A stretch of DNA of 38,108 bases, from assembly GCA_016207405.1 (NCBI GenBank), contig JACQPQ010000058.1, forward strand, positions 1 to 38,108. The letters are read 5' to 3'. This document shows positions 1 through 38,108 of the stretch, piece after piece. A model generated the notes under the pieces. It did no database searches. It was not told the DNA's origin and saw nothing but the letters and a program-made list of their open reading frames with translations. This DNA comes from Gammaproteobacteria bacterium (GTDB lineage Bacteria; Pseudomonadota; Gammaproteobacteria; JACQPQ01). The stretch's first letter is position 1, and the number at the start of each line of letters is the position of its first letter. The position numbers and the translations under genes are program-made.

Positions 1-23
1 CCCCTAACCCCTAACCCCTAACC
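1..23. repeat. Heptamer array (CCCCTAA)x3 at the left edge
   Basis: Three perfect tandem CCCCTAA units followed by CC lie 16 bases upstream of the TSUP gene. The same array ends the window at 38093-38108, and variants occur at many gene junctions here. The array contains TAA on this strand and TAG/TAA-type triplets on the other, so it stops translation in all frames. Confidence 0.9.
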
Positions 24-39
24 ACAGGTAGAATAGGTC

Positions 40-837
40 ATGATAACCTTCCTCTTTTACCCCCTCCTTGGAATTCTAACTGGTTTCTTAGCTGGCTTTT
101 TGGGATTGGGGGGCGGTTTTATTATAGTCCCTGCCTTATATACGCTTTTTGTCTATCAATCGTTTCCTGCTGACTCTGTCATGCATATGGCTCTTGGTTC
201 TTCTTTAGCGATTGTTGGCGTCAATGCCTTATTTTCTGCTTTTACCCATCATCATGCGCAAGCGGTCGTGTGGCATGTTCTTCGGCTTTGGATCCCCGCT
301 CTTTCTTTAGGGGCCGTGAGTGGATCTATTTTGGCGGATTATTTACATACCGATCATCTTCGCCTTCTGTTTGGGATCTTGATTTTTTTTGCAGCTTGGC
401 GGGTTGCTCATCACTCTAGAGGGGCTCTCAAACGAAAAGTGCCTTCTCTTTTTAAGCAAAGCTATGTAACTTTTTTGATTGGGCTTTTTTCTGCCATAGT
501 TGGGATTGGTGGAGGCAGTCTTCTCATTCCTTTTGCGCTCTCTTGTCACTTAAAAATGAAAGAGGTAATAGGGACAACGGCGGCGTGTAGTTTCCCTATT
601 GCGCTCTTTGGTACAATTGGTTTTATGGTGCTGGGTGCAGGCAAAGAGAATGCTTTACCGTGGTCGAGTGGCTATGTCTATTGGCCTGCAGTCGCTGGTG
701 TGCTCATAACGAGTATTTTTCTGGTTCAATTTGGAGCAAAGCTTGCCCATCGTGTTCCTTCCCTATGGATTCAAAGGGCGCTTGTGGTTTTATTGCTTTT
801 GATTGGCCTTCGTATGGTGGTTCCTTTTTTTGTTTAG
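40..837 (+). CDS. TSUP (TauE/SafE) family membrane permease
   Basis: This is a 265-aa polytopic membrane protein of the TauE/SafE (TSUP) family, whose members move sulfur-containing or organic anions across the inner membrane; the substrate cannot be told from sequence. It shows the internal duplication of the family: a glycine-rich GLGGG motif at residues 22-26 followed by a hydrophobic stretch, repeated in the second half as GIGGGS. About seven or eight hydrophobic segments are visible. The ATG at 40 gives the family-typical N-terminus, with only a weak AGGT upstream. It is followed after 6 bases by lgt, an arrangement common in gammaproteobacteria, so the two are probably co-transcribed. 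Family assignment is firm; function is not. Confidence 0.9.
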   Translation: MITFLFYPLLGILTGFLAGFLGLGGGFIIVPALYTLFVYQSFPADSVMHMALGSSLAIVGVNALFSAFTHHHAQAVVWHVLRLWIPALSLGAVSGSILADYLHTDHLRLLFGILIFFAAWRVAHHSRGALKRKVPSLFKQSYVTFLIGLFSAIVGIGGGSLLIPFALSCHLKMKEVIGTTAACSFPIALFGTIGFMVLGAGKENALPWSSGYVYWPAVAGVLITSIFLVQFGAKLAHRVPSLWIQRALVVLLLLIGLRMVVPFFV

Positions 838-843
838 AAAATC

Positions 844-1695
844 ATGTTTGTCATGCCTTCAATTGACCCCATAGCCTTTCACGTAGGCCCTCTTGCGGTG
901 AGATGGTATGGGCTGATGTATGGGATAGGTTTTTTAGGTGCCTATCTACTTCTGCAGTTTCGTATTCGTTCGCCTCTTTATACATCGACATGGAAAAACT
1001 ATGAAGTAGAAGATTTAATAGTTTATGGCGCCATAGGTGTTTTACTCGGAGGACGCATTGGCTACATTATTTTCTATGATTTTTTTAATTTCTTAAAAGA
1101 ACCTCTAAGGCTGTTTCGAGTATGGGAAGGGGGGATGTCTTTTCATGGAGGGTTATTAGGCGTTTTACTCGCCATGATTTTTTTTGCGAGAAAATTTAAT
1201 AAAAAGTTCTTTGAGGTTACGGATTTTATATCTCCTTTTGTTCCAATCGGTTTGGGTACGGGTCGGCTAGGGAATTTTATCAATAGTGAACTCTGGGGAA
1301 AGGTGACCGATTTGCCGTGGGGGATTGCCTCTACTTCTGGTGCGCTACCTCGTCATCCTACGCAGCTCTACGAATGTTTTTTAGAGGGAGCTATACTTTT
1401 CCTGATTTTATGGGTGTATACGCGAAAAGAGCGGCCTCGGATGGCGCCTTCTGGACTGTTTTTACTAGGGTATGGTGTTTTTCGATTTGGAGTGGAGTTT
1501 GTTCGGCTGCCCGATCCGCATATTGGCTATTTAGCATGGGGATGGTTAACGCTCGGACAGGTTTTAACAGCGCCTATGATAATGATAGGATTGCTTCTTA
1601 TTGCCTTAGCTTATGGAACAGTACCTTACCTTACTTCGACACGTTCAAATGAACGGTGTTTTAAAGTCCAATCGAACCGGCATAAAAACCCGTAG
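844..1695 (+). CDS. lgt: Prolipoprotein diacylglyceryl transferase Lgt
   Basis: Lgt moves a diacylglyceryl group from phosphatidylglycerol to the lipobox cysteine of prelipoproteins in the inner membrane, the first step of lipoprotein maturation. The 283-aa product has the family's multiple membrane segments, the HGG motif with His101, the signature [13 protein letters not shown] with Arg141 (E. coli counterparts His103 and Arg143), and HPTQLYE. The ATG at 844 is used; the ATG at 853 is an alternative. The last ~27 residues, after the final membrane segment, are polar and unlike the conserved part of the family, and their DNA is also the start of thyA: the two genes overlap by 83 bp in different frames. 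Confidence 0.97.
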
Positions 1696-2407
1696 TGTTT
1701 TTGGCTATCAACTGCGGTTTGATTTGACCGAAGGTTTTCCACTCGTTACCACCAAAAAAATTCATTTGAAATCGGTAGTTCATGAACTGTTATGGTTTTT
1801 AAGAGGGGAGAGTAACATTCATTCTCTTCAAAAGGAGGGGGTTACCATTTGGAATGAATGGGCGGATGAATCTGGCGAGTTAGGGCCTATATATGGGAGG
1901 CAGTGGCGATCTTGGTCAGTAGCAGACGGCAAAAGCATTGATCAGGTGAGCCAACTCATTCAAGAAATTCAAACCAACCCCGATTCCAGGCGGCTTGTGG
2001 TAAGTGCTTGGAATGTAGGGGAGCTTAAACAAATGGCTTTGCCGCCCTGTCATTGTCTGTTTCAGTTTTATGTTGCGAGGGGGCGTTTGTCTTGCCAGCT
2101 TTATCAAAGAAGTGCCGATTTGTTTTTGGGGGTTCCTTTTAATATTGCCTCTTATGCCTTGCTGACTCACCTCGTTGCGCAGGTGGCTGCTCTACAGGTA
2201 GGGGAATTCATTCTCACTTTTGGGGACGCCCATTTATACGAAAACCATCAAGAGCAAGTTGAGCAACAGCTTTCAAGACATCCTTATCCATTACCCACTT
2301 TACGACTTAACCCTGAGATACAGTCTATTTTTGATTTTCGGTATTATGACATTGAAATACTGAATTACCGTTATTACCCTGCCATCAAGGCGCCTGTGGC
2401 GGTATGA
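1613..2407 (+). CDS. thyA: Thymidylate synthase ThyA
   Basis: ThyA methylates dUMP to dTMP using methylene-tetrahydrofolate and releases dihydrofolate, which the downstream folA product recycles. The 264-aa length equals the E. coli enzyme. The catalytic cysteine is Cys146 in PPCH, the same number as in E. coli. The phosphate-binding RTG (residues 21-23), SRR and [18 protein letters not shown] motifs are all present. The C-terminus IKAPVAV matches the family end. The start at 1613 is fixed by similarity (MEQYL against MKQYL in E. coli) and places the first 27 codons inside lgt. No good ribosome binding site is visible, so translation may be coupled to lgt. Confidence 0.98.
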
Positions 2408-2459
2408 GGGTGGAATACCTGGCAACTTACTTTTCAGACCATTGGGTGGGTTGTTACGT

Positions 2460-2948
2460 ATGAAGCTTTCCATTATTGCAGCAATGGGGCGGAATCGAGT
2501 GATTGGGCGGGGCATGTCCTTGCCTTGGCATTTACCTGCCGATCTGAAGCGCTTTCGGAAACTCACCTGGGGCAAACCCATTCTGATGGGGCGAAAAACG
2601 TTTGAATCAATTGCTAAACCGCTTCCAGGACGTCTTAATATTGTTTTAACTCATCAGAGAACATACGCTCGACAAGGGTGCATGGTTGTGCATACTTTAG
2701 AACAAGCATTTCAAGCGGCAGGCTCTTCCGAGGAACTGATGATTATTGGGGGGGCTCGTTTGTATGAGCAAACGATTGACCGAGCCGAATTTCTCTATTT
2801 GACAATTCTTGACTATGATTTTAGAGGAGAGGTCACTTTTCCTGAGATAGATTTTACGCATTGGAAAAAGATAGGAGAAGAAGTCTATGCGCCCGATGAA
2901 CAAAATGTATATGTTTACCGATTTCTGACTTTTGAACGAGAGCCGTGA
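2460..2948 (+). CDS. folA: Dihydrofolate reductase FolA
   Basis: FolA reduces dihydrofolate to tetrahydrofolate with NADPH and is the target of trimethoprim. The 162-aa product has the Met20-loop region, the LPWHLPADL motif with the catalytic acid Asp28 (E. coli Asp27), the GRKTFESI cofactor segment, and the IIGGARLYE motif. I chose ATG 2460 because a GGGTGGG stretch lies nine bases upstream and the protein then begins MKLSIIAAMG, matching family N-termini; an upstream in-frame TTG at 2442 would add six unconserved residues. It follows thyA by 52 bases, and its TGA overlaps the next start as TGATG, so folA and mlaF are probably translationally coupled. Confidence 0.97.
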   Translation: MKLSIIAAMGRNRVIGRGMSLPWHLPADLKRFRKLTWGKPILMGRKTFESIAKPLPGRLNIVLTHQRTYARQGCMVVHTLEQAFQAAGSSEELMIIGGARLYEQTIDRAEFLYLTILDYDFRGEVTFPEIDFTHWKKIGEEVYAPDEQNVYVYRFLTFEREP

Positions 2949-3778
2949 TGGATATGACAGAGCCACTTATCATAACAGAAGGGCTTCAATTTAAACGTGG
3001 AGATCGCATGATTTTTGATGGCGTCGATCTTGAAATCCCGCGGGGGAAAATCACAGCCATCATGGGGCCTTCTGGAAGTGGAAAAACAACTTTGCTCAAA
3101 ATTATAGGAGGGGAGCTTAAACCTTGGAAGGGAGAGGTTATTGTGGAGGGTAAAAATGTCCACCGTTTAAAAAGGCGGGAGCTTTTAAACTTACGCCAGA
3201 AAATGGGGATCTTATTTCAAAGCGGAGCGCTATTTACCGATTTGAGCGTGTTTGACAATGTCGCCTTTCCCCTTCGGGAGCACACGCGTCTGCCCGAAAT
3301 TCTGATCCGAGATCTTGTCCTTATGAAGCTAGAGGCTGTGGGTTTAAGGGGAGCACGAGATTTAATGCCACGGGAACTTTCAGGGGGCATGGCAAGGAGG
3401 GTGGCGCTTGCTCGCGCCATTGCGCTCGATCCTCAATTTGTGCTGTATGATGAACCTTTTACGGGGCAAGACCCAATTTCTATGGGTGTTTTGATTAAAC
3501 TCATTCGGTTATTAAATGAAACTTTAGGGTTAACGAGCATCATCGTGTCTCATGATGTGTTAGAAACGGCGAGTATTGCGCATAAAATTTATGTTCTGGC
3601 AGAAGGGAAAGTCGTGAGTGGGGGTTCTCCGGAAGCGCTTCAAAAAAGTACTTCTCCTGAATTGCAGCAATTTTTGAAAGGCATGCCCGATGGGCCGGTG
3701 CCTTTTCATTATCCTGCGCGTCCGTTTGTGGAAGAGTTAATGCTGGATACTCAAAGATCAGTGATTCCGATGTTTTAG
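2948..3778 (+). CDS. mlaF: Phospholipid ABC transporter ATPase MlaF
   Basis: MlaF is the ATPase of the MlaFEDB complex, which moves phospholipids between the inner and outer membranes to maintain outer-membrane lipid asymmetry. Walker A is GPSGSGKT (residues 40-47), the signature is LSGGMARR, Walker B is FVLYDEPF, and SHD carries the switch histidine. The segments FQSGALFTD and [11 protein letters not shown] are diagnostic of MlaF rather than other ABC ATPases. ATG 2948 overlaps the folA stop (TGATG); ATG 2954 and GTG 2945 are alternatives. The stop TAG lies in a minimal heptamer-repeat unit just before mlaE. The position behind thyA-folA is unlike the E. coli mla operon. Confidence 0.96.
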
Positions 3779-3785
3779 GGTTAGT
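3773..3785. repeat. Minimal heptamer unit at the mlaF-mlaE junction
   Basis: The 13 bases TTTTAGGGTTAGT carry the mlaF stop codon and fill the whole gap before the mlaE ATG. They match the TTTAGGG unit of the larger arrays. With fewer than two units this match could be chance, so confidence is moderate. Confidence 0.5.
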
Positions 3786-4580
3786 ATGCACAGACTCATT
3801 CATCATATTCAAAGCATAGGTCAAAAAACCATTGGTTTCTGTATCGCCTTTGGGCGGGCGAACCTTTTTATTCTGTCCATTATTTTTGCATGGCCAGGAT
3901 TTAAACTAGGGGCGCGTCTTCTAGTTAAACAGCTGTATTCGGTTGGGGTGCTGTCTCTTATTATTATTGTCGTATCCGGTGGATTTGTTGGGATGGTATT
4001 GGGATTGCAAGGATATACGACGCTCATTAAATTTGGAGCAGAGCAAGCCTTAGGCCCTATGATCTCGCTGGCACTGGTTCGAGAATTAGGTCCTGTCATG
4101 TCGGCGCTTCTTTTTGCGGGGCGCGCGGGCTCCGCGCTTACGGCAGAAATCGGCTTAATGCGGGCAACGGAGCAATTGTCGGGTATGGAAATGATGGCGG
4201 TTGACCCTATTACGCGAGTCATTGCGCCTCGTTTTTGGGCGGGGGTTATTTCCCTCCCATTACTCGCCATTCTTTTTAGTGCTGTAGGCGTATGGGGTGG
4301 AACCTTGGTTGGGGTCAATTGGTTAGGTGTGGATGAAGGGGCTTTCTGGGGAAACATGCAGTCTGCTGTAGATTGGCATGAAGATGTTTGGAATGGGATT
4401 ATTAAAAGTTTTGTGTTTGGCATTCTCGTTACTTGGCTTGCGGTATTCCATGGATATTATGCAACGCCCACTTCAGAAGGGGTGAGTCTTGCAACCACTC
4501 GAACCGTTGTACAATCCTCACTGGTTGTTTTAGCGATGGATTTTGTTCTGACTGCACTTATGTTTGGAGAACTCGGATGA
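3786..4580 (+). CDS. mlaE: Phospholipid ABC transporter permease MlaE
   Basis: MlaE is the inner-membrane permease that pairs with MlaF and carries the MlaD hexamer. The 264-aa protein (E. coli 260) has the family features [29 protein letters not shown], including the ExG-type coupling loop, and several hydrophobic helices. It begins at ATG 3786, 7 bases after mlaF, and ends with an ATGA overlap with mlaD, so the three genes form one translationally coupled unit. A long antisense open frame opposite this gene is a shadow. Confidence 0.96.
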
Positions 4581-5047
4581 ACCATCAAAGAATTATCTGG
4601 ATAGAATTTACCGTGGGTGTTTTTATGTTAGTTGCATTCTTAAGCGCTATTTTTCTGGCATTAAGGGTGAGCGGTTTAGTGACCATGGTCGGATCGGAAA
4701 CTTATCAAATTAGGGCGCGTTTTGATAACATTGGGGGGTTAAAAGTACGGTCTCCCGTTAATATCGCAGGGGTCACAGTTGGAAGGGTTTCCGATATTCA
4801 ATTTGATGCTAAAACCTTTGATGCGGTAGTTTCCATGGAAATTGACAATCAGTATAAAATTTTGCCCTCTGATACTTCTGCTAGTATTTTAACGTCGGGT
4901 CTTTTAGGTGAAAAATATATCAACCTTGAGCCTGGAGCGAGTGAAACCACGCTGGGCAGTGGTGGCGAAATTGAAGCGACACAATCAGCGCTCATTCTTG
5001 AAAATTTGATTGGTAAATTTCTAACGCGAGGGAAAGAAGGGGATTAG
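4577..5047 (+). CDS. mlaD: MCE-domain lipid-binding protein MlaD
   Basis: MlaD is the periplasmic, membrane-anchored lipid-binding subunit that forms a hexamer on MlaE. The 156-aa product has one N-terminal membrane helix (about residues 8-29) and then the MCE domain: [29 protein letters not shown] and the [16 protein letters not shown] segment. It is shorter than E. coli MlaD (about 183 aa) because the C-terminal helix region is reduced. The start ATG overlaps the mlaE TGA. No mlaC (periplasmic shuttle) or mlaB (STAS subunit) follows, so these partners must be encoded elsewhere or be absent. The stop TAG lies in a heptamer array. Confidence 0.95.
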
Positions 5048-5073
5048 GAGTTAGGATGAAGGATTAAGGATTT
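5041..5073. repeat. Degenerate heptamer array between mlaD and ccmF
   Basis: Units of the type GGATTAG, GAGTTAG, GATGAAG, GATTAAG fill the gap between the two genes. The array supplies the mlaD stop codon (TAG at 5045-5047) and, close to the ccmF ATG, an AAGGA that can act as a ribosome binding site. Confidence 0.75.
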
Positions 5074-7011
5074 ATGAATTCTATTCCCACAATTGGCCAA
5101 GGAATGTTGGAGCTTGCTCTTCTCATGGGGGTATTTCAAGGCATGTGTGCAAGTTTGGGCGTGTGGCGGAAAAGCCCCTTGTTTTTTCGACTGACTGCCT
5201 TGACCCCTTATTTTCAATTTGGGTTATTGTCTCTCGCCTTTTTAACGCTGTTTTTTGCTTTTCTCACGAACGACTTTAGTGTGATTTATGTTGCCGAGCA
5301 TTCGAATCGCTTACTTCCGATCCGCTATCGCCTTTCTGCCGTGTGGGGAGGACATGAAGGTTCTATGTTGCTGTGGGTTTGGATATTAGGAGCCTGGACG
5401 GTGGCTTTTGCTGTCAAAAGCCGTGAACTGCCGCTTGATTTTCAAGGTCGCGTTTTTGGAGTTCTAGGGTTTCTTTCCGCTCTCTTTTTATGGTTTATCG
5501 TCGGCACGTCCAATCCATTTGCGAGTTATGAGGGGGGTATTCCTTTAGATGGAGGGGAACTCAATCCTTTACTACAAGATATCGGGCTCATTCTTCATCC
5601 TCCTCTTCTTTATTTAGGATATGTTGGGTTTTCGATTCCTTTTGCGTTTGCGGTAGCTGTTCTGTGGAAAGGGGATGCAACGCTTTTATGGGCAAAGGCA
5701 TTACGTCCTTTTGTCCTTCTGCCGTGGAGCTTTTTAACGGTCGGTGTTGCGCTCGGGAGTTGGTGGGCTTATTACGAACTAGGATGGGGGGGGTGGTGGT
5801 TTTGGGATCCGGTTGAAAATGCTTCTTTACTGCCATGGCTTGTGGGTATTGGTTTGGTTCATTCTTTATGGATGACAGAGCGTCGAAACCAGTTACAAGC
5901 CTGGACAGTACTCCTTTCTATTTTTACATTTGCCATGAGCTTACTCGGAACCTTTTTAGTTCGCTCGGGTGTTTTAACGTCTGTGCATGCGTTTGCGTCT
6001 GATCCCGAGCGGGGCATTTTTATACTCGCTTTATTCGGTGTAACGGTTGGAGGTGGGTTATGGTTATATGCAGCGCGGGGACGTTTGCTCGCGCGACTTT
6101 CGATGGAATTTCATTTTTTTTCAAAAGAAGGGTTTATGCTGCTCAACACTGTGCTTGGGGTTATGGCAGCAGCATTGGTTCTTCTAGGTACTTTATACCC
6201 CATTATTTTAGAAGCGTTTGATTTGGGTAAAATTTCAGTTGGCCCGCCTTATTTTAATAAGGTTTTTACTCCAGTTGTAATTTTATTGTTATTTTCTATG
6301 GGGATAGGGGTTTTACTTCGTTCTATTTCAGAACCATTTATGCCGTTTGCGAAGAAGCATGGCGCAGGTTTTGTGGCTTCGGTTTGTGCTGCCTTTTTGA
6401 TCACTTACTTTCTTGCCCCTTCTTTTAAATGGCTAGTTTGGTCCATGATAAGTCTTAGTGCTTGGGTGGTGTGGAGTGTGCTATTTAAATACTGGGAGAA
6501 GGTGCAAAGGGCGGGCGGAGTATGGAAAGGAACCTTAAAGCTGTCACCACGATTTTTTGGGATGGTTTTAGCACACTTGGGTTTTGCGATGGCAATGCTG
6601 GGTGCGGTTTGGGTGATTGCATACGAAGTGGAGCATGATCTGAGTATGAAAATTGGGGAACGACAACAAGTAGGTTCTCTTAGAATAGAATTGAAAGACA
6701 TCCGAACAATAACAGGACCTAATTATATGGCGATTCAAGGCGTGTTAGATGTGACAAAGCCAAATCATGAAGAAGTGATTTTGATGCCAGAAAAACGATT
6801 TTATAAAAGCCAAGCAAACTCTGCGATGACGGAAGCTGCGATTCACCCTGGTTTTTTTTATGATATTTACATTTCACTTGGGGAACCGATAGGCGAGGGC
6901 GCATGGGCGGTTCGAATACAGACAAAGCCCCTTGTGCGATGGATTTGGTTGGGGGCTATTCTGATCCTGGCAGGAGGAGTGTTGGCATTGTTTTCTCGGA
7001 GGCGGATATAA
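5074..7011 (+). CDS. ccmF: Cytochrome c maturation haem lyase subunit CcmF
   Basis: CcmF takes haem from holo-CcmE and, with CcmH, attaches it to apocytochromes c in the periplasm. The 645-aa protein is full length for the family and has many hydrophobic segments. It shows the WGGHEGS motif (91-97), the conserved His175 in HPPLLY, the WWD-domain core GGWWFWDPVENAS (239-251) and His263 just after it. A soluble C-terminal periplasmic loop precedes a last membrane helix. In E. coli ccmF lies within one ccmABCDEFGH operon; here it stands at the end of an mla operon, and ccmG is on the opposite strand just beyond it. The ATG at 5074 has AAGGA from the heptamer array upstream. Confidence 0.96.
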   Translation: MNSIPTIGQGMLELALLMGVFQGMCASLGVWRKSPLFFRLTALTPYFQFGLLSLAFLTLFFAFLTNDFSVIYVAEHSNRLLPIRYRLSAVWGGHEGSMLLWVWILGAWTVAFAVKSRELPLDFQGRVFGVLGFLSALFLWFIVGTSNPFASYEGGIPLDGGELNPLLQDIGLILHPPLLYLGYVGFSIPFAFAVAVLWKGDATLLWAKALRPFVLLPWSFLTVGVALGSWWAYYELGWGGWWFWDPVENASLLPWLVGIGLVHSLWMTERRNQLQAWTVLLSIFTFAMSLLGTFLVRSGVLTSVHAFASDPERGIFILALFGVTVGGGLWLYAARGRLLARLSMEFHFFSKEGFMLLNTVLGVMAAALVLLGTLYPIILEAFDLGKISVGPPYFNKVFTPVVILLLFSMGIGVLLRSISEPFMPFAKKHGAGFVASVCAAFLITYFLAPSFKWLVWSMISLSAWVVWSVLFKYWEKVQRAGGVWKGTLKLSPRFFGMVLAHLGFAMAMLGAVWVIAYEVEHDLSMKIGERQQVGSLRIELKDIRTITGPNYMAIQGVLDVTKPNHEEVILMPEKRFYKSQANSAMTEAAIHPGFFYDIYISLGEPIGEGAWAVRIQTKPLVRWIWLGAILILAGGVLALFSRRRI

Positions 7012-7019
7012 AAGTAAGC

Positions 7020-7044
7020 CGTTCCCACGCAGAGTGTGGGAACG
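7020..7044. repeat. Palindromic repeat at the ccmF/ccmG convergent junction
   Basis: Arms CGTTCCCAC (7020-7028) and GTGGGAACG (7036-7044) flank a 7-base loop. A longer copy lies at 8144-8182. The motif family CGTTCCCACGC...GCGTGGGAACG recurs in intergenic regions of many gammaproteobacteria. Here it stands between two convergent genes and may act as a bidirectional transcription terminator or mRNA 3' end stabiliser. Confidence 0.85.
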
Positions 7045-7053
7045 AGGAAACCT

Positions 7054-7578
7054 TCATCTTTCTAGTTTTTGAATGAGCGGAAGAAGTGTTTCATGCCACA
7101 CGTCTATGCTGAGAGGCCCAACATGGCGGTAGCGGATGATCCCGTGTTTATCGAGGATAAATGTTTCCGGGGTCCCATAAACGCCGAGCTCGATGGCGAC
7201 GCGACCCTCTTTGTCGAAGGCACTGATTTCATAAGGAGAGCCCTTTTTTTTAAGCCATTCTTGTGCGCGACTTTCTTCGTCTTTGTAGTTTAAACCGTAA
7301 ATAGGAATATGAGTGCTAGATTTAATTTTTGAGAGGATGGCATGTTCTACCATGCAGGAGGAACACCACGAGGCCCAAACATTCAGCAAAGCAACTTTCC
7401 CTCTTAAGGTTTCATCCGTCACCTTTTCATCAGGATTTAAAACGTTTGGAAGTTGGAAGGAAGGGAAGGGTTTGCCTATTAACGCAGAAGGAAGCGGAGC
7501 AGGTTCTTGCTTTAATGCAAACGCAAAAAAAACAATCAGTGCGCCAAACAAACCCAATGGAAGCAAATAACGGTGCAT
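7054..7578 (-). CDS. ccmG: Thiol:disulfide oxidoreductase CcmG/DsbE
   Basis: CcmG is a periplasmic, membrane-anchored thioredoxin-like protein that keeps apocytochrome c and CcmH cysteines reduced for haem attachment. The 174-aa product has an N-terminal membrane anchor (residues 5-22) and the active-site WASWCSSC with Cys72 and Cys75. The conserved segments GLNYKDE, YGTPETFILD and RHVGPL follow. The CSSC active site differs from the CPTC-type site of E. coli, which may shift its redox potential (inference). The gene is convergent with ccmF and separated from it by the palindrome. The upstream sequence on its strand holds a degenerate heptamer (7589-7600). Confidence 0.94.
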   Translation of the reverse strand: MHRYLLPLGLFGALIVFFAFALKQEPAPLPSALIGKPFPSFQLPNVLNPDEKVTDETLRGKVALLNVWASWCSSCMVEHAILSKIKSSTHIPIYGLNYKDEESRAQEWLKKKGSPYEISAFDKEGRVAIELGVYGTPETFILDKHGIIRYRHVGPLSIDVWHETLLPLIQKLER

Positions 7579-7694
7579 AAATAATTTTCCCTAATCCTTA
7601 GTAATTGCTCCCAAAGAACAGCTCCTGCAGTTCTTTCACGATATTTGCCACGAAGGGGCTTGGGACGCTCGCAATGGGTCGTGCGGGTTTAAAT

Positions 7695-7721
7695 TTGACA
7701 TTTTTTTTGAAATACTATGAT
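7695..7721 (+). promoter_or_regulatory. Sigma-70-type promoter of the small secreted protein gene
   Basis: A perfect -35 TTGACA (7695-7700) is followed 15 bases later by TATGAT (7716-7721). The spacer is short of the ideal 17, but both boxes are close to consensus and the intervening sequence is T/A rich. Transcription would begin near 7728, giving a leader of about 47 bases before the ATG at 7775. No experimental support. Confidence 0.5.
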
Positions 7722-7774
7722 CATATAGATATGCTGCTTAATTATATTTTAACAACAAACTCAAGGAGGTGTAT

Positions 7775-8050
7775 ATGCGGAAAGTTCTGTTACTAGCCAT
7801 TGGTCTCGGGATGTCTTTTGCTGTTAGTAGTTCTCTGAAGAATTGCTATGATAATGGTGCTACTCCAGAGGCAATCGCAAGAAAATGTAACAATCTTGTT
7901 AAAAAATACCAAGAGCAAGGAATAAAACATCCTACGCTTTCTAAAGATGTATGCGATGGTTTTGTAAACGCTAGTCCGGACCAGCAACAATCAGTGTTTG
8001 TTTTTTTAGAAAATGAAAATTATTTGCCTAGCACTTGCTACCGTAGGTAG
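7775..8050 (+). CDS. Small secreted four-cysteine protein, unknown function
   Basis: I do not recognise this 91-aa protein. It begins with a signal peptide: MRKV, a hydrophobic core to about residue 18, then AVSSS as a plausible cleavage zone. The mature part is about 70 residues with four cysteines (in NCYD, KCNN, VCDG and TCYR), enough for two disulfides, and ends in two arginines. A strong AAGGAGG (7763-7769) stands five bases before ATG 7775, and a near-consensus promoter lies upstream, so this looks like an expressed single-gene unit. The in-frame GTG at 7769 overlaps the ribosome binding site and is rejected. Secretion to the periplasm or beyond is inferred only from the signal peptide. 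Confidence 0.75.
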   Translation: MRKVLLLAIGLGMSFAVSSSLKNCYDNGATPEAIARKCNNLVKKYQEQGIKHPTLSKDVCDGFVNASPDQQQSVFVFLENENYLPSTCYRR

Positions 8051-8143
8051 GTCGTAATGACGTTAGTAAAAAACTATGCCGACCTATGCTCGCTGCGTGG
8101 GCCGGCGGGGTTCACTAGCTTTAAATCCGACCACCATTTTCTA

Positions 8144-8182
8144 GTTTCCTCGTTCCCACGCAGAGCGTGGGAACGAGGAAAC
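8144..8182. repeat. Long palindromic repeat, probable bidirectional terminator
   Basis: Two perfect 18-bp arms (8144-8161 and 8165-8182) flank the loop AGA. The core is the same as the 7020-7044 palindrome. It lies between the 3' end of the small secreted protein gene and the 3' end of yhdP, that is, again at a convergent junction. Confidence 0.9.
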
Positions 8183-8189
8183 GAGGAAT

Positions 8190-8207
8190 TATCCCTTATC
8201 CCTACTA
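8190..8207. repeat. Degenerate heptamers at the yhdP stop
   Basis: Read on the minus strand the sequence runs TAG-TAGGGAT-AAGGGAT, directly continuing from the yhdP stop codon (TAG at 8207-8205). It resembles the heptamer arrays at other gene ends but is short and degenerate. Confidence 0.5.
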
Positions 8208-11200
8208 AGGAATACACCAAGCCTCACCAGTTCCCTGCTTTTTCCCCCCTGTCAGAAATGGCGGCAAAAGTTCTGGAATAATTTCCCAGGGTTTAAAAAG
8301 TGTGGGCGCTTTGGTGACGGTAATGTTTGGGTTATCCCATGGGCCCGTCATTGTATACTGGAAGCGCGTAAGTTTGTTGACTTGTTCTTCTAGTAACTTA
8401 TTACCTACCCAAGTGGCTGCGCCTGCAATGGGATTAAAAGCACCTACAATAAAAGGAAGGCTTCCGGTTAGGTCCAAAGCCACATAGGCGACTTGATGAT
8501 AATCGCGCGCGGCAAAGCCTGTTCTGCCTTGTAAGGTAATATGAGTAGAAGGCCCAACGAGAACCGTGTCGCAAGTATAGGCATTGCCTTCTTTGAGCTT
8601 AAAGGTTCCATTGAACGTATCGAAAGCAAGCCCCTTTTGATAGAGATCTTTAAAGTCGAGCGTCAGTCTTCTTTTGAGTGCTTGAATACTTAAAAGCCCT
8701 AGAATTCGACTGGGGCCAAGACTTATATCCGTGAGCCGGCCGTTCTTAAGAGCCACCGTCATTTCCCCTTTAATTTTTTCAATATCAAAATCGCCTGGAT
8801 TTCCTTTCCACTCCCAATTAAACCCTATGTCCGCTATACTCTCTTCTATACCTGTTTCCAGGTTCCATAATTTCAAATCCTGTGCAAGATTATTCGAATG
8901 AAGTTTGCCTTTTAATTGAGTATGTGAACGCCCTTCGTGCTGTGTCCAAAACCCATCCAATGCTGTTGATGAAATATCCTTACGGTCTAGCGTAGCCTGA
9001 AATAAAATCCCTTGTGTTGTGGGGTTAGTGGTTAAGGCAATGGCGCCTATTTCCTTCCCGTCTAAAACGAGTTGGGCGATATGTCCCTCTAGTTTAGGAA
9101 TACCAGAGGGTTTTAGTTTCATTGTTGAGGGGGAGCGTTTTGTCGCACCCATGATAGGCGTAGGAACATGAAGACGTTCAAAGTTAAATTGAATGGGCTT
9201 TGGAGAAGAGTGTACGGGCAGTTCAATAAAACCTAAGAGTTCAGGACTTTTAAGAGAAAACGTCCAGGCAGAAGAAGAAGGGGTGATCCCCACATGCACA
9301 GAAGGAAAGTGGCGGCTTCCAAGTTTAACTTTTTCAAAGAGGAGATCACGGACTTCAATCGTGTGATGTACTTTGGGTGAAGTCAGAGTGAGCTTCTGCT
9401 TTTCTGGGAGGAGGGCAACCCATTCCCAGAGGTCGATAGATGGAAATCGCCCCTGTATGGAAGTTTTTAAAATATTTTTTGTGGGAGTGAGTGAAGCGTT
9501 TAAAGAAAAAGCAGGTGACTGTTCATTGATTTTAACTTTCAAATGAAGGGTACTCGCTTTGTTCTCCTTTAGGTTTCCTTCTATGCTGAGAAGTCCTTGT
9601 TCTGCTTCAGTTTTTGTAAGGGGGGAGGGCAAGTGAAGGGCAAGTCCTTTTAGATCAGAGTGAAGTGAGAGGCGAGTAGAAATCGCTTTTGTGTCCGTTA
9701 GATTGTCTTTAAATTGAAAAGTCGCCCGATATTCAGTTTTGCCGTCCATTTTTTGAAACAATTGTTTTAGAAGCGTGTTTTCTGGAAGATGGGCAGAAAA
9801 TTTTTTGCTATCCAAAGTGCCAGCTAGCATAGCTTCAAGCATATTTTTTTTTATAGGAAGCATGCTAAGGGTAAGGCGGACAGGCTCTTGAAATAATTCC
9901 CCAGACAAAGACTCGCTGGCAATGGTGTCTGCTGTAAAATGCAGAATACCTTTCAGGTGATCAAGGGATGCGGGGGAGGCCTCAAGCGTCAGTTGGTTCT
10001 CGCCGAGGGTTGCTTTGCCTCTGACTTGGGTGGGCGTCGTTTCTTCTCCCAGTGGAATATCTAATCCCAAAGCCAGTTCGAAAGGCCCTTTTAAATTTAT
10101 AGAATCGAGCTTCTCAGGCAGAACATACTTCCTCAAAAAGCGTATGCCATCCGAAGAATCCCCTATGATTTGGCTATCAATAGAAAGCAAGGGGTTATCC
10201 AATAAGAAATTGGGAATAACGGCACTGACTTTCTGGACAGAGGTATTGGCAATGTTTCCTTCCGTTAATAAAACCTGCATGCCTTGTCCTGTAAACGCTA
10301 ACTCGCCTTTTCCATTCTGAATGTTTGGCCAGGCGGGATCGTAGTTTAGAGTTAAGTCTTTGATTTGCCCCAGTACCTCAAAGACACCGGTGTGATTAGT
10401 AAAAGGAAAGCGAGACAGGGGGCCGCGAAAGACAAGCCTACCAGAAGAAATGCTTGCTTTTGCAATAGAAGCTTCAAGCCAGGCAACAAGCGCTTTATCC
10501 ATAATATGCACCGGAAGGTAGCGTGCATGATGGCTACCATTTATATTGGTAAACTGTGCAAGCAGATTCAGTTCCGTTTGGCCGCCTTTAGGGACAGTCA
10601 GTTGAAATTGTGCTGCCAGTTCTATATCGCGATTTTTGAGAGATAAAAAGGGGGTTTGGATCAACCATGTTTTATCTTGCTTATGCCAAACGGTTTTCCC
10701 ATTTACCTGCGAAAAGGAGAGTGGCCCTCGAAATAAATGGGGGAAATGGACTGTGAGATCTCGATGGTGTAACTTCAACATTCCTCGGTCATGTTCATGC
10801 TTAATTTCCCCTCGAATGCCCGAAAAGCCTGGAAAGTCACGGAAAGGAGATAGCTTAAGATCTTGAAATTGGGCTTGTATCACTTCGGGGGCATGGCAGT
10901 CTGAAAAAGACAGCGTAAGCCCTCGGATAATTCCAGAAGGCTTTCCTTCTTGCATAAATTGAAGAAGTGTAGAGTTTATCCATTTTTTGGAAAAAAGCGG
11001 AACCAGATCTCTTATGGCATTAAAGTCCAGGTAATTGGCCATAAACCAGAAATGGGGTTTTTCTGCTTGGAGGGCTTTTCGAACCTCGAAAAAACTTTCT
11101 GGCCAGAGCGTTTGGTTAACTTTCAACTGCCGTTGGCTAACCTTTAAAGCCCACTCGGTCTTTTTTTTAGCATGAAAAAAAACATCCATTTCTCCTTGTG

Positions 11201-12038
11201 GGAGGGTTATGGTTTTGTGCTGTTCTGTCAAAAAAGAAAGATTGTGGAAAGAAACCGTACTGATAATTTGAAGGGCAGAGGCATGAAGCGTCCCCCACAG
11301 TGTAAAATTCATAAGACCTGTTTTTCCGGTGAAAGGAATTGAAAAGAGGGTGTTTAAGGCTGCGAGTGCGAAGGGGTTGCCCTGAATAAAAAAGTCCCCT
11401 TGTAGGGTACTTGGCTTTGCAAGTTCTCCTCGGAGGCGAGCCCCAAATTGGAGAACCCCATTGGAACGGGAGCTTTGAATGTGAAGAGCGCCACTTAATC
11501 GAGTGAGGCTATTTTCTTTATCACGCCCCAGTTGGGGAATAAAAAATATAATCGGGGGATCATTGGGAGCCTGATGCCAGGCTAATTTAATATTTTTAAA
11601 AACCCAGTGGGGTTGATGAGAAAGCCACTCTCCAAGGGAAGTCCACTTTTCCCATGAGATAGGGTTTGTTTCTGGTGATGAGTAAATGGTCCATTCTAGT
11701 TCTTCGACTAAGAGTTGGGTGATCTGCCAACGGAAATGTTTGAGGGTACTCAGCATGTCGATCACCAATCCTATCTTTTTTAAAGAGGCAAGAGGGGTGC
11801 CCTCGAACTCTTCTATTTGAACATTTTGGAGAATAAGGGTTAGATTGGATTTATCCCAGTCCGTTAAAATCGAATGAATATGGACAGAGGCGTGGAGTTG
11901 TCTACTCAGATATTTTTCAAGACCGGCAGGATGTTCTAGCACCCAAACAAGGCCCAAGCGCAAGAACGTGACGAGGAGGGCAATAGAGACAAGACTATAA
12001 ATCAGAATTCTCAGGAATGTTTTTTTGAGTGCATGCAT
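8205..12038 (-). CDS. yhdP: YhdP family AsmA-like intermembrane lipid transport protein
   Basis: YhdP is one of the AsmA-like proteins (with TamB and YdbH) thought to bridge the inner and outer membranes and carry phospholipids to the outer membrane. The 1277-aa product (E. coli about 1266) has one N-terminal membrane helix (about 9-30), then a very long region of alternating beta-strand-like segments, and the conserved C-terminal part with WKGNPGDFDIEKIKGEM, LGPSRILGLLSIQAL, and the LTGSLPFIVGAFNPIAGAATWV segment. It directly abuts mreD (stop of mreD at 12039-12041). E. coli has maf and rng between mreD and yhdP; they are absent here. The start at 12038 follows immediately on the mreD stop, suggesting coupling. 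Confidence 0.94.
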   Translation of the reverse strand: MHALKKTFLRILIYSLVSIALLVTFLRLGLVWVLEHPAGLEKYLSRQLHASVHIHSILTDWDKSNLTLILQNVQIEEFEGTPLASLKKIGLVIDMLSTLKHFRWQITQLLVEELEWTIYSSPETNPISWEKWTSLGEWLSHQPHWVFKNIKLAWHQAPNDPPIIFFIPQLGRDKENSLTRLSGALHIQSSRSNGVLQFGARLRGELAKPSTLQGDFFIQGNPFALAALNTLFSIPFTGKTGLMNFTLWGTLHASALQIISTVSFHNLSFLTEQHKTITLPQGEMDVFFHAKKKTEWALKVSQRQLKVNQTLWPESFFEVRKALQAEKPHFWFMANYLDFNAIRDLVPLFSKKWINSTLLQFMQEGKPSGIIRGLTLSFSDCHAPEVIQAQFQDLKLSPFRDFPGFSGIRGEIKHEHDRGMLKLHHRDLTVHFPHLFRGPLSFSQVNGKTVWHKQDKTWLIQTPFLSLKNRDIELAAQFQLTVPKGGQTELNLLAQFTNINGSHHARYLPVHIMDKALVAWLEASIAKASISSGRLVFRGPLSRFPFTNHTGVFEVLGQIKDLTLNYDPAWPNIQNGKGELAFTGQGMQVLLTEGNIANTSVQKVSAVIPNFLLDNPLLSIDSQIIGDSSDGIRFLRKYVLPEKLDSINLKGPFELALGLDIPLGEETTPTQVRGKATLGENQLTLEASPASLDHLKGILHFTADTIASESLSGELFQEPVRLTLSMLPIKKNMLEAMLAGTLDSKKFSAHLPENTLLKQLFQKMDGKTEYRATFQFKDNLTDTKAISTRLSLHSDLKGLALHLPSPLTKTEAEQGLLSIEGNLKENKASTLHLKVKINEQSPAFSLNASLTPTKNILKTSIQGRFPSIDLWEWVALLPEKQKLTLTSPKVHHTIEVRDLLFEKVKLGSRHFPSVHVGITPSSSAWTFSLKSPELLGFIELPVHSSPKPIQFNFERLHVPTPIMGATKRSPSTMKLKPSGIPKLEGHIAQLVLDGKEIGAIALTTNPTTQGILFQATLDRKDISSTALDGFWTQHEGRSHTQLKGKLHSNNLAQDLKLWNLETGIEESIADIGFNWEWKGNPGDFDIEKIKGEMTVALKNGRLTDISLGPSRILGLLSIQALKRRLTLDFKDLYQKGLAFDTFNGTFKLKEGNAYTCDTVLVGPSTHITLQGRTGFAARDYHQVAYVALDLTGSLPFIVGAFNPIAGAATWVGNKLLEEQVNKLTRFQYTMTGPWDNPNITVTKAPTLFKPWEIIPELLPPFLTGGKKQGTGEAWCIP

Positions 12039-12512
12039 TTAATAAATTTTACAGTATCGTCGCCATCCTCGCAGCATAGAAAAAATGAGTGGCCAGAACA
12101 CAGCCCCTGTCACGCAGGGTAACCAATAAACCCATGTTTTGGGAGGATGCCTGAGGAACCCTTCTATCCAAAAGACAACGATTTGATACATAAGGAGTGG
12201 AGCTGTCATAGCGAGGGATGCCTGCCAGATGGGAAACATACGCAGTTGCTCGGCAAATCGAATGATGAAATAAGCGACGAGAATGAAGGCAATTGCTGAT
12301 TCTCCAAATAAGTTTCCCTGGAGACAGTCGTAAAAGATCCCAACTGTCCAAGCCGTAAAAAAACCTATTCGATGAGGAAAGGCGATGGTCCAGTAAATGA
12401 GAGTCAGCAAAATCCAAGGGGGTTCCAGTGTGCCGAGAAAAGAGGGGAGTGGCAGTAGGGTCACCCAGAAGGCTGCGAGGAAACTAAGTGCGATAGGGAA
12501 GAAGTGGGGCAT
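12039..12512 (-). CDS. mreD: Rod shape-determining membrane protein MreD
   Basis: MreD is the inner-membrane component of the elongasome that works with MreB, MreC, RodA and PBP2 in side-wall growth. The 157-aa protein (family about 160) is hydrophobic with five or six membrane segments and has the conserved IGFFTAWTVGIFYDCLQGNLFGESAIAF segment. It is third in mreBCD order. Its ATG directly follows three CCCCTAA-type heptamers and has no Shine-Dalgarno-like sequence on its strand, so it may depend on ribosomes ending mreC four bases upstream. Confidence 0.94.
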   Translation of the reverse strand: MPHFFPIALSFLAAFWVTLLPLPSFLGTLEPPWILLTLIYWTIAFPHRIGFFTAWTVGIFYDCLQGNLFGESAIAFILVAYFIIRFAEQLRMFPIWQASLAMTAPLLMYQIVVFWIEGFLRHPPKTWVYWLPCVTGAVFWPLIFSMLRGWRRYCKIY

Positions 12513-12533
12513 GGGGTTAGGGGTTAGGGGTTA
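12513..12533. repeat. Heptamer array (GGGGTTA)x3 at the mreC-mreD junction
   Basis: Three perfect GGGGTTA units on the plus strand (CCCCTAA-type TAACCCC on the coding strand) encode the last residues of MreC (TPNP) and its TAA stop, and extend to the base before the mreD start codon. Confidence 0.92.
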
Positions 12534-13341
12534 GTAGTAAAACGGGATGACTGCTTGCAAGTTTCGCAACCGGCTTCACTAAAATTTTAGCAAAAGGCTC
12601 TGTCTTGTCTTGCAGAATTTGCGTGACCGTACCTAAAGGATAGCCGGCTGGGAAAAGTTGTCCAAGGCCTGAAGTGACGATTAAGTCTCCAATGAGGATA
12701 TCGGTTGTGGAAGAGGAGGTGTATGCAACCAGCTCGTCAAGCTTTCCAGTTCCTTCCAGAATAAATCGAATGCCATTTCGGTTGACTTTAGCAGAGAGTG
12801 CATGACTTAAATCCGTAATGAGGAGGGCTGTACTGGACTCGGGTCTTACGGTTATGATTTGCCCCATCATCCCATAGGCATCTAGGAGAGGTTGACCAAC
12901 ATGCACCCCATCGTTTTGTCCTTTGTTCAGTATTATTTTGTGGGTGAAGGGATCGGGATCGACTCGGATGATCTCGGAGATCATTCCCTTCTTTGATTCT
13001 TCCGAAGGCTTAGATCCCAAAAGAGCGTGTAGATAATTATTTTCGGATTGAAGACTCGCTAATTTTTGGAGTTCCGTGTGGAGTTGGAAAAGCTCTTTTT
13101 TAAGTTCCGAATTTTCGTACCGGAGTGCTTTTTGTGTGACTAAAGTTTTTTGAAGGCTGGAAAACCCTTGGAGAGGCCAATGAACAGCATATTCAAGAGG
13201 AAGGAGTGCTTCTGATAAAAGGGTATGGACTCCTTTTAAAAGGGGCGTGCGATAATCCAGCCATAACACAAGAGATGAAAGCACAACGAATATTAAGAGC
13301 CGCGCTTCTAGAAACGACTGTTTTCGAAAGAGAGGTTTTAT
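12517..13341 (-). CDS. mreC: Rod shape-determining protein MreC, probable ATA start
   Basis: MreC is the bitopic scaffold of the elongasome. The protein has an N-terminal membrane helix, a coiled coil (heptad-like ALRYENSELKKELFQLHTELQKL), and the beta-barrel domain with DPDPFTHKIILNKGQNDGV, GMMGQI and LIVTSGLGQLFPAGYPLGTV. The first ordinary start codon, GTG 13284, would cut into the membrane helix and has no ribosome binding site. Reading upstream gives an open frame with ATA at 13341 encoding (M)KPLF, like the MKPIF start of E. coli MreC. AAAGGAG at 13355-13349 stands seven bases before it. I therefore take 13341 as start (274 aa). The C-terminus is short and ends in the heptamer array. 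Confidence 0.85.
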   Translation of the reverse strand: MKPLFRKQSFLEARLLIFVVLSSLVLWLDYRTPLLKGVHTLLSEALLPLEYAVHWPLQGFSSLQKTLVTQKALRYENSELKKELFQLHTELQKLASLQSENNYLHALLGSKPSEESKKGMISEIIRVDPDPFTHKIILNKGQNDGVHVGQPLLDAYGMMGQIITVRPESSTALLITDLSHALSAKVNRNGIRFILEGTGKLDELVAYTSSSTTDILIGDLIVTSGLGQLFPAGYPLGTVTQILQDKTEPFAKILVKPVAKLASSHPVLLLTPNP

Positions 13342-13364
13342 TGGACATCTCCTTTATTTCAACC

Positions 13365-14476
<1,112 letters not shown>

Positions 14477-14611
14477 CTTTATCTTAAAGAATTACGCAAC
14501 TTTTAAAAACTTCGTCTATATTTAAATTAGGGGGTGAGATTGGGAAAATCTGACCTGGGTTAAAAAGGAGAAGGTTTGATTCGAATCAACCAAAAGAAGG
14601 AGGGATTACAT

Positions 14612-14785
14612 ATGAAACGCATGAAAGAGCTTATTATATTGGTGGTTTTACTTATGGGTATGGGCTTCACTGCTTCTCAAGTCCAAGCCAGTTGGTGGAA
14701 TGTGTTTGAGGGAGGGTTTTGGACGGGGCATGCCCCGATGTACTTTTCTGTGCCAGGCGAAGAAAGCGAGGAAGAGCAACACTAA
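14612..14785 (+). CDS. 57-aa signal-peptide protein, unknown function
   Basis: I do not recognise this short protein. MKRMKE is followed by a strongly hydrophobic stretch and a signal-peptidase-like site VQA before SWWNVF, leaving a mature peptide of about 30 residues rich in aromatic residues and ending in an acidic EESEEEQH tail. AAGGAGGG (14597-14604) stands seven bases before ATG 14612, and a strong terminator follows 25 bases after the stop, so it forms its own transcription unit between mreB and aroA. An in-frame start at 14576 lacks a ribosome binding site. It could be a small exported or membrane-held peptide; nothing more is supported. Confidence 0.65.
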   Translation: MKRMKELIILVVLLMGMGFTASQVQASWWNVFEGGFWTGHAPMYFSVPGEESEEEQH

Positions 14786-14810
14786 GTAAAACAAAAGACA
14801 AGGTGTTTTT

Positions 14811-14840
14811 AAAAAGGCCGGGTAACTGGCCTTTTTTTTT
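14811..14840 (+). terminator. Rho-independent terminator
   Basis: AAAAAGGCC and GGCCTTTTT arms flank an 8-base loop and run into a tract of nine to ten T. It closes the 57-aa protein gene. Confidence 0.9.
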
Positions 14841-14880
14841 CTAAATCCTAAATCCTATATCCTAAATCCTAAATCCTTTA
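14841..14880. repeat. Heptamer array (ATCCTAA)n upstream of aroA
   Basis: About five tandem units of CTAAATC with one variant (CTATATC) fill the space between the terminator and aroA. This is the C-rich orientation with respect to aroA, so it supplies no ribosome binding site. Confidence 0.88.
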
Positions 14881-14890
14881 TAGTATCCCC

Positions 14891-16204
14891 ATGCTTTCAT
14901 TCCACATTTCCCCAGGAGGGAGCTTAAGGGGTGAGTGTCAAGTTCCTGCGGATAAATCCATTTCCCACCGTGCGGTTCTTTTAGCTGCTATCGCTTTTGG
15001 GGAGTCTACTCTTGAAAATTTCTTAGAAGCTGAAGACACCCTTCATACGTTAAAGGCTTTACAGGCTTTAGGGGTTTCTATTGAGCATGCAAGCCCTGGT
15101 GTTATTCAAGTGCAAGGAAAAGGACTTTTTGGAATTCAAAATTCCGCCCTCTGCATTCCATTATACTGCGGTAATTCAGGGACTTCATTGCGCCTACTGG
15201 CCGGCTTACTCGCCGGGCAAAATCTGTGTGTGGAACTCACGGGGGATGTGTCCTTATCCAAACGGCCTATGCAACGGGTTATTGATCCCTTAACCCAAAT
15301 GGGGGCTAAAATCGAAGGGAAAGCCGGTGGTTTCCCTCCGCTCGTGATTACCCCCACTTCTCGCTTACGAGGGATTCAATACCGGATGAAGGTTGCAAGT
15401 GCGCAAGTGAAGTCTTCTATTTTGCTTGCGGGGCTCACGGCAGAAGGTGAAACCACTGTATTTGAACCCGTGGCGACTCGTGATCATACGGAGCGCCTTC
15501 TTGTCCACCATGGGTACCCCCTCCATACAGAAAAGGGGAGCGTTCGTTTAAAAGGAGGTGGTGAGTTAAAACCCACAACCCTTAAAATCCCAGGAGATTT
15601 TTCATCTGCAGCATTTTTTATTGTGGGGGCTACCATCGCTCCAAATTCTGAGCTCTTATTGCAAAATGTGGGGATTAACCCTACCCGAATCGGCGCGCTC
15701 CACCTTTTACAAAAAATGGGCGCGTCTATCCTGCTCATGAATAAAAGAATGTTAGGGCAAGAACCCGTTGCGGATATTCTAGTAAAAAGCGCGGAACTGC
15801 GAGGAATTTCGATTGAACCTGCAGAGGTTCCCGGCGCAATAGATGAACTTCCAGCCTTATTTATTGCAGCTGCCTGTGCCGGTGGAAAAACACTGGTAAG
15901 AGGCGCCAAAGAACTCCGTGTCAAAGAAAGTGACCGCATTCATACTATGGCGTGTGGTTTGTCGACATTAGGCGTATCAACTGAAGAACATGAAGATGGT
16001 TTGGTGATTGAAGGAGGACAATATGTAGGCGGCGTGATAGAAAGTGCTGGCGACCACCGCGTGGCGATGGCTTTTGCCATAGCAGGGTTAAGAGCAAAGC
16101 AGTCCATTCAAATCCGTTTTTGTGAAAATGTCAGAACTTCATTTCCAAATTTTGTAGAATGTGCGAAAACTGCTGGACTTAACATTACCCAGGTGGACGC
16201 ATGA
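14891..16204 (+). CDS. aroA: 3-phosphoshikimate 1-carboxyvinyltransferase AroA
   Basis: AroA (EPSP synthase) joins phosphoenolpyruvate to shikimate 3-phosphate, the sixth step of chorismate synthesis; it feeds trpE found further along. The 437-aa protein has DKSISHR (21-27), GNSGTSLR (94-101), the RDHTERLL segment, IPGDFSSAAFF and RVKESDRI. The GNSGTSLR form is nearer to class II enzymes than to the GNAGTAMR of E. coli, a region involved in glyphosate sensitivity (family knowledge; no phenotype can be claimed). It begins just after a heptamer array and overlaps cmk by ATGA, opening an aroA-cmk-rpsA unit. Confidence 0.97.
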   Translation: MLSFHISPGGSLRGECQVPADKSISHRAVLLAAIAFGESTLENFLEAEDTLHTLKALQALGVSIEHASPGVIQVQGKGLFGIQNSALCIPLYCGNSGTSLRLLAGLLAGQNLCVELTGDVSLSKRPMQRVIDPLTQMGAKIEGKAGGFPPLVITPTSRLRGIQYRMKVASAQVKSSILLAGLTAEGETTVFEPVATRDHTERLLVHHGYPLHTEKGSVRLKGGGELKPTTLKIPGDFSSAAFFIVGATIAPNSELLLQNVGINPTRIGALHLLQKMGASILLMNKRMLGQEPVADILVKSAELRGISIEPAEVPGAIDELPALFIAAACAGGKTLVRGAKELRVKESDRIHTMACGLSTLGVSTEEHEDGLVIEGGQYVGGVIESAGDHRVAMAFAIAGLRAKQSIQIRFCENVRTSFPNFVECAKTAGLNITQVDA

Positions 16205-16881
16205 CAAACGTTCCTGTCATCGCGATAGATGGTCCTAGTGGAGTTGGAAAAGGAACCGTCAGCGCTAAAATCGCGAGAGCTTTAAACTGGCACTTTTTGG
16301 ATAGTGGAGTTTTATACCGCGCCTTTGTATGGCTGAAAGGACAGAATGCATCTGCCCTCCAATCGTTGCAAGAAGTGGAGAGTATTGCAAACGAACTTTC
16401 CATTGAATTTGTTTGGGATTTTAAGACAGAATCCTATCAAGTAAACAGAAAATCCAAAGAAATTTCCTCACTTTTGCGAAGTGAGGCTGTCAGCCAGGGT
16501 GCTTCTCAACTCGCAAGCAATCCGTGGGTGCGACAAGCACTGATCTCAAATCAAAGAGCTTTTCGAAAACCCCCGGGGCTTGTTGCAGATGGGAGAGATA
16601 TGGGGACGGTAATTTTCCCAGACGCATTCTGCAAGTTTTATTTAACCGCCACCCCTGCCGTGCGAGCCATGCGCCGGCACAAACAGTTGAAAGAAATGGG
16701 GCTTAATGTTAACCTCACCGAGCTTGAAAAAAGCATAGAAGAGCGTGACTTCCGAGACATGCATCGCTCGGTTGCACCGCTTAAGAGAGCAGAAAACGCC
16801 ATCCTCGTCGATACGACTCATCAAAGTGTACAGGAAGTTTATGAGGGGATGATGCATTCTATAACAGGAAAAAACTTATGA
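16201..16881 (+). CDS. cmk: Cytidylate kinase Cmk
   Basis: Cmk phosphorylates CMP and dCMP with ATP, salvaging nucleotides from RNA turnover. The 226-aa product has the P-loop GPSGVGKGT (11-19), LDSGVLYRAF for substrate binding, VADGRDMGTVIFPDA, and the lid arginines in ERDFRDMHRSVAPL. It overlaps aroA at one end and rpsA at the other by ATGA, the usual gammaproteobacterial cmk-rpsA arrangement with very tight coupling. Confidence 0.97.
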   Translation: MTNVPVIAIDGPSGVGKGTVSAKIARALNWHFLDSGVLYRAFVWLKGQNASALQSLQEVESIANELSIEFVWDFKTESYQVNRKSKEISSLLRSEAVSQGASQLASNPWVRQALISNQRAFRKPPGLVADGRDMGTVIFPDAFCKFYLTATPAVRAMRRHKQLKEMGLNVNLTELEKSIEERDFRDMHRSVAPLKRAENAILVDTTHQSVQEVYEGMMHSITGKNL

Positions 16882-18575
16882 CTGAAAATTTTGCTGAACT
16901 TTTAAAATCCACACTGACACAGACGTCCATTCAAGTTGGGAGCGTTTTGATAGGAAAGGTCGTTCGTATTGAACAAGATTTCGTGGTGGTGGACGTGGGG
17001 TTAAAGTCTGAAAGCATTATTCCAATTGAGCAATTTTATAATGCGCAAAAAGAGCTAGATATCAAACTGGGAGACGACGTTGAAGTGACGCTTGAGGCGC
17101 TTGAAGATGGATGGGGCGCCACTCGTGTTTCTCGAGAAAAAGCCAAACGAGATCAAGTCTGGCGGGAAATAGAGGCGGTTTACACTAAAAATCAAATTAT
17201 CAAAGGGGTTATTGCAGGCAAAGTAAAGGGCGGTTTTACGGTGGATGTCAAATCTATCAAGGCGTTTTTACCAGGTTCTTTGGTGGATGTGACCCAAGTG
17301 CGAGAAGGGGAGCTCGTGGATGGAAGCGTTTTAGATCTTAAGGTTGTCAAAGTTGACCGGGAGAAAAACAATGTTGTGGTTTCCCGTCGGGCTGTTGTCG
17401 AAGAAAACTCCATCGTTGAACGGGAAGCTTTGCTGTCAAAACTAGAGGACGGCATGGAGTTAACGGGTGTCGTCAAAAACTTAACGGATTATGGTGCTTT
17501 TGTGGATTTGGGTGGGCTCGATGGCCTCTTACACATCACAGACATCTCTTGGAAACGCATTAAGCATCCTTCTGAAGCACTAAAGGTGGGCGCGGAAATT
17601 AAAGTCAAGGTGATTAAATTCGATAAAGAAAAAAAGAGGGTGTCTTTAGGGATGAAGCAATTGAGCGACGATCCTTGGTGTGATATTGAACGTCGTTACC
17701 CTGTCAGTAGCCGCATATTTGGGACTGTGACGAGTACGATGGACTATGGGTGTTTTGTGGAGATTGAAAAAGGCGTAGAGGGGCTGGTACACGTCTCTGA
17801 GCTTTCTTGGACCAACAAAAACATTCACCCCAATAAAGTGGTCAAGCCAGGGGATGAAATAGAAGTCATGGTTTTGGAAGTCGATGAAAAGGGAAGGCGT
17901 ATTTCGTTAGGGTTTAAGCAATGTACTCCGAATCCTTGGGTTGCGTTTTCAGAAAATCATAAGGTAGGAGAAAAAGTGGTGGGTAAAATTAAGACCCTTA
18001 CTGATTTCGGAATTTTTGTTGGGTTAGAAGGGGATATGGATGGTCTTATCCACTTATCGGATATTTCTTGGCAGGAGGCTGGCGAGGCGGCCATTAAAAA
18101 TTATAAAAAAGGGCAGGAAGTTGAAACTCAGATTTTAGCGATTGACCCAGACAGGGAACGGGTTTCTTTAGGGATAAAACAACTCATTCCCGATCCATTC
18201 ACGCACTATACGGAAGAGCATCCTAAAAACAGCATTGTCTCAGGTTCTATTTCAGGGGTTGAGGCGAATAAATATATGGTTGCTCTTGCAGAAGAAGTCC
18301 AGGCCATTTTATGGGCTTCTGAAATCCCGGAAGAGGGAGAAGATAAAAAAATCATTTTAAAAGTTGGCGATACTGTGGAAGCCAAAGTCACACAAATTGA
18401 CCGGAAAAAGCGGTTGATTTATATTTCCATTAAAGCGAAAGACGTAGAAGAACAAAAACAAGCACTTAAGAAACATCAGGAAGATAACAAAGAAAAAGCT
18501 TCAGCGTCCCCCAAAAAAACACTGGGTGACCTTCTAAAAGCTCAAATGGACCAAGCTAAGAAGGATAGGATGTAG
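16878..18575 (+). CDS. rpsA: 30S ribosomal protein S1
   Basis: S1 binds mRNA on the 30S subunit and is needed to start translation of structured or weakly Shine-Dalgarno-led mRNAs. The 565-aa protein (E. coli 557) contains six S1 repeats; repeats three to five are clearest, with the patterns DYGAFVDLGGLDGLLHITD, DYGCFVEIEKGVEGLVHVSE and DFGIFVGLEGDMDGLIHLSD. The lysine-rich tail ends at a TAG that lies inside the first copy of an intergenic repeat, so the last codons may have been replaced by repeat sequence. Given the many weak ribosome binding sites here, S1 function is relevant. Confidence 0.98.
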   Translation: MTENFAELLKSTLTQTSIQVGSVLIGKVVRIEQDFVVVDVGLKSESIIPIEQFYNAQKELDIKLGDDVEVTLEALEDGWGATRVSREKAKRDQVWREIEAVYTKNQIIKGVIAGKVKGGFTVDVKSIKAFLPGSLVDVTQVREGELVDGSVLDLKVVKVDREKNNVVVSRRAVVEENSIVEREALLSKLEDGMELTGVVKNLTDYGAFVDLGGLDGLLHITDISWKRIKHPSEALKVGAEIKVKVIKFDKEKKRVSLGMKQLSDDPWCDIERRYPVSSRIFGTVTSTMDYGCFVEIEKGVEGLVHVSELSWTNKNIHPNKVVKPGDEIEVMVLEVDEKGRRISLGFKQCTPNPWVAFSENHKVGEKVVGKIKTLTDFGIFVGLEGDMDGLIHLSDISWQEAGEAAIKNYKKGQEVETQILAIDPDRERVSLGIKQLIPDPFTHYTEEHPKNSIVSGSISGVEANKYMVALAEEVQAILWASEIPEEGEDKKIILKVGDTVEAKVTQIDRKKRLIYISIKAKDVEEQKQALKKHQEDNKEKASASPKKTLGDLLKAQMDQAKKDRM

Positions 18576-18645
18576 GGTGGACAAAGCGAGCGTGAGCTTA
18601 GCGACCCACCAATTTAGGATGTAGGGTGAACAAAGCGCAAGCGTG
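18567..18645. repeat. Tandem intergenic repeat between rpsA and ihfB
   Basis: A 22-bp sequence starting AGGATGTAGGGTG occurs at 18567-18588 and again at 18616-18637 with one mismatch (period 49). Between them lies an imperfect inverted part, GGTGG (18576-18580) against CCACC (18606-18610). The motif resembles the dispersed GTAGGGTGGGCAAAGCG elements of many gammaproteobacteria (from memory). The rpsA stop codon lies inside the first copy. Confidence 0.75.
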
Positions 18646-18672
18646 GCCGGCATGAGATTTAGGAACAATAGC

Positions 18673-18960
18673 ATGACACGTTCAGACTTGATTCACTGGA
18701 TTTCTAGCGAGCAGAAAGACTTTTTGCAGTCGGATATCGATATGGCCATCCGTGTTGTTTTGGATTACTTGTCGGAATCTTTAGCATTAGGGCAACGCAT
18801 TGAAGTAAGAGGCTTTGGAAGTTTTTCTTTAAAATACCGAACGAGCCGCCGTGCGAGGAATCCTAAAACAGGAGAAAGCATAACTCTCACCAGTAAATAT
18901 ATCCCTTACTTTAAAGCGAGCAAAGCTTTATTCCGACGAATGAATCCTCCGCACACCTAA
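18673..18960 (+). CDS. ihfB: Integration host factor beta subunit
   Basis: IHF-beta pairs with IHF-alpha to bind and sharply bend DNA at promoters, origins and recombination sites. From ATG 18673 the product is 95 aa (E. coli 94) and begins MTRSDLI, like E. coli MTKSELI. The beta-arm sequence RIEVRGFGSFSLKYRTSRRARNPKTGE with the intercalating proline region is present. An upstream in-frame GTG (18643) adds ten residues encoded by repeat sequence and is rejected. AGGA lies about eight bases upstream of the ATG. It follows rpsA in the usual order. Confidence 0.96.
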   Translation: MTRSDLIHWISSEQKDFLQSDIDMAIRVVLDYLSESLALGQRIEVRGFGSFSLKYRTSRRARNPKTGESITLTSKYIPYFKASKALFRRMNPPHT

Positions 18961-18978
18961 TCCTCTCCAACCAACCCA

Positions 18979-20154
18979 ATGGAATGGTTCCACTTAGAAG
19001 ATAATTTTTTGCTACTGTTCTTTTTTATGGCGACAGGGATAGGATGGTTATTAGGTCGATTTCAAGATAAACAAAGTCAGCCATCGTCTTCTCCTGTGAA
19101 TGGACGTCGTTCTCCATCCATTTTTCCCGCCATAGTTGAGAAAACAACCGATGTATTTATTAAGATGTTAGAAGCAAGTCCTGAAAGTATTGAATCGCAT
19201 ATTGCATTGGGTAACTTATTTAAAAGTAAGGGGGACTTAGGAAAAGCGATAGAGATCCACCAAAATGCGATAGGGCGAGAGGGGGGAACGCTTGCTCAGC
19301 GGTCCACAGCCCGTTTAGCGTTGGCACAGGACTTTTTAAGTGCAGGATTGTTTGATAGAGCTGAAACCTTATTTTTAGATTTGCATAAAAGTGGAGAATA
19401 TCAGGAGTTATGCCTTGAATTTTTGGCGGGGTTATATGAGCGAGAACATGACTGGGTACGTGCTATCGAAACGGTACAGCATTTAAATTTGCATAATGGT
19501 CAACCTGGAGCTTCTGTTGTGGCTCATTATTTCTGTGAGTTGGCGCAAAAAGCGCTCTCAATGAATCAAGTCGAGCTTGCGCGACAACATCTGGAGAACG
19601 CTCACAAACAGGATAAAAAATGTGCAAGAAGCACTCTCCTCCTAGCTGAAATAGAGATAAAACACGGAAATCATGAGGCAGCTCTAAGCGCTTACCTGCA
19701 GACAAGCGAGCAAGAAAGCGCTTTAATACCTGATATTCTTCAACCCTTAAAAATCTGTTACCAGAAAATAAATGATCTCGAAGGGTGGGGAAAGTTTTTA
19801 AAAAAATGTTTAAAGGAAAGCAAAAAAATACCCATCATTTTAGCATTTACAGAAACGATACGAGAAAAAGAGGGCAGCAAGGAAGCCATTAAGTTTATGT
19901 TAAGTGAACTGAGGATGCATCCTTCTCTCATTGGGCTTTATCATTTGATTGGATATTATGTGGAATCAAAACCTGTGAAGGCCAAAGAAGATGCGCTTAT
20001 TTTGCAAGATTTTATTGGCAAACTGGCAGAAGCCAAATCGCACTATCAGTGTCACTTTTGTGGATTTACAGGCAAAATTTTGTACTGGCAGTGTCCAAAC
20101 TGCAAGCGGTGGGGCACAACGTTTTCTTATTGGGAAGAACAAGGGGAGATATGA
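18979..20154 (+). CDS. lapB: LPS assembly/LpxC-turnover protein LapB (YciM)
   Basis: LapB is an inner-membrane-anchored TPR protein that directs FtsH to degrade LpxC and so sets the level of lipopolysaccharide synthesis. The 391-aa product (E. coli 389) has an N-terminal membrane helix (about 9-26), TPR repeats beginning near SHIALGNLFKSKGDLGKAIEIH, and a C-terminal rubredoxin-like metal site: Cys358, Cys361, Cys372 and Cys375. It lies 18 bases after ihfB. E. coli has lapA between ihfB and lapB; no lapA is present here. It overlaps trpS by ATGA. Confidence 0.96.
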   Translation: MEWFHLEDNFLLLFFFMATGIGWLLGRFQDKQSQPSSSPVNGRRSPSIFPAIVEKTTDVFIKMLEASPESIESHIALGNLFKSKGDLGKAIEIHQNAIGREGGTLAQRSTARLALAQDFLSAGLFDRAETLFLDLHKSGEYQELCLEFLAGLYEREHDWVRAIETVQHLNLHNGQPGASVVAHYFCELAQKALSMNQVELARQHLENAHKQDKKCARSTLLLAEIEIKHGNHEAALSAYLQTSEQESALIPDILQPLKICYQKINDLEGWGKFLKKCLKESKKIPIILAFTETIREKEGSKEAIKFMLSELRMHPSLIGLYHLIGYYVESKPVKAKEDALILQDFIGKLAEAKSHYQCHFCGFTGKILYWQCPNCKRWGTTFSYWEEQGEI

Positions 20155-21359
20155 ATTCATTGCATCGAATAGTCTCAGGCATGCGTCCGACAGGATATCT
20201 CCATTTAGGGCATTATCATGGCGTCCTTAAAAATTGGGTAAAGCTTCAAGAGACGCATCGATGCTTCTTTTTTGTTGCGGACTTGCATGCGCTGACAACG
20301 CATTATCAGGAATCGCATACAATAGCAAACTATATGGAAAGCATGCTGGTCGACTGGCTATCGGTAGGGATTGATCCAAAAAAATCTGTTGTGTTCATTC
20401 AATCGGCTGTGCCTGAGCATGCGGAGCTACATGCCTTGCTTTCCATGATCACGCCTTTGTCTTGGCTAGAAAGAGTCCCAACCTACAAAGATTATATCCG
20501 TGATTTAAAAGGGAAGGAGGGCGCGACCTATGGGTTTTTAGGGTATCCGCTTCTTCAGAGTGCAGACGTTCTAATTTATAAAGCAGCGGGCGTTCCTGTG
20601 GGTGAAGACCAACTTCCTCATCTGGAGGTCGCGCGTGAACTCGCGCGACGGTTTAATTTTTTATTTGGTTTGAATCCGGAGTTTTTAAAACACGTTCAAG
20701 GGCTTATTTCTCATATGGAACCGGTAACGGCCAAGCGGTATGAGCGGTATCGAAAAGCCTATCTTGAAAAAGGAGATGGACAAGCACGACAAGATGGGAA
20801 AGATTTAGTTATGGGGCTTTCCTCTCTCACAGAAGGTGATAAAGAATGTTTACTGGGATATTGTGAGGGTACTGGGAAAACAATTTTGCCGGAACCGGAG
20901 CCCATTTTAAATCCTGCGGGAAATCTGCTCGGAATAGACGGCAGAAAAATGTCAAAATCCTACCATAACACGATAGGGTTGCGAGAAGAGCCGAGGGTCG
21001 TCACTCAAAAAATTCGGACGATGCCGACTGATCCCGCGCGAGCTCGGAGGGAGAATCCGGGCAATCCAGAAAAATGTCCTGTTTGGCCTTTACACCGTGT
21101 GTTTTCGAGCGACGAGACTCAAAAATGGGTGATGAAGGGGTGTACGACGGCAGGGATCGGCTGTTTGGAATGCAAACAACCGGTTATCGATCATATGTTA
21201 AAAGAAATTGAACCCATTCGAGAGCGAGCCAAAGAATGGGAAGCAAAGCCCAATCTTGTGCACCGTATTGTAGAAGAGGGTAACGAGGTAGCGCGAGCCG
21301 AGGCCCAAAAAACTTTAAAAGAAGTCAAGCAAGCGATGGGGCTTTTCTCGCATTTTTAG
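20151..21359 (+). CDS. trpS: Tryptophanyl-tRNA synthetase
   Basis: TrpRS charges tRNA-Trp with tryptophan. I chose ATG 20151, which overlaps the lapB stop by ATGA and has GGGGAGAT just upstream; it gives MNSLHRIVSGMRPTGYLHLGH with the class I HIGH-type motif HLGH at 18-21. KMSKS is at residues 266-270. The 402-aa product is longer than the E. coli enzyme (334) and contains an insertion between the catalytic halves, including GYCEGTGKTILPEPEP, and an extra cysteine pair (GCLECKQP), as in the long TrpRS forms of several gammaproteobacteria. It converges on trpE with a 4-bp overlap of the two stops. Confidence 0.96.
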   Translation: MNSLHRIVSGMRPTGYLHLGHYHGVLKNWVKLQETHRCFFFVADLHALTTHYQESHTIANYMESMLVDWLSVGIDPKKSVVFIQSAVPEHAELHALLSMITPLSWLERVPTYKDYIRDLKGKEGATYGFLGYPLLQSADVLIYKAAGVPVGEDQLPHLEVARELARRFNFLFGLNPEFLKHVQGLISHMEPVTAKRYERYRKAYLEKGDGQARQDGKDLVMGLSSLTEGDKECLLGYCEGTGKTILPEPEPILNPAGNLLGIDGRKMSKSYHNTIGLREEPRVVTQKIRTMPTDPARARRENPGNPEKCPVWPLHRVFSSDETQKWVMKGCTTAGIGCLECKQPVIDHMLKEIEPIRERAKEWEAKPNLVHRIVEEGNEVARAEAQKTLKEVKQAMGLFSHF

Positions 21360-22813
21360 TCGAGTATATGTATGGCTTGCATCAACACATGACTTTTGTT
21401 TAAGCTCTCTTTCCATTCCTCCCTAGGAATGGAATCTGCAACAATCCCAGCTCCTGCTTGAAGGTAAATCGTGTCCTGTTTAATGATCGCCGTTCGGATG
21501 GCAATCGCCATATCCATGTCATCCTGCCAGGAGAGATAACCAATCGCGCCAGCATAAGCACCTCTTTTGCTGGGCTCCAGTTCATCAATGACTTGCATTG
21601 CTCGGATTTTAGGAGCCCCGGTTACGGTTCCGGCTGGAAAGGTCGCTTTAAAAGCATCGAGTGCAGTTAATCCCTCTTTTAATTTTCCGTGCACCTCCGA
21701 TACCAAGTGCATGACATGGGAGTAACGTTCTAAATCCATGCATCGGCTGACGTGCACAGAGCCCACTGCCGCAACACGACCGATATCGTTTCTTCCCAGA
21801 TCGATTAACATGAGGTGTTCTGAACGTTCTTTGGGATCGCTTTTGAGTTCTTCTTCTAATCTGTGATCTTCATCGTCCGTTTTCCCTCTTCGCCGGGTTC
21901 CGGCAATGGGGCGCACGGTCAACTCTTTGCCTTCTTTCCGAACTAAAATTTCTGGGGAAGCGCCAACGATATGAAAGTCCTTTAAGTTTAAATAAAAATG
22001 ATAGGGAGATGGATTGAGGTGCCTTAAGGCGCGGTAATACGAAATGGGGGAGTCCAAAAAAGGCGCTTGAGATCTCTGTGAGAGTACGACTTGCATCGTT
22101 TCCCCGTCCAAGATGTATTGTTTGATTCGAGTCACTGCCTTTTCAAAGGCCGCTTCGTTAAATTCGGGACGAAATTTTTCTGTAAGTGCCATCAAAGAAA
22201 GGGTTTCTTTTTGGCGAAAAGGATAATGTAAAAAAGGTTCCTTGAGCGGTTGGTGAAGCCCTTGTTTGAGCGCTTTTAGTTTTTCCTGTGCAGCCTGTTT
22301 GGATTGTGAGTCCCCATCCACCGCCATAACTACGAACCAAATTTTACCGGTTAGTTTATCCAGAATGATGACTTCTTTAGAAACAATCCATACGGCATCT
22401 GGAATTTTGAGTGGATCATCAGAAGGCTCTGTGGGAAGAAGAAGTGGCTCAAAAGAGCGAACGAGATCATATCCAAAATACCCTACCCATCCTCCGTAAA
22501 AAGGGGAAAAAGGTGCTTGAGGGGGGACGTGAAAACGCTTCTGAAAACTTTTTAACCAAGCAAGCGGCTCTGCATGGGAGGTGTGTTCAATGCACACGCC
22601 TTGGTCAAATATGCGGATTTCTTTCCCATGGACAGTAATAATGAGGGAGGAGGGCAATCCTATAAAAGAATAACGTCCCCAGCGTTCATCGCCTTGAACC
22701 GATTCTAAGAGGTAAGAATAAGGCCCTTGTGCCAGTTTAAGATAAAGACTTAAAGGGGTTTCTAAATCAGCCAGGCATTCTTCAATGTAGGGAGTTAAGG
22801 CATAAGGATTCAT
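21356..22813 (-). CDS. trpE: Anthranilate synthase component I TrpE
   Basis: TrpE converts chorismate and ammonia to anthranilate, the first committed step to tryptophan. The 485-aa protein has the N-terminal regulatory segment LLESVQGDERWGRYSFIG typical of TrpE rather than PabB, and the active-site motifs LIDLGRNDIGRVA, TFPAGTVTGAPKIRAMQVIDELEP and GAGIVADSIPREEW. The glutamine amidotransferase partner TrpG is not adjacent. The gene ends the purM-pduO-ccmH-trpE run. Its ATG touches a (TAGGGTT)6 array and has no Shine-Dalgarno-like sequence. No trp leader peptide is visible upstream. Confidence 0.95.
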   Translation of the reverse strand: MNPYALTPYIEECLADLETPLSLYLKLAQGPYSYLLESVQGDERWGRYSFIGLPSSLIITVHGKEIRIFDQGVCIEHTSHAEPLAWLKSFQKRFHVPPQAPFSPFYGGWVGYFGYDLVRSFEPLLLPTEPSDDPLKIPDAVWIVSKEVIILDKLTGKIWFVVMAVDGDSQSKQAAQEKLKALKQGLHQPLKEPFLHYPFRQKETLSLMALTEKFRPEFNEAAFEKAVTRIKQYILDGETMQVVLSQRSQAPFLDSPISYYRALRHLNPSPYHFYLNLKDFHIVGASPEILVRKEGKELTVRPIAGTRRRGKTDDEDHRLEEELKSDPKERSEHLMLIDLGRNDIGRVAAVGSVHVSRCMDLERYSHVMHLVSEVHGKLKEGLTALDAFKATFPAGTVTGAPKIRAMQVIDELEPSKRGAYAGAIGYLSWQDDMDMAIAIRTAIIKQDTIYLQAGAGIVADSIPREEWKESLNKSHVLMQAIHILD

Positions 22814-22860
22814 TAGGGTTTAGGGTTTAGGGTTTAGGGTTTAGGGTTTAGGGTTTGGGA
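22814..22860. repeat. Telomere-like heptamer array (TAGGGTT)x6 between ccmH and trpE
   Basis: Six perfect TAGGGTT units occupy 22814-22855, then one decayed unit TGGGATT. The unit is the same as the plant telomere repeat TTTAGGG, which is coincidental. The array begins at the base next to the trpE start codon and encodes the last residues (PNPKP) and the stop of ccmH. Confidence 0.97.
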
Positions 22861-23272
22861 TTTTTGAGTCTCGGACGAAAAAATGATACAGGCTCCAAAA
22901 TCCAAGAAGCAAAAGCACACCCGGCATTATCCACAGGAGAAGCGTACGCGCGTTCACGGGAGGCTGATAGAGCACGAAAGTTCCATAGCGCTCCACCATA
23001 AACTGAAGAATTTCTTTTTCGGTTTTTCCTTCTTGAAGATGTTTGTGGATCAGCGTACGAAGATCTTCTGCAAGTGGCGCTTGGGATTCCGCAAGACTTT
23101 GATTTTGACACACTACACAACGCAAACTTCGAGTAAGCGCCTGGAAGCTTTTTTGTTCTTTTTCCGTTTCGAGTGTCTTCAAGGCAGCTTCCGCGTTTAG
23201 AGTCTTAGGTATGAAAGCCATGACAAGGGCAATTCCAAATAGAAGGGATAAGAAGGCATGGCGGTAGGTCAT
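22841..23272 (-). CDS. ccmH: Cytochrome c maturation protein CcmH
   Basis: CcmH is the periplasmic thioredox subunit that presents reduced apocytochrome c to CcmF. The redox motif is LRCVVCQNQSLAES (E. coli LRCPKCQNNS). I chose ATG 23272, which begins a normal signal/anchor sequence MTYRHAFLSLLFGIALV (143 aa); an upstream ATG at 23308 overlaps pduO and adds twelve residues. A second membrane helix follows the CXXC domain (RTLLLWIMPGVLLLLGFW). There is no fused CcmI-type TPR domain. The final PNPKP and stop are heptamer repeat sequence. It is separated from ccmF and ccmG by more than 15 kb. Confidence 0.93.
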   Translation of the reverse strand: MTYRHAFLSLLFGIALVMAFIPKTLNAEAALKTLETEKEQKSFQALTRSLRCVVCQNQSLAESQAPLAEDLRTLIHKHLQEGKTEKEILQFMVERYGTFVLYQPPVNARTLLLWIMPGVLLLLGFWSLYHFFVRDSKIPNPKP

Positions 23273-23283
23273 GAGAAGAGTGG

Positions 23284-23838
23284 TTAGTGATTGGTGAGAG
23301 GTTCCCATAAGATCTCTGGTTTACCCAAGTGACGAGCGAGTGTCCTAGAAATAACAAACAGAAAATCAGATAATCTATTGATATATTTAAGTATTTCTGG
23401 ATTTATTTTTTCTATTTTACTTAAGGTCACGCAGCGTCGTTCTGCACGCCGGCAAATGGTTCTTGCTAGGTGACAAGCCGCGCTTGAAAAAGGGCCTTTC
23501 GGAAGTATAAATTCTTTTAAAGGCGGCAAATTTTGGTTGAGCGAATCCATGTTTTTTTCAAGGTGTGTGACACAGTCGGCGGTTATAACCGTTAAACCAG
23601 GGGTGGCGAGTTCTCCTCCAATATCAAAGAGACGATGCTGAACTTCCGTAAGCCAAGTCACTATTTGAGGAGGCAAGTTAGGCTCCGATAAGATGAGACC
23701 CATCGCACTATTTAACTCATCGATAGTCCCATAACATTCTACACGCGGGTGATCTTTTTCAATTTTGGATTTATCGCCTAAGCGTGTCATGCCAAAGTCG
23801 CCAGCGCGAGTATAAATTTTAGTGAGTCGATAACGCAT
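23284..23838 (-). CDS. PduO-type cob(I)alamin adenosyltransferase
   Basis: This enzyme adenosylates cob(I)alamin with ATP to make adenosylcobalamin. The 184-aa product has the N-terminal ATP-binding loop TRAGDFGMTRLGD, the segment GTIDELNSAMG, and the core RTICRRAERRCVTL...INPEILKYINRLSDFLFVISR. These match the PduO/MMAB family rather than CobA/BtuR or EutT. Symbols such as pduO, atr or cobO are used for this family, so none is fixed here. It follows purM by six bases of heptamer repeat and lies 11 bases before ccmH. No B12 riboswitch or B12-dependent enzyme gene is visible in the window. Confidence 0.93.
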   Translation of the reverse strand: MRYRLTKIYTRAGDFGMTRLGDKSKIEKDHPRVECYGTIDELNSAMGLILSEPNLPPQIVTWLTEVQHRLFDIGGELATPGLTVITADCVTHLEKNMDSLNQNLPPLKEFILPKGPFSSAACHLARTICRRAERRCVTLSKIEKINPEILKYINRLSDFLFVISRTLARHLGKPEILWEPLTNH

Positions 23839-23857
23839 TTAATCCTAAATCCTAACT
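23839..23857. repeat. Heptamer units at the purM-pduO junction
   Basis: On the minus strand GTTAGGATTTAGGATTAA contains the purM TAG stop and places AGGA a few bases before the next ATG, giving both a stop and a ribosome-binding-like sequence. Confidence 0.8.
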
Positions 23858-24840
23858 ACATGTCCAATCACCATCGCCGTTTCGCCCAACTGATCCAGTG
23901 TCTTTCGTGTGACATCCGCGTGTTCGGGTGCAACACAGACACACATCCCAATACCACAATTAAAGGTTCTCATAAGTTCTTGTTGGTCACATTCAGCTTC
24001 TTTGGCCAGCCAGTCAAAAATAGGGGGCATTTTCCATAGCTCGGTTTCAAGATGAGGTTTCATCCCTTGTGGTAGGACGCGAGGAATGTTTTCTAATAGC
24101 CCGCCTCCTGTAATATGAGCAATTGCCTTAACGGGAACACGTTGGATCAGTTCACAAATAGATTTGACATAAATTCGAGTGGGTTCGAGCAAAACTTCCC
24201 CTAAAGTTTTTCCATGGAAGGGGGAGGATAATGGAATCTGCTTGATATCAAGTATATGGCGGATGAGCGAATATCCATTGGAGTGGGGACCCGACGACCC
24301 GATGCCTATCAATACATCCCCTGGCGTAACGGTTTTGCCATCAATAATAGCGGATTTTTCGACAACACCTACACAAAACCCGGCTAAGTCATAGTCTTGG
24401 CCGCTATAGTGGCCAGGCATTTCTGCGGTTTCTCCTCCTACGAGGGCAACGCCTGCCATTTGGCACCCCTTGGCAATACTTTTAATAACATTCGATGCGA
24501 TCTTGAGATCTAAGTGTCCGGTTGCATAGTAATCGAGAAAAAAAAGAGGCTTAGCGCCACATACGATCACATCATTGGCGCACATCGCCACTAAATCGAT
24601 GCCAATTCCTTCATGTTGTGAAAGTGCGAGGGCTAATTTGAGTTTTGTTCCGACTCCATCTGTCCCAGAAACCAAAACGGGCTCTTTATAAAGACCTTGA
24701 GAGAGTTCAAATAAAGCAGCAAATCCTCCAATGCCTGAAAGAACACCCTTTGTGTAAGTGCTTTCAGCAGTTTTTTTAATTGCATTGACGAGCGCATCGC
24801 CTCTATCAATACTGACTCCAGCATCTTGATATTTGATCAT
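23845..24840 (-). CDS. purM: Phosphoribosylformylglycinamidine cyclo-ligase PurM
   Basis: PurM (AIR synthetase) closes the imidazole ring in the fifth step of purine synthesis using ATP. The 331-aa product has SGTDGVGTKLKLAL, DLVAMCANDVI, LDYYATGHLDL, LVGGETAEMPG, GSSGPHSNGYSL, HITGGGLLENIPRVLP and FNCGIGM, all core family motifs. It lacks about ten residues at the C-terminus compared with E. coli PurM, ending GHVVRI, where VVRI and the stop are encoded in heptamer repeat. purN, its usual neighbour, is not present. It heads the purM-pduO-ccmH-trpE run. Confidence 0.97.
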   Translation of the reverse strand: MIKYQDAGVSIDRGDALVNAIKKTAESTYTKGVLSGIGGFAALFELSQGLYKEPVLVSGTDGVGTKLKLALALSQHEGIGIDLVAMCANDVIVCGAKPLFFLDYYATGHLDLKIASNVIKSIAKGCQMAGVALVGGETAEMPGHYSGQDYDLAGFCVGVVEKSAIIDGKTVTPGDVLIGIGSSGPHSNGYSLIRHILDIKQIPLSSPFHGKTLGEVLLEPTRIYVKSICELIQRVPVKAIAHITGGGLLENIPRVLPQGMKPHLETELWKMPPIFDWLAKEAECDQQELMRTFNCGIGMCVCVAPEHADVTRKTLDQLGETAMVIGHVVRI

Positions 24841-24852
24841 GAAAGATTATCC

Positions 24853-24881
24853 TTGATTATTCTCCTCAATTTTATTATCAT
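24853..24881 (+). promoter_or_regulatory. Sigma-70 promoter of the tRNA-fMet/rimP operon
   Basis: TTGATT (24853-24858) and TATCAT (24876-24881) are separated by exactly 17 bases. Transcription would start near 24888, about 20 bases before the tRNA. The position directly upstream of metY fits a strong promoter for the whole nusA-infB operon. Confidence 0.6.
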
Positions 24882-24907
24882 TTTTCAGGGTTCAGAACAA
24901 GGTTTAT

Positions 24908-24984
<77 letters not shown>

Positions 24985-24987
24985 ATT

Positions 24988-25077
24988 AGGGTCCGTCAAG
25001 GAATAACTCTCATTTTGGCGCCCAAATCTGGGCCCAAGATGGGATGCCAAAATGAGAGTTATTCCTTGACGGACCCT
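24988..25077. repeat. 90-bp perfect inverted repeat (MITE-like)
   Basis: Two perfectly complementary 32-bp arms (24988-25019 and 25046-25077), beginning AGGGTCCGTCAAGG, flank a 26-base centre that contains a further small hairpin (GCCC/GGGC). The element starts three bases after the tRNA CCA. It has no coding capacity. Perfect arms suggest recent arrival or strong constraint. It could be a miniature inverted-repeat element or an RNA processing/termination structure. Confidence 0.92.
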
Positions 25078-25087
25078 TGACTAAAGA

Positions 25088-25109
25088 ATGGGCTACGAGC
25101 CCATTTTTT
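25088..25109 (+). terminator. Rho-independent terminator/attenuator before rimP
   Basis: A 7-bp stem ATGGGCT/AGCCCAT with loop ACG runs directly into TTTTT. It would separate the abundant tRNA transcript from partial read-through into rimP-nusA, as seen in principle at E. coli metY. Confidence 0.8.
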
Positions 25110-25127
25110 ATTTGTAGAAACGTCGAA

Positions 25128-25595
25128 ATGAACGTTCACATTAAAAGTATAATAGAATCCATTATTACTCGTTTAGGGTATGAATTTGTTGGGACAGAAT
25201 GGTTTGGTTTGGGAAAACAAAGAATTTTGCGTGTTTATATTGACGTGTTAAAAGGCGTAACCATAGACGATTGTGAGCAAGTGAGCCATCAGTTAGAGGC
25301 TGAACTTGCCGTGGAATGGGGGGGATCTTTTGGTACTCTAGAAGTCTCGTCCCCGGGTATCAATCGCCCATTGTTTACCAAAGAACACTACCAGCGTTTT
25401 ATAGGAGAACAAGCAAAGATAGAGCTTTATCAAATGTTATTGGGGAGGCGTAATTTTATAGGAACCCTTCAAAATGTTTCAGAAGAAAAAGTTAAGGTTT
25501 TAACAGAAGAGGGGCTTTTTGAGTTGCCTTTTTCTGGAATCAAAAAAGCACATTTGGTGAGGGATGAGGGGTTAGGATTTAGGATTAAGGGGTGA
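25128..25595 (+). CDS. rimP: Ribosome maturation factor RimP
   Basis: RimP helps assemble the 30S subunit. From ATG 25128 the product is 155 aa with the family segments LGYEFVGTEWFG, RVYIDVLKGVTIDDCEQVSHQLEAEL and LEVSSPGINRPLFTKEHYQRFIG. An upstream in-frame start at 25077 would lie in the inverted repeat and the terminator and is rejected. The ribosome binding site is weak. The C-terminal residues GLGFRIKG and the TGA are encoded in a heptamer array. It is first protein gene of the nusA-infB operon. Confidence 0.94.
   Translation: MNVHIKSIIESIITRLGYEFVGTEWFGLGKQRILRVYIDVLKGVTIDDCEQVSHQLEAELAVEWGGSFGTLEVSSPGINRPLFTKEHYQRFIGEQAKIELYQMLLGRRNFIGTLQNVSEEKVKVLTEEGLFELPFSGIKKAHLVRDEGLGFRIKG
25568..25592. 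repeat. Heptamer array at the rimP-nusA junction
   Basis: GGGGTTAGGATTTAGGATTAAGGGG lies in the end of rimP, encoding its last residues just before the TGA, and places AAGGGG seven bases before the nusA ATG as a plausible ribosome binding site. Confidence 0.85.
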
Positions 25596-25599
25596 TGGT

Positions 25600-27096
25600 A
25601 TGAATAAATCTATTTTACTGGTTGTTGAAGCCGTTTCTCATGAAAAGCGAGTAGAGAAAGAAGTTATTTTTAAGGCTTTAGAGGCAGCGCTTGAAGCGGC
25701 CACTCGGAAAAAATTTGGTTTGAGCGAGGAAGCTGACGTTCGAGTGAACATTGACCAAGCGACGGGTGATTATGTCACGTATCGACGGTGGCACGTTTTA
25801 GAAGGTCCTGGGCAGGTGGCAGCCCGTGAGATAGATCTTCTGGCGGCGCAACAAAAAAAAGGAGATGCGAAAGGAGGAGATGTTCTCGAAGAACAAATTG
25901 CTTCCGTTACTTTTGGCCGTATTGAGTCACACATGGCCAAACAGGTGATTGTGCAAAAAGTCAAAGAAGCGGAACGTTCTCAAATTGTCAGTGAATACAA
26001 AGACCGAGTGGGGGATATTCTTTCTGGTGTTGTGCGCAAAGTTGGGCGAGACAACATCGTTGTGGAAGTGGCGCCTAACGTAGAGGCGTTATTAAAACGA
26101 GAAAATATCATTGCTCGAGAATCAGCTCGGATAGGAGACCGTCTAAGAGCTTTGTTAATCAAGGTGACTCCAGAGAAAGTTGGAATTCAACTCTTTTTAA
26201 GCCGGACGCATCCTGAATTTCTCATCAAATTATTCAAGATTGAAGTTCCTGAAATTGAAGAAGGCCTTATCGAGATTAAAGGTGCAGCGAGAGATCCAGG
26301 CATAAGAGCCAAGATTGCCGTTAAGGCGAATGATGCCAGGCTCGATCCTGTGGGTGCTTGCGTGGGTATGCGAGGTTCTCGGGTTCAGGCGGTTTCGAAT
26401 GAACTGGATGGGGAGCGGATCGATATTGTTCTCTGGAATGAAAACCCTGCGCAATTTGTTATCAATGCGATGTCCCCTGCTGAAGTCAAGTCCATTGTAG
26501 TCGATGAAGAAACCCACACCATGGAGGTTGCAGTTTCCGAAGAGGCACTTTCGCAAGCCATTGGCAAAAATGGTCAGAATGTTCGTTTAGCTTCTGAGGT
26601 GACAGGATGGAAATTGAATGTGATGTCTGAGAATGCTGCGTCAACCAAACAAGAAGAAGAAGCACAAAAACTTCGTACTATATTTATGAATGGGCTCAAT
26701 ATTGATGAAACGGTAGCCGATATTTTTGTTCGAGAAGGGTTTACTTCTTTGGAGGAAGTCGCTTACGTTCCTATTGAAGAACTGCAATCGATTGAAGAGT
26801 TTGATCCGGCGCTTATTGAAGAATTGCGGGGCCGAGCAAAAGACAGTCTTCTTGCAAGTGCGATGACTTCTAAAGTCGATTCTGCCAAAGTCCCAGCAGC
26901 AGACTTATTAGCAGTGGAAGGAATGGAAGAGGGGCTCGCTCAAAAACTTGCTCAAAAAGGTATTGTGACAAGGGAAGATTTAGCCGAGCAGTCGGTGGAT
27001 GATTTACGTGGCATGGAGGAGATGAGTGAAGAGTTAGCGGCTAAGTTGATTATGGCGGCAAGAGCAATTTGGTTTACGGATTCGAAAGATAAGTAG
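25600..27096 (+). CDS. nusA: Transcription termination/antitermination factor NusA
   Basis: NusA binds RNA polymerase and RNA and modulates pausing, termination and antitermination. The 498-aa product (E. coli 495) has the N-terminal polymerase-binding domain, an S1 domain (DILSGVVRKVGRDNIVVEVA), two KH domains (GACVGMRGSRVQAVSNELDGERIDIVLW and ALSQAIGKNGQNVRLASEVTGW) and two C-terminal acidic repeats, the second being VEGMEEGLAQKLAQKGI. The start at 25600 has AAGGGG from the heptamer array. It lies 10 bases before infB. Confidence 0.98.
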   Translation: MNKSILLVVEAVSHEKRVEKEVIFKALEAALEAATRKKFGLSEEADVRVNIDQATGDYVTYRRWHVLEGPGQVAAREIDLLAAQQKKGDAKGGDVLEEQIASVTFGRIESHMAKQVIVQKVKEAERSQIVSEYKDRVGDILSGVVRKVGRDNIVVEVAPNVEALLKRENIIARESARIGDRLRALLIKVTPEKVGIQLFLSRTHPEFLIKLFKIEVPEIEEGLIEIKGAARDPGIRAKIAVKANDARLDPVGACVGMRGSRVQAVSNELDGERIDIVLWNENPAQFVINAMSPAEVKSIVVDEETHTMEVAVSEEALSQAIGKNGQNVRLASEVTGWKLNVMSENAASTKQEEEAQKLRTIFMNGLNIDETVADIFVREGFTSLEEVAYVPIEELQSIEEFDPALIEELRGRAKDSLLASAMTSKVDSAKVPAADLLAVEGMEEGLAQKLAQKGIVTREDLAEQSVDDLRGMEEMSEELAAKLIMAARAIWFTDSKDK

Positions 27097-27106
27097 GTTT
27101 ATTCCT

Positions 27107-29689
27107 ATGTCTCAAATGACAGCTCAAGAACTCGCAAAGCAAATAGGTACTGGAATTGAACAATTGCTTGAGCAATTTAAGCAAGCGGGTTTAGAGATCA
27201 CAACGCCTGAAGGAAGTGTCAGTGAAGAAGATAAAGAACGTCTCTTAAGCTATCTTCGCCATTCAAGTGGTCATGTGGAAAGCTCTCTTTCTGCTAACAA
27301 ACTGACGCTCAAAAAGAAAACCTTAAGTCAGTTAAAAATAGCGAACAAACATAGTGTGGGTCGTATTGTAGAAGTGGAGGTTAGAAAAAAACGTTCCTTT
27401 GTAAAGCCTACTTCGGAAGAAAGTGAGAGCAAAGCAAAAGCTACCCAAGACACTTCACCCGAAACCCCTTCCGGATCGGGTGCATCTTCTTTAAGGGAAG
27501 GGATTTTCGACCGACAAAAACTCTCTTCGATTGAAGAAGAAATTCGCAAGCAAGATGGAACAACGGAAAAGGGAGAAGAAACTCCCCAAGAAGATAGAGC
27601 CGAACCTATTGCTCCCGGTGCTCTAGAAAAAGCGCCAGAGTCGCGCGTTGTGGGTGAAGAAGAAAAAGCGTCAAAAACAAAAGCAAAAAAGAAACCTAAA
27701 GCAAGAGTCAGGCGAAAAGAAGTGGGTAGCGATGTGCCTCTTGATCCACAGGTTTATTTACTGGGTGAGCCAGAAGAGGAAGGGGTTCAAGAAGTGGAAG
27801 AAGGGGGAGAGGCTAAAAAAATCGGGCACCGAGAACTTCGCTTAAAACCGAGAAGAAGCGATAAACGCGTTAAAAAAACGTCGGGAGAAAGTGCTCCGGA
27901 TCTCATCACAACGTTTACGAAACATAAATTTGAAAAACCCACTGTCCTTGCGGTTAAAGAAGTCGCCATACAAGAGGGGATTACAGCAGGGGAACTGGCT
28001 CAGAAGATGTCTTTAAAGGCAGGGGAAGTGATTGCCGCCTTGATGAACTCAGGTATGAGGGTCACCATCAATCAGCCGCTTGACCAAGCCACAGCCAGCA
28101 TTATTGTAGAAGAATTAGGCCACACACCTGTACTGACAGCGGTTCTTGACGAAAAGGCACTGTTTGCTTCTTTAAAAAAGGAGGGGGGGCAAGTTTTACC
28201 CAGACCGCCTGTTGTGACTGTTATGGGGCATGTCGACCATGGTAAGACGTCATTATTGGATAGGATCCGCGAAACACAAGTTGCATCAGGCGAATCAGGA
28301 GGCATCACACAGCATATAGGAGCCTATCGTGTGCATACGCCTTCTTTGGACATTACATTTTTAGATACGCCTGGCCATGCAGCTTTTACAGCCATGAGAG
28401 CAAGGGGAAGCCAGTGTACAGATATTGTCGTTTTAGTGGTTGCGGCGGACGATGGTGTGATGCCTCAAACGGTCGAAGCCATTCTCCATGCTAAAGCGGC
28501 AAACGTTCCGGTTATTGTTGCGATTAACAAGATAGATAAACCGGATATCGACCTTGAGAGAATCAAAACACAGTTAGCGGAAAATGGCCTTGTTCCTGAA
28601 GAGTGGGGAGGGGATGCGCTGTTTGTTCATGTGTCTGCGAAGACAGGGCAAGGGATCCAAGATCTTTTAAATGCGATTCTCTTACAGTCTGAGTTATTAG
28701 CGCTCAAGGCACCTATTGAAGGGTTGGCACAAGGGGTTGTGATTGAGGCGAGTTTAGATAGAGGAAGAGGTCCTATTGCAACTGTGTTGGTTCGTTCAGG
28801 GACTTTAAGGAAAGGGGACATTCTTCTTGTCGGGAGTCAGATTGGGCGAGTGAGACTATTATTAGATGAAAATGGACAACCCTGTGATGTGGCTACGCCA
28901 AGCATTCCTGTTCGGGTAGTAGGGTGTCCTTCTGTCCCTCGTGCGGGTGATCAAGTGGTTGCCGTAGAAGATGAGCGCAAAGCAAAGGAAATTTCGGAAT
29001 ATCAGCGACGCAAACATCGAGAAAACTTGCATCTTGTTCGTTCGCTTGAAAAAACAGATGCTTTTGTCCATTTAGAGAAAAGTGGTTTAAAGAGGATTTC
29101 TATTGTGTTGAAGGCAGATGTGCAAGGATCTGTGGAGGCGCTATCTGAAGCCTTAGAAAAACTCTCTAATGAGGAAGTGAATGTTTCTGTTATTTACAAA
29201 AGTGTAGGGGGCATAACGGACTCAGATGTTCATTTAGCAAAGGCGTCATCGGCTGGGATCATAGGGTTTAATGTACGGGCCGAACAGACGGCAAAACGAC
29301 TGGCGGGTGAAGAAGGGGTTTCTCTCTCTTACTACAGCATTATCTACGATGCGCTAGACGATATTAAAAAAGCCGTTCATCAAATGGTGGCGCCTGTTTT
29401 TAAAGAAGTCATCTTAGGAGTTCTCCTTGTGAAAGAGATTTTTCGCGCATCTAAATTGGGTACCGTTGCCGGGTGTTTAGTGCAAGAAGGCACTGTGCGG
29501 CGTGACAAATTGATTCGGGTACTTCGTAATCAGGTTGTCATTCACGAGGGTACTTTAAGTTCTTTACGGAGGCACAAAGAGGATGTATCGAATGTTGCAG
29601 CGGGAACAGAATGTGGAATAGGAATTAAAAATTATTCAGATATTCAAGCAGGCGACCGGATTGAAGTGTATGAAAAAGTTGAAGGTTGA
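27107..29689 (+). CDS. infB: Translation initiation factor IF-2
   Basis: IF-2 is the GTPase that brings fMet-tRNA to the 30S subunit and promotes subunit joining. The 860-aa protein has an N-terminal IF2-N domain ([12 protein letters not shown]), a long charged, lysine/glutamate-rich linker, a second IF2-N-like module ([23 protein letters not shown]), then the G domain with GHVDHGKT (374-381), DTPGHAAFT and NKID, and the C2 domain that recognises formyl-Met. It stands downstream of the initiator tRNA whose end it reads. Its 3' end overlaps rbfA by 20 bp. Confidence 0.98.
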
Positions 29690-30035
29690 GCGAACTATTC
29701 GCATTGGAGAGCTGATTCGGCGGGAGCTGGCTTCCATTCTCCAGAAGGATTTTAGAGATCCACGTTTAGGGATGGTTACTTTTACAAATGTTAAAGTGTC
29801 GAAAGATCTTTCTGAAGCTAAAATTTATTTTTTAGTAGGAGGCGATAGGAAAGATCACACAGAGAATACTGCTGTATTGAACCATGCGGCTGGTTTCTTA
29901 AGGGGAGCGCTTGCCAAACGGTTATTTCGGCTTCGCCTGATACCTAAGCTCCGGTTTTTTTATGATGTGGATGAAGAAAGAAGGCGGGAACTCGCTCATC
30001 TTATCGATACCTTAACGCAAGAAGCGCAGTTATAA
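29670..30035 (+). CDS. rbfA: Ribosome-binding factor A
   Basis: RbfA binds the 30S subunit and helps mature the 16S rRNA 5' end. From ATG 29670 the product is 121 aa, starting [20 protein letters not shown], with the KH-like core DFRDPRLGMVTFTNVKVSKDLSEAKIYF and RLRLIPKLRFFYD. The start lies 20 bases inside infB in another frame; a TTG at 29661 adds three residues and is less likely. No clear ribosome binding site is seen, which suggests coupling to infB termination. Confidence 0.95.
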   Translation: MKKLKVERTIRIGELIRRELASILQKDFRDPRLGMVTFTNVKVSKDLSEAKIYFLVGGDRKDHTENTAVLNHAAGFLRGALAKRLFRLRLIPKLRFFYDVDEERRRELAHLIDTLTQEAQL

Positions 30036-30043
30036 GGTTTATT

Positions 30044-30760
30044 ATGGATGGTCTTTTACTGTTTGATAAACCAGAGGCCTGTACTTCTAACCAAGCATTG
30101 CAATACCTGAAGAAGCTTTTTGGCGCACAAAAAGCAGGGCATACGGGGACGCTCGATCCTTTGGCAACGGGTATTTTGCCGATTTGTTTTGGGAAAACAA
30201 CCAAAGTGGCCCATCGTTTATTGGGGAGTGATAAAACTTATCAGGTGACGGTTGCATTAGGTATTCGAACGGCGACGGGAGACCGAGAGGGAGCAGTCAT
30301 TCAAAAGCAGAATGTTCCTGTCTTGAACGATGAGCGCATAGAATCTGTTCTCGAGCAATTTAGAGGCGACATTGAACAAATTCCCCCCATGTTCTCAGCG
30401 CTTAAAGTTAAGGGGCAAAGGCTGTATCAATTGGCAAGAAAAGGTATTGTTATTCCGCGTTTGCCTCGCATGGTTCGCATTTATGAACTTCAGTGTATCT
30501 CAAAAGAACAGCAAGACAACACCTTGGATTTAATTGTGCGTTGTGGCAAAGGGACTTATATCAGGGCGCTCGTGGATGATATCGGTGAAGCGTTAGGGTG
30601 TGGCGCGCATGTCAAAGCGCTTAGGCGAACACGGGTAGGGGACTTTAAAGTGGAGCACAGTTATACCATCGCTACTTTAGAGCAAGTGAAGGCACGCGAA
30701 GGGTTTCTTGGTTTAAGAAAGGTGTTACACTTACCCGAAGAAATTATGGTTACGATTTGA
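30044..30760 (+). CDS. truB: tRNA pseudouridine-55 synthase TruB, short form
   Basis: TruB makes pseudouridine 55 in the T loop of tRNAs. The catalytic motif GHTGTLDPLATG is present with Asp38, followed by KTYQVTVALGIRTATGDREG, PPMFSALKVKGQRLYQLARKG and CGKGTYIRALVDDIGEALG. The product is only 238 aa against 314 in E. coli: it stops soon after the catalytic domain and lacks the C-terminal PUA-like domain. No frameshift remnant is possible, because rpsO starts 16 bases after the stop. The catalytic domain is intact, so activity is expected. Confidence 0.95.
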   Translation: MDGLLLFDKPEACTSNQALQYLKKLFGAQKAGHTGTLDPLATGILPICFGKTTKVAHRLLGSDKTYQVTVALGIRTATGDREGAVIQKQNVPVLNDERIESVLEQFRGDIEQIPPMFSALKVKGQRLYQLARKGIVIPRLPRMVRIYELQCISKEQQDNTLDLIVRCGKGTYIRALVDDIGEALGCGAHVKALRRTRVGDFKVEHSYTIATLEQVKAREGFLGLRKVLHLPEEIMVTI

Positions 30761-30776
30761 CGGAGGAGCTTAAAGC

Positions 30777-31046
30777 ATGACGTTAAAAAAAGAAAAAAAA
30801 GACAAAGTCGTTCAAGAATATCGTAAGGGGGAAAGGGACACGGGTTCATCGGAAGTTCAGGTGGCCCTTTTAAGTGCTCGTATTAAAGAACTTACGGAAC
30901 ATTTTAGCGTTCACAAAAAGGATGTGCACTCCAGGCAGGGTTTACTTCGTTTAGTGAACCGTCGTCGTAAGCTGTTAGATTATCTTAAGTCAAAGAATAC
31001 CGAGCGCTACAAAACGCTCGTATCTAGACTTGAACTTCGTGGATAA
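30777..31046 (+). CDS. rpsO: 30S ribosomal protein S15
   Basis: S15 binds the central domain of 16S rRNA early in 30S assembly. The 89-aa length is that of E. coli S15, and the motifs [23 protein letters not shown] and [21 protein letters not shown] are complete. GGAGG stands 10 bases before the ATG. It lies between truB and pnp as in E. coli. Confidence 0.98.
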
Positions 31047-31070
31047 AAATTCTTTGGAGAAAATACACTC

Positions 31071-33155
31071 GTGAGACCTGTTAAAAAAATATTTCAGTAT
31101 GGTAAACATGTGGTAACCCTTGAAACGGGGGTGATTGCCCGTCAAGCGACGGCCGCTGTTTTGGCTAAAATGGATGATACGACTGTTTTGGTAACGGTGG
31201 TGGCGAATAAAACGCCCAGCGCTCAAAATGATTTTTTCCCTCTTTCTGTTCACTATCAGGAAAAAACTTACTCTGCGGGGAAAATTCCAGGGGGCTTTTT
31301 TAAACGAGAAGGGCGTCCTTCTGAAAAAGAAACCCTTACTTCTCGCCTGATTGACCGCCCGATAAGACCTTTATTTTCCGAGGGGTTTAATCATGAAGTG
31401 CAGATTATCGCAACGGTTATGTCCATTGATGGGTCGGTCGATCCGGATGTTGTCGCTTTGCTAGGGACTTCTGCGGCCTTGTCAATTTCTGGATTACCCT
31501 TTAAAGGGCCTATTGGGGTTGCTCGCATCGGCTATAAAGACGGGGATTTTTTATTAAATCCAACTTCACCAGAACTCAAAAATTCACAATTAGACCTTGT
31601 TATTGCGGGAACTAAAACGGCAGTGTTGATGGTGGAATCTGAAGCCAAAGAGTTATCGGAGGCTGTTTTATGTGATGCGGTGCAATATGGGCATGAGGCG
31701 TTAAAGACGGTTGTGCAGGGAATAGAAGAATTTGTCCATGCCGTTAATCCCTCTTCTTCTTTTCGGTTACAACCTTCTCGCGATCTCACGCTGGTTACAG
31801 GAATGCTAAAGCCTTTGGTAGAAGCGAGCTTAAAAGAGGCTTATCAAATTTCTGAAAAAACCAAACGGCAAGAACGCGTGGAAGAAATCCGACACCAAGT
31901 TATTCAAACGCTTCTGCCAGAAGTAACCAAAACTGGGGGAGGAGAGGCAGATATTCTTCAAGTTTTTGCAAAACTGGAAAAAGAGGTGGTGCGCACCCAT
32001 CTTCTGGTACACAAAAAACGAATCGATGGACGTAGTTCAACGGACATTCGTCCTATTTCTATTTGTGTCGGTATTCTGCCAAGGACACATGGTTCTGCTC
32101 TTTTTACAAGAGGGGAAACCCAAGCATTAGTGACGACCACGCTGGGTACGGAAAAAGACTCTCAAGTGATCGATGCCTTAGAAGGCGAACGGAAGGAAGC
32201 GTTTTTATTGCATTATAATTTTCCACCTTATTGTGTAGGCGAAATTGCCCAGGTGGGGAGTCCAAAAAGACGTGAGATTGGGCATGGAAGGCTTGCGCGT
32301 CGCGCCATAATTGGGGTGATGCCGCCCATGGATGATTTCCCTTATGCGGTTCGAATTGTTTCTGAGGTTACAGAATCAAACGGCTCTAGTTCTATGGCGA
32401 CAGTCTGTGGCAGCAGCTTATCGCTTATGGATGCGGGGGTACCCATTAAAGAAGCTGTAGCGGGTATTGCCATGGGTTTAATGAAAGAAGGGGATGAATT
32501 TATTATCCTATCAGACATTTTGGGGGACGAAGACCATTTTGGGGATATGGATTTTAAAGTCGCAGGGACTCGCCACGGCATTACTGCACTCCAAATGGAT
32601 ATTAAAATAGATGGGGTTACCCGACCCATTTTGCAGGTTGCTTTGGAGCAAGCGCGGAAAGGTCGGATGCATGTGCTAGGGGAAATGGAACAAGTGATAA
32701 AAGCCCCTAGACAAGAAGTTTCAAAACATGCGCCTCGCATTATCAGTTTTAATATCAATCCTGAGAAAATTCGAGCAGTCATAGGCAAGGGGGGGACGAT
32801 GATTCGCTCTATTATAGAAGAAACGGGAGTTACGATTGATATTTCTGATGACGGACTAGTTAAAATTGGTGCGGTTGATGTAGCGGCAGGAGAGGAAGCA
32901 CGACGCAAAATTGAAGATCTAACGACAGAGCCTGAGATAGGGCGTGTTTACGAAGGAAAGGTTATAAAATTGCTAGACTTTGGCGCCATCGTAAGTATTT
33001 CAGGCAATAAGGAAGGCTTAGTCCATATTTCTGAAATCAGCCCCGAAAGAATAGATAAGGTTGAGGACAAGTTAGCGGACGGTCAATTCGTAAATGTCAA
33101 ATTGATTGAGATCGACCGAATGGGTCGGCTTCGGTTTAGCATCAAGCGTGTGTGA
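31071..33155 (+). CDS. pnp: Polyribonucleotide nucleotidyltransferase (PNPase)
   Basis: PNPase degrades RNA 3' to 5' with phosphate and is part of the degradosome in relatives. The 694-aa product has two RNase PH domains (first with [29 protein letters not shown]; second with [15 protein letters not shown] and [16 protein letters not shown]), a KH domain ([22 protein letters not shown]) and an S1 domain ([20 protein letters not shown]). The start is a GTG at 31071, supported by the family N-terminus [16 protein letters not shown]. coli pnp also uses a non-ATG start (TTG). It ends the operon and converges on rocF. Confidence 0.97.
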
Positions 33156-33222
33156 GCCCTCTATTGCACCCTAGCTTGCAATATGGTAAACATTCGGTTA
33201 AGCCATCGTTGCAAAGTATATA

Positions 33223-33321
33223 TCACTTCACTTTGCAGATTTATGCAATCCACCTGGCTTAAGCTCACATCGAAATTCAACCCCTTTCCTTACGATTTTG
33301 GCATCTTTGACACCCGAGTAG
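33223..33321 (+). pseudogene. Possible HigB-type toxin remnant
   Basis: The frame reads SLHFADLCNPPGLSSHRN before it ends at TAG 33319-33321. This resembles the central DL..PPG..LH segment of HigB/RelE-type mRNA interferases, but the following GxWS and DYH motifs are missing and there are stops upstream. It is accepted only because a clearer HigA remnant follows in the same frame 21 bases later. Confidence 0.35.
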
Positions 33322-33327
33322 TAACAG

Positions 33328-33459
33328 GTTACACTTCAATGTCTTGCTAAAGCATTTGGTGGTACACCAGAACACTGGTTAGAAATGCAAATACAATATG
33401 ACTTGTGGCAAGCAAAGCAAAAGGCTGATCTAAGTGACATTAAGGCTATGCGGGCCTAG
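33328..33459 (+). pseudogene. HigA-family antitoxin remnant (C-terminal part)
   Basis: From about 33343 the frame encodes LAKAFGGTPEHWLEMQIQ, then YDLWQAKQKADLSDIKAMRA and TAG (33457-33459). This is the conserved second half of HigA/VapI-type helix-turn-helix antitoxins, which usually read RLAKAFGTSPEFWLNLQ...YDLW. The DNA-binding first half is lost: an in-frame TAA lies at 33322-33324 and no start codon fits. With the toxin-like fragment upstream it is the relic of a higBA toxin-antitoxin module in the gap between pnp and rocF. The rest of the 349-base gap (33156-33222 and 33460-33504) shows nothing recognisable. Confidence 0.75.
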
Positions 33460-33504
33460 GCGAGTTCTGTAGGCCACAGATCAAACGTATGCATTAAAGA
33501 CTCT

Positions 33505-34446
33505 CTAATGCAGAGGATTCCTGGCGAGGATCTGTTTGCCAAATAGGCTTTCTACCAGCTCGACCGTAAGTTCTGCTGTTTTATTTCGTTCATCGAAAGC
33601 GGGATTCAGTTCCATAATGTCGAGGGACCCCAGGCAACCCGTGTCATAAATCATTTCCATACAAAGCTGAGCTTCTCGATAAGAGGGGCCGCCTTTTACA
33701 GGGGTTGAAACACCCGGCGCAATGTCTGCATCTAAAAAATCAACATCCAAGCTCACATGGAGGTGGGCGCCTGGATCAACTAATAAATTTAAAGCTTTTT
33801 CCATCATGACGCGCATCCCATGCTCATCCAGCATGCGCATATCTAGGATGTGAATCGGATATTGATTCAGTTGCTCTCGTTCTAAGGTGTCAATGGAGCG
33901 TACTCCGATCTGCACCACGGTAGAAATGGATTGAAAGGGTTTTGCATTCAACACTTTTTTAAACTTAGGGTGCCCAAGCCCACAAACAATCGCGAGCGGC
34001 ATCCCATGAATGTTGCCAGAAGGCGAAGTGTCTGCCGTATTAAAATCCGCATGGGCATCTAGCCATAAAATATTGAGCTTTTTACCTGTCTCAAAACAAT
34101 ACCGTCCTATTCCGGCAATAGAACCAATCGCCATAGAATGATCGCCGCCCAATAAAATGGGGAGTTCTCCATTGACCAAACTGAGATAGAAAGATTCTCG
34201 GACTTCTTCACACCACTGAATGGTGGCCTCGAGATGTCGATATCCTCCAACCGGAGGTTCTTCCGGATTAGGAGGGCCAATAATATTGCCTTTATCAAGC
34301 ACAATAAGCCCTAAGTTACGCAAGGCACGTTCAAGGCCTGCCACTCGAATGGCTTCTGGCCCCATAGAAGCTCCCCGTAGGCCAGAGCCTATGTCCGTGG
34401 GAACACCAATGAGCGTCGTGATTTTTTTTAGTTTCTGGGCATTCAT
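33505..34446 (-). CDS. rocF: Arginase
   Basis: Arginase hydrolyses arginine to ornithine and urea using two Mn ions. The 313-aa product has all metal-binding motifs: GGDHS (100-104, with His103), DAHADFN (130-136, with Asp130, His132, Asp134) and SLDVDFLDADIAPGVSTPVKGG (Asp234, Asp236). SGNIHGMPLA binds the substrate guanidinium side. This separates it from agmatinases by the SGNIHGMPLA motif, though agmatinase-like specificity cannot be wholly excluded. It overlaps rlmB by ATGA, so it is translated with rnr-rlmB; AAGGA lies six bases before its ATG. Confidence 0.94.
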   Translation of the reverse strand: MNAQKLKKITTLIGVPTDIGSGLRGASMGPEAIRVAGLERALRNLGLIVLDKGNIIGPPNPEEPPVGGYRHLEATIQWCEEVRESFYLSLVNGELPILLGGDHSMAIGSIAGIGRYCFETGKKLNILWLDAHADFNTADTSPSGNIHGMPLAIVCGLGHPKFKKVLNAKPFQSISTVVQIGVRSIDTLEREQLNQYPIHILDMRMLDEHGMRVMMEKALNLLVDPGAHLHVSLDVDFLDADIAPGVSTPVKGGPSYREAQLCMEMIYDTGCLGSLDIMELNPAFDERNKTAELTVELVESLFGKQILARNPLH

Positions 34447-35201
34447 GTGGAGTCCTTATTCTTAATCCTACCCCTACGTCTTACCTCATATAAACAAATC
34501 CCCGTTGCGACAGAGACATTCAAACTTTCAATTTCTCCCCAAAGGGGTATACGAACCATAATATCGCATAAGCGCTGTGTCAATCCGCGTAATCCTTGTC
34601 CTTCCCCGCCTAAAAGTAATGCAAGAGGAAGCTCGCAGGAGACTTCAGTAAGCGTTTGGGGCGCTTGGCTCGATGTCCCAATAAGAGTGATCTCTTCGTC
34701 TTTCAACCTTCGTAAAACACGGGCAAGATTGACAACTTCTATGATAGGCAGGTGATGGGTGGCTCCAGAGGCAGCTTTATGTACGAGAGGAGTTAAGGGG
34801 GCCCTGCGGTGTTTTGGGAGAATAACAGCCGAAACACCAAAGGCAGAGGCACTGCGAAGACAAGCACCGAGGTTTTGAGGATCTTCTATGCCCTCTAATA
34901 CCAGAAGAAAAGCTTTTGTTTTGTATTGTTCAATGAGAGCCCATAAATCTTCTTCTTTGCCTACTGTCGGTGCACGAAATACTGCGACAATACCCTGATG
35001 AGCAGGAGATTTTGCATACTGAGTGAGGGCATGTTCCGTTACCCGTTGGATAGGAATGTGATGCGCTTCCGAAAGCGCGATGAGGGAACTCAAGCGTTCG
35101 TCATGCCGTTCTTTTCGACAGTAAAGCGTAGAAATGACTTTTGGATTCTTTTTAAGAAGGCTCGTGATGGCATGAAAGCCGTATAGGAATTGAAGGCTCA
35201 T
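34443..35201 (-). CDS. rlmB: 23S rRNA Gm2251 2'-O-methyltransferase RlmB
   Basis: RlmB methylates the ribose of G2251 in the peptidyl-transferase P loop of 23S rRNA. The 252-aa SpoU-family protein has the N-terminal substrate domain (YGFHAITSLL) and the knotted SAM domain with VLEGIEDPQNLGACLRSA, LALLLGGEGQGL and IPLWGEIESLNVSVATGI. It overlaps rnr by 4 bp upstream and rocF by 4 bp downstream. Its C-terminal tail RGRIKNKDST is encoded partly by degenerate heptamer repeat. Confidence 0.96.
   Translation of the reverse strand: MSLQFLYGFHAITSLLKKNPKVISTLYCRKERHDERLSSLIALSEAHHIPIQRVTEHALTQYAKSPAHQGIVAVFRAPTVGKEEDLWALIEQYKTKAFLLVLEGIEDPQNLGACLRSASAFGVSAVILPKHRRAPLTPLVHKAASGATHHLPIIEVVNLARVLRRLKDEEITLIGTSSQAPQTLTEVSCELPLALLLGGEGQGLRGLTQRLCDIMVRIPLWGEIESLNVSVATGICLYEVRRRGRIKNKDST
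34455..34475. repeat. Degenerate heptamers at the rlmB-rocF junction
   Basis: On the minus strand the sequence GTAGGGGTAGGATTAAGAATAA precedes AAGGA-type sequence; it encodes the rlmB tail and contributes the rocF ribosome binding site. The units are decayed. Confidence 0.55.
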
Positions 35202-37399
35202 TGTCGATGAGAAGCATATTTACCCACAAGCTCAAAGTCGATCTTCCGCGCTTCTAAGTCAATACGACTTACTTTTACTCTCACCCGCTCTCCAAGATGA
35301 TATGTGTGGCCGGTTCGCTCACCTTGCAGCCTTTGGCGTTTTGGATCAAAGCGGTAATAATCTTTTTTTAAGGAGGAAACATGCACGAGACCGTCCACAA
35401 GGAGTTTATCAAGCTCTACAAAAAGCCCAAAACCCGTCACGCTTGAAATCGTTCCATTGAATTCTTCGCCTACTTTTTCCAGCATATATTCACACTTAAA
35501 TCGATACAGCGCATCGCGAGTTGCATCATCCGAACGCCTTTCCGTCATCGAACAGTGTTCTCCAAAACGAATCATGTCGTTTTTGCTGTAATGAAAATTG
35601 CCATCTACTCCTTTTTGAAGCACATGATAAATGGCGCGATGAACGAGAAGATCGGGGTACCGCCGAATAGGAGAGGTAAAATGTGTATAGATTTTATAAG
35701 CCAATCCAAAATGGGGAGAGGCAACAGGAGAATAAACCGCTTGGTTTAAAGAACGGAGTAACATAATTTGAATCACATGCTGATCAGTTCTTCCCTCAAT
35801 TTGCTCGATCAATTTTTGATACGCCAGGGGAGAGGGCTTTTTACCCCCATCGAGTTTAAGTTCAAATTCCTTTAAGAAAGTTTGGAGTTGAGTCAGTTTA
35901 GTCGCTTCAGGATCGGGATGGATTCGATAGAGTGTCGGAACGTTATGTTTTTTAAGAAAATCTGCAGCGGCAACGTTCGCTGCGAGCATACACTCTTCAA
36001 TAAGGCGATGAGAGCCAAGGCGCGCGATAGGTACGATGTTTTCTATTTTATGATTTTTCCCAAATTTAATTTTGGTTTCAATGGTATCAAACTCCAGGGC
36101 ACCTCTTTCTTTCCGTCGTTCTAGCAGCTTGTGCTCAAGTGCATAAGCCGCTTTTAAGTGAGGCCATAACGCTTTGTAAGCGTGTGTCGTCGATTTTGGA
36201 TCTTTTTGCAGTCGGTCCACTTCTTCGTAGGTGAGTCTTGCTTTTGAACAAATGACTGCGGGATAAAAGCGATAGGCTGTCCGCTCTCCTTTTTTATTTA
36301 TTTTAAGTTCTGAGACAAGACACAATCGGTCCACCTGTGGCTTTAAAGAGCAAAGATGATTGGAGAGCTCTTCCGGCAGCATGGGAATAACGCGCTCTGG
36401 AAAGTAAGTCGAATTGCCGCGCGTAAGGGCTTCTTGGTCTAGCTCGTCTTGCGGTTTAACGTAGTAGCTGACGTCTGCAATGGCAACATAAAGAGTCCAG
36501 TCTCCCTTTTTGTCTTCTTCACAATAGATGGCATCGTCAAAGTCTTTCGCATCCGCCCCATCAATGGTAACAAAAGGGAGTTTTCGCAAGTCCGTACGAT
36601 TTTTAAGGTCGTGCCGCGTTATTTTCTGAGGTAATTTTTGGACGGCGGTTTTAGCTGCCTCTTGCCATTCATAAGGGATATTATGAGAGCGAATGGAAAT
36701 ATCGATTTCCATTCCAGGTAAGGCCTTGTCACCTAAAATTTCTATAATTTTGCCAATAGGAAGTGTCCGTTTGGTAGGATAGGCCGTAATTTCCGCGACG
36801 ACGATTTGTCCAGATTGAGCGTTTTGGGCACATTCCAAAGGAATTAAAATATCTTGATGGATGCGCTTGTTATCGGGCTCTACAAAACCAACACCGCCCT
36901 CGATAAAATAACGCCCAACCACCCGTTTGACTTTTCGTTCCAGCACGTCAACGAGGGAACCTTCTTTTTTTCCTTTTTTGCTACTGCCTGAAATTCGGAC
37001 GATAACACGGTCCTCGTGCAGCAAAGAACGCATTTCTCGGGGGGATAAAAACACTTCCGCGGTTTTATCATCGGAAATCACAAAACCAAAACCTTCTGGG
37101 TGGCCGATAAGGGTTCCACGAACCAAATTCATTTTGTCGATCAGGCCGTAATCGCCTTTTCGATTGCGGATGAGCTGACCATCGCGTTCCATTGCTGTCA
37201 ACCGTCGAAAAAGAGCTTCTTTTTGTTCAGGCTCTAACAAATAGAGTTCAGAGACGAGCTGTTCCTTTGTCGCGGGCTGGCCTCTTTTATGAAGCCAGTT
37301 GAGAATATATTCTCGGCTTGGAATGGGGTTAGGGTATTTTTCCGATTCCCGGTCAGAAAAAGGATCGTTGTGTTTGGTTTGCCATTTCATATGAATCAT
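35198..37399 (-). CDS. rnr: Exoribonuclease RNase R
   Basis: RNase R degrades structured RNA 3' to 5' and acts in rRNA quality control and trans-translation. The 733-aa product (E. coli 813) has the N-terminal helix-turn-helix region with YPNPIPSREYILNWL, cold-shock domains, the RNB catalytic core (TIDGADAKDFDDAIYCEE, with HPDPEATKL and the SPIRRYPDLLVHRAI motif) and a C-terminal S1 domain (FNGTISSVTGFGLFVELDK). The lysine-rich tail of E. coli RNase R is nearly absent, which accounts for much of the shorter length. ATG 37399 or 37390 may be the start; neither has a strong ribosome binding site. It heads rnr-rlmB-rocF. Confidence 0.96.
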   Translation of the reverse strand: MIHMKWQTKHNDPFSDRESEKYPNPIPSREYILNWLHKRGQPATKEQLVSELYLLEPEQKEALFRRLTAMERDGQLIRNRKGDYGLIDKMNLVRGTLIGHPEGFGFVISDDKTAEVFLSPREMRSLLHEDRVIVRISGSSKKGKKEGSLVDVLERKVKRVVGRYFIEGGVGFVEPDNKRIHQDILIPLECAQNAQSGQIVVAEITAYPTKRTLPIGKIIEILGDKALPGMEIDISIRSHNIPYEWQEAAKTAVQKLPQKITRHDLKNRTDLRKLPFVTIDGADAKDFDDAIYCEEDKKGDWTLYVAIADVSYYVKPQDELDQEALTRGNSTYFPERVIPMLPEELSNHLCSLKPQVDRLCLVSELKINKKGERTAYRFYPAVICSKARLTYEEVDRLQKDPKSTTHAYKALWPHLKAAYALEHKLLERRKERGALEFDTIETKIKFGKNHKIENIVPIARLGSHRLIEECMLAANVAAADFLKKHNVPTLYRIHPDPEATKLTQLQTFLKEFELKLDGGKKPSPLAYQKLIEQIEGRTDQHVIQIMLLRSLNQAVYSPVASPHFGLAYKIYTHFTSPIRRYPDLLVHRAIYHVLQKGVDGNFHYSKNDMIRFGEHCSMTERRSDDATRDALYRFKCEYMLEKVGEEFNGTISSVTGFGLFVELDKLLVDGLVHVSSLKKDYYRFDPKRQRLQGERTGHTYHLGERVRVKVSRIDLEARKIDFELVGKYASHRQ

Positions 37400-37496
37400 T
37401 ATGAAAAATCATAGCATACTCAAACGGGTGCTTTCACGCTGTAAAAACCATAGCGTTTTAAGTAAAAATCATTAAAATAAGCAGCAGTTTATTGTC

Positions 37497-37528
37497 GCTG
37501 CGGTACAGAAAGCAATTAAAACCGCAGC
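37497..37528. other. Hairpin upstream of the small membrane protein gene
   Basis: GCTGCGGT (37497-37504) and ACCGCAGC (37521-37528) form a perfect 8-bp stem with a 16-base loop, followed by ATTTTCC. It may be a leader structure of the downstream gene; no known RNA family is recognised. Confidence 0.5.
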
Positions 37529-37555
37529 ATTTTCCTTCTACCTTCTGAGTATTTC

Positions 37556-37579
37556 CCGCTATTTCATTTCGCATAGCGG
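37556..37579. other. Second leader hairpin
   Basis: CCGCTAT (37556-37562) and ATAGCGG (37573-37579) form a perfect 7-bp stem with a 10-base loop, ending 16 bases before the GGAGG of the next gene. Confidence 0.5.
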
Positions 37580-37608
37580 AAGAAGTGCTCATTTTGGAGG
37601 TTATATCA

Positions 37609-37953
37609 ATGTCTATAGCCAAAAAGGCCCTCTTTTGGGCCGGCTATTTTATAGTGGTGGGGCTAATTAGCACCACCACGGGGATAATCGGAGGGATGAT
37701 GGCCATCGGGCTATCCCCCTGGATTGGAAAACTAGGACTCCTCGTGGGGTTCCTGATGGCAGCGGTACCCTACTTTTGGTTTCTGGTGGCATTCCCCATT
37801 TTTCAATTCTACCTAGATACCCAACCCTGGGTGTCCAGGGTGGAGTTCTATACTGGGGAAGGTATTTGTGGCTTGGATGAGGAATGGGCTTTTCTCATCT
37901 CTGTTACAACCCCAGGCCTCGTTTGGGCCATCCTCTATGGGTGGCTATTGTAG
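37609..37953 (+). CDS. Small membrane protein, unknown function
   Basis: I do not recognise this 114-aa protein. It has three hydrophobic segments (about residues 7-34, 42-70 and 94-113), the second two joined by a short polar loop with FYTGEGICGLDEEW, and it ends with WLL. ATG 37609 has GGAGG eight bases upstream (37596-37600); an in-frame GTG at 37585 precedes that site and is rejected. The gene looks richer in G+C and C-ending codons than its neighbours, and it is bracketed by hairpins on both sides, which suggests a separately acquired single-gene unit (inference). It diverges from rnr. Confidence 0.65.
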   Translation: MSIAKKALFWAGYFIVVGLISTTTGIIGGMMAIGLSPWIGKLGLLVGFLMAAVPYFWFLVAFPIFQFYLDTQPWVSRVEFYTGEGICGLDEEWAFLISVTTPGLVWAILYGWLL

Positions 37954-38030
37954 AAACCCCGCGACAGTGATTGCGGGCACACTTCGAAACCCTGCTGCCG
38001 TGGCTTGCTTGACCACAGCGGCGGGGTTTC
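37953..38030 (+). terminator. Large GC-rich stem-loop region after the membrane protein gene
   Basis: GAAACCCCGC (37953-37962) pairs with GCGGGGTTTC (38021-38030). Alternatively GAAACCCTGCTGCCGTGG (from 37985) pairs with the same 3' arm with two G:T pairs and one mismatch. Two exclusive folds share one arm. No long T tract follows, so a simple intrinsic terminator is not certain. Confidence 0.55.
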
Positions 38031-38092
38031 GCGGTTTCAAATCAATGAAAGCGGACCGAATTAGCTTGATAATAAAGATTATCACGCTTTTG

Positions 38093-38108
38093 CCCCTAAC
38101 CCCTAACC
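38093..38108. repeat. Heptamer array (CCCCTAA) at the right edge
   Basis: Two perfect CCCCTAA units and CC run into the end of the window, in the same orientation as the array at 1-23. The stretch 38031-38092 shows no gene. Confidence 0.9.

Follow-up and report, generated by a model that had tools for sequence, protein, structure and literature searches.

In Escherichia coli, the AUU start codon of pcnB limits its expression. This is like the AUA, AUU or AUC start (here AUH, or ATH in DNA) that is considered below for mreC, but pcnB is a single gene in enterobacteria, and we know of no class-wide survey of its start. No report of a non-AUG start of mreC was found in the openly licensed full-text literature; a 2020 preprint by Gvozdjak and Samanta on genes preferring non-AUG starts, cited in PMC9845219, may list it. 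The infC gene of E. coli and Streptomyces is described as starting with AUU or AUC and as autoregulated, being repressed by IF3 (PMC5472188). As in mreC, the start of infC is a near-cognate isoleucine codon after a Shine-Dalgarno sequence, and infC of the source genome itself (L182:1246-1767; contig C46 of G000) starts with ATC, two codons past an in-frame TAG (TAG AAT ATC AGA GGA). The two genes differ in that the start of infC is part of an autoregulatory loop through IF3, whereas mreC encodes a wall-elongation scaffold, from which no such loop follows.

A second described case is sigR of Streptomyces, which has an IF3-repressed GTC start, and in which a canonical codon in place of the GTC leads to overproduction of SigR in relation to its partner; within the genus the start is GTC in 32 of 34 cases and GTT in the other two, with a very strong ribosome-binding site, AGGAGGTG (PMC5472188). 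As described there, sigR shares with mreC a conserved non-canonical start and a strong ribosome-binding site, and its start sets the ratio of two co-transcribed partners. The sigR case involves GTC or GTT, was demonstrated by experiment and concerns one genus, whereas that of mreC involves ATH, extends across a class and is known from sequence alone. It has also been reported that genes starting with GUG or UUG have stronger Shine-Dalgarno sequences than AUG genes (PMC5622118). The compensation seen in mreC is in the same direction, but that survey, as reported, took AUG, GUG and UUG, and the codons in mreC are AUA, AUU and AUC.

The locus is on the minus strand of the window, which is the whole 38,108-nucleotide stretch of DNA that was analysed. 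The upstream operon partner mreB (13365-14414) has an ATG start and a TAA stop at 13367-13365, and matches TIGR00904 with 523.5 bits and PF06723 with 481.3 bits. It is followed by mreC (12517-13341), with 274 codons from an ATA to the TAA at 12519-12517, and by mreD (12039-12512), which starts with ATG and matches TIGR03426 with 93.1 bits. The assignment of mreC is based on scores above the cut-off for both TIGR00219 (175.9 bits, cut-off 92.75, residues 5-272) and PF04085 (126.8 bits, cut-off 28) and on the gene order mreB-mreC-mreD. Three tandem CTAACCC units (12513-12534, minus strand) span the mreC stop as far as the mreD start. A search of the whole window against Rfam gave only a tRNA at 24908-24981, with no known structured RNA at the mreC start.

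In the mreC frame there is a TAA (13354-13356), then AGG AGA TGT CCA, then ATA AAA CCT CTC TTT (13341-13327), which encodes KPLF after the first codon; the N-terminus of MreC in E. coli K-12 is MKPIF. The in-frame TAA, four codons 5' of the ATA, rules out any start farther upstream in this frame. The sequence AAAGGAG (13349-13355) is separated by a 7-base spacer from the ATA (13339-13341), and the second codon is AAA (13336-13338). The first ATG, GTG or TTG in frame is the GTG at 13282-13284, 19 codons past the ATA and within the hydrophobic stretch LLIFVVLSSLVLWL, in the middle of the membrane helix, and is not the start. On re-reading the minus strand, the coordinates and anatomy given for the mreC 5' end in the preliminary description were found to be right, including the point that usual start codons are available only from this GTG, mid-helix and with no Shine-Dalgarno sequence. 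Its proposal that the ATA is the start of mreC is strongly supported by the upstream stop, the AAAGGAG, the onset of conservation and the excess of ATA described below. There is also an ATG at 13348-13346, in a different frame, which directly abuts the GGAG with zero spacer and opens a short overlapping frame.

The preliminary description had suggested that the mreC starts of relatives be aligned, and had described ATA and ATT starts as rare. Among 56 relatives, all from the same class (taken as Gammaproteobacteria, judged from the named relatives), mreC was found in 51, and in most of the 30 loci read the codon homologous to the ATA is itself ATA, ATT or ATC. Nothing nearer was found: the relatives search gave genomes of the same class only and a scan of genome contigs gave only three remote loci from Clostridia. 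In a draw of 370 genomes from the class, 339 matched, and only the best-scoring among these were fetched and joined with the earlier loci and E. coli. Five genome repeats (L039, L040, L042, L043, L046) and one locus cut before the N-terminus (L029) were removed from the 177 with a match to give a set of 171, which at no stage included L001 or the three loci from Clostridia. In these best-scoring loci the homologous codon is ATT in 44, ATC in 40, ATA in 29, ATG in 23, TTG in 2, GTG in 1 and another codon in 32, so that 113 of the 171 have AUH, in a set biased by a ranking profile built on 20 sequences, 19 of them with the odd codon.

An unranked sample of one genome per family, listed in full, comprised 104 genomes, with 96 matches, of which 91 could be scored (G024, G031, G035, G037 and G063 being cut or fragmentary). 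There are 53 families with AUH, nine with ATG, one each with GTG and TTG, and 27 with some other, non-canonical codon at that exact position, a group that includes some loci, left uncounted, in which an ATH codon lies at a distance of one to three codons. Far from being peculiar to the source genome, such a start is what mreC most often has in the class as sampled, which is to say that a start codon near-forbidden in textbooks is the most frequent one in a conserved gene needed for rod shape. A conserved AUH start is best explained as a class-wide feature of mreC, of which the ATA in the source genome is one instance. Outside the class but within the phylum, AUH is present at the extrapolated position in none of 20 loci, a weak comparison as these N-termini cannot be aligned with KPLF (the model match begins at positions 5-37).

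The distribution also bears on whether the ATA is an error of sequencing or assembly, either in place of a true ATG or through loss of a base that would have brought the ATG at 13348-13346 into frame. The presence of an out-of-frame ATG 7 bases 5' of the ATA would suit such an error, but this ATG would have no spacer after the GGAG, and an ATG is found out of frame and comparably close, at -11 to -1, in only two of the 113 AUH loci. With isoleucine codons at the same place in so many independent assemblies, across both the best-scoring loci and the families, an ATG-to-ATA error is unnecessary as an explanation and is extremely improbable.

Five independent signs in the sequences mark the AUH codon as the start of mreC, these being the lack of an upstream start, the onset of conservation, the Shine-Dalgarno sequence, weak structure and the excess of ATA. 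There is no ATG, GTG or TTG between the upstream in-frame stop and the AUH codon in 102 of the 113 AUH loci, and in 57 this interval is without even a CTG, ATH or ACG. Agreement of in-frame residues is 0.05-0.19 upstream and then rises abruptly, with I in all 113, K in 101, L in 91 and F in all 113. The mean Shine-Dalgarno duplex energy is -7.15 kcal/mol, against -2.42 in the in-gene background, and the base profile of the AUH loci has a classic G peak at -12 to -7, with which the AAAGGAG of the window agrees. Between -30 and +30 the sequence has weaker structure than windows inside the genes (-10.6 vs -15.5 kcal/mol). The second codon is for Lys or Asn, both starting with AA, in 110 of the 113, as is the AAA in the window. 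As expected of a gene with an AUH start, there is no compatible canonical start, the ribosome-binding site is properly spaced and conservation runs from the codon onward. In the same loci, canonical starts are present for mreB in 167 of 168 (three cut at the edge being left out) and for mreD in 170 of 170, no more than 8 codons from where they are expected.

The excess of ATA is pertinent to the suggestion that this codon is an ordinary internal isoleucine and that mreC starts farther upstream. There is an upstream in-frame canonical codon in 11 of the 113 AUH loci, and the annotation of mreC in Legionella adelaidensis begins at a GTG within mreB, as this suggestion would have it. Against it, only the four codons AGG AGA TGT CCA stand between the stop and the ATA in the window, the interval is three codons or fewer in 20 of the 113 loci, and the upstream residues are unconserved. 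ATA is at codon 1 in 29 of the 113 loci, about three times the 10.2 expected from the isoleucine usage of each gene (z 6.6), and in GC-rich genes it is found in 7 of 32 at codon 1 against 10 of 398 internal codons, which indicates that it is not decoded there as ordinary isoleucine. An internal isoleucine is accordingly most unlikely.

Annotation of the MreC N-terminus follows the canonical codons. In Pseudomonas aeruginosa CP123788.1 (L223:219-267) the mreC frame reads TAG GAG CGG ATC ATC AAA CCG CTA TTC, and the annotated CDS begins at a GTG (267), inside the membrane helix and 16 codons downstream of the ATC at 219. A paper on the structure of P. aeruginosa MreC (PMC8137920) numbers the residues in a way consistent with this truncated form, as fourteen residues from the GTG would reach the end of the helix. 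The use of the equivalent GTG in this record, together with the GTG at 13284 being the first canonical codon in frame, is what could be said for translation of the window's mreC from that GTG, as the annotator has it, giving an MreC 19 residues shorter. Such a start would have no Shine-Dalgarno sequence, would cut the membrane helix and would leave untranslated the K-x-L-F...R segment that is conserved as protein. In 96 of the 113 AUH loci, moreover, canonical codons are absent upstream and do not occur downstream before codon 12; the GTG is scarcely credible as the start. Start callers limited to ATG, GTG and TTG misplace the MreC N-terminus, and gene finders can miss the AUH start, so that a construct or tag designed on this basis may be without the conserved cytoplasmic segment and one half of the membrane helix.

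The strength of the Shine-Dalgarno sequence differs with the codon. Its mean is -3.84 in genes with ATG (n=32) and -7.25 in those with ATH (n=119), with values of -5 or lower in 13 of 32 and 108 of 119, respectively, and AA is present at +4,+5 in 18 of 32 ATG genes against 116 of 119 ATH genes. When relatedness is counted, the trade-off and the A at +4 are represented by only 6 independent pairs and are not significant (median p 0.5 and 1). The mreC genes of E. coli, Aeromonas caviae and Proteus mirabilis have an ATG with no ribosome-binding site, and that of Acinetobacter baumannii has a GTG at the annotated start. The AUG in E. coli means that an AUH codon is not indispensable. The occurrence within one gene of AUH with a strong ribosome-binding site and of AUG without one provides a natural comparison.

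Of 191 loci, 187 gave an MreB protein for a tree, on which the 151 loci with AUH or ATG were mapped. There are at least 8 switches between ATH and ATG, while the changes among ATA, ATT and ATC number 42 or more. The third base of the start codon has 50 changes, against a mean of 54 at conserved fourfold sites of mreB, but only 8 of these are to or from G, compared with 14-37 at 39 fourfold sites matched for G content. The ratio of changes crossing to or from G is 0.16, below the minimum of 0.27 among the matched sites; equally low ratios are seen at 13 of 96 fourfold sites, but G is at 1-5% in those and at 21% in the third base of the start codon. Taken with the evidence for the start, this pattern indicates that G is resisted and AUG avoided at the mreC start. 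By itself, avoidance of G would equally fit an internal isoleucine codon, and it is the stop, the Shine-Dalgarno sequence and the ATA excess that decide that point.

The start might be real and yet serve no regulation, if AUH behind a strong Shine-Dalgarno sequence and AUG behind a weak one are neutral alternatives and the former is kept by inertia. The trade-off between codon and Shine-Dalgarno strength would be in keeping with this, as would the fact that AUG lineages thrive. However, inertia would admit G about as often as silent sites do, which is not what the interchange among A, C and T shows, and neutrality is an unlikely explanation, if by some way the least unlikely of the alternatives considered. 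As in IF3-discriminated genes of the infC and sigR type, the odd codon has been kept instead of drifting to AUG, and it is preceded by a strong ribosome-binding site.

The preferred reading, which we hold to be probable, is that the ATA is the true start of mreC, read by initiator tRNA against discrimination by IF3, and that this holds MreC synthesis low. From the start role and the resistance to G, both evident in the sequences, we infer that the initiator fMet-tRNA would pair with AUH despite a mismatch at the third base, initiation being permitted by the strong Shine-Dalgarno sequence, the A at +4 and the weak local structure. IF3 would then destabilise the mismatched complex, giving a low, set rate of MreC synthesis from an mRNA shared with the abundant mreB. 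IF3 has been reported to disfavour weak third-base pairs in vitro (PMC10158994), and the IF3 of the source genome is intact (TIGR00168, 244.3 bits, model 5-170 of 170). IF3 discrimination and low MreC, which the preliminary description had suggested, would fit the published work on infC and sigR (PMC5472188) as well as the local anatomy. MreC overexpression in E. coli is described as making cells shorter and wider, partly offset by MreD, and MreC there is reported to be about twice as abundant as MreD and PBP2-RodA (PMC7793260); 'low' MreC would hold relative to MreB only. The lineages that shifted to AUG (Enterobacteriaceae, Proteus, Aeromonas) have mostly lost the Shine-Dalgarno sequence, by which low initiation may have been preserved by another route.

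A broader and decidedly tentative proposal is that, throughout the class, mreC belongs to a group of genes governed by IF3, and that its AUH is read only while IF3 is in short supply compared with the ribosomes that are initiating. The amount of MreC made might then track the state of the translation machinery, as might, by way of PBP2-RodA, the speed of wall elongation, and in AUG lineages of the E. coli type the absence of a Shine-Dalgarno sequence would have taken over as the brake. In any case, the mreC start connects the fidelity of initiation with cell shape in a way that can be tested directly.

Tight translational coupling was considered as a cause of the odd codon and set aside, as the gap between mreB and mreC in 112 AUH loci has a median of 76 bases and a first decile of 21, with zero overlaps, so that coupling is not required. 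In the ATH loci of mreC there is a C at -2 (0.63) and at -1 (0.59) at all GC levels, only somewhat higher than for mreB (0.40 and 0.41) and mreD (0.44 and 0.46). Two loci, L096 and L097, have GTT at the homologous mreC start (cggaggttcgcc GTT AAA CTG). In L096 an ATC is immediately 5' of the GTT, while in L097 there is no canonical or ATH codon nearby, which would suggest that GTT may itself be the start.
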